Source: an uncultured Pelagibacteraceae bacterium
GTDB taxonomy: Bacteria; Pseudomonadota; Alphaproteobacteria; Pelagibacterales; Pelagibacteraceae
NCBI GenBank assembly: GCA_902603925.1
Contig: CACKWQ010000002.1
Span: forward strand, 1 to 64,000
Direction of reading: 5' to 3'
DNA: 64,000 nucleotides
Shown: positions 1 through 64,000 of the stretch, piece by piece
Position numbering within the stretch: position 1 is the stretch's first letter
How the letters are laid out: each line of letters opens with the position of its first letter
Notes under the pieces: generated by a model
What the model was told of the DNA's origin: nothing
Seen by the model: the letters and a program-made list of their open reading frames with translations, nothing else
Database searches by the model: none
Program-made: the position numbers and the translations under genes

Positions 1-168
1 TTTTACTTTCTTTTTATTAATATACTTTAGTAAAGGACCACCGCTCGTAGCTACATAGGATTTGCACTCATTTTCATATAAGTAATGAGCTAAATCAAAA
101 CACCCTGTCTCCGCACCTCCATAACCAAGCTTAGGTATTACCTGTAAAACTTTTTTTTTTGATGACAT
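1..168 (-). CDS. Glycosyltransferase (GT4-like), N-terminal fragment running off the window edge
   Basis: Reverse-strand ORF from ATG at 168: MSSKKKVLQVIPKLGYGGAETGCFDLAHYLYENECKSYVATSGGPLLKYINKKKVK; 'VLQVIPKLGYGGAE' is typical of GT4 N-termini. Confidence 0.75.
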   Translation of the reverse strand, partial: MSSKKKVLQVIPKLGYGGAETGCFDLAHYLYENECKSYVATSGGPLLKYINKKKVK

Positions 169-209
169 TTAATGTATTTATATATTATTAATTGCTCTAA
201 TAAACTTTT

Positions 210-965
210 ATGAACAAAATAAAATACGTAAAAATATCAAATAATATCAGAATTAGATATTTAACTAACAATTTTAATAAAAATCCCTACATTGTTTTTC
301 TACATGGATTTATGTCAGACTTAGATGGAGATAAACCCAAAGTTTTTAATAAATTCTGTTCAAAATTAAAGCTTGGTTTTTTAGCAATTGAGTATTCTGG
401 TCATGGTAAGTCATCAGGTAAATTTACTGACGGTAATATATCGAAATGGAGCCAACAGGTTAAATTTGTTTTAAAAAAAATCTTAAAAAAAAATAGTTTT
501 ATTTTAATTGGCTCAAGTATGGGGTCATGGATATCGGCAAATCAATTTCCAATATTTAAAAAACAAATTAAAGGATTTATAGGTATAGGATCTGCACCAG
601 AATTCTTACAAAGAGTAATGTGGAAGAAGTTTTCAAAAAAAATGAAAAATGAGACAATTAAAAAAGGTGTATATAACCTCAAACACGGCGGTTATGAATA
701 CCCAATAACATACCAACTAATAAAAGACTCAAAAAATAATAAAATTTTAAATAAAAAAATTGACTTAAATATACCTGTAACTTTATTTCATGGAACTAAT
801 GATGAGTCTATACCAGTTAAATATTCTAGAAAATTAATTAAAATTTTTACAAAAGCTGAAAAAAAACTAGTTATAATAAAAAATGGAGACCATAGTTTGT
901 TTAATAAGAAATATCAAAAAAAAATATTGAAAGAATTAAAAAATATAATTTATCGAATTGGTTAA
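210..965 (+). CDS. Alpha/beta hydrolase
   Basis: FLHGFMSDLDG, GSSMGSW nucleophile elbow, C-terminal 'GDHSLF' catalytic His context. Confidence 0.85.
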   Translation: MNKIKYVKISNNIRIRYLTNNFNKNPYIVFLHGFMSDLDGDKPKVFNKFCSKLKLGFLAIEYSGHGKSSGKFTDGNISKWSQQVKFVLKKILKKNSFILIGSSMGSWISANQFPIFKKQIKGFIGIGSAPEFLQRVMWKKFSKKMKNETIKKGVYNLKHGGYEYPITYQLIKDSKNNKILNKKIDLNIPVTLFHGTNDESIPVKYSRKLIKIFTKAEKKLVIIKNGDHSLFNKKYQKKILKELKNIIYRIG

Positions 966-3900
966 ACGGCAAGATTTTTTATATTCTTGTTTGATATTGG
1001 ATGTTCTAATTTATCTAACATCTCTTTTGGACATATTTGATAAAACATATTTACCTCTTTATCAAAATCTTTAATTATTTTCTCTGACACTCTCGATTTT
1101 GTCTCTTTGTAATGTTCAGAAATTAAACTTTTGAGAAATGTTCTCCAGTGATCTGTTTCTACTCTTTGAATAATTATTGATTCTAAATTTGCTTTTTTCT
1201 CAAATTGGTTTTTTTCATCATAAACAAATGCCATGCCACCAGTCATGCCTGCTCCAAAATTGTCTCCCGTATCTCCAATAATCACAATATTTCCACCAGT
1301 CATATATTCACATCCATTTGATCCGCATCCTTCCACAACTGATGTAGCGCCTGAGTTTCTGACTGCAAATCTTTCCCCGGCTTGACCTGCTGCAAATAAT
1401 TTTCCAGACGTAGCACCATAAAGAACGGTATTTCCGATAATTGTATTGTCATTTGAAACTAAATTGCTCTCCGCCTGTAATTTAATTGCAATGGTTGCTC
1501 CTGAAAGACCTTTAGCGACATAGTCATTTGCATCTCCTAATAAATTTAATTTTAAACCTTTAATGCCAAATGCACCGAAAGATTGACCGGCTGAACCTTT
1601 AAAGTTAATTGTAACTTCGTTATAATCTAATTTTTTATCACCGAACTTTTTATATAAGTTATAAGAGATCCTAGTTCCGACAGCTCTGTCAGTGTTTTGA
1701 ATTGAATAAGTTTTTTCAATTGACTTATTATTATCTATTTTATTCTCAACATCATCCCAAATCTTCTGATCTAGAGTATCTGGAACTTTATTTATAATCG
1801 GCTTTTCGCAATACCTTTTATTTTTCCCTGAATCCGCTTGAACAAATAGGGGATTGAGATCTAAGTCATCTAAATTCGGTGATCCTTTGCTAACCTGTTT
1901 GAGCAAATCAGTTCTGCCGATTATTTCGTTTAATTCTTTAAATCCTAATTCAGACAAAATTTCTCTTACTTCAGTCGCAATAAATTTAAATAAATTGACT
2001 ACTTTATCCGGTGTTCCTGTGAATTTTTCTCTTAATTTTTCATCTTGAGTACAAACTCCTACGGGGCATGTATTTGAGTGACACTGTCTTACCATTATAC
2101 ATCCCATAGCGACTAAAGAGGTTGTTGCAACTCCATATTCTTCTGCTCCCATCATTGCAGCCATAACAACATCTCGTCCTGTCTTAATTCCACCGTCTGT
2201 TTTAAGTGTTACAGTATGTCTTAAATTATTTAATGTTAGAACTTGGTTAGCCTCGGTTAAACCCATCTCCCAAGGAATACCAACATATTTTACACTTGTT
2301 TGCGGTGATGCACCTGTTCCCCCATTGTGGCCAGATATCAATATTATATCTGCTTTTGCTTTAGCCACTCCGGCAGCTATGGTTCCTACTCCTGAAGAGG
2401 CAACTAACTTTACACTAACTCTTGCATTAGGATTAATTTGTTTAAGATCATAAATTAGTTGCGCTAAATCCTCTATTGAATATATATCGTGATGAGGTGG
2501 TGGTGATATTAGTGTTACTCCTGGGGTTGAATGTCTCAATCTAGCAATTTCATTAGTAACTTTGAATCCAGGTAATTGTCCCCCTTCACCTGGTTTTGCC
2601 CCTTGTGCAATTTTTATCTCAATTTCATTACAATTGTTCAAATAGTCAACAGTTACACCAAACCTTGCGGATGCAATTTGTTTAACCCGAGAATTAGCAG
2701 AGTCACCATTTTCCATTTTTTTAAATCTAATTGAGTCTTCTCCGCCCTCTCCACTGCAAGATGCTCCTTTAATTCTATTCATAGCAACAGCCAAGGTTTC
2801 ATGGGCCTCTTTTGATAAGGCTCCATGCGACATGCTTCCACTACCAAATCTTTTTAGAATATTCTCAATTGGCTCTACTTGTTCCAATGCAATGTGGTCT
2901 CTTTTTTTAAAATCTACTAAGTCCCTTAAATTTATTGGTGGTAGAGAATAGATGCCTTTTGAGTATTTTTTATACGTTTCATATGAATCATTTGTAACAG
3001 CACTTTGTAGTAAATGTATTAATTTTCCCTGATACTGGTGTTTCTCTCCATTCTTTCTATATCTATATAAGCCACCAATTGGCAAAATATCTGATGACGT
3101 TTTAAAAGCATCAAAGTGAATTTCTCTAATTTTTTTTTCAATCCCGTAAAGCCCAATTCCTGATATTTTCGATGTCACTCCTGGAAAAAACTCGTTTACA
3201 ACAGTTCTTGATAGACCCACTGTCTCAAAATTACATCCACCTCTATATGAGCTTAAGACTGATATCCCCATTTTAGACATGATCTTTAATAATCCAAGAT
3301 TAATTGATTTAATATATCTAATAACACAATCATCAAATGAATTGATTGAGAAAAGTTTTCTTTTGTACCTCTGATACAAACTATCAAAGGCTAGATATGG
3401 ATTAATAGTTGTCGCACCAACACCTAATACTGTAGCGAAAGAATGGGTATCTAAACATTCTCCAGATTGAACATTAATTGAAACATAGCCCCTTAAGCCT
3501 AACTTTACTAAGTTAGTATGAACTGCGCCAACACTTAACAACGTTGGAATTGGAAATCTATTCTCACTAATATTTTTATCTGATAAAACAATTTGGGTTA
3601 TTCCTTTTCTGACTGCCTCTTCAGTATTATTTTTTAACTCATTTATTGATTGCTCCAATGTTTTATCTTTAGAGAATGTACAATCAAATATCTTGTTGTT
3701 CTGTCCAAAATAATTAATAAATTTATCAAATTGTGAGTTTGACAAAATTGGGGAGTTTAAAACATAAATATTTTCCTCTATAAGATTATTAAAATCCAAA
3801 ATGTTACCTAGATTTCCAAATCTAGTTTTCAAACTCATCACTTTGCTTTCTCTTAAAGAGTCTATTGGTGGGTTAGTAACTTGGCTAAAATTTTGCCTAA

Positions 3901-5461
3901 AATAGTGATAAAGGGGTCTGTATTTATCAGACAAAACCGCTAGAGGAGTATCATCTCCCATTGAGCCTGTTGCTTCCTTTGCATCCTCAGCCATTGGGTG
4001 TAGAATTAACTCTAAATCCTCTAAACTATAACCAAACACATGCTGTCTTCTCTTTAGTTCCAATCCCTCAAATTTATTAAACTCTTTTTCAATTGGTAGT
4101 TTTTTATCTAGATCAATAATTTGATTATTAAAATTTTGATATTCTTTTGCTAAGTAATCCTTTATTTGAGAATTCGTAAAAACTTTGCCCTTTTCAATTC
4201 TGACACCTAGTATTTCCCCAGGACCTAATCTTCCTTTCTTTATGATTTTTTTTTCATTCAAATCAACCATTCCAGTTTCTGATCCAGCAAATAATAATTT
4301 ATCTCTTGTAACTGTATATCTTAAAGGTCGTAAACCATTCCTGTCTGAAGCAACTATTACCCATTCGTTATCTGTACCTGCTATTGCAGCAGGACCATCC
4401 CATGGTTCCATTGTGCTATTAAGAAAATTGAATAGTTTCATCTGATTACTTGGTAGTATTTTACTTTTTTTAGACCATGCATCGGGAATTAACATTAATT
4501 TAGTTAATGGTGCTGAATGACCTGACATAGTCAGCAGTTCAAATACATTGTCTAAAGATGCAGAATCAGAATTACCATCAGGTATTACGGGCTTTAAATT
4601 TTCCATATTTTCATAATTGGTACTAAACATTTCTTCCTCGTGAACTTTCATCCAATTTATGTTTCCTTTAAGAGTATTTATTTCTCCGTTATGAGCTATG
4701 GATCTAAATGGTTGAGCTAAATCCCAGCTTGGAGCAGTATTTGTTGAAAATCGTTGATGAAAAATAGCATATCTTGATTTAAATCTAATATCATTTAAGT
4801 CCTTATAAAAATCAGCAAGAGACTCAGCAAGAAACATTCCTTTGTAAATTATAGATTTTGAACTAAATGAGCATATATAAAAATTATTTAAATTTTTCGA
4901 TAAGCAATGATGCTCTATTTTCCTTCTAGTTTCGTAAAGTTTTCTTTCGAGATCTTTTCCTGAAATCTTTGCATCATTAACTTTAAATAAAACTTGTGTT
5001 ATTTCAGGTCTTGTAAACTCTGCCTTTTCTCCAAGTACCTTTGGATTAACTGGAACTTGTCGCCATCCATAAATATAAAAATTACTTTTCGTTAGCTCGC
5101 TCTCAACAACTGTCCTACAAGCCTCTTGTGAAGCATAGTCATTTCTTGGTAGAAATATCATCCCAATACATACGGCATCTTTAGTATCATGCTTGTGTCC
5201 AGTTGCCTCTATTTTCTCTACGAAAAAATCTGACGGAATTTCAATATGTATACCAGCACCATCTCCTGTTTTTCCATCTGCATCTACAGCTCCTCTATGC
5301 CAAACAGCTTTTAAAGCCTGAATACCAAATTCTACAACTTGTCTTGTTTTTTTACCTTCTGTAGATGCCACTAGTCCAACGCCACAAGCGTCGTGTTCCA
5401 TACGTTCATCGTAGACATGACCCCTTTTTAATAATTTGAGATTTTTTTTTCGTAAATTCAT
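962..5461 (-). CDS. gltB: Glutamate synthase (NADPH) large subunit
   Basis: 1499 aa; ACGVGLVAS amidotransferase start, FMN/3Fe-4S region GCIMVRQCHSNTCPVGVCTQ. Confidence 0.97.
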   Translation of the reverse strand: MNLRKKNLKLLKRGHVYDERMEHDACGVGLVASTEGKKTRQVVEFGIQALKAVWHRGAVDADGKTGDGAGIHIEIPSDFFVEKIEATGHKHDTKDAVCIGMIFLPRNDYASQEACRTVVESELTKSNFYIYGWRQVPVNPKVLGEKAEFTRPEITQVLFKVNDAKISGKDLERKLYETRRKIEHHCLSKNLNNFYICSFSSKSIIYKGMFLAESLADFYKDLNDIRFKSRYAIFHQRFSTNTAPSWDLAQPFRSIAHNGEINTLKGNINWMKVHEEEMFSTNYENMENLKPVIPDGNSDSASLDNVFELLTMSGHSAPLTKLMLIPDAWSKKSKILPSNQMKLFNFLNSTMEPWDGPAAIAGTDNEWVIVASDRNGLRPLRYTVTRDKLLFAGSETGMVDLNEKKIIKKGRLGPGEILGVRIEKGKVFTNSQIKDYLAKEYQNFNNQIIDLDKKLPIEKEFNKFEGLELKRRQHVFGYSLEDLELILHPMAEDAKEATGSMGDDTPLAVLSDKYRPLYHYFRQNFSQVTNPPIDSLRESKVMSLKTRFGNLGNILDFNNLIEENIYVLNSPILSNSQFDKFINYFGQNNKIFDCTFSKDKTLEQSINELKNNTEEAVRKGITQIVLSDKNISENRFPIPTLLSVGAVHTNLVKLGLRGYVSINVQSGECLDTHSFATVLGVGATTINPYLAFDSLYQRYKRKLFSINSFDDCVIRYIKSINLGLLKIMSKMGISVLSSYRGGCNFETVGLSRTVVNEFFPGVTSKISGIGLYGIEKKIREIHFDAFKTSSDILPIGGLYRYRKNGEKHQYQGKLIHLLQSAVTNDSYETYKKYSKGIYSLPPINLRDLVDFKKRDHIALEQVEPIENILKRFGSGSMSHGALSKEAHETLAVAMNRIKGASCSGEGGEDSIRFKKMENGDSANSRVKQIASARFGVTVDYLNNCNEIEIKIAQGAKPGEGGQLPGFKVTNEIARLRHSTPGVTLISPPPHHDIYSIEDLAQLIYDLKQINPNARVSVKLVASSGVGTIAAGVAKAKADIILISGHNGGTGASPQTSVKYVGIPWEMGLTEANQVLTLNNLRHTVTLKTDGGIKTGRDVVMAAMMGAEEYGVATTSLVAMGCIMVRQCHSNTCPVGVCTQDEKLREKFTGTPDKVVNLFKFIATEVREILSELGFKELNEIIGRTDLLKQVSKGSPNLDDLDLNPLFVQADSGKNKRYCEKPIINKVPDTLDQKIWDDVENKIDNNKSIEKTYSIQNTDRAVGTRISYNLYKKFGDKKLDYNEVTINFKGSAGQSFGAFGIKGLKLNLLGDANDYVAKGLSGATIAIKLQAESNLVSNDNTIIGNTVLYGATSGKLFAAGQAGERFAVRNSGATSVVEGCGSNGCEYMTGGNIVIIGDTGDNFGAGMTGGMAFVYDEKNQFEKKANLESIIIQRVETDHWRTFLKSLISEHYKETKSRVSEKIIKDFDKEVNMFYQICPKEMLDKLEHPISNKNIKNLAV

Positions 5462-6894
5462 TATGCAACTTCTTTTTTTCTTTTTGAGTTAATATAATTT
5501 GAAATATTTTTAGACACATCTCTTCCATCTTTGATAGCCCATACTACAAGTGAGGCACCTCTTACAATATCACCTGCTGCAAAAACTCCAGGAACAGATG
5601 TCTCCATTGTTTTAAAATCTACTTTTAAAGTACCCCATTTCGTAACCTTCAATCTTTCTTCATTAAATAAATTCGGTAAATCCTCTGGATCAAATCCAAG
5701 TGATTTTATTACTAAGTCTGCCCTTATTTCATAGTGTGAGTCCTTTATAATCTCAGGTCTTCTACGACCGCTATCATCAGGATTACCAAGTTTTATTTTA
5801 TTTACGACAACCTTTTCTACTTTGTTATTTCCAATAAATTTAGATGGACTACTTAACCACACAAACTCGACTCCTTCCTCTTCAGCATTTTGTACCTCCC
5901 TCGCTGAACCAGGCATGTTCTCTTTGTCTCGTCTATATAGACATTTCACTGATCTAGCTTCTTGTCTAATCGCTGTTCTCACACAGTCCATTGCTGTATC
6001 TCCACCACCGATAACTATAACGTCTTTCCCTTTTGCGTTGAGAGTTCCGTCATCAAATAGTTCAACTTCGTCTCCTAAACCCTTTTTGTTAGAAGCTGTT
6101 AGAAAATCCATTGCAGGAAATATATTTGCTAAATCACTACCAGGTAAATTTACTTCTCTAGCTTTGTAAACGCCAGTAGAAATCAAGACTGCATCATGCT
6201 TATCTCTTAGATGTTTTAATGTAACATCTTTTCCTACCTCAAAATTATGGGTAAATTTTATTCCACTTTTTTCTAGTAATTTTGTTCTTCTCTGAACTAC
6301 TTTTTTTTCAAGCTTAAAATTTGGAATTCCATAAATTAAAAGACCTCCTGATCGATCATATCTATCATAAACAGTTATCTGAAAACCTAATTTTCTTAAT
6401 TCTTCTGCACATGCTAATCCTGCGGGACCAGCTCCAATTATACCGATACTTTCAGATCTTTCATTTTTTACTTCGATAGGTTTTACCCAGCCTTTTTCCC
6501 ATGCATTTTCTGTAATAAATTTTTCCACAGATCCTATTGTTACTGTTCCGTGGCCAGATTGCTCTATTACACAATTGCCTTCACACAATCTATCTTGGGG
6601 ACAGATTCTTCCACAAACTTCTGGCATGTTATTTGTACTTTGAGAAAGCTGATAAGCCTCTTCTAATCTTCCCTCTGCAGTTAATTTTAGCCAGTCTGGG
6701 ATGTTATTGCTTAATGGACAATGAACCTGACAAAATGGAACCCCGCATTGTGAGCATCTGCTAGATTGTTCTTTAGCCCTGTCTTTTATAAATTCGTCGT
6801 AAATCTCTTTAAAATCGTCTTTTCTATCAGCAACCTCCCTTTTAGGTGGAGATTGTTGACCTAATTTCACAAATTTTAGCATTTTTTCTGACAT
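5461..6894 (-). CDS. gltD: Glutamate synthase small subunit
   Basis: CSQCGVPFCQVHCPLSNNIPDW cluster motifs, FAD/NADPH GxGxxG motifs; 1-nt overlap with gltB. Confidence 0.96.
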   Translation of the reverse strand: MSEKMLKFVKLGQQSPPKREVADRKDDFKEIYDEFIKDRAKEQSSRCSQCGVPFCQVHCPLSNNIPDWLKLTAEGRLEEAYQLSQSTNNMPEVCGRICPQDRLCEGNCVIEQSGHGTVTIGSVEKFITENAWEKGWVKPIEVKNERSESIGIIGAGPAGLACAEELRKLGFQITVYDRYDRSGGLLIYGIPNFKLEKKVVQRRTKLLEKSGIKFTHNFEVGKDVTLKHLRDKHDAVLISTGVYKAREVNLPGSDLANIFPAMDFLTASNKKGLGDEVELFDDGTLNAKGKDVIVIGGGDTAMDCVRTAIRQEARSVKCLYRRDKENMPGSAREVQNAEEEGVEFVWLSSPSKFIGNNKVEKVVVNKIKLGNPDDSGRRRPEIIKDSHYEIRADLVIKSLGFDPEDLPNLFNEERLKVTKWGTLKVDFKTMETSVPGVFAAGDIVRGASLVVWAIKDGRDVSKNISNYINSKRKKEVA

Positions 6895-7073
6895 AGTGAG
6901 CGACTCTTATACTATAAGAAAAATTTTATAAAGTATAATTAGGACAGTATAATTTACCTAATTTTTTAAAAAATCCATATTTTTATGACTTTTTTCTATA
7001 GTTGCATATCTATTATGCATTCAAGGAATTGCTTTATTTTAGCTTTAATTAATTTAAAAAACATACATCCTTA

Positions 7074-7841
7074 ATGTTTGCATATTATTTAGAAATAATA
7101 GTTCTATCTCTTATACAAGGAATTTCTGAGTTTATTCCTGTAAGTTCCTCCGCACACTTAATATTAGCATCACAAATTAATCAGTTTAATATAAATACAT
7201 TACAAATAGATGTAAGCCTCCATGCTGGGTCATTGATAGCTATACTCTTATATTTTTGGAAAGACTTAATTGGAATTTTTAAGGATAAAAAATTACTTGC
7301 TTTAATTTTCCTTGGATCAACCCCTTTGCTAGTAGTTGGTTTAATTTTGTATTCAACAGAATTAATTTATAATCTGAGGAACATAAAAGTTATAACTTGG
7401 TCTACACTTATTTTTGCAATTTTGCTTTTTTTTTCAGATAAAAAAAAAGTAAAGAAAAAAATTCAAAATGATCTCAAGATAAAAGATATATTAATTATTG
7501 GATTAAGCCAAATACTTGCTTTTATACCAGGTGCAAGTCGATCAGGAGTAGTAATGACTAGTTGCAGATATTTAAAATTCAATAGAGTAGATTCTGCAAA
7601 AATTTCTTTTTTTTTATCTATTCCCGCTCTAGCTGGTGCAAGTTTTTTAGGTTTAAATGATATATCTAAAGAAGGAATAGATTTCAATAACGTAATAATA
7701 TTTACAACTTTGTTTTCGTTTATTTTTTCATTTTTTACAATAAAATTTTTATTATATTTTTTAAATAGATTTTCTCTGAAAGTTTTTGTTTTTTATAGAA
7801 TTTTTTTATTTTTTATTTTATTGATTATTGCTTATACTTAA
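7074..7841 (+). CDS. uppP: Undecaprenyl-diphosphatase (BacA/UppP)
   Basis: QGISEFIPVSSSAHLIL and PGASRSGVVMT motifs. Confidence 0.95.
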   Translation: MFAYYLEIIVLSLIQGISEFIPVSSSAHLILASQINQFNINTLQIDVSLHAGSLIAILLYFWKDLIGIFKDKKLLALIFLGSTPLLVVGLILYSTELIYNLRNIKVITWSTLIFAILLFFSDKKKVKKKIQNDLKIKDILIIGLSQILAFIPGASRSGVVMTSCRYLKFNRVDSAKISFFLSIPALAGASFLGLNDISKEGIDFNNVIIFTTLFSFIFSFFTIKFLLYFLNRFSLKVFVFYRIFLFFILLIIAYT

Positions 7842-8724
7842 ATTTTTTTACATTTGGGGTTAACTGTGATAATAAAACCGCCAGTAATATTAAAAAACAA
7901 CCTAAAATATTGTTTTTTTCTAAAAATTGATCTAAGATTATCCAACCGGCTACTGCTGCAAATACACCCTCTAAAGAATAAATTATTGCCGCAGGCGTTT
8001 CTTCAATATACTTTTGAGCGTACATTTGTAGTGTAAATGCTATACCTCCTGATAAGACACCAGCATAAATTATGGATGAGCTTTCCATTAGTATTTTATA
8101 TAATTTTATTTCCTCAAAAATAAATGCAAAAATTAAAGATAAAATTCCCACAAATAGCGCTTGTAGAGATGCATAAAACATTGGTATCTTAAATTTTTCC
8201 ATAAATTTGCCTGCAAAAATAATATGTAAAGCCCAAAAAATTGAGCAAAAAATTACCAAAATATCTCCGAACATAATTACAGAATCTGAAAAGTCGCTTA
8301 AAAAATAAAATCCAATTATACAAAGCATAATTGAAGGCCATATGCTCCAATGGACACTTATTTTGTAAATAATAAATAGTAATATTGGAACCAATGGTAC
8401 ATAAAAAACCGTGAAAAATGCTGCATTTGCTATGTTTGTATATTGTAACGCTGCTTGTTGTAGAAAAGTTCCTAAAAATAGTGATGTTCCCATAAATAAT
8501 AAAAATTTATAAAATAGTTTCTTATTTGTATTAATATCCTCTCTAATTTTTTTTCTTTCAAAAAAAATTGCAATAGGGAAGATAGTTAAAAAACCGACAA
8601 AAAACCTTGAGGCGTTGAAAGTTAAAGGACCAATATTATCCATGCCTGTATCTTGGGCAATAAAAGCTGTACCCCAAATAAAAGTTGTAATTAAAGCACA
8701 TAATAATGATGTGATTTTATTCAT
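7825..8724 (-). CDS. DMT-superfamily EamA transporter
   Basis: ~10 TM helices, two EamA repeats, 'WGTAFIAQ', 'SLEGVFAA'. Confidence 0.85.
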   Translation of the reverse strand: MNKITSLLCALITTFIWGTAFIAQDTGMDNIGPLTFNASRFFVGFLTIFPIAIFFERKKIREDINTNKKLFYKFLLFMGTSLFLGTFLQQAALQYTNIANAAFFTVFYVPLVPILLFIIYKISVHWSIWPSIMLCIIGFYFLSDFSDSVIMFGDILVIFCSIFWALHIIFAGKFMEKFKIPMFYASLQALFVGILSLIFAFIFEEIKLYKILMESSSIIYAGVLSGGIAFTLQMYAQKYIEETPAAIIYSLEGVFAAVAGWIILDQFLEKNNILGCFLILLAVLLSQLTPNVKKFKYKQ

Positions 8725-8734
8725 TTAAACTAAT

Positions 8735-9838
8735 TTAGATTATTTTGTTCATTCTACATGAACTATCAAAGTCCTCTTTATTAATATAGCAGCCAGAAAT
8801 TTTTCTTGCTCCATTAAAAGAACCTCTACCATGTAAGATTCTCCAATTGTTAAAAATTAAAAGCTCACCTGGTTTTAAAACGTGTCTCCATTGAAACTTT
8901 TTATCATTCGCAATGAGATCAAACTTTCTAATTGCATCGTAGAATTTTAAAGTTTTTTTATCGTTAAGTCTGAATGGTGCACGATCATAATTATTGAAAC
9001 TTACTTGAACTAATTTATTTTCTTTATTTAACTTAAATATTGGTCTTTTCGCCTCTAAATACACACCGTCCCCTTTGTATTCTCCTTTAACCTCAATATC
9101 TGCTAATAAATTGTATAACGCTTTATCTTCTTTTTTAATCTTTTCAGCGATTTTAAATCCATCTACCATTATTGACTCACCTCCCATCGCATCGTAATGA
9201 CAACAAAGTAAAAGTTGAAGGCCGGGAGCATCATTGCTGTAAGTTGCATCTGTATGTGGCCGTAATTCGTCCTGCGTATAAGCGCTATCAGCCATATTTT
9301 TATTTGACTCAAAACTCCATAAACCCCCAAAAATAGACTCTCTTACATATCCTATTTTTTTTGCAATTTTTTCCACTGATATCATTTTTTTTTCACAATT
9401 TTTAATTACAGAAAATCCATATTTATGTAAATTTTTTAGTAAGATCTTAAAACCTTTTTTTGACGTTGCATTTTTAAAGTCTATATAAATATCTTTTTTA
9501 ATTTTATCAGCTGTCCATAGACACAAACTATTTGGATTTTTTATTTTTTTTTTTTTAATTGTATTTTCAAGTAAAAAAGTTGATTTATAATTTATAGGTT
9601 TTTTTAAATCCGACCAAAATATATCTACTGAATTTCCAAAATCTCTAATTTTTACATTTTTTACACTGATCTTAGGATTAATTTTAGCGGTAAAAGTTTT
9701 TCTTTGATTGCTTCTTGAGTCCCAACTTCCTTTATCTTTTGCATGATCTCTCAGCCAAATATTTAAAAAACTATCATTAATCCTATTTGCAAAAAAAACT
9801 TTAATTTTATTTGGAAAAATTTTAATGTTTTTTATCAT
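8735..9838 (-). CDS. TauD/gamma-butyrobetaine-hydroxylase-family Fe(II)/2-oxoglutarate dioxygenase
   Basis: N-terminal DUF971-like 'WLRDHAKD'; HTDATYSND and WRILHGRGSF metal/2OG motifs. Confidence 0.85.
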   Translation of the reverse strand: MIKNIKIFPNKIKVFFANRINDSFLNIWLRDHAKDKGSWDSRSNQRKTFTAKINPKISVKNVKIRDFGNSVDIFWSDLKKPINYKSTFLLENTIKKKKIKNPNSLCLWTADKIKKDIYIDFKNATSKKGFKILLKNLHKYGFSVIKNCEKKMISVEKIAKKIGYVRESIFGGLWSFESNKNMADSAYTQDELRPHTDATYSNDAPGLQLLLCCHYDAMGGESIMVDGFKIAEKIKKEDKALYNLLADIEVKGEYKGDGVYLEAKRPIFKLNKENKLVQVSFNNYDRAPFRLNDKKTLKFYDAIRKFDLIANDKKFQWRHVLKPGELLIFNNWRILHGRGSFNGARKISGCYINKEDFDSSCRMNKII

Positions 9839-10033
9839 TTAATAAATAAGTTTTTATAATAATTTATTTTTACCATATTTAGATCGATTTTTTGACAAAT
9901 TTTATATCAATAATAACAGAATGTTTAAAATAATTTATAAAAAATTTTTCAGTAATAATCTTGATAATGCATTAGATGCAAAATATTGGATACAAATCTC
10001 CATTTTAAAAAAAAAATTATCCTTTCTCAAAAA

Positions 10034-11145
10034 CTAGTATCTTTGTATACACATTGCTATCCCCATTCCGCCGCCAATACATAGTGTTGCTAACCCTTTT
10101 TTTGAATCTCTTTTTACCATTTCATGTATTAATGTAACCATTATTCTTGTACCGGATGCTCCTATCGGATGTCCTAAAGAGATTGCCCCGCCATTTACAT
10201 TTACAATTTCTGTTGGAATTTTTAAATCTTTTATTACCGCAAGACTCTGAGCAGCGAAAGCCTCGTTTGACTCTATTAAATCTATTTCGCTAATTTTCCA
10301 ACCTGCTTTCTCAATTGCTTTTTTTGATGAAGGTATAGGTCCTGACCCCATTAAAGCAGGATCAACCCCACATGTTGCCCAAGATACAATTTTAGCTAGC
10401 GGTTCTAAGTTTCTTTTTTCAGCTTCATCTCTTGTCATCAAAATTACACCTGCCGCACCATCATTTATTCCTGATGAATTACCTGCAGTCACTGTACCAT
10501 TTTCTTTAAAAATAGTTTTTAAAGAAGAAAGTCTCTCCAAATTAATGTCTTGTCTTGGGTGTTCATCTTTATCAGCTAAATCAGAAATTATTTCATCTCT
10601 AAATCTGTTATTTTTTAAAGCCAATTTTGTTTTTTTTTGAGACTCAAATGCAAAAGCATCTTGATCCTCTCTAGATATATTCCATTTAATTGCAACATTT
10701 TCCGCAGTAACCCCCATATGATATTTATTGTAAACATCGATTAAACCATCTTTGAGCATTACGTCTTTATCACAATTAGTCATACTTTCCTGTCCGCCAG
10801 CGATAACTATTTTTGCATCATTAGCTTTGATTGATTGATAAGCAGATGCAATAGATCTTAAACCAGAGCCACATACTTGATTAATAACATATGCTGTTTT
10901 TTCGAAAGGCACACCTGCCTTTATTGAAGATTGTCTAGCTGGATTTTGTCCTTTATTTCCTGTCAAAACCTGCCCTAATATAATTTCATTTATATCATTG
11001 GGAGATATCATAGATTTCTTTAACAAATTTTGAATGACATTTGCTCCTAAATCATGGGCCTCATATTTACTTAAAATCCCCCCATACTTGCCTATCGGTG
11101 TTCTTAAGGCATTAGTAATAACTATATCTTTAGAATTTTTACTCA
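10034..11145 (-). CDS. Acetyl-CoA acetyltransferase (thiolase); start trimmed to MSKNSKDIVITNALRTPIG
   Basis: NQVCGSGLRS, NEAFAAQ, GGAISLGHPIGASGTR, CIGGGMGIAM motifs. Confidence 0.92.
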
Positions 11146-11212
11146 TGTTTAATACAATAATTGCTAAATTAATAAATTTCATTAGAAATATGAAGTATAT
11201 TATTTATAAAAT

Positions 11213-11289
11213 GCGCCTGTAGCTCAATTGGATAGAGCGCTTGGCTACGGACCAGGAGGCTCTGGGTTCGACTCCTAGCAGGCGCACCA
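11213..11289 (+). tRNA. tRNA-Arg(ACG), CCA encoded
   Basis: gcgcctg...caggcgc acceptor stem, anticodon arm cttgg-ctACGga-ccagg, T-loop gggttcgactcc, 3' CCA. Confidence 0.95.
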
Positions 11290-11301
11290 AGAAAGGAAAC
11301 T

Positions 11302-11385
11302 ATGAAAATATCTTTACAAAACTCGGTAATTTACTTTTTTATAGCTATCGGATTAGTGTTATTTTTAATAACTTTATTTATATGA
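11302..11385 (+). CDS. Candidate 27-aa single-TM micropeptide MKISLQNSVIYFFIAIGLVLFLITLFI
   Basis: Preceded by gaaaggaaac RBS-like sequence; ATGA overlap with next ATG at 11382; one hydrophobic segment. Confidence 0.5.
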   Translation: MKISLQNSVIYFFIAIGLVLFLITLFI

Positions 11386-11792
11386 AAAAAAAATTTGAAA
11401 ACATAAGTAAAAAACCTGGGTTTATGAAACATAATGGAGGACTTTTATTTCGAGAAATATCAAAAAAAAAATATCAATTTAAAGCAAGAGTTCAAAAGTT
11501 TAACCTTAATAGAGCTGGCATAACTCATGGTGGGTTTATAGCAGGTGTTATAGATGCAGGCTCTGGGACGGCAGTTCATAGGGCATCAGGCAATCAGGTT
11601 TGTGTCACGATATCTCTAGATGTTAAATTTATTGGATCAAGTGGACTTGGTGATTTAATTATTGGAAATGTAGAAATACAAAAAATAACAAATTCTCTTA
11701 TTTTTATGAGATGTAAATTAGTCACTAAAAAAAATATTGTAGCTATCGGAACAGGTGTATGGAAAAAAACTAAACGGAAATTTGTAACTTAA
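11382..11792 (+). CDS. PaaI/hotdog-fold thioesterase family protein (start trimmed from ORF track)
   Basis: MKKKFENISKKPGFMKHNGG...GITHGGFIAGVIDAGSGTAV hotdog motif; upstream part of listed ORF overlaps tRNA-Arg. Confidence 0.85.
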   Translation: MKKKFENISKKPGFMKHNGGLLFREISKKKYQFKARVQKFNLNRAGITHGGFIAGVIDAGSGTAVHRASGNQVCVTISLDVKFIGSSGLGDLIIGNVEIQKITNSLIFMRCKLVTKKNIVAIGTGVWKKTKRKFVT

Positions 11793-11893
11793 TGAAAAAG
11801 AAATTTAAATATATTTTTTATAGTGTAATTTATTTACTAATAATTATTGTAATGGCCATTTACTTTTATAAAAATGGAATAAGTTTAGTTTAA
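11792..11893 (+). CDS. Candidate 33-aa single-TM micropeptide MKKKFKYIFYSVIYLLIIIVMAIYFYKNGISLV
   Basis: TAATG stop/start overlap with thioesterase; basic N-terminus followed by TM helix. Confidence 0.5.
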   Translation: MKKKFKYIFYSVIYLLIIIVMAIYFYKNGISLV

Positions 11894-11975
11894 TTTCTAT
11901 AGTTCTTTGATATTTTTTTGTTTTATAATTTTTTGTAAATTTATGTTAATCTTTAAATTATAAGATACAAAAATG

Positions 11976-12024
11976 AGAACTTTTTAGGCAGTGATTCGGA
12001 CTATTTTTATCCTATTTTTGTTCT
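11976..12024 (+). promoter_or_regulatory. Candidate structured 5' leader of helicase gene
   Basis: Nested complementary arms AGAAC/GTTCT, TAGG/CCTA, AGT/ACT separated by U-rich internal loop. Confidence 0.35.
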
Positions 12025-12067
12025 TTTGAAATAACAATATGTAGTAGTTTAAATAATTTATATACCA

Positions 12068-14551
12068 ATGGTAGAAATGGAAAAAAATAAAATTACAGCA
12101 GTGTTAGGACCAACAAATACTGGAAAAACCTTTTTAGCAATTGAAACAATGCTTTCCTTTGAGAGTGGTATGATTGGTTTTCCTTTAAGATTGCTGGCAA
12201 GAGAAGTTTACGACAAGGTAATAAAAAAAGTTAATATAAATTTAGTCGCTCTTATTACTGGAGAAGAAAAAATAATTCCATCTAGTGCAAAATATTTTTT
12301 ATGCACAGTAGAGTCAATGCCGTTGAATAAGCATCTTGATTTTGTTGGGATAGACGAGATACAAATGTGCTCTGATCATGAGAGAGGACATATATTTACA
12401 CAAAGACTCTTATATTTAAGAGGCGAAAAACTTACTATGTTTATGGGCTCTAATACCATAAAAAATATAATTTCTAGTTTAAATGAAGATATAGAATTTA
12501 TAAATAAAGATAGATTATCTCAATTAACTTACAGCGGTTATAAAAAAATTTCACGTATCGAGAGGAAAAGTGCTGTCATAGCTTTTTCTGCTGAAGAAGT
12601 TTATGCAATTGCAGAACTCATTAGACGTCAAAAAGGTGGTGCTGCTATAGTTATGGGATCTTTGAGCCCAAAAACTAGGAATTCTCAAGTTGAGTTATAT
12701 CAATCAGGCGATGTTGACTATCTTGTTGCTACTGATGCAATTGGTATGGGAATTAATATGGACTTAGATCATATATATTTCTCAAACCTTAAAAAATTTG
12801 ATGGAAAAAAGCTTAGAAGATTAAATTTGTCAGAAATCGGTCAAATATCAGGTAGGGCAGGCAGATATTTAAACGATGGATCATTCGGTATTACGGGGGA
12901 ATGTAAAAATATTAACTCAGAAGAAATAGATTTACTTGAAAATCATAGATTTGAAGAGATAAGAACTTTGTTCTGGAGAAATTCTAATTTAGATTTTAGA
13001 AGTGTACAAACATTAATTCGGTCACTAGATGAAAAACCCTCAAAAAGTTGGTTAAGAAGAATTCATGAATGTGAAGACGAGAAAGTTTTAAAACATTTAG
13101 TAAAGGATAGTTCAATTAAAATTGGAGACGACAAAAAAGAAATAGAATTACTTTGGGAGTGTTGTCAAATCCCGGATTTTGTAAAAAAGACCTATGGTCA
13201 TCACTTTGAAATTGTAAGTAAAGTATTTCAGTTCTTGAGAGGTAAAAATGGTAAAATTCCAAATCAATATATGAAGGAGCAGTTAACAAGTTTAGATAAA
13301 TTAGACGGTAATGTAGACTCTATTTCGAACAGAATCGCAAATGTTAGAACATGGTCTTATGTATCAAATAAGGCTAATTGGGTAGAAAATCAAGATTATT
13401 GGGTTGAAAGAACTAAATATCTTGAAGACAAACTATCTGATAGACTTCATGAAGAATTAACAAAAAGTTTTATTGATAAAAGGGCGAGTGTTTTGGCTAG
13501 GGGATTAAAACAAGATATAAGTTTTGATACAAAAATTTTAGACGATGAGTCTGTAATTATTAATGAACAATTTATCGGTCGTTTAAAGGGACTAAAACTT
13601 GAATTGGATTTAAAAGTTGGAGCCTTAGACTCTGATGTAAAGTCACTTAAAAAAGCTGCAAGACAAAGTGTTACACCTGAAATTTTAAATAGAATAAATC
13701 AAATAACTAAAACCCAAAGTTTAGAACTTAATAATGATTGTAAAATTTATTGGAATAAAAACCCAATTGGTTTCATTATACCAGGGAAAGACTATTTAAG
13801 TCCTGAAATTAAGTTGATAATAGATGATATGGTTGAGTTCAATGATCAAAAAAAATTATTAGAGTTCCTTAATATTTGGTTAACAAAAAAAATAAATAAT
13901 GATTTAGAGTCTCTTCACAAATTAAAATTTATTAAAGATACAAACCCTCAAATAAGAGCATTAGCTTTTCAACTATATGAAAATAACGGTGTAATTAAGA
14001 GAGAAGTTGTACAAGAATTAGTCAAGAAACTATCACAAGATCAAAGGAGAGTACTAAGAGATATAGGAGTAAAGTTTGGAAGATACCATATTTTTTTGTA
14101 TAAATTATTCAAGCCTCAGGCAGTATCATTAAGAATTTTATTATGGAAAAATTACCATGAAAAATTCCTTAACCTTAAACCACCAACATTTGGATTAAAC
14201 TTTATAGAGGACAAGTTAGGTACAAATGAGAATTTCATGCTTTTATGCGGTTTTGAAAAATTTGATAGGTTCTTTGTGAGAATTGACATTTTAGAAAGAC
14301 TCTTTATTCATATAATAAAATCAAATGAGAAAAAAGAAAGTGAAATCAAAATAGTGCCAGAAATGTTAAATTTATTAGGTTGTAATAAAGAAAACTTTTT
14401 AAAACTAATTCATTTTATGAATTACAAATCCTTTGAAAAAAATAATGAAACATATTTTAAATACTCACCTAAAAAAATTAGTTTTAAAATTAAGTCCAAG
14501 AAAAGCTTAGATAATCCATTCAATATCTTAAATCAACTTAATATCAAGTAA
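12068..14551 (+). CDS. SUV3-like ATP-dependent RNA helicase
   Basis: GPTNTGKTFLAIE Walker A, VGIDEIQM (DExx), GSLSPKTR, ISGRAGRY motif VI; mitochondrial SUV3/alphaproteobacterial family. Confidence 0.9.
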   Translation: MVEMEKNKITAVLGPTNTGKTFLAIETMLSFESGMIGFPLRLLAREVYDKVIKKVNINLVALITGEEKIIPSSAKYFLCTVESMPLNKHLDFVGIDEIQMCSDHERGHIFTQRLLYLRGEKLTMFMGSNTIKNIISSLNEDIEFINKDRLSQLTYSGYKKISRIERKSAVIAFSAEEVYAIAELIRRQKGGAAIVMGSLSPKTRNSQVELYQSGDVDYLVATDAIGMGINMDLDHIYFSNLKKFDGKKLRRLNLSEIGQISGRAGRYLNDGSFGITGECKNINSEEIDLLENHRFEEIRTLFWRNSNLDFRSVQTLIRSLDEKPSKSWLRRIHECEDEKVLKHLVKDSSIKIGDDKKEIELLWECCQIPDFVKKTYGHHFEIVSKVFQFLRGKNGKIPNQYMKEQLTSLDKLDGNVDSISNRIANVRTWSYVSNKANWVENQDYWVERTKYLEDKLSDRLHEELTKSFIDKRASVLARGLKQDISFDTKILDDESVIINEQFIGRLKGLKLELDLKVGALDSDVKSLKKAARQSVTPEILNRINQITKTQSLELNNDCKIYWNKNPIGFIIPGKDYLSPEIKLIIDDMVEFNDQKKLLEFLNIWLTKKINNDLESLHKLKFIKDTNPQIRALAFQLYENNGVIKREVVQELVKKLSQDQRRVLRDIGVKFGRYHIFLYKLFKPQAVSLRILLWKNYHEKFLNLKPPTFGLNFIEDKLGTNENFMLLCGFEKFDRFFVRIDILERLFIHIIKSNEKKESEIKIVPEMLNLLGCNKENFLKLIHFMNYKSFEKNNETYFKYSPKKISFKIKSKKSLDNPFNILNQLNIK

Positions 14552-14976
14552 TGTTCGATTTCCTAAAAAAAAAAGATGATCCTCAAAAAGAAAATCAGTC
14601 CTTGGTTGAAGTTGCATGCCTTTTGATACATGCTTCCAAAATAGATGAAAATTATTCAGTAGATGAAAAACAGATAATTAAAAAAACTATTATTAATTTA
14701 GGGGCTAGTGATGACAATGTTGAAGAAATTATTTCGAATGCAGAAAAAATTGAGCAAAATTCTAATCAAATACTTGATTTTACAAAAAACATTAAAAATG
14801 TTGATCAAAATAAAAAGTTAATAGTAGTAGAGGCTTTATGGAAAATTATTTATTCAGACTCTAATTCGGATATGTATGAAGCAAATTTGATGAGGAGACT
14901 TACGGGTTTATTATATCTAGATCCCAAAGATGTTGGTGATATCAAACAAAAAATAATAAGTGAACAAATTAAATGA
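14551..14976 (+). CDS. TerB-family (tellurite-resistance-like) helical protein
   Basis: [27 protein letters not shown]...[28 protein letters not shown] pattern. Confidence 0.75.
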
Positions 14977-15299
14977 CCTATATTGTTAACGATAAATGTA
15001 TTAAATGTAAATTAATGGACTGTGTTGAGGTATGTCCAGTTGACTGTTTTTACGAGGGTAAAAATATGCTTGTAATTAAACCTGATGAGTGTATAGATTG
15101 TGGCGTTTGTGAGCCTGAATGTCCTGTAGACGCTATAGAACCAGACACAAATGAAGGAACAGATAAATGGGTAGAAATAAATACAAAGTATTCAGAAATT
15201 TGGCCGAACATAACACAAAAGAAAGACCCACCCAAAGATAACGAAAAATTCAGAGATGAAAAAAATAAATTTGATAAGTACTTTAAAGAAAACATTTAA
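14973..15299 (+). CDS. fdxA: 7Fe/2x[4Fe-4S]-type ferredoxin
   Basis: [21 protein letters not shown] and [16 protein letters not shown]. Confidence 0.95.
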
Positions 15300-16119
15300 A
15301 AAAAAATCAAAGGTTCCAAAATCAAAAAACCTAAAAAAAACAATTAAAAAAAACAATAACAAAGTTAAGGAGCCAAAAAAAATAGTTAAAATTAAAGAAA
15401 TTAAAAAAAAAAAGAAAAAGGTAGCTAAGTCTAATAAGAAAGAAAAAGCAAAGTTACAAGAAACCAATAATCAAAGTCTGAGACTAACTAAAAACATAAA
15501 TGATCAAAAGCCTGAAATAAAAAAAATTAAAAAACAGTCGTCAGAAAAGAGAATTTTTAAAATTAAAGATTATGTAGTTTATCCAAAACATGGTGTAGGT
15601 CAAATAACTGAATTTAAAAAAATAAATATTGGTGGAATTGATGTAGAGACATATGTTTTAAAATTCGAAAAAGATAAAGCTAATGGAATGATACCTGTTA
15701 ACAAACAATCTCATCTGAGACCTCTTGCAACAATTAATCAAGTAAATAAGTGTATTAGTATATTAAAGGGAAAACCAAAGATTAAAAGATCAATGTGGAG
15801 TAGAAGAGCACAAGAGTATGAGGCCAAGATTTCATCTGGAAAAATTTATGATCTAGCAGAAGTAGTCAGAGATTTGAATAAAGGCGATGATATAATGATT
15901 GATCAATCATATAGTGAGAGACAACTTTTTGAAAAGGCTTATGAAAGGTTATTGGCCGAATTTCAAATTATCTTAGGTATTGGATATGAGGCAACGCAGA
16001 AAAAATTAGATAAAGCACTTAAAAGAAATCTAGAAAATCAATCTCCTAAACAAGAGGTCAAGATAGAGGAGAAAACCGAAATTACTGGGGATCCTGAAGC
16101 ACCACAATCTATAGAATAA
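15256..16119 (+). CDS. carD: CarD-family transcriptional regulator with long Lys-rich N-terminal extension
   Basis: [24 protein letters not shown] core; ~95-aa N-terminal tract dominated by K; 44-nt overlap with fdxA. Confidence 0.88.
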
Positions 16120-16120
16120 A

Positions 16121-16162
16121 AAAAACGCTTCCCACGCAAGCGCCATGAGAAGCGTTATTTTT
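16121..16162. terminator. Bidirectional intrinsic terminator between carD and the basic micropeptide
   Basis: acgcttc(16125-16131)...gaagcgt(16149-16155) with A-run on one side and T-run on the other. Confidence 0.75.
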
Positions 16163-16179
16163 AAGGAAAGAAAACTTAA

Positions 16180-16251
16180 CTATCTTCTTCTTCTTTTCTT
16201 AGCCTTTTTAGCTTTCTTTTTCTTTTTAGCTTTTTTTCTTCTTTTAGCCAT
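16180..16251 (-). CDS. 23-aa polybasic micropeptide MAKRRKKAKKKKKAKKAKKRRRR
   Basis: ATG at 16251, preceded on minus strand by CAGGGAGCTAAAA (RBS), promoter-like TTGACA-N17-TAAAAA upstream, terminator downstream. Confidence 0.75.
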   Translation of the reverse strand: MAKRRKKAKKKKKAKKAKKRRRR

Positions 16252-16271
16252 TTTTAGCTCCCTGTTATTGT

Positions 16272-16290
16272 ACGAATCAAAATGATTCGT
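16272..16290. promoter_or_regulatory. Perfect 8-bp inverted repeat ACGAATCA-AAA-TGATTCGT in 5' region of polybasic micropeptide
   Basis: Direct inspection; lies between predicted -10 and RBS. Confidence 0.6.
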
Positions 16291-16300
16291 GATTTATTAA

Positions 16301-16329
16301 TTTTTATTTTTTTTAAAGACTTATGTCAA
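16301..16329 (-). promoter_or_regulatory. Sigma70-like promoter TTGACA-N17-TAAAAA
   Basis: Minus strand: TTGACA at 16329-16324, 17-nt spacer, TAAAAA at 16306-16301. Confidence 0.5.
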
Positions 16330-16429
16330 TTATTTAATTTTAAATAAAAAAATTATAAAATAAATTTAATTTGTTAAAAAATTAATTAATAAAAAAGATA
16401 AGTAAATTGCGATTAATAAACACTTTTTT

Positions 16430-18145
16430 TTACAAATTTTTATAAAGTTTCTCAAAATTATTTTGGTAACTGTTAATAATTTTGAATCTTTTTAACTTAA
16501 GCGTTGGTGTTAACATTCCATTTTCAATTGAAAATTTTTCTTTTATTACGAAAAATTTTTTAATTTTTTCTATTTTTGCAAGTTTATTATTAATTTTTTC
16601 TATTTCTAATTCTATTTCATTTATTTCTTTTGTTTTTCCATTATCACTTAAAACTAATAATGCAACCAAGTACGGCTTATTATCGCCATAAACTAAAGCC
16701 TGCTCAAAATAACTTGAATTTGTTATTTCATTTTCAATTTTTAATGGTGATATGTTATCTCCACCAGGTGAAATTAATATGTCTTTTTTTCTATCTGTGA
16801 TTTTTAAATAATTTTCTTCAATAACACCTATGTCGCCTGTATGTAACCATCCATTTTTTAAAACTTTTTTTGTTTCAGAATCGTTATTCCAATATCCTAT
16901 CATTACATTTTCGCCTTTTACTAAAATTTCACCGTCTTCAGCTATGATTACTTTGTTTTCTTCAAATGGTGGACCGACTGTTTCTACTCTTATATCATTT
17001 ATTGGATTACAACTTACAACAGGCGATGTTTCAGTAAGACCATATCCTTGAAGTGTGGGAAGGCCTATTGCATTCAGGAAATGTCCTATTTTTTTATCTA
17101 AAGCTCCACCACCTGAAACAAAAGTCTTCAAACATCCGCCAAATTGGGACTTTATTTTTTTTCTTATTATAGTATCTAAGACTGCATCCTGAATTTTCTC
17201 AAGTATATTTAGTTTAATTTTTTTTATTTTCTTTGTACCTAATTCAACCATTCTGTTAATTAATAATTTTTTAACTCCTACATTTTTATTAAAACTTGAA
17301 CTAATTTTTTGATATAAATTTTGATAAAATCTTGGAACCGCTGTCATTATATGCGGTTTACAATCATTCATATTTTTTATTAGTTTTTCAATACTTTCAG
17401 CATAATATACTTTAGCTCCAAGACTAATCTGAACAAATTGAACAGTATGTTCATATGAATGGGAAAGTGGTAACCATGTTAAAAATCTTAAAGGCTCTTT
17501 GCTAGTTAGGTCTTTAAGAAGATTAATTGCACCATTACAGTTACTCAGAATGCCTCCATGACTAAGTACGACTCCCTTTGGGTTTCCTTGAGTGCCGGAT
17601 GTATAAATTATACATGCGGGATCTGACCTTAAAATTTTTGGAATAGAAAAATCATCTTTTGCTGGATTTTTTTTTTCAATCAAATCTTTAATATTTGAAA
17701 TTTCAAATTTATATTCTTTTTTCAGGGCATCAATTGAGTAAATTTTTTTTATAAAGTCTTTATTTTTAATAATATTTTTAATTTTATTCAATTGCTCTTC
17801 ATTTGAAATTATTATTATAGACGGACAACAATCGTCTATTATGTGTTCATAATCTTTTTGAGAATATGTAGTGTATGTTGGAACTGTTATTAAATTTGAA
17901 TACATTATTGCGATATCCATGATTAACCACTCAGGTCTATTTTCAGAAATTAATAAACATCTGTCTCCCTTTTTTGAAAAATTTTTTAAATTATTTGAAA
18001 TCAATACAATTGATTCTTTTACTTTTTCCCAAGTAAAACTATTTTTTTGATCTTTAAGACTTGTTAAAAAAACCTCATCTTTATTTTTTAATTTATATTG
18101 ATCATAAAACAGCTCAATTAAATTATTTAATTTTTTTAAATACAT
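16430..18145 (-). CDS. AMP-dependent long-chain acyl-CoA synthetase (start moved to MYLKKLNN, clear of tRNA-Leu)
   Basis: IIYTSGTQGNPKGVVLSH, GYGLTETSPVV, GWLHTGDIG motifs. Confidence 0.92.
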   Translation of the reverse strand: MYLKKLNNLIELFYDQYKLKNKDEVFLTSLKDQKNSFTWEKVKESIVLISNNLKNFSKKGDRCLLISENRPEWLIMDIAIMYSNLITVPTYTTYSQKDYEHIIDDCCPSIIIISNEEQLNKIKNIIKNKDFIKKIYSIDALKKEYKFEISNIKDLIEKKNPAKDDFSIPKILRSDPACIIYTSGTQGNPKGVVLSHGGILSNCNGAINLLKDLTSKEPLRFLTWLPLSHSYEHTVQFVQISLGAKVYYAESIEKLIKNMNDCKPHIMTAVPRFYQNLYQKISSSFNKNVGVKKLLINRMVELGTKKIKKIKLNILEKIQDAVLDTIIRKKIKSQFGGCLKTFVSGGGALDKKIGHFLNAIGLPTLQGYGLTETSPVVSCNPINDIRVETVGPPFEENKVIIAEDGEILVKGENVMIGYWNNDSETKKVLKNGWLHTGDIGVIEENYLKITDRKKDILISPGGDNISPLKIENEITNSSYFEQALVYGDNKPYLVALLVLSDNGKTKEINEIELEIEKINNKLAKIEKIKKFFVIKEKFSIENGMLTPTLKLKRFKIINSYQNNFEKLYKNL

Positions 18146-18150
18146 ATCAA

Positions 18151-18237
18151 TGGTGGGCAAAGAGAGAATCGAACTCTCACAGTATTACTACTATTGGATT
18201 TTGAGTCCAACGCGTCTACCAGTTCCGCCATTCGCCC
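18151..18237 (-). tRNA. tRNA-Leu(CAA), CCA encoded
   Basis: Reverse complement GGGCGAATGGCGGAACTGGTAGACGCG...TTGGA-CTCAAAA-TCCAA...GAGTTCGATTCTC...CCCACCA, long variable arm. Confidence 0.95.
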
Positions 18238-18295
18238 AATTTTTACTAAAATTATATTTAATAGTATAAGAAGATCATTTGTATTAAAAGAAAAT

Positions 18296-18907
18296 ATGTT
18301 TAAAAATCTATATAATAAAACTTTAAGTTTAGCTGGTCATAAAAATTCAAAAAGAATCCTTGGATTTATTTCTTTCATTGAAAGTTTTATATTTCCTATA
18401 CCACCTGATGTTTTAATTATTCCAATGACATTAGCAAAAAAAACTGAATGGTTTAAAATCGCGTTAATTGCTACTATTGGCTCTGTTATTGGAGCAGTCC
18501 TTGGATATTTCATAGGGTATATTTTTTTTAATGAGATTGGAGTAAAAATTTTTGAATTATATGGAGTTAATAATATATCTTTTTTTAAAGATAAAGTTTC
18601 ATCCGATGGTGGAGTTATAGCTTGGATAGCGCTTTTGGCAATTGCTGGCTTTACACCTGTCCCTTTTAAATTACTCACGATAACTAGCGGGTTTGTTCAT
18701 TTTAATATTATTTATTTTATATTAATTTCTTTATTGACTAGAGGATCAAGATTTTTTCTTATTGCTTTTTTGATAGGTAATTTTGGCTCAGGTATGAAAA
18801 AAATAATTGAAAAAAAATTATTTTTTGTTTCTATCTTGTTAACTTTATTAATAATTTTGGTAGCATATTTTGTTTATAAATTTTTAATTAATTTTGTAAG
18901 TATATGA
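18296..18907 (+). CDS. DedA/VTT-family membrane protein (start trimmed to MFKNLYNK)
   Basis: FIESFIFPIPPDVLIIPM, GSVIGAVLGYFIGY, FTPVPFKLLTITSG; listed ORF start overlaps tRNA-Leu. Confidence 0.87.
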   Translation: MFKNLYNKTLSLAGHKNSKRILGFISFIESFIFPIPPDVLIIPMTLAKKTEWFKIALIATIGSVIGAVLGYFIGYIFFNEIGVKIFELYGVNNISFFKDKVSSDGGVIAWIALLAIAGFTPVPFKLLTITSGFVHFNIIYFILISLLTRGSRFFLIAFLIGNFGSGMKKIIEKKLFFVSILLTLLIILVAYFVYKFLINFVSI

Positions 18908-19380
18908 TTACTTTAAATAATAAGAATTTTTTTATCGGTGTATTTTTTTTAAGTTTAATATCGATTTTAAGTGCAATTTATATTGAATATATCATTGGCA
19001 TAAAACCCTGCACTTTATGTATTTACCAAAGATTGCCGTATATTTTTGCTATTTTTATATGTTCATTAGGTATAAATTATCCAACAAATTTATTTTGGAG
19101 TTATTTAGTTATTTTAATTTTTTTGATTAGTGTTTTACTTTCCGGTTATCACATTGGTATTGAAAACGGTTTTTTTTCAGAATTTACTGGTTGTAAAAAT
19201 GATAATCTCAAAATTGTCGATAAAGAAAGTCTTCTAGAGGCAATCAAAAATCAAAATATTTCGTGTAAAGATGTAAACTTTAGAATCTTTGGTTTTTCAC
19301 TTGCGACCATAAATCTAATCATTTCATTGACTGTACTGATATTAGCAATTACTTTAGTTAGAAATGTCAGAGACAGATAA
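18904..19380 (+). CDS. dsbB: Disulfide bond formation protein B
   Basis: KPCTLCIYQRLPY CxxC, second Cys pair TGCKND...ISCKDV, TM topology. Confidence 0.87.
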   Translation: MITLNNKNFFIGVFFLSLISILSAIYIEYIIGIKPCTLCIYQRLPYIFAIFICSLGINYPTNLFWSYLVILIFLISVLLSGYHIGIENGFFSEFTGCKNDNLKIVDKESLLEAIKNQNISCKDVNFRIFGFSLATINLIISLTVLILAITLVRNVRDR

Positions 19381-19897
19381 AAAAAAATTAGAGGAATTTA
19401 TTAGAGTAGATCATGCTGGTGAAAGAGGAGCTATAAAGATCTATGAAGGTCAATTACTTGCTCTCAATACAATTTGTAAAGATGATACTTTGAGAAAAAC
19501 TATTGAAGAAATGAGAGAACACGAGAGAGAACATTGTGATTATTTTGAGAAAGAAATTAAAAGAAGAGATATAAAACCAACAAAATTTTTACCATTATGG
19601 GACTTATTGGGTGTCGGTTTAGGATTTGGAACTACCTTATTAGGAAAGAAGGCAGCAATGTTGTGTACAGCATCTGTAGAAGAGGTAATCGATGAACACT
19701 ACCAAAGCCAAATAAATCAAATACAAGATGACGAAAAAGAATTAAAGGAGAAAATTATAAAGTTTAGAGAAGATGAGCTTCATCATAAAGATATTGCATA
19801 CGAAAAAGGGGCGTCGAAGGAAGGTGTTTACTCAATATTAGATAAAATAATTAAAACCGGTTCAAAAATAGCAATAAATATATCTGAAAAAATTTAG
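19364..19897 (+). CDS. coq7: Demethoxyubiquinone hydroxylase (Coq7 family)
   Basis: VDHAGERGAIKIYEGQ, EHEREHCDYF, EVIDEHY, EDELHHKDIA diiron motifs. Confidence 0.94.
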   Translation: MSETDKKKLEEFIRVDHAGERGAIKIYEGQLLALNTICKDDTLRKTIEEMREHEREHCDYFEKEIKRRDIKPTKFLPLWDLLGVGLGFGTTLLGKKAAMLCTASVEEVIDEHYQSQINQIQDDEKELKEKIIKFREDELHHKDIAYEKGASKEGVYSILDKIIKTGSKIAINISEKI

Positions 19898-19898
19898 A

Positions 19899-20468
19899 TT
19901 AGGGCTCTAGCTCTACATCCCAATACAAGTAATCCATCCAGCTTTTGTGTAAGAAATTAGGGGGAAAATTTTTTCCATTTTTATGCAAATCTTCAGTGCT
20001 AGGTCTAAAAGGTCTTTGGTTTAAAATCATACCTGAGTTTTCATAAAGTCTTCCACCTTTTTTTACATTACAACTTGAACAAGCTGTAACCACATTGTTC
20101 CAATCTGTTTTTCCACCCCTAGATCTTGGAAGCAAATGATCAAATGTAAGCTCATTATTGCTTCCACAATATTGACAAGTAAATTTATCTCTTAAAAAAA
20201 CATTAAACCGCGTAAAATTTGGATTTGATTGTGGTTTTACAAATGACTTAAGAGCAATTACGCTTGGAAGTTTCATGCTATAAGACGGACTTCTAATAAC
20301 TCGATCATAGTAACTTACTATTGATACTCTATCTAGAAAAACTGATTTAACTGAGTCCTGCCAGCTCCATAACGACAAAGGGTAATAGCTCAGGGGTCTA
20401 TAGTCTGCGTTTAAAACTAGAGCGGGACATTTTTCCAGGGAAATATTTTGTTCTATCATCTTAAACAT
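19899..20468 (-). CDS. HNH endonuclease family protein
   Basis: CQYCGSNNELTFDHLLPRSRGGKTDWNNVVTACSSCNVKKGG. Confidence 0.9.
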   Translation of the reverse strand: MFKMIEQNISLEKCPALVLNADYRPLSYYPLSLWSWQDSVKSVFLDRVSIVSYYDRVIRSPSYSMKLPSVIALKSFVKPQSNPNFTRFNVFLRDKFTCQYCGSNNELTFDHLLPRSRGGKTDWNNVVTACSSCNVKKGGRLYENSGMILNQRPFRPSTEDLHKNGKNFPPNFLHKSWMDYLYWDVELEP

Positions 20469-20533
20469 TTTAATAATGGTAACCTAAAAGAATAAATATT
20501 TCAATGGAGCATATTATTAAAATTTTTTATTAA

Positions 20534-21193
20534 TTATTTGTAAAGATTATTTGTTATATAATTTATTGCTTCTCTTGAAGCGTCCAAAGGTATACTATGT
20601 TCACAATTTTTAATAATCTTAGTATTAACCTCTATTTTATGCCTGATAAGAAAATCTTTAGCCTCTAATAAGTTATTAATTGGGACTATAGAATCAGTGT
20701 CGCCATGTAATAAGAAAACTTTAGTTTTTGATTTTATTCTTTCCGAAAGATTATCTTTGTTGATAATTTTTCCAGAAAATCCAACTATACAATTAAACTT
20801 TTGAATAGACGTTAATCCTATATTTATACTTAACATGCAACCTTGACTAAACCCGGATATGCAAATATCAGCATTCTCTAAATTATATTCTTTTTTTATT
20901 TCATCTATAAAAAAGTTAAGTTTTATTTCTGCTTTCAAAGACTCTTCTAAAATATAATCCTTGTCGTCATTAGATAAATCAAACCATTGAAAACCTGATG
21001 GACTAATTGAGCATTTTTCTTGCGCATCAGGACAAATTATTATTGTATTACTAAGATATCTCTTCCAATTATAAGATAACATACTTATATCTTTTCCATC
21101 TCCACCATATCCATGCAATAAAATAATAGCCTTTTTAACTTTTTGATTATTATCAGGTTCAATAATTACTGAATTAAGAGAAAATTTTTGCAT
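20534..21193 (-). CDS. Phospholipase/carboxylesterase family alpha/beta hydrolase
   Basis: LLHGYGGDGKD, ISGFSQGCMLSI, LLHGDTDSIVP, CEHSIP. Confidence 0.87.
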   Translation of the reverse strand: MQKFSLNSVIIEPDNNQKVKKAIILLHGYGGDGKDISMLSYNWKRYLSNTIIICPDAQEKCSISPSGFQWFDLSNDDKDYILEESLKAEIKLNFFIDEIKKEYNLENADICISGFSQGCMLSINIGLTSIQKFNCIVGFSGKIINKDNLSERIKSKTKVFLLHGDTDSIVPINNLLEAKDFLIRHKIEVNTKIIKNCEHSIPLDASREAINYITNNLYK

Positions 21194-21202
21194 ATTTATT
21201 AT

Positions 21203-21730
21203 TTAATCATATTCTTTTAACCAATTGATAAATTTTTTTTCTTCAAAATTTACTTCACCAATAACTCTTCCAAATTCCTCACCATTTTTATTTATGAAAA
21301 TGGTTGTTGGAATACCTCTCAATAAAAGTTTTTTTGTTATATTTAGTGATTTATCATAATATATTTTTAAGTTTTGAATATTTGTTTCTATATAAAATTC
21401 TTTAGCTTTTGTGACATGCTCTCTTCCAATATTTACTGCAATCACTTCTAGATTTTTAAGTTCTTGATTGACAGCTAAATTATCTAGGGATGGCATTTCA
21501 TCTCTACAAGGCAAACACCATGTTGCCCAAAAGTTTAAGACAATTAATTTATTTTTAAAATCGGAAAGCAAAATAGTTTCATTTTCAACATTTTTAAATT
21601 CCAGTTTTTCCAGTTTTTTGGGCTTATTATGAATGACCAAGTTTTTAATATTTAGTTGATCTATTGAATATGTTGATGTTGGTGATAATACATATATCAG
21701 AAGTATGAATAATTTAAAAAATTTTACCAT
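21203..21730 (-). CDS. TlpA/ResA-like thiol-disulfide oxidoreductase
   Basis: VLNFWATWCLPCRDEMPSLD, signal peptide. Confidence 0.9.
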   Translation of the reverse strand: MVKFFKLFILLIYVLSPTSTYSIDQLNIKNLVIHNKPKKLEKLEFKNVENETILLSDFKNKLIVLNFWATWCLPCRDEMPSLDNLAVNQELKNLEVIAVNIGREHVTKAKEFYIETNIQNLKIYYDKSLNITKKLLLRGIPTTIFINKNGEEFGRVIGEVNFEEKKFINWLKEYD

Positions 21731-21749
21731 TTAAAGGATATTACTTAAC

Positions 21750-23144
21750 ATGGTCATTAATAAAAACAATCGGACAGTTTGGAAATCTAGAATATCAAAA
21801 ACAAAATTGTCTTATTTTGACAAAATTGGTAGTTCAATCGATATTGACAAGAGACTATACAATGAGGATATTTCTTGTTCAATTGCACATGTGGAAATGC
21901 TCCATAAGCAAAAAATAATATCCTTTAAAATTAAAAATAAAATAATATTCGGTTTAAAAAAAATAAAAAACGAAATTATAAAAAAAAATTTTTTATTTCA
22001 TAAAGAGGACGAGGATATTCATATGAGTATTGAGCGAAGATTATTTGAGATTATTGGCGAAGATGCAGGCTTTCTGCATACTGCAAGATCAAGAAATGAT
22101 CAAGTTTTAACAGATTTTAAAATTTGGATAAAAAATAGCAGTAATGAAATCATAAAACTAATTAATAGTTTACTAAAAACTATTTTAAAAAATGCTGAAA
22201 AAAATGTGCATACTTTAATGCCTGGATTTACACACTTAAAAAATGCACAACCAATTTCATTTTCCCATTATTTATTAGCTTATATAGAAATGTTTATTAG
22301 AGACAAAAAAAGATTTGAAAATAATTTTACAAGTTTATTAGAAAATCCGTTAGGTGTTGCAGCATTGACCGGAACGACTTTTAATATTGACAGAACTTAT
22401 ACAACAAAAAAACTTAATTTCAATTCCTCAACAAAAAACTCTATCGACACAGTCTCTGATAGAGATTTTGTGTTAGATTTTTTGTATGCATCATCGGTAT
22501 GTTCAATGCATTTGTCTAGATTCGCAGAGGAGTTTATAATTTGGAATTCAGATGCTTTTAACCTGATTAGTCTTAATGATAAAATTGTTACTGGTTCTTC
22601 AATAATGCCACAGAAAAAGAATCCAGATCCCTTAGAATTTTTGAGAGGACAGACAGGTATCTTGTACGGAAACTTATTTTCAATGCTTACAATTCTTAAG
22701 GGTTTGCCTCTATCATACTTTAAGGATCTTCAAGAAGACAAAAAAATTGTATTTGATTCTTTCGACAAATTGAAACAATGTATTTTGATTTCAAATGAAG
22801 TTTTAAATAATTATACTGTTAATAAAAAAAGAATGTATCAACTGTGTAATATTGGATATTTAACTTCTACAGATTTGGCAGATTACATTGTAAGAGAGTT
22901 AAATTATCCTTTTAGGAAAGCTTATAATATTACTGCAAATTTAGTAAATTACTGTGAGAAAAATAAAAAAAGTTTTCAAGATTTAAGAATTGAGGATATC
23001 AAGAAAATTGAACCTAAGCTTAATGAAAATGTATTAAACATCTTTGATCTTAATAATTCAGTAAAATCAAAAAAGTCTTTTGGAGGAACATCTTTTGATA
23101 ACATAAAGAAAATGATAAAGATCTACAAAAAGGAAATTAAATGA
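21750..23144 (+). CDS. argH: Argininosuccinate lyase
   Basis: HTARSRNDQVLTDFK, GSSIMPQKKNPDPLE signature. Confidence 0.96.
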   Translation: MVINKNNRTVWKSRISKTKLSYFDKIGSSIDIDKRLYNEDISCSIAHVEMLHKQKIISFKIKNKIIFGLKKIKNEIIKKNFLFHKEDEDIHMSIERRLFEIIGEDAGFLHTARSRNDQVLTDFKIWIKNSSNEIIKLINSLLKTILKNAEKNVHTLMPGFTHLKNAQPISFSHYLLAYIEMFIRDKKRFENNFTSLLENPLGVAALTGTTFNIDRTYTTKKLNFNSSTKNSIDTVSDRDFVLDFLYASSVCSMHLSRFAEEFIIWNSDAFNLISLNDKIVTGSSIMPQKKNPDPLEFLRGQTGILYGNLFSMLTILKGLPLSYFKDLQEDKKIVFDSFDKLKQCILISNEVLNNYTVNKKRMYQLCNIGYLTSTDLADYIVRELNYPFRKAYNITANLVNYCEKNKKSFQDLRIEDIKKIEPKLNENVLNIFDLNNSVKSKKSFGGTSFDNIKKMIKIYKKEIK

Positions 23145-23263
23145 TAAAAAAAATTATACTTTTAGTTCTAATTTTTGGCTTTTTAATGTCTTGTGGAAGA
23201 AAAGGTGACCTAGAATTAAAGGAAAGCTATAAAGTTATAAATAAAGAAAAAGTGATTGTTTAA
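23141..23263 (+). CDS. lptM: Small LptM/YifL-like lipoprotein MIKKIILLVLIFGFLMSCGRKGDLELKESYKVINKEKVIV (not in ORF track)
   Basis: Lipobox LMSC + GRKGDL; ATGA overlap with argH and TAATG overlap with lysA; canonical argH-lptM-lysA position. Confidence 0.85.
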   Translation: MIKKIILLVLIFGFLMSCGRKGDLELKESYKVINKEKVIV

Positions 23264-24477
23264 TGAAATACAAAAATGGGCAATATCACATTGAGAATAT
23301 AAATGCTGAAAAAATTGTAAGAAAATTTGGAACGCCGTCATATATTTATTCGTACGATAAAATTAAAGAAAATATAAATAATTTTAAAAAGAATTTTAAG
23401 TCAATCAAACCAATCATATGTTTCTCGGTAAAATCAAATGCTAATTTACAAATTTTAAAAATTATCAAAAGTTTTGGATTAGGTGCAGATGTAGTTTCTA
23501 AAGGGGAGTTGATGATTGCTCTTAAGGCAGGAATTAAGCCTGATAAAATAGTATTCTCTGGGGTCGGAAAAACCACAAAAGAATTAAAATTCGCTATAGA
23601 TAGAAAAATTTTTCTTATCAATGCTGAGTCCGAAAGTGAAATTTTAGAAATTGAAAAATTGGCGAAAAGTAAAAATATAAAAGTAAAAATTGGAATTAGG
23701 CTGAACCCAGATACGGATGCAAACACTATTAGCAAAATTTCAACTGGGAAAAAAGAAAATAAATTTGGTGTAAACTTACAAACTTTTATTAAAATACTTA
23801 ATAAATATAAAGGCTCTAATTATATTAAAATGTCATGTTTGAGCGTTCATATTGGAAGTCAAATTACATCTCATAAACCATTTCAAAAAATGTTAAGTAT
23901 AGTCAAAAAAAGTATCCAAAAAAGCAACCATTCATTTGAGTATATAGATTTAGGAGGTGGAATGGGTATAAAATACAGTCATAAAGATAAAAAGCTGAAT
24001 TATAAAATTTATTGTAAGCTGATAGAAAAGTTTTTAAAGTCATTTAATTCTCGAATAATTTTCGAGCCTGGAAGATCAATAATAGGTAACGCAGGAGTAA
24101 TTATTTCAAGAATAATTTACATAAAGCAAACCCCTAAAATTGATTTTATTATAATGGATGCCGCTATGAATGATTTGATAAGACCTGCCCTTTATGGAAC
24201 TAATCACTCAATAATTCCTCTACACAAAAAGAAAACTAGAATCTCAAAAAAATATGAATTTGTGGGTCCAATTTGTGAAACTACAGACAAGTTTATGCTC
24301 ACAAAAAGTTATCAAAAACTTAAACAAAATGACTATTTAATTATTTGTGATGTAGGAGCATACGGGATGGTTTTATCTTCTAATTACAATCTAAGGCCAA
24401 AAGCCGTAGAAATTTTAGTTAAAAACTCGAAGTTAAAAATAATAAAAAAAAGACAAAGTATAACTGATATTATTTAA
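23263..24477 (+). CDS. lysA: Diaminopimelate decarboxylase
   Basis: CFSVKSNANLQIL (PLP Lys), HIGSQI, EPGRSIIGNAG, CETTDKF. Confidence 0.95.
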   Translation: MKYKNGQYHIENINAEKIVRKFGTPSYIYSYDKIKENINNFKKNFKSIKPIICFSVKSNANLQILKIIKSFGLGADVVSKGELMIALKAGIKPDKIVFSGVGKTTKELKFAIDRKIFLINAESESEILEIEKLAKSKNIKVKIGIRLNPDTDANTISKISTGKKENKFGVNLQTFIKILNKYKGSNYIKMSCLSVHIGSQITSHKPFQKMLSIVKKSIQKSNHSFEYIDLGGGMGIKYSHKDKKLNYKIYCKLIEKFLKSFNSRIIFEPGRSIIGNAGVIISRIIYIKQTPKIDFIIMDAAMNDLIRPALYGTNHSIIPLHKKKTRISKKYEFVGPICETTDKFMLTKSYQKLKQNDYLIICDVGAYGMVLSSNYNLRPKAVEILVKNSKLKIIKKRQSITDII

Positions 24478-24486
24478 CGCTATAAA

Positions 24487-25194
24487 ATGTTAAGAAATTT
24501 TATATTTAAATTTTTTTTTTATTTAGGTCTATCATTAATTTGTATTTTGTTTTTACCTGCTTTATTCTTACCAAGGAATTTAACGTCTATTGGTGGTAAA
24601 ATGCTAGGTTATTGGGCTGAAATATGTCTAAAAATTTTTTTATCTACAAAAATTACAATTACAGGAAGAGAAAATATAGTAAAAAATGAAAAATTTTTTA
24701 TTGCTTGTACACATCAGTCGATGTTTGAAACATTTTATTTACAAACAATTTTTAACGCACCTTTTTTTGTTTTAAAAAAAGAGTTAATTAATATACCAAT
24801 TTTCGGTAACTTTTTAAAAAAATTAGGCTGTATATCCATTTCAAGAGGTAAGGTTGATAGAGATAATCTTGATTTTTTAAATAAAATCAAAGTTTCTTTA
24901 GAAAAATCTAATGGACCTTTAATTATTTTTCCACAAGGAACAAGATACAACAGTTTTGAACGTCCTAACTTTAAAAAGGGAGTTGTAAGGATATATAATC
25001 TTAAAATTAAATGCCAGCCAGTAGTAATGAATTCAGGGGATATTTGGCCAAAACAGGGAAAAATGTCTTATAATAAAGAGTTAAAAATTTCTATTCTTAA
25101 CCCTATTAACTCAGGGATGAAAAATGATGAATTTATAAAATCTTTGGAAAATTCAATGTACAAAGAATTAGATAGATTAACTAACCTTTCATAG
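24487..25194 (+). CDS. plsC: 1-acylglycerol-3-phosphate O-acyltransferase
   Basis: CTHQSMFETF (HX4D-like), FPQGTRYNSFE. Confidence 0.88.
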   Translation: MLRNFIFKFFFYLGLSLICILFLPALFLPRNLTSIGGKMLGYWAEICLKIFLSTKITITGRENIVKNEKFFIACTHQSMFETFYLQTIFNAPFFVLKKELINIPIFGNFLKKLGCISISRGKVDRDNLDFLNKIKVSLEKSNGPLIIFPQGTRYNSFERPNFKKGVVRIYNLKIKCQPVVMNSGDIWPKQGKMSYNKELKISILNPINSGMKNDEFIKSLENSMYKELDRLTNLS

Positions 25195-26293
25195 GCATTA
25201 CAACATATATACTATCAAAATCTGTAGGATCTTTTATTAACGCCGGGGATCCAGTATCTTTTAAATAAATCTCTATATTATCTCCCTCTATTTGAGAGGC
25301 AATATCAATCAAATATCTTGAATTAAAACTTATATCCAATTCATCATTAAATTGAACTTTGATATTCTCTTTACCATCACCACTATTTGCATTGTTTACA
25401 GATAAATCAAGATTATTTTTCGTCAGTTTAAATTTTACTCCATCTTTTTTATCAAGTGAGACGGATGCCACTCTATCAACAGAGTTCAAAAATAATTTTA
25501 GGTCTATTTCTAATTTTTTCTTATTTTCTTTAGGAATAACCTGAACATAGTTTGGAAATTTTCCATCAATTAATTTTGAAATTAAAATACTATTATTTAA
25601 CTCAAATTTAATCTTAGATTTAATATTAGATATTTTTACATCACCTTCATAATCGTCTAACAAAGAGCATAACTGAAATATAGTTTTTTTTGGTAAAATT
25701 ATAGGTTCAAATTCGATTGACTCTTTAAGTTTAACCTTTGATACCGACATTCGATGACTATCAGTTGCTGCAGCGGTTAAATAATTTTGATCATTAATTT
25801 TAACGATATGTAAAAATATTCCACTTAAATAATGTCTAGTTTCATCATTAGATATTGAAAATTTACATTTACTTAAAATCTTTAGTAAGCTTTTAGAATT
25901 TATTACAAATTCATTTTCATTAAAATTTTCATCTGTAAGAGGAAATTCTGATGCGCTTATACAATTAAGATTAAAAACTGAATTTTCAGCTTCTAAATTT
26001 AATTTTGAATCATCTAACAATGTAAAGTTAATCTTTTTTCCAGATGAAATTTTCCTAATAATATCGTACATAATTGATGATGATGTAGTTGTTTTTCCAC
26101 CCTCTTTTACCTCGATATTTTTTATTTTGTGAATAAAGATTAAATCTAAATCTGTTGCAGTAACAGTTAGCTCTGAGTTGGAAACGTCTATTAGTACATT
26201 TGATAATATAGGTAGGGTGCTTCTTTTTTCTATAACACCCTGGCAGTAGTTAAGAGATTTTTGTATATCTTGTTGATTAGTGCTAAATTTCAT
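25181..26293 (-). CDS. dnaN: DNA polymerase III beta clamp
   Basis: LPILSNVLIDV, DSHRMS, C-terminal YVVMPMKG. Confidence 0.95.
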   Translation of the reverse strand: MKFSTNQQDIQKSLNYCQGVIEKRSTLPILSNVLIDVSNSELTVTATDLDLIFIHKIKNIEVKEGGKTTTSSSIMYDIIRKISSGKKINFTLLDDSKLNLEAENSVFNLNCISASEFPLTDENFNENEFVINSKSLLKILSKCKFSISNDETRHYLSGIFLHIVKINDQNYLTAAATDSHRMSVSKVKLKESIEFEPIILPKKTIFQLCSLLDDYEGDVKISNIKSKIKFELNNSILISKLIDGKFPNYVQVIPKENKKKLEIDLKLFLNSVDRVASVSLDKKDGVKFKLTKNNLDLSVNNANSGDGKENIKVQFNDELDISFNSRYLIDIASQIEGDNIEIYLKDTGSPALIKDPTDFDSIYVVMPMKG

Positions 26294-27698
26294 TATCCTT
26301 ATTAAAAATTATTTTATTTTTTAAAATATCGATATTTGTATTAAGTTCTGAGTCATTTTTTCTAAGTTTATCTATAGTTTTAACTGAATGAATTACAGTT
26401 GTATGGTCTCTGTTAGAAAATGCTCTACCAATCTCAGGTAATGACTTCGATGTCAAAGACTTTGCAAGATATATTGCAGTTTGTCTTGGTCTTACTAGAT
26501 ATCTTGATCTTCTCGATGATAACATTTCGTTTTTACTTATTTTGAAAAATTTACAAACTTCTGTTTGAATTATATCTATTGATACTTTATTTTCAGGTAA
26601 ATTAAGAAGATCTTTTAAAATTATACTTGTTTCAGATAGAGTTGGTACTTTATTGTAAATCCTTGAAAATGAAACTATACGATTCAAGGCTCCAACCAAC
26701 TCTCTTATACTAGTTTTGATTTTTTCGCTTAAAAATATTTTGACTTCATCACTTATATTTAAATTATTAGGGTTTAATAATTTTAGCTCCTCGGCCTTTT
26801 TTTGAATAATTTTAAATCTTAGTTCATAGTTTGCATTTTGGATATCTACAACTAAACCTCCTGAAAATCTTGATTTAATTCTCTCTTGAATTCTTGTTAG
26901 CTTATTTGGAGGTCTATCAGCCGAAACTACAATTTGTGAGTTATTATCTAATAGAGCATTAAATGTGTGAAAAAATTCCTCTTGCATAGCTTCTTTTCCA
27001 TTCATAAATTGAATATCGTCAATTATTAAAACATCTGTGTTTCTAAAATAGTCTTTAAATTTAACCATTTCATTTGCCTTAATTGATTTTACGAATTGAT
27101 ACATAAATCTCTCCGCAGATATAAACATCACTTTATTTGATTGTTTTAATTTTAGGCCAATAGCATTAAGTAGATGAGTCTTTCCCATCCCAACTCCACT
27201 ATATATGTATAAAGGATTATAATGAGCAATATCTCTAGAAACTTTTTTAGATGCTTCGAAAGCTAATTTATTGCTTTCCCCAATAATAAAGTTTTCAAAT
27301 TTTTTGTTAGGATCAATTCTATTATATTGTAGGTAGGAGTCCTTTATATATGAAACGTTTAAATTTTGTATATTCGATGCAAAACTTTTATTGTCAATAT
27401 TTTTTTCATTAACGACTTTATCATTTATTAAAAACTCAATTCTTATAATTTCATTTTTAAAAGTTTTTACAACTTGTAAAATTTGATCTAGATATCTTGA
27501 TGTAATCCAATCTCTTATAAATCTTGTAGATACAGATAATAATAGATAGTTATTAAACTCATCTTCAAATTCTATTTTTTTTAACCAACTTTCAAATATT
27601 TCGTTACCAAATTTCTCTTTAAATTTTTTTTGGACTTCAATCCAATTAATGATTTTCTTAGCTTCGTGGTTTGAGTTTTGACCTAAATTATTTTTCAT
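26283..27698 (-). CDS. dnaA: Chromosomal replication initiator DnaA
   Basis: GVGMGKTHLLNAIG Walker A, DVLIIDDIQF, C-terminal IGRAFSNRDHTTVIHSVKTI. Confidence 0.97.
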   Translation of the reverse strand: MKNNLGQNSNHEAKKIINWIEVQKKFKEKFGNEIFESWLKKIEFEDEFNNYLLLSVSTRFIRDWITSRYLDQILQVVKTFKNEIIRIEFLINDKVVNEKNIDNKSFASNIQNLNVSYIKDSYLQYNRIDPNKKFENFIIGESNKLAFEASKKVSRDIAHYNPLYIYSGVGMGKTHLLNAIGLKLKQSNKVMFISAERFMYQFVKSIKANEMVKFKDYFRNTDVLIIDDIQFMNGKEAMQEEFFHTFNALLDNNSQIVVSADRPPNKLTRIQERIKSRFSGGLVVDIQNANYELRFKIIQKKAEELKLLNPNNLNISDEVKIFLSEKIKTSIRELVGALNRIVSFSRIYNKVPTLSETSIILKDLLNLPENKVSIDIIQTEVCKFFKISKNEMLSSRRSRYLVRPRQTAIYLAKSLTSKSLPEIGRAFSNRDHTTVIHSVKTIDKLRKNDSELNTNIDILKNKIIFNKDNEI

Positions 27699-28019
27699 GA
27701 GGAATTAATTCCATATATGGTAACTAGAACTCTTTCAATAAGTTAAATTAATTTTTAAAAAAAATATAAAATCTAGGCTTGTAAAATTTTTACGTGCATT
27801 ATATTCGGTTTTACTATCCCTAAAAAAAAATTGGTAAAAAAAGTAATACTATTTTTAAATTAAAAACTAACCATATATAGTAATCAAAAAATAAAAATAA
27901 ATTATATTTAGTGTTAACTAATAAAATAAATTAAAGGTTGTAAAATTATATTCAGGTAATTTAATTTTTATTTAATAAAGTAATTCAAAATCTACTTTAA
28001 GTTGTTTAATTTTCTTAAC

Positions 28020-28280
28020 TTAAAGGTTGTTAATTTTTTTTGTAATTCTAGAAATATTTCTTGACGCATTTTTCTTTTTTATAATGCCAGTCTTAGCTAT
28101 TTTCATTAATTCTGAGTTAAGTTTTGGCAAAAAACTTATCGCTTCCTTTTTATTTTTTTTTTCTAAAATTAAGTTCATTTTCTTGATTGCCTTTTTAAAT
28201 CTTGTTTTTCGTGACTTATTTACTAATGTTTGTCTTGAAATTCTTCTTATACGTTTAATTGCAGATTTAGTATTTGCCAT
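28020..28280 (-). CDS. rpsT: 30S ribosomal protein S20 (start trimmed to MANTKSAIKR)
   Basis: MANTKSAIKRIRRISRQTLVNKSRKTRFKKAIKK. Confidence 0.93.
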   Translation of the reverse strand: MANTKSAIKRIRRISRQTLVNKSRKTRFKKAIKKMNLILEKKNKKEAISFLPKLNSELMKIAKTGIIKKKNASRNISRITKKINNL

Positions 28281-28330
28281 AAGCGCGTTTATATAGCTTG
28301 CCAATTATTCAGGGTCAACACAATTATGAA

Positions 28331-29188
28331 CTATTTTTGACAATTTTCACAATAAAAAGTGGATCTATTTGAAATATTAATTTTCTTGATTTTGAAAGAA
28401 CATTTATTCGGACATAATATATTTTCCTTATCATATACTTTAAACACATTTTGATACGATCCTGTTTCACCTTTTGTATCTTTAAAATTTCTTATACTAG
28501 ATCCTCCTTTTGTTATTGCTTTGTTCAAAACAAATCTAGAATATTTCAACAGTTTATTAACCTCCTCATTTTTGATATATTTACCTTTTTTTTGAGGTTT
28601 AATATTGCAATAAAATAAAATTTCGCTTGAGTAAATATTCCCTATCCCAGAGATTATTTTTTGGTCTAATAAAATATTTTTAATATTTTTATTTCTATTT
28701 TTTAGTTTATCTTTTATATATTTAAAATTAAATTTTTTATCTAAGGGATCTAATCCATTTTTACTTAGATAAAAATCCAAATTTGATTTGAATTTAAAAT
28801 ATTTAAAAAAACCAAACCTTCGTGGATCATTATAAACAATCTTAAAATTTGAAAACAATATTTCAATGTGATTATGTTTAAGGGGAATTGTAGGTGAATG
28901 ATAAAAACTTAGATTTGTCCTTTTGTTTTTTTTTTTTTTAATAATATGTAACGTCCCTGACATTCCAAAGTGAACAACTAGAAAAGTATTACCAGAAAGT
29001 TCTAATATTATATATTTTGCTTTTCTTGAAATATTTAGGATCTTCTTATTTTCAAGATTTTGCTCAAAATTTTTTTTTAAACCAAATCTTAGATTTCTGT
29101 TACTTACTATTACCTTTAAAATTCTTTTATATTGTACGTTTTTTTCTAGTGACTGTTTAACAATTTCTACTTCTGGTAATTCTGGCAT
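28331..29188 (-). CDS. mutM: Formamidopyrimidine-DNA glycosylase
   Basis: MPELPEVE N-terminus, YNDPRRFGFF, C-terminal zinc finger CPNKC...FYCENCQK. Confidence 0.96.
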   Translation of the reverse strand: MPELPEVEIVKQSLEKNVQYKRILKVIVSNRNLRFGLKKNFEQNLENKKILNISRKAKYIILELSGNTFLVVHFGMSGTLHIIKKKKNKRTNLSFYHSPTIPLKHNHIEILFSNFKIVYNDPRRFGFFKYFKFKSNLDFYLSKNGLDPLDKKFNFKYIKDKLKNRNKNIKNILLDQKIISGIGNIYSSEILFYCNIKPQKKGKYIKNEEVNKLLKYSRFVLNKAITKGGSSIRNFKDTKGETGSYQNVFKVYDKENILCPNKCSFKIKKINISNRSTFYCENCQK

Positions 29189-29219
29189 ATATTAATATAT
29201 AATAATTTTAAATTAAATT

Positions 29220-29924
29220 ATGTCTCAAAATTTACAACAAAATAGAGGTTTGGTTGAAAGTGTTTTCAACAATGTATATGACAAATATGATTTGATGAAT
29301 GACATAATGTCATTGGGTGCTCATAGAAGTTGGAAAAATAAATTAGTAAACATGATGAACCCATCCATAAACGACTCATTAATTGATGTAGGTTGTGGAA
29401 CTGGGGATATAGGGGAAATATATTCCAAAGCAACAAAAAAAAAATCGTATATTTTAAATGTAGATCCAAATCGAAAAATGATTGAAAAAGGAAAAGAGAG
29501 ATTAAAGGATTACAAAAATGTTTTATGGAAAATTGGATCTGGAGAAAAACTAGATATTGATAACGAAACTTTTAATTTTTATACAATAAGTTTTGGTTTA
29601 AGGAATACATCAAATGTAGAAAAAACGATTGCAGAAGCATACAGAGTGCTTAAAACTGGTGGGAGATTTTTATGTCTTGAATTTTCTAAAATTGAAAATC
29701 CAAACTTAGAATTCATATATAATCAATATTCAAAAATCATACCAAAAATAGGAAAATATGTAGTTGGCACAGAAAAACCCTATGAATATTTAATTAAAAC
29801 AATAAAGGATTTTATTAACCAAGAGGAACTTTTGGAGGTTATGAAATCTAAAAAATTTGTTAATTGTAATTATATTAATCTCAATGGTGGAGTTGTTGCA
29901 ATACACTCTGGCTGGAAAGTTTAA
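29220..29924 (+). CDS. ubiE: UbiE demethylmenaquinone/ubiquinone methyltransferase
   Basis: FNNVYDKYDLMNDIMSLGAHRSWK, DVGCGTGDIG. Confidence 0.95.
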   Translation: MSQNLQQNRGLVESVFNNVYDKYDLMNDIMSLGAHRSWKNKLVNMMNPSINDSLIDVGCGTGDIGEIYSKATKKKSYILNVDPNRKMIEKGKERLKDYKNVLWKIGSGEKLDIDNETFNFYTISFGLRNTSNVEKTIAEAYRVLKTGGRFLCLEFSKIENPNLEFIYNQYSKIIPKIGKYVVGTEKPYEYLIKTIKDFINQEELLEVMKSKKFVNCNYINLNGGVVAIHSGWKV

Positions 29925-31492
29925 TGTTAAAAAAAATTTTTACTCTTTTTAAAATAGCACGTGCGTTAGCTTTGTCAGATGCATTAGAGGTAATATATAA
30001 ATTTCACCAACCACCGCTCTTAATTAAACTTTTGTTTAGAATTTTATCAATTTCATTTTCTAAGAGGAGTTCAAATTCTAAAGATATAAGTGATGAGGAA
30101 AAGTTATGTAATTCAATACAAAATATGGGCACAAGTTTTATAAAATTAGGGCAGTTTCTATCAACAAGACCAGATATAATTGGTGATAGATTGTCAGGCA
30201 AACTTGAGAAACTCCAAGATAGAGTTCCAGCATTTTCAACAATAGAAGCAAAAGATATTATTAAAAATAATATAGGCAGTGAAAATTTTAATCTTATAAT
30301 TAACTTAAGTGAACCAATAGCTGCTGCTTCTATCGCTCAAGTTCATAAAGCCCAAATCAATGATGAAGGAATTATTAAGGATGTAGCTATAAAAGTATTG
30401 AGACCAAATATAAAAAAATTATTTAACGAACAAATAGATGCATTAATGCTTCTCGCATATATAATTGAAGGTCTTGCCAAAAAAACTAGGAGATTAAGAT
30501 TAGTCGAAGTTGTTTTTTTGTTAAAACAGATTACGAATCATGAAATGGATTTAAGATTTGAAGCTGCAGCAGCAAATGAGTATGCCGAAAATACTAAAAA
30601 CGATAATGGTTTTTATGTTCCAAAAATATATTGGAACTTTACAAGTGAAGAGGTTCTTACATTAGATTGGATTGATGGAGTTTCTATTAGAGAAAAAGAT
30701 AGGTTAATTGAGAAGAATATAAATATAAATCAAATTGCATCTGATGTAATACAACACTTTCTACGTCATGCTGTTAGGGACGGGTTTTTCCATGCAGATA
30801 TGCACCAAGGAAATTTATTTATAAATGAAAATGGACAAATAGTTCCTGTCGACTTTGGCATTATGGGTAGGATCGATAAAATAAATAGAAGATTTTTAGC
30901 TGAGATTCTTTACGGATTTATTAGAAGAGACTATAAAAAAGTCGCGGAAGTTCATATATTAGCTGGTCTGGTACCTGCAAACACACAATTGGAACCGCTT
31001 TCACAAGCTTTGAGATCAATTGGAGAACCAATTTTTGGTCAAAAAGTGAAAGATATATCTGGAGGGAAACTTTTAAAACAGCTTTTTGATATTACAGATA
31101 AGTTTAATATGCAAACACAGCCACAATTATTAATGCTTCAAAAAACAATGGTAGTTGTTGAAGGCGTTGCAAGAAGGTTGAATCCTGATACAAATATTTG
31201 GGAGACATCTAGACCAGTATTAGAGAGTTGGCTGAAAGAAACAAAAAGTCCAATTAATAATTTTACTGAAAATTTAAAGGCAACAGCAGACGCAGTCAAG
31301 AAATTGCCCGATCTACCCGAAATAATGGATAAGGCAAATCAAGCACTAACATATCTTGCTAGCGGACAGATACCTCAATCCTCTAATTCTTACTCTGCTT
31401 TTAAAGAAAAACAACTTGAGTTAAAAACTTTAAGAAATCAAAGTATTATTGGTATTTTATTGCTTGTATTTTTAGGTTTCATGGTATTTTAA
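29924..31492 (+). CDS. ubiB: Ubiquinone biosynthesis ABC1/AarF-like kinase
   Basis: GTSFIKLGQFLSTRPD, AAASIAQVHKAQ, FFHADMHQGNLF. Confidence 0.95.
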   Translation: MLKKIFTLFKIARALALSDALEVIYKFHQPPLLIKLLFRILSISFSKRSSNSKDISDEEKLCNSIQNMGTSFIKLGQFLSTRPDIIGDRLSGKLEKLQDRVPAFSTIEAKDIIKNNIGSENFNLIINLSEPIAAASIAQVHKAQINDEGIIKDVAIKVLRPNIKKLFNEQIDALMLLAYIIEGLAKKTRRLRLVEVVFLLKQITNHEMDLRFEAAAANEYAENTKNDNGFYVPKIYWNFTSEEVLTLDWIDGVSIREKDRLIEKNININQIASDVIQHFLRHAVRDGFFHADMHQGNLFINENGQIVPVDFGIMGRIDKINRRFLAEILYGFIRRDYKKVAEVHILAGLVPANTQLEPLSQALRSIGEPIFGQKVKDISGGKLLKQLFDITDKFNMQTQPQLLMLQKTMVVVEGVARRLNPDTNIWETSRPVLESWLKETKSPINNFTENLKATADAVKKLPDLPEIMDKANQALTYLASGQIPQSSNSYSAFKEKQLELKTLRNQSIIGILLLVFLGFMVF

Positions 31493-31499
31493 TTTTAAT

Positions 31500-32708
31500 A
31501 TGAAAATTTTAAGTAAGAAAAAAATATTACTAATTATTTGTGGTGGAATAGCAGCATATAAAAGTCTGGATTTTATTAGATCTCTGAAAAAAGAGGGAGC
31601 TTATGTAAAAACAATCCTAACAAAATCAGCTGAAAAATTTGTTACACCTTTATCAGTAGCTTCTTTATCTCAAGAAAAAGTATATACAGAATTATTCAAT
31701 CATGAAAATGAGTCTGATATGGATCACATATCACTATCGAGATGGGCTGATATTATTATAGTGTCCCCGGCAACTGCAAATACAATGTCAAAAATTAGTG
31801 GAGGATTTGCAGATGACTTGGCGTCAACAGTTATTTTAGCTTCAAATAAGAAAATTTTTATTTCCCCTGCGATGAACGTAAGAATGTGGGAGCATCCATC
31901 AAATAAAAAAAATGTAGAAATTCTTAAGGGTTATGGGTACGAATTTATTGGGCCAGACATAGGAGAAATGGCATGTGGAGAATATGGTGAAGGTAAAATG
32001 ATTGAACCAAAAGAATTGTTAAAAAACATAGAGAGATATTTTAAAAATTTATATAGTAATAAAGATTATAAAGCCTTAGTAACAGCGGGTCCAACACAGG
32101 AATATATCGATCCAGTTAGATATATTTCCAATCGTTCAAGTGGCAAACAAGGCTATGAAATTGCCAAGTCACTCAGCGATAGTGGTTTCGATACAACTTT
32201 AATTAGTGGACCAACTCAGTTACCGAGCCCGCCTAATGTAAAAACTTTAAGAGTAACTTCTTCACAAGAAATGTTTGATCTGACTATGAAAAATTTACCT
32301 GTTGATGTAGCAATATTTTCAGCAGCTGTCTCTGATTATAAAGCTAAAGAAATATATGATAAAAAAATTAAAAAGAGAAGTGACGCATTATATTTAGAAT
32401 TAGAAAGGAATATAGATATACTAGATAAAGTTTCCAAACATAATTCCTTAAGACCAAAAATTGTTATTGGTTTTGCAGCCGAAACAAATGATATGAAAAA
32501 AAATGCAGAGAAAAAATTATCCTATAAGAATTGCGATTGGATAATTGCAAATGATGTGAGTAGAAAAGATATTGGATTCGAGTCTGACATGAACGAAGTT
32601 TCAATTTATTATAATAATGAAGATAGGAAATCTGAAAAATTGTCTAAAACAACAAAGTTGAGTATAGCAAAACAAATAGTCCAAAAAATAGTTTCAAGTC
32701 TAAATTAA
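31500..32708 (+). CDS. coaBC: Phosphopantothenoylcysteine decarboxylase/synthase
   Basis: GGIAAYKSLDFIR, SPAMNVRMWEHP, TAGPTQEYIDPVRYISNRSSGKQG. Confidence 0.96.
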   Translation: MKILSKKKILLIICGGIAAYKSLDFIRSLKKEGAYVKTILTKSAEKFVTPLSVASLSQEKVYTELFNHENESDMDHISLSRWADIIIVSPATANTMSKISGGFADDLASTVILASNKKIFISPAMNVRMWEHPSNKKNVEILKGYGYEFIGPDIGEMACGEYGEGKMIEPKELLKNIERYFKNLYSNKDYKALVTAGPTQEYIDPVRYISNRSSGKQGYEIAKSLSDSGFDTTLISGPTQLPSPPNVKTLRVTSSQEMFDLTMKNLPVDVAIFSAAVSDYKAKEIYDKKIKKRSDALYLELERNIDILDKVSKHNSLRPKIVIGFAAETNDMKKNAEKKLSYKNCDWIIANDVSRKDIGFESDMNEVSIYYNNEDRKSEKLSKTTKLSIAKQIVQKIVSSLN

Positions 32709-32712
32709 CCTA

Positions 32713-33150
32713 ATGATTAAGGTTCAAATAAAAAAACTTAATTCTAAAGTAAAAATTCCAAAGTATAAGACAGAAGGTTCCTCTGGAGTTGATTTGGAAG
32801 CATTTATAGAAAAACCCTTGATAATCAATCCAAAATCATCGAAATTGATTCCGACAGGAATTTCTATATCGATGCCTAAAGATTGTGAAGTGCAAATAAG
32901 ACCTCGCTCAGGTCTTGCAGCAAAATCAAATATCAGTGTATTAAATACACCGGGTACGATTGATAGCGATTATAGGGGAGAAATTAAAATAATTTTATTT
33001 AATCATGGGAATGAAAAATTTACTGTAAATAATGGGGATAGAATCGCTCAAATGGTATTAATGCCAGTATTAAAATTTCGATTTAACGAAGTAGATGAAT
33101 TGACAAACACAAATAGAGGGTCTAGCGGTTTTGGTTCAACAGGTAAATGA
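32713..33150 (+). CDS. dut: dUTPase
   Basis: GSSGVDLEA, RPRSGLAAK, GTIDSDYRGE, NRGSSGFGSTG motifs. Confidence 0.96.
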   Translation: MIKVQIKKLNSKVKIPKYKTEGSSGVDLEAFIEKPLIINPKSSKLIPTGISISMPKDCEVQIRPRSGLAAKSNISVLNTPGTIDSDYRGEIKIILFNHGNEKFTVNNGDRIAQMVLMPVLKFRFNEVDELTNTNRGSSGFGSTGK

Positions 33151-33893
33151 ATTCAAAATTAAACAAAAATCAAATTCAGAGATATTCTAGACAAATAATA
33201 CTAAAAAATATAGGCACACTAGGCCAAAAAAAAATTATACAATCAAAAGTATTAATCATCGGCATGGGGGGATTAGGTTGCCCTGTTGCAGAATTTTTAA
33301 CTAGAGCAGGAATTGGCCAATTGGGGATTATTGACTTCGATAGTGTAGAATTATCAAATATTCATCGTCAAAGCCTTTATGATGCAAATGATTTAAAAAA
33401 GTTTAAAGTTATAGCTGCAAAAAATAAATTAAGAAGAATTAATTCAAAAACAAAGATTATTTGTCATAAAATAAGGTTAGACAAAAATAATTATAATAAA
33501 ATTATAGGTGAATATAATTATATAGTTGACGGTTCTGATAATTTTAAAACTAAATTTTTAATAAACGATTTCTGCAAAAGATTTAAAAAATTTCTTGTAA
33601 CTGCAGCAATCAGTAAATTTGATGGACATATTTTTACATTTGATTTCAAAAAAAAGAAAACACCTTGTATACGAAGTTTTTTTCAAGAAAATGATATTTC
33701 AGAGGATATATTAAATTGTGAGGATGATGGAATTTTAGGAACAGTTGCGGGTGTTATAGGCACCATGCAAGCGAATGAGATTATAAAAAAAATTTTAAAC
33801 ATAGGGAATGATCTAAATGGTAAAATTTTAATTCTAGATTTACTAAATTTAAATTTCAGAAAAGTAAAGTTTAAAAAACTCAAAAATATTTAG
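33147..33893 (+). CDS. HesA/MoeB/ThiF family E1-like adenylyltransferase
   Basis: RYSRQIIL, GMGGLGCPVAEFLTRAGIGQLGIIDFDSVELSNIHRQ. Confidence 0.92.
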   Translation: MNSKLNKNQIQRYSRQIILKNIGTLGQKKIIQSKVLIIGMGGLGCPVAEFLTRAGIGQLGIIDFDSVELSNIHRQSLYDANDLKKFKVIAAKNKLRRINSKTKIICHKIRLDKNNYNKIIGEYNYIVDGSDNFKTKFLINDFCKRFKKFLVTAAISKFDGHIFTFDFKKKKTPCIRSFFQENDISEDILNCEDDGILGTVAGVIGTMQANEIIKKILNIGNDLNGKILILDLLNLNFRKVKFKKLKNI

Positions 33894-33898
33894 TCAAT

Positions 33899-34348
33899 AT
33901 GTATTTTAAGAAAAAACAGATAGTACTTCTTTTTTTATTTTTATTTTCACATTCTGCGAACTCATTTGATAATTATTTTTTAATGCTTAAAAATAATAAA
34001 GTAAATGTAAGGTATGGTCCAAGTTTCGATTATCCAATAAAATATATTTATAAAAAAAAGTATTTACCAGTTGAGGTAATTGATGAGAAAGATAATTTTA
34101 GAAGAATAATTGATCATAAAAAAAATAGTGGTTGGATACATAGATCGCAATTAAAGGACATTAATTCATTTATAATCATTGAAGAGCAAATATTATTTAG
34201 TAAACCCTCAAAATTTTCAAAACCGCTTGTATTGCTTGGTAAAGGTAGACTTTTATTAATTAGGAAATGTAAAAAACACTGGTGTCAGGTGAAAACTGAC
34301 AAAATAACAGGATGGGTGGAGGTTATTAATGTTTGGGGAAAATCTTAA
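33899..34348 (+). CDS. Secreted bacterial SH3-domain protein
   Basis: Signal peptide; NVRYGPSFDYPI, SGWIHRSQL, KITGWVE repeats. Confidence 0.82.
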   Translation: MYFKKKQIVLLFLFLFSHSANSFDNYFLMLKNNKVNVRYGPSFDYPIKYIYKKKYLPVEVIDEKDNFRRIIDHKKNSGWIHRSQLKDINSFIIIEEQILFSKPSKFSKPLVLLGKGRLLLIRKCKKHWCQVKTDKITGWVEVINVWGKS

Positions 34349-34354
34349 AATTAA

Positions 34355-34600
34355 TTATTTTTTTATATATTTGCTAGCCCAAAACTTATCCAGTAAAAAA
34401 TACCATACAGAGTTTGCTAATGGTTCCACTATGGCGTCTGTAAGTGCTATTAAAAAAGAAACGTCAGCTATTAACATTAAACATGTTATTGCTATTACAA
34501 AATGACCAATTGTATATATTAATGTTCTTAATAAAGAGCCGGAACTCTCTCTTAGGAATTTCTTACTTGTATGAAATAGACCTTGTGTTAATTCTGTCAT
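34355..34600 (-). CDS. DUF2061-like small membrane protein
   Basis: SLLRTLIYTIGHFVIAITCLMLIADVSFLIALTDAIVEPLANSVWYFLLDKFW pattern. Confidence 0.7.
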   Translation of the reverse strand: MTELTQGLFHTSKKFLRESSGSLLRTLIYTIGHFVIAITCLMLIADVSFLIALTDAIVEPLANSVWYFLLDKFWASKYIKK

Positions 34601-34602
34601 TT

Positions 34603-36816
34603 TTATTTGTTTTTTGTATCAAATCTATCCAGGTTCATTGTTTTATTCCATGCATGTATAAAGTCATTCACAAACTTCTTTTCAGAACCTTCACAAGCAT
34701 AAACTTCTGCTAATGCTCTTAGTTGAGAATTTGATCCGAAAATAAGATCAACACGTGTTCCTTTCCATTTAATTTTTTTTGTTCTTCTGTCTTCTCCATA
34801 AAATAATTGTTCTTTATCATCAGCTTCTCTCCAAGAAATATTCATATCTAAAAGATTTGTAAAGTAATCGTTTGTAAGACTCTCTGGTTTGTTTGTGAAA
34901 ACCCCTAATTTAGAACCATCAAAATTTGTATTTAACACTCTCATACCTCCAATTAATACAGTCATTTCGGGACCAGTAAGACCCATTAACTGGGCTTTAT
35001 CAATTAACATTTCTTCTCCTGAAGTTTTAATATTTTTATTTAAATAATTTCTAAAACCGTCTGCAACTGGTTCTAAAATATTAAACGAAAATTCATCAGT
35101 TTGTTTTTGAGATGCATCTCCCCTTCCCGGTAAAAAAGAAACTTTAATATTATGACCGGCTTTTTTTGCAGCCTTTTCTATTGCTGTATTTCCACCTAAA
35201 ACAATTAGATCTGCAATAGAAACTAATTTTTTATTTCTATCAAAGCCTTGTTTAATTTTCTCTAAAACTTTTATTACTTTATCGACATTTGCTGTTTTAT
35301 TTATTTTCCAATCTTTTTGAGGTGATAATCTTATTCTAGAACCGTTTGCTCCTCCTCTTTTATCAGATCCTCTAAACGTAGAAGCAGAAGCCCAAGCAGT
35401 AGATACTAATTGAGATATTGAAAGCCCTGATTTTAATATCTCATTTTTAAGCTTGCTAATATCTTTTGTGGTTAATTTATACTTATTTTTTGGTATTGGA
35501 TCTTGCCATATCAATTCTTCTTTTGGGATATCTGGGCCTAAATAACATGCTCTTGGTCCCATATCTCTGTGTGTAAGTTTGAACCAAGCTCTTGCGAAAG
35601 CATCGTGAAATTCTTTTGGATTTTTGTGAAAATGTTTGGTTATTGGGCCATAACTTGGATCAACTTTTAAAGATATATCAGTTGTTTGCATCATCGGGGG
35701 ATGCATTTTTCCTTTAACGTGGGCATCAGGAACCATTTTAATGTGTTGTCCATTTTTTTTGGGTGTCCATTGATGTGCTCCTGCTGGACTTTTTGTTAAC
35801 TCCCATTCGTGGTCATATAAACAATCTAAGTACCCCATATCCCACTTTATCGGATTTTGTGTCCAGGCACCCTCTATTCCACTACTAATCGCATCAACAC
35901 CCTTTCCACTTTTGTAATTACTATTCCAGCCGGTAGATTGTTCGTGAATCTTAGATCCTTCAGGCTCAGGTCCTTTATGCGACTCTGGCGCTGCACCATG
36001 AGACTTACCAAAAGTATGTCCTCCAGCCACTAATGCTGCAGTTTCATAATCGTTCATAGCCATTCTACCGAATGTTTCTCTGATATCATGGGCGGCTAGA
36101 TAAGGATCTGGATTTGCATCAGGCCCTTGCGGGTTCACATAAATTAGACCCATGTGAGATGCTCCCAAAGGTTGTTCTAAATTTCTTTTTCCACTATATC
36201 TATTTACTCCTAGCCATTCCTTTTCAGATCCCCAGTAAATATCATCTTCTGGTTCCCATATATCCTCTCTTCCTGCTCCAAAACCAAATGTTTTAAATCC
36301 CATTGAGTCCAGTGCCACATTTCCAACAAGTATAAATAGGTCTGCCCAAGATATTTTATTTCCATATTTCTTCTTTATGGGCCAAAGAAGTAATCTAGCT
36401 TTATCTAAGTTTACGTTATCAGGCCAGCTATTTAGGGGAGCAAATCTTTGATTGCCTGTTCCTGCTCCGCCTCTACCGTCGGCTGTTCTATAAGTTCCTG
36501 CAGCATGCCAGGCTAATCTTATAAAAAGAGGTCCATAATGACCATAATCAGCTGGCCACCAATCTTGTGAGTCAGTCATTAATTTATAAAGATCTTTTTT
36601 AAGTTTTTTGTAATTCAGTTTTTTAAATTCTTTTGCATATTTAAATTTAGCATCCATTGGATTTACCAATGGTGAATGAAGAGCTAGAATTTTTAAGTTT
36701 AAACCATTCGGCCACCAATCTTTATTTGATGTTCCCTTGCCCGTTGGATGTTTTGGTGGAGTGCCTCTACCTGTAAATGGACATTTAGATTTTTCTTTTA
36801 ATATTTCTTTACTCAT
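34603..36816 (-). CDS. katG: Catalase-peroxidase
   Basis: [47 protein letters not shown]; 737 aa. Confidence 0.97.
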
Positions 36817-36832
36817 ATAGAGATTATAACTA

Positions 36833-36845
36833 TTCTAAACTAGAA
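36833..36845. promoter_or_regulatory. Palindrome TTCTA-AAC-TAGAA upstream of katG, candidate Irr/Fur-family operator
   Basis: Perfect 5-bp arms, 16 nt upstream of katG ATG, adjacent to irr. Confidence 0.35.
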
Positions 36846-36894
36846 ATCAACTGACATGAGACAGTTTTTCTCGAAAAAATTTATATTGAATTTC

Positions 36895-37308
36895 TTATCT
36901 ATTTTGAACTTTAATTAAAACCTCAATAGATTTTATTTTTTTGCTTGGTGGAACTTTTTTTACAATTACTGGTTCGACTTCTTCATAATCAATGTCTATT
37001 AATTCTTTTTTGTCTTCATCATAAAAGTGATGATGATTTGTTGTATTTGTATCATAATAACTTTTATCAGAATTTATAGATATTTCTTTTAAATATCCTT
37101 TTTTTAAGAAAGCTTGAACTGTGTTATAAATAGTAGCTAATGATATTTTGTCTACAGTTTCTTTTGAAATAATTTGAGCTAATTCATTTATAGAAAAATG
37201 AAAAGTTTTTTCTTTATTGAAAAGTATTTCACAAATTTTAATTCTTTGTTTAGTAGGTCTTAAGCCTGAGTTTCTTAATTTTGAACTAAAATCCTTAATA
37301 TTGCTCAT
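36895..37308 (-). CDS. irr: Irr-like Fur-family regulator (start trimmed to MSNIKDFSSK)
   Basis: GLRPTKQRIKICEILF, NHHHFYDED; position next to fabA-fabB-fabI as in other alphaproteobacteria. Confidence 0.85.
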   Translation of the reverse strand: MSNIKDFSSKLRNSGLRPTKQRIKICEILFNKEKTFHFSINELAQIISKETVDKISLATIYNTVQAFLKKGYLKEISINSDKSYYDTNTTNHHHFYDEDKKELIDIDYEEVEPVIVKKVPPSKKIKSIEVLIKVQNR

Positions 37309-37376
37309 AAAATAACGAATTATTATGCTCAAAATGTATATTAAAATATGCCATAATCAAGTAATAAGGTACTTTT

Positions 37377-37877
37377 ATGCGTAAAAATTCCTTCAATTAT
37401 GATGATTTAATAAGTTGTGGAAATGGTGATCTTTTTGGCCCGGGAAATGCAAAACTACCGTTACCTCCTATGCTGATGTTTGACAGAATAAGTGAAATTA
37501 GAGAAAATAGGGGTGATTTTAAAAAGGGATTAATAAAGGCTGAATTGGATATTAAAAATGATCTTTGGTTTTTTGACTGTCATTTTAGAGAAGATCCTGT
37601 AATGCCTGGGTGTTTAGGGCTAGACGCAATGTGGCAATTAGTTGGATTTTATTTAGGATGGTTAGGAAATCCAGGAAGAGGAAGAGCATTAGGTGTTGGG
37701 ACAGTTAAGTTTACAGGCGAAGTTTTAAAAAAAGCAAAATTAGTGAAATATGAAATTAATATGAAAAAAATCATGTCTCCTGGAGGAACTACAGTTGGTC
37801 TAGCAAATGGTATTGTTTTTGCTGATGATAAAAAAATATATTCAGCAGATGGATTGAAGGTGGGTTTATTTAAATAA
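37377..37877 (+). CDS. fabA: 3-hydroxydecanoyl-ACP dehydratase/isomerase
   Basis: [34 protein letters not shown]. Confidence 0.96.
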
Positions 37878-39088
37878 TGAGAAGGGTAGTAATTACAGGT
37901 TTGGGAATTGTTTCATGTCTTGGAAATAATCAAGCTGAGGTTTATAATTCATTATTAAACTCTAAATCTGGTATTTCTTTTTCTGAAGATTATAAAGAGC
38001 ATAATTTAAAGAGTCATGTTCATGGAAAACCAAAATTGAAACTTGAGGATTATATTGATAGAAAAACTATTAGGTTCATGGGTTCAGGTTCTGCATATAA
38101 TTTTATTGCAATGAAAGAAGCAATTAAAGACTCAGGATTAGAAGATAAGGATGTTAGTAATTTTAAAACTGGTATTGTTATGGGTTCAGGCGGACCATCA
38201 ATTGAAAATGTAATTTTAGCAGCTGATAAAACAAGAGCAAAAACTCCAAAATTAATGGGACCCTTTATAGTACCAAGAACTATGGCAAGCACAGCCTCGG
38301 CAACACTAGCAGTTCCATTTAAAATAAAGGGGACTAATTACACAATGAGTTCTGCATGTGCTACAAGTGGACACTGTATTGGTAATTCTATGGAGCTCAT
38401 TCAAATGGGAAAACAAGATATAGTATTTGCAGGTGGAAGTGAGGAAATACACTGGGCAATGACAGCAATGTTTGATGCAATGACTGCACTTTCATCAAAA
38501 TATAATGATACACCAGAAAAAGCATCAAGAGCGTACGATAAAGCAAGGGATGGTTTTGTTATTGCAGGAGGTGGTGGAGTTTTAGTACTCGAAGAATATG
38601 AGCATGCAAAAGCTAGAGGTGCAAAAATATATGCAGAGTTAACAGGCTATGGCGCAACCTCAGATGGATACGATATGGTGGCACCATCTGGTGAAGGAGC
38701 TGTTAGATGTATGAAAATGGCTATGGCAACTTCAAAAAATAAAATTGATTATATAAATACCCATGGAACCTCAACTCCAGTTGGAGATATTACTGAATTA
38801 AATGCTGTAAAAGAAGCATTCGGGACTGAAATACCTAAAATAAGCTCAACTAAGTCTCTATCGGGACATCCATTAGGAGCAGCTTCAGTACATGAAGCAA
38901 TATATTGTCTAATAATGATGAAAAATAATTTTATTGCAGCATCAGCAAATATAAATGAAATGGATGATGATGCAAAAAAATTTCCTATAATCGAAAAAGT
39001 TGAAACTGATGTAACATTAAACTCTGTTATGTCTAATAGTTTTGGTTTTGGTGGCACTAATGCAGCATTAATTTTTGAAAAGGTTTAA
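37877..39088 (+). CDS. fabB: Beta-ketoacyl-ACP synthase I
   Basis: [12 protein letters not shown] active Cys, [22 protein letters not shown]. Confidence 0.96.
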
Positions 39089-39090
39089 CA

Positions 39091-39876
39091 ATGGATTTAA
39101 TGAAAGGTAAAAAGGGACTTATAATGGGCGTTGCTAACGAAAGGTCGATCGCTTGGGGTATATCTCAAAAACTTTTTAGTTCTAAAGCGGAACTTGCTTT
39201 TACTTATCTCGGAGATGCTTTAAAAAAGAGAGTTGTTCCTCTAGCAGAGAAGTTAAATTCGAATGTAACATTTAGTTGCGACGTAGAAAAAAAAGAGGAA
39301 ATTATAAAGCTGTTTCAAGATATAAAATCTAAGTGGGGTAAGATAGACTTTGTTGTTCATGCGGTTGCATTTTCAGATAAATCTGAGTTATCAGGAGAAT
39401 ATTTAAATACTACAAGAGAGAACTTTTTAAGAAGTATGTTAATATCTTGTTTCTCTTTTACAGAAGTTGCTAAAGAGGCATCTAAGATTATGAATGAAGG
39501 TGGAAGCATGATAACATTAAGTTACGAAGCAAATAAAGCTATCCCAAACTATAATGTAATGGGTGTATGTAAGGCTGCTTTAGAATCAAGTGTTAAATAT
39601 TTAGCAAGAGATTTAGGTAAGAGAGGAATAAGAGTTAATGCAATAAGTGCTGGTCCTATCAAAACTCTTGCTGCGTCCGCTATAGGTGATGCAAAATTTT
39701 TGTACAAATGGAATGCGGACCATTCTTTCCTGAAAAGAAATGTTGACAATTTAGATGTAGGAAACTCTGCATTATATCTTTTAAGTGATATGGCAAGTGG
39801 TGTCACTGGTGAGATACACTATGTGGATGCTGGATATAATAAAGTTGGAATGCCTGATCCAAAAAATATTACCTAG
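39091..39876 (+). CDS. fabI: Enoyl-ACP reductase
   Basis: GVANERSIAWGI, YNVMGVCKAALESSVKYLA, RVNAISAGPIKTLAA. Confidence 0.95.
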   Translation: MDLMKGKKGLIMGVANERSIAWGISQKLFSSKAELAFTYLGDALKKRVVPLAEKLNSNVTFSCDVEKKEEIIKLFQDIKSKWGKIDFVVHAVAFSDKSELSGEYLNTTRENFLRSMLISCFSFTEVAKEASKIMNEGGSMITLSYEANKAIPNYNVMGVCKAALESSVKYLARDLGKRGIRVNAISAGPIKTLAASAIGDAKFLYKWNADHSFLKRNVDNLDVGNSALYLLSDMASGVTGEIHYVDAGYNKVGMPDPKNIT

Positions 39877-39996
39877 ATGTCAAAAAGATATAATGGAAAA
39901 TCGTTTAAAGACTCAAGTTTAATGAAAAAACCTAAGTTAACTTTTAAGGAAAAAAGGAAATTTAAAAAATTTAAAAAAAAAAGTAAAGATTTATAG
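39877..39996 (+). CDS. Candidate 39-aa basic protein MSKRYNGKSFKDSSLMKKPKLTFKEKRKFKKFKKKSKDL (not in ORF track)
   Basis: ATG immediately follows fabI TAG; strongly basic. Confidence 0.55.
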   Translation: MSKRYNGKSFKDSSLMKKPKLTFKEKRKFKKFKKKSKDL

Positions 39997-41139
39997 TCTT
40001 GCAGATGCTATTTTTTTTTGTGGGTCATAAAATGGTTTTTCTATAACTTTTGCTGAAATTAAAGACTTAGAAGTTTCTACATTCAATACTGTACCAATCT
40101 CACTGAATTTTTTAGAAACCATCGCGAGCGCTATATTTTTTTTTAATCTAGGTGAATAAACTGCTGAGGTAACTTTACCAACTAATTCGATATCTTTAAA
40201 TATCTTCCAAAATTTTGTATTTGGACCCTTTAAAGGTTCACAGTTAAGAACCATACCAACCTGTTTACGTGTAATTCCTTTTCTTTTAATTCGTTTTAAA
40301 GATTCCTTTCCGATAAAGTTTATATCTGAGTCTAAGTTGACTAATCTATCTAAACCTAACTCATATGGATTGGTATTAATATCTGCATCAGCCTGATAAG
40401 ATAACATGGCCCCCTCTATTCTTCTTATTGATGAAGTATGTCCTGGCTTTAAATCAAATTCCTTACCGGCGTCCATAATTTTATTCCAAAGCAAATCACC
40501 TTTAGAACTGTCTCTTAAAAAGATTTCATAGCCAAGTTCACTTGACCAGCCAGTTCTTGAAACTACTAAAGGAATATCTTGTAAATTTAATTCTTTTAAC
40601 CAGTAATATTTTAAATTAAGAATATCATCTCCGAATAACTTCTTCATTATCTTAGCAGAATTTGGCCCTTGTAATTGAAGAGGAGATACATCAGGCTCCG
40701 AAATTTTAACATTCATGCCTGAATTGACAGCAACTCCTTGTGCCCAAAGCAAAACATCACTATCTCCTATTGATAACCAAAAATGATTTTTCCCTAATCT
40801 TAATAAAACAGGATCGTTTATAATCCCGCCATCAGAATTCAATATAAGCACATACTTACATTGGCCAATTTTTAGTTTAGATAGATCTCGAGGTGTTAAA
40901 AGTTGCGTAAACTTATACGCATCTGGTCCGGTTATCTCAACTTGTCTTTCTACTGACACATCGCAAAGAATTGCTTTATTAACCAAATTCCAAAAATTTT
41001 TTTCAGGGTCCCCAAAATCTCTAGGAATATACATATGATTATAAACAGAAAACCCTGTTGCGCCCGATTTAATTGTAGACTCGAAAAACGGAGATTTACG
41101 TATTTGAGTCCCAAATCCAAAATCTTTATTATCTTGCAT
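39991..41139 (-). CDS. GcvT/DmdA-family tetrahydrofolate-dependent protein (DMSP-demethylase-like)
   Basis: DVSVERQVEITGPDAYKFTQLLTPRDLSKLKIGQCKYV, GWSSELGYEIFL, IRRIEGAMLSY. Confidence 0.8.
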   Translation of the reverse strand: MQDNKDFGFGTQIRKSPFFESTIKSGATGFSVYNHMYIPRDFGDPEKNFWNLVNKAILCDVSVERQVEITGPDAYKFTQLLTPRDLSKLKIGQCKYVLILNSDGGIINDPVLLRLGKNHFWLSIGDSDVLLWAQGVAVNSGMNVKISEPDVSPLQLQGPNSAKIMKKLFGDDILNLKYYWLKELNLQDIPLVVSRTGWSSELGYEIFLRDSSKGDLLWNKIMDAGKEFDLKPGHTSSIRRIEGAMLSYQADADINTNPYELGLDRLVNLDSDINFIGKESLKRIKRKGITRKQVGMVLNCEPLKGPNTKFWKIFKDIELVGKVTSAVYSPRLKKNIALAMVSKKFSEIGTVLNVETSKSLISAKVIEKPFYDPQKKIASARL

Positions 41140-41180
41140 AACAATTAAATCCTATAAGCTGAGATTTAAATAATTTAATG

Positions 41181-43253
41181 CTATACCGTTGCTTGCTTAA
41201 TTGATAGTTTCACTTTTCCCCTGTCAAAACCAATTACTTTGACTTTAACTTCATCACCCTCTTTAACAACATCAGTAACCTTTGAAACTCTTTTATCTGC
41301 AAGTTCTGAAATATGAACTAGACCGTCCTGTTTGCCAAGAAAATTTACAAATGCTCCAAACTCCATTATTTTCATAACCTTTCCGCTATATATTTTATTT
41401 AATTCAGCTTTTGCTGTTATATCTTTAATCATTTGCATTGCTACATTTCTTGCCTCCTCATCAGGGGCTGCTACTGTAACTACACCCTCATCAGTAACAT
41501 CGACTTTAGCACCAGATTTCTCAACAATTTCTCTAATAGTTGCACCGCCTTTACCAATTACTGCAGCTATATCTTTTTTATCTACTGTAATTTTCTCCAT
41601 TTTTGGAGTATGTTTACCAACATTGTCCCTAGATTTGTTAATGGCTTTATTCATTTCTCCTAAAATATGAATTCTGCCCTCTTTTGCTTGATTAAGTGCC
41701 TGTTCCATGATTTCAAAAGTAATACCTGTAATCTTTATATCCATTTGAAGAGAAGTTATTCCATTTTTTGTACCAGCAACTTTAAAATCCATGTCACCCA
41801 AATGGTCTTCATCACCAAGAATATCTGATAGAACGCTAAAGTCATTACCCTCTTTAATAAGTCCCATTGCAATCCCGGCAACAGGCTCTTTAATAGGAAC
41901 TCCTGCGTCCATTAAAGCAAGTGAGCTACCACAAACAGTTGCCATTGACGAGGAACCATTTGACTCCGTTATTTCAGATACGATCCTAAATGTATAAGGA
42001 AAACTCTCCTTAGAAGGCAAAGAAGAGTTTATTGCTCTCCAGGCAAGTTTTCCATGACCTACTTCTCTTCTTCCTGTTCCAATTCTTCCAGTTTCTCCAA
42101 CTGAGAACGGCGGGAAATTATAATGAAGCATGAATCTCTCCCTTTTTAATCCTTCAAGACTTTCAATTCTCTGCTCGTCATCAGATGTTCCTAAGGTAGT
42201 CGTGACTATTGCTTGCGTTTCACCCCTTGTAAATAATGCAGATCCGTGGGTTCTTGGCAAAATTCCGACCTCACACATGATTGGTCTTACTTGATCTAAA
42301 CCCCTACCATCAATTCTATTTTTATTTTTAAGAATATCTGTTCTAACTATTGTTTTTTCTAAACCTTTAAGTTCACTATTAACATCTAAATCAGTATAAT
42401 TATCGTTATCCTCAAATAGTTTTTTAGCTTTTTCAGTAATTTCAGATATTTGGTTAGATCTGTCTTGTTTATCTTTTGTTGCAAAAGCCTTTTTCAGGGT
42501 TGCTGTAAATTCCTCTTCAAGTTTTTTTTTAACCTCTGAGAGATCTTTTTTTTCGATAATCCAATCTGTTTTTTTGCATTCTTTCGCTAGTTCTTCAATC
42601 ATATCAATAACAGGAATGAAACCTTGATGTCCAAACTTAACTGCATTTAACATTTCTTCCTCTGATAAACCGCTAGCTTCAGACTCTACCATTAACACTG
42701 CATCTCTAGTACCAGCTACAACTAAGTCTAATTTAGATTGTTCAATTTCAGATTTGGTTGGATTCAAAACATATTTTCCATTTATAAAACCAACTCTAGA
42801 TGCTCCAACAGGTCCCTTGAACGGCATACCAGAAATAGATAAAGCAGCTGATGAAGCAATAATTGATAGAATGTCTGCTTCGTTTTCTTTATCATAAGAA
42901 ATAACAGTTGGTAATAATTGAACCTCGTTTTTAAATTCATCAGGAAACAATGGTCTTATAGGTCTATCTATTAATCTTGATATTAATGTTTCCGCTTCTG
43001 TTGGTCTTGCCTCTCTTTTAAAATAACCGCCAGGTATTTTTCCTGCAGCATAATATTTTTCTTGATAATTTACAGACAGCGGAAAATAATCTACATCTGG
43101 ATTAATCTTTTTTGCTCCAACAACAGTTGCCAAAACAACTGTTTCACCACATTTTGCAATAATTGCTCCATCCGCTTGACGTGCAATTTTTCCAGTTTCT
43201 ATACTTATTTTTTTACCTGATACTTCGACTTCTTTTTTATATTCTTTAAACAT
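41181..43253 (-). CDS. pnp: Polyribonucleotide nucleotidyltransferase
   Basis: PNPase repeats, KH ([12 protein letters not shown]) and S1 ([19 protein letters not shown]). Confidence 0.97.
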
Positions 43254-43502
43254 TTATTTCCTTAAATTTAATTTACTTATTACTTTTTTGTATGACTCCA
43301 TTTTATTCTTCTTTAAATACTCAAGAAGTTTTTTTCTTTTATTCACTGCCTTTATTAAGCCTAATGAAGAATGTTTGTCTTTTTTGTTCTCTTTAATATG
43401 TTGAGATAAATTTTCTATCTGAGAAGTTAGATAGGCAATTTGTAACTCTGAAGAACCTGTGTCCTTCTCATGTAAAGCTAATTCACTATTTTTTTCTTTC
43501 AT
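43254..43502 (-). CDS. rpsO: 30S ribosomal protein S15
   Basis: [54 protein letters not shown]. Confidence 0.96.
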
Positions 43503-43512
43503 TTTTTCCTTT

Positions 43513-43878
43513 TTATTTATTTGTTTGTTTAATTAAATTTTCGATTTTTTCAGCATAATCAAAAGACTCATCTTTAACAAATAACAATTTGGGCAAAAAT
43601 TTAATTGTTATTTTTTTTGAAAGTGTTTTTCTGATTACAAATGAAAATTCTTTTAATTTTTCAATAACATCAGATGAATTTTTCCCTCCAAGAGGTAAAA
43701 CAAACGCCTTGGCTGTTTTTAAGTCATTACTCATTCTTACTTCGGTAACTGTAATTTCCTTAGTATCAAGCTGAGGCAGCTTAGCTTCATCTCTAATAAA
43801 TATCATGCTTAGTGCCTGCTTGATCATTTCTCCTACCCTTAATTGTCTTTGGGTTACCGGTTTATGAGACTTTTTCAT
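43513..43878 (-). CDS. rbfA: Ribosome-binding factor A
   Basis: [33 protein letters not shown]. Confidence 0.93.
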
Positions 43879-46094
43879 TATATTGACCTCTCCATTACTT
43901 TAGAATTATAGACCTCTATAATATCTTTTTTTTGGAAATCACTAAAATCTTTTAATGTTATACCACATTCAAGGCCGGCTGATACTTGTTTAGCTTGATT
44001 TTTCTCTCTAAAAATTGAACCTATTTTTCCGTTAAAAATTATATTACCATCTCTGATTAATCTTGCATTTGAGTCTTGTAATATTTCTCCATCAATAACC
44101 TTAGATCCTGCTACTTTTCCGACTTTTGATACTTTGAAAATTTCAAGAACTTCGGCAGATCCTATTATACTTTCCTCTACATTAGGTGTTAATAATCCAG
44201 ACATCTTATTTTTTACAAAATCTAGAACCTCGTAAATTATATTATAAGAGTAAATATTTATTTTATCTTTTTCAGCTAGCTTTTTAGCTTCTTTTGTTGG
44301 CTTTACATTAAATGCTATTAATGAGGCATTTGAGGCTTTTGCTAATGAAACATCCGTCTCTGTTACCATCCCAATATCTGATAAAATAATTTTAGTTTTA
44401 ACTTCCTCATGCTCTATTAATGAGATGGCATTTTTAATTGCTTCAGCAGAACCATGAACATCAGACTTTATTATTACATTAAGTTCTTCAATTTTATTTT
44501 CATTAAAAGCAAAATCTTGATTTACAGATATGACTGGACTTTTTCCATCTTTTTTTTCCTGTATTCTTGCCTCACATAATGATTTAGCTTCTTTCTCACT
44601 TTTTAAAACTATAAAATCATCACCTGCTTTAGCAGCACCGTTAATTCCTAAAATTTCTACAGGTGTCGCTGGTTCAGCAGTTTCAATATTCTTACTTTGA
44701 TCATTAACTATAGCTCTTACTTTTCCCCATTTGAGACCGCTTACAAAATAATCTCCTTTATTAAGAGTTCCAGCTGTAATAATTACATTTACAACTGGAC
44801 CTCTTCCTATGTCAATTTTTGATTCTAAAACTATTCCTTTTGCGCCAGTTCGATAATCCGTTTTAAGATCTAAAATTTCTGATTGTAACAATATACAATC
44901 AATTAATTTATCTAAATTCTTTTTGGTTTTTGTTGAAATTTCAACCATTAATGTATCGCCGGACATTTCCTCAGCAATTAATTCGTACTCCAGTAATTGA
45001 TTTCTTATTTTATTTGGATCTGCCTCAGGTAAGTCACACTTATTTATTGCTACTACTATAGGAACTTTTGCGGCCTTCGCATGCTTTATTGATTCTACAG
45101 TTTGAGGTTTTACACCATCGTCTGCTGCTACAACTAGAATAACTAAATCAGTTAATTTTGATCCTCTTGCTCTCATTTCTGTAAATGCTGCGTGACCAGG
45201 GGTATCTATAAATGTAATTTTTTTATCTTTTTGATTAATCTGATAAGCTCCAATATGTTGCGTAATTCCACCAAATTCACCATCAATAACATTTGTTTCT
45301 CTAAGACTGTCTAGGACTGAAGTTTTTCCGTGATCTACATGACCCATAACCGTAACAATTGGAGGTCTACTTTTTAAATTTTCCGTTTTAACCTCTTTTA
45401 TCTTTTCAATTATATCCTCTGCTTTTTTCTCTTTAATCGGTACGTGCCCAAACTCCCTAACAAGATACTCGGCTGTATCTTCATCAATAGTATGATTTAT
45501 CGTAACAGTAAGTCCAATGCCAAGAAGATGTTTGATTATGTTACTAGACTGCTCGGCCATCCTATTGGCAAGTTCTCTTATAGTAATAAATTTAGGAATA
45601 TTGATTTCTCTTTTTACATGTTTTAACTCAATTTTATTTTCGCTTTTATTTAATTCCCTATTTTCCTTTAATTTTGCTCTTCTTAATGAAGCTAAACTTC
45701 TTGATCTTGAGCCTATTTCATCATCACTTAGTGCTCTAGATAAAGTTAATTTTAGTTCTCTTTTTTTTGATCCAATCTTCCCCTTTAAATCTTTTGAAAC
45801 AGCCTCGCCTTTTAATCTTTTTGTGGCTCTTTGTTCTGCTAGCTTTCTTTTTTCAAAGTCAGATTTAGGTTGAGATGTTTCAATTGGTACAAACTTCTTA
45901 GTAACAAATTGTTTTGGACCACTTGAAAAATTATTGGGCTTATTTGATTTTTGGAAAGTTGATTTTCTAAAAGTCTTTCCCGGTTTCCTTTCAATTACAA
46001 CCGAATTCTTTGGTTGCATTTTTGCTTGTTCGATACTGTTAAATGTTTTTTTTGTAGAACCTGATATTGAAAGCTTTAATTTTTTTTTTTCCAT
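43878..46094 (-). CDS. infB: Translation initiation factor IF-2
   Basis: VTVMGHVDHGKTSVLDSLR, DTPGHAAFTEMRARG, NKCD. Confidence 0.97.
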   Translation of the reverse strand: MEKKKLKLSISGSTKKTFNSIEQAKMQPKNSVVIERKPGKTFRKSTFQKSNKPNNFSSGPKQFVTKKFVPIETSQPKSDFEKRKLAEQRATKRLKGEAVSKDLKGKIGSKKRELKLTLSRALSDDEIGSRSRSLASLRRAKLKENRELNKSENKIELKHVKREINIPKFITIRELANRMAEQSSNIIKHLLGIGLTVTINHTIDEDTAEYLVREFGHVPIKEKKAEDIIEKIKEVKTENLKSRPPIVTVMGHVDHGKTSVLDSLRETNVIDGEFGGITQHIGAYQINQKDKKITFIDTPGHAAFTEMRARGSKLTDLVILVVAADDGVKPQTVESIKHAKAAKVPIVVAINKCDLPEADPNKIRNQLLEYELIAEEMSGDTLMVEISTKTKKNLDKLIDCILLQSEILDLKTDYRTGAKGIVLESKIDIGRGPVVNVIITAGTLNKGDYFVSGLKWGKVRAIVNDQSKNIETAEPATPVEILGINGAAKAGDDFIVLKSEKEAKSLCEARIQEKKDGKSPVISVNQDFAFNENKIEELNVIIKSDVHGSAEAIKNAISLIEHEEVKTKIILSDIGMVTETDVSLAKASNASLIAFNVKPTKEAKKLAEKDKINIYSYNIIYEVLDFVKNKMSGLLTPNVEESIIGSAEVLEIFKVSKVGKVAGSKVIDGEILQDSNARLIRDGNIIFNGKIGSIFREKNQAKQVSAGLECGITLKDFSDFQKKDIIEVYNSKVMERSI

Positions 46095-46104
46095 TTTTCA
46101 TGCC

Positions 46105-47658
46105 TTAATCTTTATAAACTATATTCCTTGCAGACATAATTAATTCATCTGCCTCATTTTTTGAAAGTGCAAAGTCCTCAAGATATCCTTTTATCTTTAT
46201 TTTCTCTCCCTTCACAATGTCATAACTCCCAGTTAATTCATCTGATGCTAAATCAGCAAAATCAGCCAAAGTTAAAATTTTTTGTTCACCTAAAGTAACT
46301 AACATTCCTGGTGTAAGTCCTTTATGATTAATTAACTCATTATCTAAGCCTAAATCTTTGATTTTTTTTGATATTTCTTCTTGATCCTTTTGATGATATT
46401 CCTTTGCTCTATCAATAAGCTCACCTGCGATTTCATTTTCAATACCTTCTATTTTGGATAGTTTTTCAATGGAAGTATCTTTTATTTCATCTATAGATGA
46501 GAAACCTTCAGCCACTAAAAGTTGTCCCAATGTTTCATCGAGTTCCAAATTTTTTATTAAGTTTTCAGTCTTCTCCTTAAAATCAATTTGTCTTCTTTCT
46601 GAATCTTCTTGATCTGTCATGATATTTATTTCAAAATTAAGAAGTTTTGTTGCTAACCTTACATTCTGACCTCTTCTACCTATTGCTTTTGAAAGATTTT
46701 CCTCAGTTAGTATTACGTCTAATTTTTTTGCCTGCATATCTACATTAACTCTTTGTACTTCTGCAGGTGATAATGCGTTCGATACAACTATTGCAGGGTC
46801 CTCCGACCAATTAACAATATCAATTTTTTCACCTTGAAGCTCATTAACTACTGCTTGGACTCTACTGCCTCTCATTCCAACACATGCACCTACAGGATCT
46901 AGAGATGTATCAATGGCCTTAACGCAGATTTTAGCCCTACTTCCTGGATCTCTTGATGAAGATTTAATTTCAATTAAACCGTCATAAATTTCAGGAACTT
47001 CCTGAATAAATAATTTTTCCATGAATTTAGGATGAGCTCTAGATAGAAAGATTTGCTGACCCCTAGGCTCTCTCCGAACATCTAAGCAATAAGCTTTTAT
47101 TCTATCACCAGCTTTTATATTTTCTCTTGGGATCATCTCATTTTTTTGAATTATTGCTTCTGTTCCCCCTAAGTCCACAATTACATTTCCAAATTCAAGT
47201 CTTTTAACTATTCCGCTTAAAATTGTGTCAACTTTGTCCTTAAAATCATTATATTGTCTCTCTCTTTCAGCTTCCCTTACACTATAGGTTATTACTTGCT
47301 TTGCTGTTTGGGCGGCAATTCGGCCAAAGTCAAAAGATGGTAATGGTTGAAGAATTTCATCACCTATTTTTTTATTTTTGTTGTTCTCATTGAGATTAAT
47401 TGCATCATTTAATGCAATCTCTAAATTCATATTAGAAGGTTTTTCAACAATTATTAGTTTTCTGTAAATACCAATATCTCCGTTGTCTCTGTTTATTTGA
47501 ACTTTTATTTCATTTTCAGAACCAAATTTAGATTTAGCAGCTTTAGCTATACCACTTTCCATTGAGTCGATGATAAGTTCCTTGTCAATAGACTTTTCCA
47601 AAGCTACTGCTTCAGCGATTCTTAAAAGTTCTAGTTTATCTGCTCTTCTATTTAACAT
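46105..47658 (-). CDS. nusA: Transcription termination/antitermination factor NusA
   Basis: S1 and KH regions, CVGMRGSRVQAVVNELQGEKIDIVNW, AIGRRGQNVRLA. Confidence 0.96.
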   Translation of the reverse strand: MLNRRADKLELLRIAEAVALEKSIDKELIIDSMESGIAKAAKSKFGSENEIKVQINRDNGDIGIYRKLIIVEKPSNMNLEIALNDAINLNENNKNKKIGDEILQPLPSFDFGRIAAQTAKQVITYSVREAERERQYNDFKDKVDTILSGIVKRLEFGNVIVDLGGTEAIIQKNEMIPRENIKAGDRIKAYCLDVRREPRGQQIFLSRAHPKFMEKLFIQEVPEIYDGLIEIKSSSRDPGSRAKICVKAIDTSLDPVGACVGMRGSRVQAVVNELQGEKIDIVNWSEDPAIVVSNALSPAEVQRVNVDMQAKKLDVILTEENLSKAIGRRGQNVRLATKLLNFEINIMTDQEDSERRQIDFKEKTENLIKNLELDETLGQLLVAEGFSSIDEIKDTSIEKLSKIEGIENEIAGELIDRAKEYHQKDQEEISKKIKDLGLDNELINHKGLTPGMLVTLGEQKILTLADFADLASDELTGSYDIVKGEKIKIKGYLEDFALSKNEADELIMSARNIVYKD

Positions 47659-47670
47659 TTTAAATACCTA

Positions 47671-47696
47671 AAAAAAAATGGGCCGAAGCCCATTTT
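47671..47696 (-). terminator. Intrinsic terminator between metK and nusA
   Basis: Minus strand AAAATGGGC-TTCG-GCCCATTTT followed by further T-run; ends 12 nt before nusA ATG. Confidence 0.85.
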
Positions 47697-47718
47697 GAAA
47701 TTTCAACAATGTGTTTGA

Positions 47719-47746
47719 AATATATGTATTTTTATTAAATTTTCAA
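47719..47746 (-). promoter_or_regulatory. Candidate nusA promoter TTGAAA-N16-TATATT
   Basis: Minus-strand -35 at 47746-47741 and -10 at 47724-47719, upstream of the terminator. Confidence 0.4.
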
Positions 47747-47752
47747 CTTATA

Positions 47753-48916
47753 TTACTTAATAAAAACACTTGATTTATCTGTTTTTTCCCATGAAAACGA
47801 ACCATCTGATTCTGGTTCTCTTCCAAAATGTCCATATGCCGCCGTTTTCTGATAAATAGGTTTATTTAATCCCAACATTTCTCTTATACCCCTTGGACTT
47901 AAGTCAAAATTTTCATTTATCAATTTTTCAACATGCCTATTCTTCTCTTCATCGTTGTCAAAAAGATCAACATAAATTGATAAAGGTTTAGAAACGCCTA
48001 TAGCATAAGCAAGTTGAATTAAACATTTATCTGAAATTTTTGATGCCACTACATTTTTAGCCAAATATCTTGAAGCATAAGCTGCTGATCTATCTACTTT
48101 CGTTGGATCTTTGCCTGAAAATGCACCTCCACCATGTGGCGCAGCACCTCCGTAGGTATCAACTATTATTTTCCTTCCTGTTAATCCACTATCCCCATCG
48201 GGACCACCAATCACAAAATTCCCAGTTGGATTTATATATATTTCGTTTTCGTCCAAACTTCCCAATAGATTTTTTGGTATCGATTTCTCAATATAAGGCA
48301 TTACAAGTTCTTTAACTTTATCTAAATTAACATCCTTTGAGTGCTGTGTTGAAATTACTACTGATTTTACTTTTGAGGGTACACCATCTTTATATTCAAT
48401 TGTAATCTGACTTTTTGAATCTGGTTCTATTCCATTTAACTTTCCTGACTTTCTATCTTCTGCCATTAATCTTAAAATTCTATGTGAATAGTGAATTGGA
48501 GCTGGCATAAGAACATCAGTCTCGTTACAAGCGTATCCGAACATTATTCCTTGATCACCAGCACCCTCGTCTTTATTCCCTGAGGAGTCAACTCCCATAG
48601 CAATATCTGAAGATTGAGCATGCAAGTGGCTTTCAATTTTAGTCGCATCCTTGTATGTAAATCCGTCCTGATCGTATCCGATATCTTTAATACACTCTCT
48701 TACTTTTGAAATAAGTTCGTCGTTTTTGATCTCTGGACCTCTAACTTCGCCCGCCAGTACTACTTTATTTGTCGTTGTAAGTGTTTCACAAGCTACCCTT
48801 GCCTGAGGTTCTAGGCCTAAAAAGGAGTCCACAACCATATCTGAAATTCTATCGCATACTTTATCCGGATGTCCTTCAGAAACAGACTCGCTCGTAAATA
48901 AATAATTTTTTTTCAT
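47753..48916 (-). CDS. metK: S-adenosylmethionine synthetase
   Basis: [51 protein letters not shown]. Confidence 0.97.
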
Positions 48917-50451
48917 TTAATCCCCTTCCTTTTTAAGAAAAAAATCAACGTAATATAAAATCCTATAAAATAAAAGAAGATCTTGTTTCCAAAATTTGAG
49001 AAATGTGTCTTTTCTATTTGTTTAAGCTTATTTATCAATATAACTCCACTTTGAGTTGATTCTATTCTTTTTTTTACTTGTCCAACAGGACTAATAAGAG
49101 CAGAAATACCATTATTTGAAGATCTTAAAATATTTTTTCCTTCTTCAATTGATCTAAATATAGAATGATAAAAATGTTGATGAGGCCCAATTGAGCCACC
49201 AAACCAACCATCCTCCGATATGTTAACAATAATATCAAATTTTTTATAATCATTATTAAGTTTTCCAGTATAAATTATTTCATAACAAATAAGAGGTAAA
49301 ATTTTTAAACCATCAACTTCTATTTTTTCTCGTAAATTTGCTCTACTAAAAGAAGTGTAGCCTTGGGTAATTTTTTTTAGATTAAAGTTAGACAAAATAC
49401 TTTCAAACGGTAAAAACTCACCGAAAGGAACAAGTTTATTTTTATTGTACTTTGACAATACATTTAACTTAGAGTCTAATAAAACCATAGAATTAAAAAT
49501 CTGAAAGTTCTCTTCACTATTAATACCAATTATTATTCTATCTTTTTCATTAAATTTGCTATCAAATAAAATCTGAAATTCTTTCAACTCATCAAGCAAA
49601 ATACCAGAAAGTATCCCCTCTGGAAAAATATATAGATAGTTTCTGTCAATTTCTGGATTACTTAAATCAACAAGTTTGTTTATTCTGTCGGATAGGTCTT
49701 TTTGTTCAAAAAATTTTGATATATCAATTTTTGGTGAAACTATCTTGATAGATGTATTAATATCATTAGTTTTACTTAGATTGTAACTATTAATTCTTTT
49801 ACTACCATATAAAAAATTTGTTAATATTATTGTAGAAATAATTAAAACTAAAAAAAATTTAGATAAAAAATTTTTATTAGTAAATAGTAGTACAGGTGTT
49901 ATAAAAATTGTAATAGTTATAAGATTTAATGTATATGTTCCTATAATAGACAAAATTTGTAATGAACTTAAATAATTAGATATACTGAATACAATTAAAT
50001 TCCATGGAAAACCAGTCAGGATTGTCCCTCTTAAATACTCAAAAAGTGATAATACCAAAGCAAAAATTAAAATTGATGATAAGTTTTTTTTAATTGAAAA
50101 AAGTGATGTTATTAAAAAGGAAGCACCATAAAATAATCCTAAAAAGGCCGGTATCAATATTAGGGCGAAAGGTATTAATTTTGTAAAGTTTGCATCAAAC
50201 GTTAAAGAATTCGTTATCCAATAAATATTTGATAAAAAATATCCAAATCCAAATATCCATCCAACTATAAAAGAGTAAGTTCTATTATTTGAATTAAAAC
50301 AAAAAATAATGAAGATTATAGGATAGCAAATAAAATTTAAAATTGGGATGTTATAGGGTGGTAAACTAAATGAACTTATAAAGCCAATAATTAAGGCAAC
50401 AATAAATATAAAAATACTTTTTTTTTGTTCTTTTTTAAAATTTATAATCAA
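48913..50451 (-). CDS. lnt: Apolipoprotein N-acyltransferase
   Basis: N-terminal TM bundle, nitrilase domain [30 protein letters not shown]. Confidence 0.93.
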
Positions 50452-50881
50452 AGTCTTTAATTATTGTTTGTTCTTTATTTAACATCTCATTGTAATCGCT
50501 ATTATTTTTGTGGTCGTAGCCGAGTAAATGTAAATATCCATGTAACCACATTTTATCAAATTCATACTTGAAATTTGTTTTTTTAGATCTTTGATTTACA
50601 ATTTCATAACAAATTGCAATATCCCCAATGTACCCTTTAGATATTTTTTTTTTTGAATGTGGAAAAGCTAAAACATCCGTAATTTTATTTTTCTTTCTAA
50701 ATTTTAAATTAAGATTTTTCATTAGTCTTTTGTGAGTAAGCATAATGGAAAATTCAATATTAGACCTTTTTAAAAAATTTTTTTTTAAAATAATTTCTAA
50801 TCTTTTTTTAACGTGTAGATTAGGATTAAATATTTTTAACTTCCAAGGAGAATAGTCTACTATTACGTTGGCTTTTATCAT
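50435..50881 (-). CDS. ybeY: Endoribonuclease YbeY
   Basis: NKITDVLAFPHS, LHGYLHLLGYDHKNNSDYNEM. Confidence 0.94.
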   Translation of the reverse strand: MIKANVIVDYSPWKLKIFNPNLHVKKRLEIILKKNFLKRSNIEFSIMLTHKRLMKNLNLKFRKKNKITDVLAFPHSKKKISKGYIGDIAICYEIVNQRSKKTNFKYEFDKMWLHGYLHLLGYDHKNNSDYNEMLNKEQTIIKDFDYKF

Positions 50882-51888
50882 TCATCTTCATTTTGTTGTG
50901 AATATGCTTTAACAATTTTTGAAACTAAAGGATGTCTTACAACATCATTATGATCAAAGTCCACTGTGGAAATTTCCTTTAGATGGCCTAAAATTTTTGT
51001 AGACCTTTTTAATCCTGATAAAGATTTGTTTGGTAAATCAATTTGAGAAGGATCACCATTAATTACAATTTTGGAATTCTCACCAATTCTTGTCAAAAAC
51101 ATTTTTATTTGTGTATCTGTTGCATTCTGTGCTTCATCTAAAATTGCAAAAGAGTTTTTCAAGGTTCTTCCCCTCATAAATGCGAGCGGTGCAATTTCAA
51201 TATCTCCAATTTCAATTTTTTTCTGAATTTTTTCGAAGTCTAATAAGTCATATAAAGAATCATAAAGCGGTCTTAAATATGGATCTACTTTTTCCCTCAT
51301 ATCCCCAGGCAAAAAACCTAATCTCTCACCTGCTTCTACGGCAGGACGTGATAAAATTATTCTTTCGATTTTTTTTTCTAAAAGCATTGTTAAAGCAACA
51401 GCAACAGCTAAATAAGTTTTTCCAGTGCCAGCTGGACCAGAAGAAATAATAATATCGCTTTCTTTTAATGCTGAAACATATAATTTCTGCTTTTCAGACC
51501 TAGGAATTACAGATTTCTTGGGCGTTTTAATAATATACTCTATTTTACTGTTTTTGTTATTTGATTTTTCATCAATCATAAATTTGTTTACAGATGAATG
51601 TATATCTTTTTTTTCAATTGATCCATTACTTAAAAATTGTCCAATTAGAAATTTAATAGCATTTATGATGGTATCATTTTTTTCATTACTGCCCCTTACA
51701 GAAATTGAGTTGCCCCTCGTATAAATATTAGTTCCAGTGACCAACTCTAATTCTTTTATGTTATTATTAAATTCACCAACAATATTAGATAATAATTCGT
51801 TACTTTGAAATATAATACTTAGTGAGTCGTTTTCTGAATAGACTAGTTTGATATCAGGATTAATATTATTTTGAATTATTTTTCTCAA
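50878..51888 (-). CDS. phoH: PhoH-like ATPase
   Basis: GPAGTGKTYLAVAVALT, SRPAVEAGERLGFLPGDM, ILDEAQNAT. Confidence 0.95.
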   Translation of the reverse strand: MRKIIQNNINPDIKLVYSENDSLSIIFQSNELLSNIVGEFNNNIKELELVTGTNIYTRGNSISVRGSNEKNDTIINAIKFLIGQFLSNGSIEKKDIHSSVNKFMIDEKSNNKNSKIEYIIKTPKKSVIPRSEKQKLYVSALKESDIIISSGPAGTGKTYLAVAVALTMLLEKKIERIILSRPAVEAGERLGFLPGDMREKVDPYLRPLYDSLYDLLDFEKIQKKIEIGDIEIAPLAFMRGRTLKNSFAILDEAQNATDTQIKMFLTRIGENSKIVINGDPSQIDLPNKSLSGLKRSTKILGHLKEISTVDFDHNDVVRHPLVSKIVKAYSQQNEDE

Positions 51889-53219
51889 TTATAAACTTTT
51901 GTATCACAATTTGGTATTCTACCAAACAATGTATTTTGATTAAAATTATTAATAATTACCTCTACCAACTTGCCTATTTGATTTTCATTACCATCTATTA
52001 TTACTGAATTTAAATACTTATTTCTTCCAAATAGTTTATTTTGGTCTTTCATTTTGTTTTCTATTAATACCTCAACCTTGCAATTTTTAAATAGTTTATT
52101 CGTTTCTAACTGATAAGAAAAAAGAAGTCTTTGAATTACTTTAAGTCTCTCTTTAGAAACATTTGTATTGATTAGATTATAATCTGCTGCTTTTGTTCCT
52201 GGTCGAGGACTGAATATAAATGAAAATGAATTTATGAATTTAATTTTCTTTACTAAACTAATTGTCTCTTCAAAGTCGTCATTTGTCTCACCTGGATATC
52301 CGATTATAAAATCACTAGAAAATTTTATGTCATTGTTTATCCTCATTAATTTTTCATAAACATCTATAAACTGCTCAACTGTATGTTTTCTATTCATTAA
52401 TTTTAGTATTTTATTTGATCCGCTTTGTATTGGTAGATGAACAAATGGCATCAATTTTTTGCTGGACTTGTAACAATCTATTAGATCTTCTGTCATGTCT
52501 AATGGATGAGATGTCGTATACCTTATTCTTTTTAAATCAGGAATTTTTTCAAGCTCATTAATTAAATTTGATAATCTAAATTCTTTTGAATTTTCGCGAT
52601 AACAGTAGGCGTTTACATTTTGACCTAATAGAGTTATTTCTTTAACACCGTTTGAAATGAGTTGAGTAGCCTCATCTATTATTTTATAAAATGACCTAGA
52701 GTATTCGGGGCCTCTTGTAAAAGGCACAACACAGTAATGACAAAATTTATCACATCCCTCTTGGATCGTCAAAAATGAAGATATTTTATTGCTGTTATTC
52801 TTAATGTTATCGAAATGTATAAATTTATCAATTGTATCTATTTCTGTCTCCTCTTTTTTTTTATTTTTTTCATGTTTAAGTATAACATCTTTAATTTTGT
52901 GATATGATTGTGGCCCTATAACAATATCAATAAATGGTTCTCTCTTAAACATCTCCTCGTTCTCAGCTTGAGCCACACATCCAGCTATAACCATAATTGG
53001 TTTTTTTTTATTTTCATAATTTTTTTTTATTCTACCAACCTCATGATATACCTTTTCTTTAGCTTTATCTCTTATATGGCAAGTATTTAATATATAACAG
53101 TCTGCATCATTCTGATTTGAGGTTTTTACAAAATCAATACCCTTTAGTGAGTCATAAATTCGGTTTGAGTCATATATGTTCATCTGACAACCAAATGTCT
53201 TAATAAATAATTTTTTCAT
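51885..53219 (-). CDS. miaB: tRNA-2-methylthio-N6-dimethylallyladenosine synthase
   Basis: KTFGCQMNIYDS, EGCDKFCHYCVVPFTRG radical-SAM CxxxCxxC. Confidence 0.96.
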   Translation of the reverse strand: MKKLFIKTFGCQMNIYDSNRIYDSLKGIDFVKTSNQNDADCYILNTCHIRDKAKEKVYHEVGRIKKNYENKKKPIMVIAGCVAQAENEEMFKREPFIDIVIGPQSYHKIKDVILKHEKNKKKEETEIDTIDKFIHFDNIKNNSNKISSFLTIQEGCDKFCHYCVVPFTRGPEYSRSFYKIIDEATQLISNGVKEITLLGQNVNAYCYRENSKEFRLSNLINELEKIPDLKRIRYTTSHPLDMTEDLIDCYKSSKKLMPFVHLPIQSGSNKILKLMNRKHTVEQFIDVYEKLMRINNDIKFSSDFIIGYPGETNDDFEETISLVKKIKFINSFSFIFSPRPGTKAADYNLINTNVSKERLKVIQRLLFSYQLETNKLFKNCKVEVLIENKMKDQNKLFGRNKYLNSVIIDGNENQIGKLVEVIINNFNQNTLFGRIPNCDTKVYN

Positions 53220-53228
53220 AATTGAAGA

Positions 53229-53654
53229 TTATTTTTTTTTTACGCCGTAAAGTTCTAACTTGTGATCAACTAAATCGTATCCATATTTTTCAGCAATTTT
53301 TTTTTGCAACTTGTTAATTTCATCATCCTTAAATTCTATAATATGTCCAGTTTTCACATCAATTAAATGATCATGATGACTTTCTCTGATTTCCTCGTAT
53401 CTTGCCTTCCCACCTTTAAAATCATGTTTTGTTAATATACCCGCTTCTTCGAAAATTTTTACAGTTCTATAAACAGTAGCAATACTTATTTTAGCATCAA
53501 TTCTAGAAACTCTGTTGTATAGCTCATCTACATCTGGATGATCTGCTTCTCCATAAGTCTCTTTTGACTCTGACATTACTTTGGCAATTACTTTTCTTTG
53601 ATCAGTTAACTTAATTCCTTTTGATATACACTTCTCCTCGATGCTATCAGTCAT
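53229..53654 (-). CDS. Fur-family transcriptional regulator (Fur/Mur)
   Basis: GIKLTDQRKVIAKVM, ISIATVYRTVKIFEEAGI, ESHHDHLIDVKTG. Confidence 0.92.
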   Translation of the reverse strand: MTDSIEEKCISKGIKLTDQRKVIAKVMSESKETYGEADHPDVDELYNRVSRIDAKISIATVYRTVKIFEEAGILTKHDFKGGKARYEEIRESHHDHLIDVKTGHIIEFKDDEINKLQKKIAEKYGYDLVDHKLELYGVKKK

Positions 53655-53659
53655 AAACT

Positions 53660-54034
53660 TTATTTATATATTGGTTTTATATTATTCTTTATTAAAACCC
53701 CTTTTTTGAATAAGTCTAGTATATTATTGTAATTTTTTTGGCTTATTTGATTTTGATTAAAACCATATAAATTAATGTTATTTGAAAAACATAGTGCCTT
53801 ACATACTACAATTGATGATCGTATGGTTGAAAATTTACCGGGTCCTTGATTCACAAATATTTGGCTTAAATCTCTTAACTTAAGTTTATTTCTTTTTAAA
53901 AAATCAAACACTATTAGACTAATTTTATCAAAATTTTCACTACTGTTTGAATATTCATTGGTATAATAATTATTATTACAAATGATTTGTAAAAAAATTT
54001 CTTCACCTGTGGCATCTACAATTAAACTTGTCAT
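53660..54034 (-). CDS. tsaB: Short TsaB-like protein (start trimmed to MTSLIVDATG)
   Basis: LIVDATGEEIFLQI and VNQGPGKFSTIRSSIVVCKALC; canonical position upstream of fur. Confidence 0.75.
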   Translation of the reverse strand: MTSLIVDATGEEIFLQIICNNNYYTNEYSNSSENFDKISLIVFDFLKRNKLKLRDLSQIFVNQGPGKFSTIRSSIVVCKALCFSNNINLYGFNQNQISQKNYNNILDLFKKGVLIKNNIKPIYK

Positions 54035-55040
54035 ATTTTTTTTAATAATATCAAAATCTTTTGCAGTTGAAAATAGTAACAAAAAATTTTCAAATGATTT
54101 TGGGACTTTATCTATAATGTATCACAGGTTTAACGAGTCAAAATACCCTTCGACAAATGTAAATATGGACATTTTTATTAAACAAATAAACTTAATAAAT
54201 CAAAATAATTTAGCTTTCCTTAGTCCAAAAGATTTTATTGAAAATTTTTCTGTAAGGAAAAAAGAAAAAAAAATATTACTTACTATAGATGATGCATTTA
54301 GCTCTTTCTATAATCATGCATGGCCTTTTTTGAAAAAGAATAAAATACCTTTTATATTATTTGTGTCTACTGAGCCTGTGGGTAGAAAGGGATACATGAA
54401 TTGGGATCAAATTAGAGAAATTGAGAAAGAAGATTTTGCATTTATAGGAAATCATTCCCATAGTCATGAATATCTTGTAAACTTCAATTTTGATGCATTT
54501 AAAAAGGATATAGATGAGTCAAAAAATATATTTGAAAAAAATTTAGGGTATAATCCTCTAATTTTTTCATACCCATTTGGAGAATACACGCTAGAACAAA
54601 AATTATATATTAAAGACAATTTTGAAATTGCGTTTGGTCAACATTCGGGTGTAATAGATTTAAATAAAGATAAATATGAATTGCCTAGGTTTCCAATAAA
54701 TGAAAAATATGGAGATCTTGAAAGATTCAAATTTTTAATTAATCTGTTACCTTTGGAATATAGGTCGGACTCACTAAATGATAAGTTTATTTCAAAAAAA
54801 AATAATCCTCCAAATTTAGAGATATTTTTTTTTGATGACCAAAAAGATTTAAATAGAATCAATTGTTTTTCAAACGAGGGTAATCAATGGCAAAATACTG
54901 AGACTTCTTTAAAAAATAATAAATTGCTAATTAAATTTAGAGATAAATTTAAAGATAGGAGAGGCAGAATTAATTGTTCTCTGAACGATAACGGTAATTG
55001 GCGTTGGCTAGGATTACAATTTACAATAAATAATAATTAA
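53982..55040 (+). CDS. Secreted polysaccharide deacetylase (NodB-like)
   Basis: Signal-peptide-like N-terminus, LLTIDDAFSSFY, FIGNHSHSHEYL, FSYPFGEYT; exact start uncertain (GTG at 54009 possible). Confidence 0.85.
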   Translation: MICKKISSPVASTIKLVIFFLIISKSFAVENSNKKFSNDFGTLSIMYHRFNESKYPSTNVNMDIFIKQINLINQNNLAFLSPKDFIENFSVRKKEKKILLTIDDAFSSFYNHAWPFLKKNKIPFILFVSTEPVGRKGYMNWDQIREIEKEDFAFIGNHSHSHEYLVNFNFDAFKKDIDESKNIFEKNLGYNPLIFSYPFGEYTLEQKLYIKDNFEIAFGQHSGVIDLNKDKYELPRFPINEKYGDLERFKFLINLLPLEYRSDSLNDKFISKKNNPPNLEIFFFDDQKDLNRINCFSNEGNQWQNTETSLKNNKLLIKFRDKFKDRRGRINCSLNDNGNWRWLGLQFTINNN

Positions 55041-56174
55041 TTAAATATTATTTTTAAACTCCTCACTCGTTGGCAATATTCTTGCAGAGTCAAAATCTTT
55101 TAAATTATTTTGTTCAATAATTTTTTTTAAGATTTTTGTGTACTCTGTTCCAGTTTCTGCGTATTGATCCAAATAATTGGCTAACTCTAAACTATTCAGT
55201 GGCTCATCATTGTCTCTTTGAATTGCTCTTGCCTTTCTAAACTCTTTATAACTTGAGTGAGTGTTCAAATTTCTTTGATAGGCTCTTACCGATGATTTAA
55301 GAACACTAAATGTCATAATTTTGTGCTTATCTTCTTTATTTGCTCCAGACGGCTTAATGCCTTGACCAGAATATGTCCATTGCCCAAATAAAGCATTACC
55401 CTCTATTGCAAATCTTGATGTTCCCCAACCAGTTTCTTTGGCAGCTTGAGCGATGGCTAGTGAGACTGGAATTTCATCCATTCTTACTTTTAAAGTTGAT
55501 AGGTCTCTTTTAGTTACTCCATATTGTTTAAATTTTTTATTTAACCATTCTTTTTCGAGTTTAGTATTATTGTTTTTGTTTAAAATTTTAAACAATGTAA
55601 GCCTATCTCTTCTAATTCTGTTGTTTTCACTTAAAACTAATGGGAGAACTATTTTTATAAATAAATCTTTTCTATTTTTTGAGCTTTCTATATTTTTTAA
55701 TTCGTGTGGTAACATTCCAACTTCAAAGGGTTTCACAATTTTATTCTTTCTTACAGTGTTTAAGTTATATTTTTTATCCTCAAACATTTGATTTAAAGTG
55801 CTTGCTTCAATCCTTACAGATTTTGAAGGCCCGTTTTTAAATTCAATGTCCTCATAAAGATGCCGTTGATCCAAATCATCGTCAATTATATTTTCTGTAA
55901 TAAGAGTTTCACCTGATAAAACTTTTTCTAAATATTTTTTTGAATAATTTTCGTATGCTTTAGGTTTTTGAAAGGTGGTAAGTAATAAATTTGAAACATA
56001 GGGCATTACAAAAAATAATGATATAATAATGAGACTAAATATCGACGCTGCATAAATAGATCTTAATTCGGAATTAAATGGATTCTTCTTTCTTAATCTG
56101 GAAACTTTAAATCCTCTTTTAATTAGAATTTTATTAATTTCAGATATTTTCATCGATTTAAATTTTCTTATCAT
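55041..56174 (-). CDS. Bax-like glucosaminidase-domain protein
   Basis: SLAIAQAAKETGWGTSRFAIEGNALFGQWTY, SVRAYQRNLNTHSSYKEFRKAR. Confidence 0.85.
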   Translation of the reverse strand: MIRKFKSMKISEINKILIKRGFKVSRLRKKNPFNSELRSIYAASIFSLIIISLFFVMPYVSNLLLTTFQKPKAYENYSKKYLEKVLSGETLITENIIDDDLDQRHLYEDIEFKNGPSKSVRIEASTLNQMFEDKKYNLNTVRKNKIVKPFEVGMLPHELKNIESSKNRKDLFIKIVLPLVLSENNRIRRDRLTLFKILNKNNNTKLEKEWLNKKFKQYGVTKRDLSTLKVRMDEIPVSLAIAQAAKETGWGTSRFAIEGNALFGQWTYSGQGIKPSGANKEDKHKIMTFSVLKSSVRAYQRNLNTHSSYKEFRKARAIQRDNDEPLNSLELANYLDQYAETGTEYTKILKKIIEQNNLKDFDSARILPTSEEFKNNI

Positions 56175-56192
56175 AAAACTAAGCAGTTTTCT

Positions 56193-56735
56193 CTATATAG
56201 ATGTAACTTCTCTAACTTCAGGTACATAATGCGTTAATAGGTTTTCTACACCGCGTTTTAACGTCAGAGTTGAACTTGGGCACCCGGAACAACTTCCTTG
56301 AAGTTTTACAGTAACGACGCCATCCTCAAATTTTTCAAATGAAATATCTCCGCCATCTCTTGCTACAGCAGGTCTAACTTTAGTCTCTAAAACATCAATT
56401 ATTTTTTTTTCAATTTCTCCAAAATTTTCATTTGATTTTTTTGATAATTTGTCGCTTAAAACATGTTCATTACCTTTTGAATAAAAGTCGTTGATATATG
56501 ATATTATAATATGTTTAAGTTCTGACCACTCAACTTCGCTTCTTTTATTAACTGATAAAAAATTTTCATACAAAAAAATTCCTCTTACACCATTTATAGA
56601 AAGAATATTTTTAACCAATTCATTTTTAGTATCATTTATATCTAATACTTCAATTGGACCAACTTTTGAAACTATCTTGCCTGGAAGAAATTTTAAAGAG
56701 TTTGGATTTGGTGTGTTTTCAGTTTGCACAAACAT
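56193..56735 (-). CDS. NifU-like Fe-S scaffold/carrier (NfuA type)
   Basis: N-terminal Nfu_N QTENTPNPNSLKFLPG, C-terminal GSCSGCPSSTLTLK CxxC. Confidence 0.94.
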   Translation of the reverse strand: MFVQTENTPNPNSLKFLPGKIVSKVGPIEVLDINDTKNELVKNILSINGVRGIFLYENFLSVNKRSEVEWSELKHIIISYINDFYSKGNEHVLSDKLSKKSNENFGEIEKKIIDVLETKVRPAVARDGGDISFEKFEDGVVTVKLQGSCSGCPSSTLTLKRGVENLLTHYVPEVREVTSI

Positions 56736-56781
56736 AAAAGATATATAATGGTAAATTTAAAAATTTAAAGTGCTTTTTACC

Positions 56782-57786
56782 TCAAAAACCTACAATTTTC
56801 TTCAATTCTTTAATTTTTTTAGAGGCAATTTCGTCAGCTTTTAATGCTCCTTTGTTAAGAATTTCATCGATTAAATTTTCGTCCATTTTTAATTTTTTTA
56901 TTTCTGAGGAAATCGGTGAAATTTTTTCTATTATTAGTTCTGTAAGTTTAATTTTCAAATCTGAAAAATTTTTTCCAGAAAACTCATTTAAAGTTTTATC
57001 TACATCCTGGTTATTAAGAGATGAAAATATTCCTATAAGATTCTTTGCTTCAGGTCTTTTTGCCAAACCATTCTTTTCATCAGGTAATGGGTGAGAGTCA
57101 GTTTTGGCTTTTTTAATTTTAATTGATATTTCATCATTGCTATCTGTTAAATTGATACGACTTAAATCTGAGGGATCTGATTTACTCATTTTTTTTGTTC
57201 CATCTTTGAGACTCATTATCCTAGAAAAATCTTTTTGGATAATTGGCTCAGGTAAAATAAAAAAATTTTTAGCTTCAAAATCTATATTAAATTTTTGTGC
57301 AATATCTCTTGTTAGTTCTAAATGTTGTTTTTGATCCTCACCAACAGGAACGTGGGTAGAATTATATAATAAAATATCTGCAGCCATCAAAATAGGATAC
57401 ACATACAGGCCAATACTAGCTTTTTCTTTATCTTTTCCTGCCTTTTCCTTGAATTGTGTCATTCTGTTCAGCCACCCCATTCTTGAAGAACACCCGAGCA
57501 CCCAAGCACACTCACTATGTGCTGAAACTGCAGATTGATTAAAAATAATACTTTTTTTTTGATTTAAACCACTTGCAATAAAGGCCGCCACAGTATCTCT
57601 TACGTTGCTTTTTAGTTCTTGTGGATCTTGTTTGGTTGTGATTGCATGCAGATCTACTACACAATAAATACATTCTGTATTTTCTTGATTTTGAAAATTT
57701 ACAAAATTTTTAATTGCACCTAAATAGTTGCCTAGGTGGAGATTTCCAGTTGGTTGAACTCCTGAAAATATTTTTTTTTTCATCAA
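56782..57786 (-). CDS. trpS: Tryptophanyl-tRNA synthetase
   Basis: [29 protein letters not shown] (KMSKS). Confidence 0.97.
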
Positions 57787-59316
57787 CTAATACTTTAATT
57801 TAATATCTGATAATTTTAAAGCTTTTGTAATAATGGATGTTAAAAGGTATAATAAAAACGTTACCAAAACCATTATAATTATTGTTATTAATTTATAATT
57901 ACTTTCATAAACTAATAATTCTGAAAAATTTGAAATCATCATATAAAAAATATAACATGCAAATGAAGATGTACAGACTATCCTAATCAATGGAAAAAAG
58001 ATTGCATTAGTCAAATTAAAATAGTCTTTCTTTGCTAAAAAGACATACAACATAAATACATTTATCCACGAAGATATTGTGGTTGCAATTGGAATAGCAA
58101 CAAATCCATATTTAGGAAAAAAATATAAACTAATTAATATATTTATAATTACAGAAAAGACAGAAAAATAAAATGGAATTTTTGTATTGTGTCTTGCAAA
58201 TAAAAATGCTGAAAAAATTTTGATAAGTGAGAAAGCTGGCAGTCCAAAAGAAAAGTAGAATAAAGCTTTAGCAGAATTCTTTACACTTACTAAATCAAAT
58301 GACCCGTAACCGAATAAACTAGAGGTAATTTGCTCAGATGCAATTATTATTGCTAATGATGCAGGTAAACTTAGAAATATACTTAGTTCAAAAGACTTAT
58401 TTTGTATTAAATTTATTTTTTTATTTCTTTTTGAATTAATATGTTTGCTTAAGTTAGGCAGCAAAATTGTACCTATTGCGATTCCAGCAATAGCTAAATT
58501 AATCTGATAAATCCTATCTGCATAATACAAATAAGAAACTGCATTAGCCTGAAATGAAGCAATTACAGTTCCCACTAAGATATTAATTTGTGTTACACCT
58601 GATGAGAATATGCTCGGTATTAATTTTTTAAAAAAGATTTTTACTTTTTTTGACTTTTTAAACTTAAAGTTTATTTTTGGTTTAAAATATTTTCTAACAA
58701 AAAAATATAGAAAAGTTAGTTGAATAAAACCAGCGACAGATACACCATAAGATAGATACTCAACAATAATATCTTTTTCATTTTTTACAAAGTATAAAAT
58801 TACTATTAAAATAATATTTAATATTATTGGTGCTCCGGCGGCTACCCCAAACTTATTATGTGAATTTAAAATGGCTGAAAAGAAGGATGCTAAACTTATA
58901 AATAATAAAAACGGAAAAGTAATTCTTGTCAGAAAGATTGTTAAATCTAATTTATCAGAGCTTTCAGTAAATCCAGGGGCAATTATAAATACAAAAAAAG
59001 GCATAAATAATTCAATAAGCAAAACAATCGCAAATAGAAATATGATTAGAAAATTAAAAATTTCGTTTGCAAAAATTGATGATTTTTTTTTTGATATAGA
59101 TAATTCTGACGAATAACTAGGCACAAAGGCTGAATTGAACGTGCCCTCAGAGAATAGTCTTCTAAATGTGTTAGGAATTCTAAATGCAACAAAGAATGCA
59201 TCTGACACCGGACCTGACCCTAAACTTATTGCTATGAGAAAATCCCTTAAATAACCTAAAATCCTGCTTAAAAAAGTAAAGAAACTAAATGTGCTAGTTG
59301 ACTTAATTAGATTCAT
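57787..59316 (-). CDS. murJ: Lipid II flippase MurJ (MviN)
   Basis: FLSRILGYLRDFLIAISLGSGPVSDAFFVAFRIPNTFRRLFSEGTFNSAFVP. Confidence 0.95.
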   Translation of the reverse strand: MNLIKSTSTFSFFTFLSRILGYLRDFLIAISLGSGPVSDAFFVAFRIPNTFRRLFSEGTFNSAFVPSYSSELSISKKKSSIFANEIFNFLIIFLFAIVLLIELFMPFFVFIIAPGFTESSDKLDLTIFLTRITFPFLLFISLASFFSAILNSHNKFGVAAGAPIILNIILIVILYFVKNEKDIIVEYLSYGVSVAGFIQLTFLYFFVRKYFKPKINFKFKKSKKVKIFFKKLIPSIFSSGVTQINILVGTVIASFQANAVSYLYYADRIYQINLAIAGIAIGTILLPNLSKHINSKRNKKINLIQNKSFELSIFLSLPASLAIIIASEQITSSLFGYGSFDLVSVKNSAKALFYFSFGLPAFSLIKIFSAFLFARHNTKIPFYFSVFSVIINILISLYFFPKYGFVAIPIATTISSWINVFMLYVFLAKKDYFNLTNAIFFPLIRIVCTSSFACYIFYMMISNFSELLVYESNYKLITIIIMVLVTFLLYLLTSIITKALKLSDIKLKY

Positions 59317-59364
59317 AAATCATATTAGTCTTAACGTAGTTCTGTTAGTATATCTAATTAAAAA

Positions 59365-61653
59365 ATGAAAAGAAAAAAAATTGAACATTATTCTGATAAA
59401 GAGGCTTTAGATTTTCATAATAGTAATAAATCAGGCAAGATTGAGATAGTTTCTTCAAAACCAATGACTACAAAAAGAGATCTTGCTTTAGCTTATTCTC
59501 CTGGAGTTGCTGCGCCAGTAAAAGCGATATCTGCTAATCCTGAGCTTGCATATGAGTATACAACTAAAGGAAATCTGGTAGCAGTGATAAGCAATGGAAC
59601 AGCAATTCTCGGATTGGGTAATTTAGGAGCAATTGCATCAAAACCAGTGATGGAAGGTAAAGCAGTTCTATTTAAAAGATTTGCCGATATTGACGCAATA
59701 GATTTAGAAATAGATTCAAATAGCTCAGATGAAATAGTTAATTCTATAAAAAGTTTTGCAAAAAGCTTCGGGGGTATCAACCTAGAAGATATAGCTGCTC
59801 CAAACTGTTTTATAATTGAAGACAAACTGAAAAAAATATTAGATATTCCGGTATTCCATGATGACCAACATGGGACTGCAATTATAACTTATGCAGCTTT
59901 AATGAATGCTTTAGATATATCAAAAAAAAATATAAAAAAAGTTAAAGTTGTTGTGAACGGAGCCGGTGCTTCGGCGATGGCATGCACAAATTTGCTAATC
60001 AAAGCTGGTGTCTCTAAAAATAATTTAATTATGTTAGATAGTAAAGGAGTTATTTTTAAAGGAAGGAAAAATTTAAATAAGTGGAAATTAATTTATGCAT
60101 CAAAAACTAAAGCAAGAAAATTAGATCATGCAATAAAAGATGCAGATGTTTTTCTTGGGTTATCTTCTGCAGGCGTATTAAATAAAGAAAATGTAAAAAG
60201 TATGGCAAAAAATCCAATAATTTTTGCTTGTGCGAATCCAGACCCCGAAATTACTCCAGAAGAAGTTGAGGAGGTAAGAGATGATGTAATAATTGCAACT
60301 GGCAGATCTGATTATCCAAATCAAGTAAATAATCTAATTGGCTTCCCTTATATATTTAGAGGAGCTTTAGATGTAAGGGCAAAAACAATTAATGATGAAA
60401 TGAAAATAGCAGCTGCTAATGCGATTGCTTCTCTCGCTAGGGAAAGAGTACCAGATGAGGTAGTTGCTGCTATGGGTGGTGATAGACCGACCTATGGAAA
60501 AGATTATATAATTCCATCGACATTTGATCCAAGGCTTATAAGTGTAATACCTGTAGCTGTAGCTAAGGCTGCTATTAAAAGTGGTGTTGCAAGAAAAAAA
60601 ATTATAAATTTTGAACAGTATGCTGAACAACTTAAACAAAGATTAGATCCATCTTTAACAATTTTACAAGGTATAAATTCTCAAATTAGAAAAAATCAAA
60701 AAAAAGTTGTTTTTGCTGACGGTGAAGATGAAAATACACTGAAAGCAGCAATTGCTTTTAAAAATAGTGGACTTGGTATTCCGATTCTTGTTGCAAAAGA
60801 TAAGGTTGTGAAAGAAAGACTAAAAGAGATAGGATATAGTGAAAATTTTAATATTGAGATAGTAAATTCAACTAAAAAAAAGTTTAGAGAAAAATATTCC
60901 AATTTTATTTTTAAAAAACTACATAGAACACAAGGTTTGCTTGAGAGAGACTGTGATAGATTGGTAAGAAATGATAGAGTAATTTGGGCTTCTTGTATGG
61001 TCGCATGTGGTGACGCTGATGCAATGGTGACAGGAAATACTAGAAGATACGGCCAATCGCTCCAAAAAATTACAAAAGTTGTTGAACCAAGACCTGGGGA
61101 AATTATGTTTGGATTAAATATGGTTGTGAATAAAGGAAGAACAATATTTATTGGTGATACTAGCGTTCACGAGTATCCTACGTCAAAACAGTTAGCTGAG
61201 ATAGCAATTTCATCAGCAAGAGTAGTAAGGTTATTTGGATTTAATCCAAAAGTTGCTTTTCTTTCTCATTCAACTTTTGGACAGCCAATTACTAGTAGAA
61301 CTAAACATATAAGAGATGCCGTTGAAATTCTTAAACGAAGAAAAGTTGATTTCAAATTTGATGGGGACATGCAGCCAGATGTTGCTTTAAGTGAGGAATA
61401 TAAAGAATTGTATCCAATGTCAGAAATAGTTGGTAATGCGAATATTTTAATTATGCCAGGCCAACACAGCGCAGCAATTTCATATAAAATTATGAAAACA
61501 ATGAGCAGTGCTAAAGTCATTGGCCCGTTGCTAATCGGTTTGGGTGCAGCAATTGAAATTGCACCTTTGAGATGTTCTACATCGGAAATATTAAATTTAG
61601 CCTCCGTCGCTGCTTATTCAGCTGGTGTGATAGACTATAATAAAAAAAATTAA
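59365..61653 (+). CDS. maeB: NADP-dependent malic enzyme with C-terminal phosphotransacetylase-like domain
   Basis: DLALAYSPGVAAPVKAI, FHDDQHGTAIITYAAL, C-terminal Pta-like region. Confidence 0.96.
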   Translation: MKRKKIEHYSDKEALDFHNSNKSGKIEIVSSKPMTTKRDLALAYSPGVAAPVKAISANPELAYEYTTKGNLVAVISNGTAILGLGNLGAIASKPVMEGKAVLFKRFADIDAIDLEIDSNSSDEIVNSIKSFAKSFGGINLEDIAAPNCFIIEDKLKKILDIPVFHDDQHGTAIITYAALMNALDISKKNIKKVKVVVNGAGASAMACTNLLIKAGVSKNNLIMLDSKGVIFKGRKNLNKWKLIYASKTKARKLDHAIKDADVFLGLSSAGVLNKENVKSMAKNPIIFACANPDPEITPEEVEEVRDDVIIATGRSDYPNQVNNLIGFPYIFRGALDVRAKTINDEMKIAAANAIASLARERVPDEVVAAMGGDRPTYGKDYIIPSTFDPRLISVIPVAVAKAAIKSGVARKKIINFEQYAEQLKQRLDPSLTILQGINSQIRKNQKKVVFADGEDENTLKAAIAFKNSGLGIPILVAKDKVVKERLKEIGYSENFNIEIVNSTKKKFREKYSNFIFKKLHRTQGLLERDCDRLVRNDRVIWASCMVACGDADAMVTGNTRRYGQSLQKITKVVEPRPGEIMFGLNMVVNKGRTIFIGDTSVHEYPTSKQLAEIAISSARVVRLFGFNPKVAFLSHSTFGQPITSRTKHIRDAVEILKRRKVDFKFDGDMQPDVALSEEYKELYPMSEIVGNANILIMPGQHSAAISYKIMKTMSSAKVIGPLLIGLGAAIEIAPLRCSTSEILNLASVAAYSAGVIDYNKKN

Positions 61654-62243
61654 TCTTTTTTGATTCTTAAATTATCAACCATCAAAATACTCGCAATAAC
61701 ATCCTCTACATCTAAAATTTCTTTAGCCTCTTTAATAACCTCATCTTTTTCTTCACTAGTTTCGGATATTCCATAAATGTAAATTACTTTCTTGTAAGTG
61801 TCCAAATTATAATTAACAGAGTTAATTTTCTTGTTGAAAATCATGGCTGATCTTAGTTGTGATGTAATGAGAACATCTTTGGCTGATTGCTGAAAGTTAA
61901 ATTTATCTTTAATTTTAATATCATTTTTAACGGATCTTGCACCCCTAATTTCCCAGGCTAATTTTGTTAACTTCAATTTTTCTTCAGGAGTATCTACTTT
62001 TCCTGTCAAAAATATTCTTCCATCTAAGACCTTAGACTTTACATTCAAAAAATAATTTTTGTTCATTGATAAAATTTTTGCCTCAAGGCTCTTATCCATG
62101 ATTGAATCATCTATTTGCGTTCCTAAAGATCTTGGGTCTAATGCAACTGATACACCTGTTCCAAATACACCTGTTGAAGACGCACCTATACAATTAGAAA
62201 GTAACAAAAATAAAAAAGTAAAAACTATAAATCTATTTTTCAT
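61650..62243 (-). CDS. BON-domain lipoprotein
   Basis: LLLSNCIGAS lipobox; two BON-like repeats VLDGRIFLTGKVDTPEEKLK, VIYIYGISETSEEKDEV. Confidence 0.83.
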   Translation of the reverse strand: MKNRFIVFTFLFLLLSNCIGASSTGVFGTGVSVALDPRSLGTQIDDSIMDKSLEAKILSMNKNYFLNVKSKVLDGRIFLTGKVDTPEEKLKLTKLAWEIRGARSVKNDIKIKDKFNFQQSAKDVLITSQLRSAMIFNKKINSVNYNLDTYKKVIYIYGISETSEEKDEVIKEAKEILDVEDVIASILMVDNLRIKKD

Positions 62244-63102
62244 TTTTTAGTTTTAGACAGAAATCATAAATTGTTGATTTAGATACTCTGTCATCTATAT
62301 TTAAAATTTTCACTATGTCTTTAACACTCAAAAAATTTATTAACTTTTTTATGTTAACTTTATCTGATTCGGTGAGCAACAATGAGCTTTTTTTTTGTGT
62401 TTCTTTTTCTGAGATCACAATGGTTAGTTCTCCCTTTAAGGTTTTTTCAAAAGTATTTAAGTTTTTAATGTCATCTCTAATAAATTCCTCAAAATATTTA
62501 GTAATTTCCCTGCAAATAACAATTTTCCGATCATCAAAATAAATTTTTAGGTATGGAATAATTTTGTTTATTTTTTTACTTGAGATAAAAAATATTATTG
62601 AACCAGGAAGGTTAGATAAAAACAAAAGTTCATTTTTTATTTGTGAATTTTTATCAGGTAGAAAACCCTGAAAATAAAAATTATTAGAAAAACCACTTAT
62701 CGAAATTGCTGAGGTTAATGCTGATGGTCCTGGTATAGGTACTAAATTTATGTTATTTTTAATGCATTCATTTATCAATAATTTGCCCGGATCAGATACT
62801 AATGGAGTGCCGGCATCACTTATTAAAGAAACTACATTTCCTGATAATAAAATATCCTTGATGTTTTTTAAAACTCTAGCTTCATTAAATTTATGATTTA
62901 ATATTAATTTTGAGTTTATTTTATAATAATTTAAGAGTTTTTTTGCAACACGTGTATCCTCACATATTATAAAATTTGACTTTTTAAGAACATCCAAAGC
63001 TCTTAAAGTTATATCCCCTAAATTTCCAATTGGTGTTGAAACTATATATAAACCACTTTTAATCTTATTTTTGTCTAGTTCTAGATGCATAATTATGCTC
63101 AA
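62233..63102 (-). CDS. rsmI: 16S rRNA 2'-O-ribose C1402 methyltransferase
   Basis: GLYIVSTPIGNLGDITLRALDVL, EDTRVAKKLL, SDAGTPLVSDPG, PIPGPSALT. Confidence 0.96.
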   Translation of the reverse strand: MSIIMHLELDKNKIKSGLYIVSTPIGNLGDITLRALDVLKKSNFIICEDTRVAKKLLNYYKINSKLILNHKFNEARVLKNIKDILLSGNVVSLISDAGTPLVSDPGKLLINECIKNNINLVPIPGPSALTSAISISGFSNNFYFQGFLPDKNSQIKNELLFLSNLPGSIIFFISSKKINKIIPYLKIYFDDRKIVICREITKYFEEFIRDDIKNLNTFEKTLKGELTIVISEKETQKKSSLLLTESDKVNIKKLINFLSVKDIVKILNIDDRVSKSTIYDFCLKLKNEK

Positions 63103-63120
63103 TATATTATTAATAATACA

Positions 63121-64000
63121 ATGAAAATTTTTATTAGATACATTTATATTTTATTTTTTGTTTGTTTTGTTTATGAAAAAGCAAGCTCGAGTGAGAAAAT
63201 TAAAATTGGATTGGTTGTTCCATTATCTGGGGAATATGGTAAAATTGGAAATTCAATTATTAATGCTACAAGATTAGCTTTAAATTCTATTAATAACGAT
63301 AAAATTCAAATATTGCCAAGAGATAACAAATCTGATCCAACTACCACACTTAATGTTGCAAAAAAGCTTTACGAAGATCAAAATGTTAAAATTATAATTG
63401 GTCCAATTTTTAAGAAAAATAATATTTATTTAGATCGAATACCCGAAGTTACATTTTTATCTTTAACGAACAAGTTAAGTAATAATCCTGACAATGTTAT
63501 TAGCGCAGGTGTGAATGCTATTTCACAACTAAAAGCAATTAAAAAGTTTACAGAGGATCAAAACTTAAAAAGAACAGTTTTATTAAAACCTAATTCCGAT
63601 TTCAAAAATGAAATTGATATTGCAATCTCAAATTTAAAGATAAATCTTAAAGACAATTTTATTTATGAGTCAGATCCAACAGTCTTAACCTCTCAGATAG
63701 AGAAAATAACAAAATATAATATAAGAAAGCAAAATTTATTAGACGAGATAAAGAGAGTTGAAAATTCTGATGATCCAAACAAGGAAAAAAAAATTGAAAA
63801 ACTAAAAAAGAGGGACACTATTGGCGGTTTAAATTTTGACTCAGTTATAATTGCGGATTTTGACGAAAATCTTAAAAGCGTTGCTACATCTCTTCTTTAT
63901 ACCGACGTATCTACAAATAGAGTTCATTATATAACTTTAAATCAATGGTTTGATAAAGCTTTATTAAAAGATAAGTCACTTCAGCCTATATATTTTCCTT
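63121..64000 (+). CDS. Penicillin-binding protein activator/LppC-like periplasmic-binding-fold protein, partial (runs off window)
   Basis: Open reading MKIFIRYIYILFFVCFVYEKASSSEKIKIGLVVPLSGEYGKIGNSIINATRLALNSI...; divergent from rsmI as in other alphaproteobacteria. Confidence 0.8.
   Translation, partial: MKIFIRYIYILFFVCFVYEKASSSEKIKIGLVVPLSGEYGKIGNSIINATRLALNSINNDKIQILPRDNKSDPTTTLNVAKKLYEDQNVKIIIGPIFKKNNIYLDRIPEVTFLSLTNKLSNNPDNVISAGVNAISQLKAIKKFTEDQNLKRTVLLKPNSDFKNEIDIAISNLKINLKDNFIYESDPTVLTSQIEKITKYNIRKQNLLDEIKRVENSDDPNKEKKIEKLKKRDTIGGLNFDSVIIADFDENLKSVATSLLYTDVSTNRVHYITLNQWFDKALLKDKSLQPIYFP

Follow-up and report, generated by a model that had tools for sequence, protein, structure and literature searches.

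The K/R/A gene and its neighbours

The window, the 64,000-nucleotide stretch of Pelagibacteraceae DNA analysed here, carries on its minus strand a 23-aa open reading frame (Table 1). Its translation, MAKRRKKAKKKKKAKKAKKRRRR followed by the stop, contains 18 Lys or Arg residues and four Ala residues, in agreement with the original prediction, which had also given this K/R/A gene a GGGAG ribosome binding site (RBS), a TTGACA-N17-TAAAAA promoter and a downstream intrinsic terminator. Each of these signals is present. The sequence (A)GGGAGCTAAAR-ATG precedes nearly all copies of the gene within the window's genus, and the terminator forms a strong hairpin with a 13-bp stem and a T run; in the 701-base stretch around the gene, three terminator-like sites were observed vs. 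0.1 expected in shuffles. The mRNA is predicted to be about 175 nt long.

The gene is separated by 60 nt from the end of carD, with which it is convergent, and the terminator that lies between them can serve carD as well. On its other side, it begins 178 nt past the end of an acyl-CoA synthetase-like gene on the same strand. The polylysine arm that had been ascribed to the CarD protein corresponds to a Lys-rich stretch of residues 1 to about 97 (window 15256-15545). Similar N-terminal arms, 46-140 residues long and 31-50% K/R, occur throughout the SAR11 order (window carD, L142-L165, L196-L211) and are missing from almost every CarD sampled in other alphaproteobacterial families, with partial versions in L235 (72 aa) and L212 (28 aa). 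A link between the K/R/A gene and carD had been proposed from their arrangement; the shared position and the Lys-rich tracts in both products hold throughout the order, and a functional coupling would be a step beyond these two features.

Table 1. Positions of the K/R/A gene, its expression signals and the flanking genes in the window.
Feature	Position	Strand	Remark
K/R/A gene, 23 aa	16180..16251	-	ATG 16251-16249, stop TAG 16182-16180
RBS, GGGAG	16258..16262	-	
Hairpin at predicted mRNA 5′ end	16271..16291	-	ACGAATCA-TTT-TGATTCGT
Second, mirrored heptamer, TGATTCG	16273-16279		
Heptamer, CGAATCA	16283..16289	-	Contains GAATC (GANTC, CcrM site); kept in every leader
Predicted transcription start	16292-16295		
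-10 element, TAAAAA	16301..16306	-	N17 from TTGACA
-35 element, TTGACA	16324..16329	-	Exact in 117/117 distinct first-set leaders
Terminator hairpin	16124..16156		Common to K/R/A gene and carD
carD	15256..16119	+	Encodes a CdnL-type RNA polymerase-binding protein whose N-terminal arm is Lys-rich; convergent with the K/R/A gene in f1 and f2
AMP-binding acyl-CoA synthetase-like gene	16430..18160	-	Upstream same-strand neighbour, f1 only

Conservation and selection

Relatives were sampled initially as a first set of 141 loci, fetched via carD or the DNA of the region, in which some genomes are present more than once. An orthologous ORF of 20-35 aa lies at the same position in 137 of these loci, and in the remaining four the contig runs out no more than about 170 nt from carD, so that conservation of the ORF at this position is far beyond chance. 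The first-set screen comprised 65 distinct DNA versions and 42 distinct peptides. A frame broken in relatives had been named in advance as evidence against the gene; instead, the K/R/A reading stays intact through the length changes, not only in the 137 first-set loci but also in the other genera of the window's family (f1, with named matches Pelagibacteraceae and Candidatus Pelagibacter) and in a sister family, f2. The ends of the peptide are more conserved than its middle, where the insertions and deletions fall.

In the window's own genus and the ten other f1 genera with readable sequence downstream of carD, a K/R/A gene of 19-58 aa adjoins carD convergently in all loci with enough downstream sequence. 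It lies between carD and the synthetase-like gene in the 20 f1 loci examined with long flanks, one of which, L161, breaks off within carD where its contig ends. The encoded peptides have 19-22 residues in g3, 20-24 in g2, g4, g6, g8, and g13, 20-32 in g5, 29-32 in g7, 29-41 in g9, and 34-58 in g12. Three loci in which the gene seemed absent do carry it; its start codon is GTG in one of them, and its RBS is of the AGAGAGG type in the other two. The copy in L153 (g6) has an intact leader and a frameshifted C-terminus (MAKRRKGGKKKKKAKKKKKKIVEFSLN...), reflecting either an assembly error or decay. A locus filed under g9, L270 (G060), is probably a contaminant contig, since its leader and peptide are of g1 type and its genome is listed with 6% contamination and has two carD copies.

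The pattern of substitution is that of a real gene under selection. Among 71 distinct site changes, the third codon position accounts for 45, the second for 20 and the first for six; pN/pS is 0.32 in the 27-aa class and 0.42 in the 25-aa class, and the replacements in this comparison are exclusively K/R, A/K, K/T, and A/P. Codon use is unusually restricted, with Arg encoded by AGA in 99% of cases, Thr by ACT in 82% and Ala by GCT in 86%, vs. 34% GCT in the window's long genes. The Ala codons of EF-Tu shift in the same direction but less (GCT 38-57%).

Promoter, CGAATCA heptamer and 5′ hairpin

All copies of the gene share a control region composed of TTGAC(A), a spacer of about 40 nt, CGAATCA, a 5′-terminal mRNA hairpin and a purine-rich RBS. 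The CcrM/GcrA-type motif and the hairpin had been missed in the original prediction. CGAATC is found in 117/117 distinct first-set leaders, 39-42 nt after TTGACA, and also in the other f1 genera and in f2; throughout both families, TTGAC is followed at 38-41 nt by CGAATCA. Across 31 genomes the pattern TTGACA-N26..40-CGAATCA occurs at most once per genome, and in the 22 genomes with a match it is recognisably the K/R/A leader each time. In other Alphaproteobacteria, a search for TTGAC-N-RCGAATCA gave mostly scattered matches without a K/R/A gene. In two such genomes (L293, L294) the pattern lies just upstream of genes reading as ftsZ and rpsM, which fits the GANTC promoters of growth and cell-cycle genes.

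The reverse complement of the heptamer, TGATTCG, fits YGAKTCK, an extended GcrA consensus that was proposed for Caulobacter (PMC7987155). In that organism, promoters with methylated GANTC are bound by GcrA, which on the fully methylated ctrA P1 promoter leaves a footprint from -35 to +7 (PMC3667746). A CcrM homologue is present in SAR11 (PMC3973325). A CcrM-type N6 adenine methylase exceeded the family cut-off in 22 of 25 genomes, that of G206 matching Caulobacter CcrMI (6pbd) with an E-value of 7e-153; the window's own genome, which is 63% complete, gave no CcrM match. GcrA was found in 20 of 25 genomes, the window's own included. GcrA/CcrM control of the K/R/A gene is therefore plausible, given the GANTC/YGAKTCK heptamer at the promoter and the two proteins encoded in the order. 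The resemblance to Caulobacter-type GcrA/CcrM promoters extends to the sigma-70-type promoter, the conserved GANTC, the placement of a YGAKTCK-fitting heptamer at the predicted start and the presence of both regulator genes. Two features set the systems apart: Pelagibacter lacks a ctrA orthologue (PMC2877005), and in most genera the SAR11 heptamer doubles as part of an mRNA hairpin. Elsewhere in the window there is a further intergenic YGAKTCK site (TGATTCG, 11992-11998), 70 nt upstream of an 827-aa Suv3-like helicase ORF that starts at 12068.

In most genera the heptamer itself is the first arm of the hairpin. Within the window's genus CGAATC and GATTCG are separated by a loop of 4 to 6 nt, a variation that speaks against a rigid paired operator. 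A shifted stem, ATCACTTAA/TTAAGTGAT, is found in g5, g7, g9, and g12; here 97% of cells pair and seven change on both sides, where shuffles gave 1.9 and slid controls 0 to 4. This co-variation supports a 5′ hairpin in a supportive rather than conclusive manner, because the rows are related. In the same four genera CGA sits outside the stem yet is invariant, suggesting separate constraints on the hairpin and the heptamer. Leaders of g7, g9, g12, and f2 (L154, L155, L157-L160, L196-L210) also have an upstream CTCC or CCTC placed to pair with the RBS, hinting at a possible translational autoregulation in these groups that would be absent in the window's genus. From the strong promoter and RBS, the codon restriction and the 5′ hairpin, we infer that the K/R/A gene is highly expressed.

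The sister-family orthologue and wider distribution

In f2, a gene of 40-99 aa occupies the same place beside carD, and its product reads like a histone H1 tail (KKAAPKKKRKAAKRKPAKKK). It consists of low-complexity K/A/P/R repeats in variable number, with the composition of an H1 tail (MEELKVIFAKARKKAKKKAAPKKKRKAAKRKPAKKK...); another example is MEELKVIFAKARKKAKKKAAPKKKRKAAKRKPAKKKAAPKKKKRKAAKRKPAKKK...ARRKKRR. Two f2 loci (L200, L211) end at a contig boundary. The neighbours on the other side of the f2 gene, which read as CsaA-like and photolyase-like, differ from those in f1; despite this, orthology of the f1 and f2 genes is judged secure from their shared control region.

A tree of the CarD core places f1 apart from f2 and the outgroups and does not resolve the base of f1. 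The longer forms, those of g7, g9, and g12, cluster, and these genera have in common with f2 the leader that could pair with the Shine-Dalgarno (SD) sequence, making it plausible that the peptide shrank toward the window's genus. A shrunken peptide is favoured, not proven, and the opposite direction, growth of the gene in f2, is also admissible.

The sequences flanking carD in 24 other alphaproteobacterial families showed no K/R/A gene, and IMG/VR contained no exact match to a pattern for the start of the gene that would point to phage carriage. A search for paralogues in the window's own genome, by DNA similarity only, gave other matches at the uS13/uS11 genes and at a 98-aa basic ORF. The uS11 of that genome (L241:708-1154), identified by reading the sequence, is extended at its N-terminus by about 35 Lys-rich residues. 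A FecR-domain protein (PF04773, E 2e-7 in L236), encoded in several genomes of the window's genus (L236-L240, L245), has a signal-peptide-like N-terminus and ends in an H1-tail-like stretch of KKKAKPKAKK repeats that is well over 100 residues long.

Function of the peptide

The original prediction took the peptide for a nucleic-acid-binding factor, with an H1 tail, a ribosome-bound Thx-like peptide or an RNA chaperone as models. Its H1-tail-like part has gained strong support, because the f2 orthologue of 40-99 aa has H1-tail composition, and its Thx-like part is weakened by the 19-99 aa length range and the lack of fixed non-basic residues. We consider it somewhat better than an even chance that the peptide is a minimal H1-tail-like nucleic-acid-coating peptide, a role favoured by the H1-tail make-up of its long orthologue. 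The gene, predicted to be transcribed on its own and found throughout the SAR11 order, would then encode a polycation that is the short orthologue of an H1-tail-like protein. To judge from its composition, this polycation is expected to be disordered. Most likely it would coat and neutralise nucleic acid, probably chromosomal DNA, alongside HU, which was found in 21/21 relatives tested. The contacts would be non-specific and electrostatic, made by evenly spread Lys and Arg with Ala as spacers, and the outcome might be aided compaction or tuned transcription, as with H1-type tails. The perfect -35 element, a GcrA/CcrM-type GANTC at about +4 and the 5′ hairpin of the mRNA would drive strong expression, which may be coupled to chromosome replication through GcrA and CcrM. 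A bolder version, a foldless "tail-only histone" of 19-58 aa made in step with replication under a methylation-dependent GcrA/CcrM promoter, is possible but doubtful.

Bacterial H1-like tails are known from AlgP and PhaF of Pseudomonas and from Hc1 and Hc2 of Chlamydia, and the SAR11 peptide resembles them in its low-complexity Lys/Ala(/Pro/Arg) composition and its repeat-like length variation. KPAA peptides of AlgP bind DNA (PMC9239181), and the length variation of Hc2 comes in Lys-rich pentamers (PMC2848022). The SAR11 sequences are likewise low in complexity, strongly basic and rich in Lys and Ala, lack a fold as judged from composition, and vary in repeat-like steps from 19 to 99 aa across the order. 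Unlike the known proteins, they have no N-terminal domain, are shorter (19-58 aa in f1, compared with 165 aa or more in Hc2 and 352 aa in AlgP) and come from a gene with a fixed position beside carD and an order-wide conserved leader. In Pfam and NCBIfam, neither the 23-aa peptide nor its orthologues of 34, 58, and 85 aa matched any family at E up to 1, and the 99-aa f2 form gave one irrelevant weak match. The likeness to H1 is thus one of composition and of the long orthologue, with homology to any known H1-like family unproven. The same properties of the peptide also suit an RNA- or ribosome-binding role.

The chief rival, which we regard as unlikely, is a lineage-specific ribosomal or ribosome-assembly peptide, an analogue of eL41, bTHX, bS22, or bL37 threaded into rRNA. 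Size and charge fit: the small basic ribosomal peptides have about 25 residues, mostly Lys and Arg, as in the 24-aa bL37 and the Arg/Lys-rich bS22/mS38 and eL41. They too are missed by annotation, and were overlooked until cryo-EM (PMC5876184, PMC6582356). Strong and apparently constitutive expression signals, and ends more conserved than the middle, would also suit such a peptide. Against it, the five-fold length range in repeat-like steps is unlike that of peptides held in rRNA pockets. Neither length nor register is fixed, conservation is confined to the ends, no non-basic residue is fixed beyond the start region, and aromatic or hydrophobic anchors are missing. The gene is also not among ribosomal genes, and its orthologues reach 99 aa. 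No PDB chain matched the 23-aa or 58-aa form at E up to 10, a comparison that has little power with short low-complexity queries.

A general polyanion counter-ion or RNA chaperone, which would neutralise RNA, polyphosphate or other polyanions in a polyamine-like manner with no chromosome-specific role, is quite improbable in our estimate. The peptide's composition would allow it, and AlgP, with its H1-like tail, associates with polyphosphate granules (PMC9239181), but the replication-linked promoter motif would then have no obvious purpose. A cationic antimicrobial or secreted peptide is very improbable. Pelagibacter is among the top three genera for candidate antimicrobial peptides in a global catalogue (6,675; PMC10491242), and the peptide is highly basic; however, it has no signal peptide and no hydrophobic or amphipathic face, the gene is kept in every genome, and its orthologue is a 99-aa H1-like protein. 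Scarcely credible is a last reading in which the opposite strand is conserved, as a 46-aa hydrophobic, membrane toxin-like ORF or a non-coding RNA, with the K/R peptide as its shadow. The two frames share third codon positions and so cannot be told apart by codon-position bias alone, and Rfam gave only sub-threshold matches, to rhtB (29 bits, cut-off 55) and a plasmid antisense RNA (26 bits, cut-off 56), but on the minus strand a start codon follows a purine-rich RBS in every case, and this frame holds a 40-99 aa protein in f2. The plus-strand 46-aa ORF was itself rejected, its start not being conserved and most relatives having no start codon in the open frame.

Significance for SAR11

No description of the K/R/A gene was found in the literature searched, and a study of SAR11 RNAs (Meyer et al., 2009) does not mention lysine-rich peptides or carD. 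The gene would best be filed as a variant among the H1-tail-like proteins, one cut down to the bare tail, fixed throughout an order and provided with an unusual, conserved control region. It falls below the usual limits of gene calling and its product would be destroyed by trypsin, so annotation and proteomics would tend to miss it.

In the ocean, SAR11 bacteria rank with the most abundant cells, and their genomes are extremely streamlined. A gene that all examined members of such a group have retained should matter to it. If the minimal H1-tail-like peptide does coat the chromosome, few architectural proteins of any cell would be smaller, and the peptide would illustrate the extent to which an H1-type tail can shrink while still under selection. 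Through the invariant GcrA/CcrM-type site, a connection of DNA methylation with a nucleoid component could be put to the test in bacteria that lack CtrA, and, if the tail-only histone proved true, it would be a bacterial parallel to replication-coupled histone supply.
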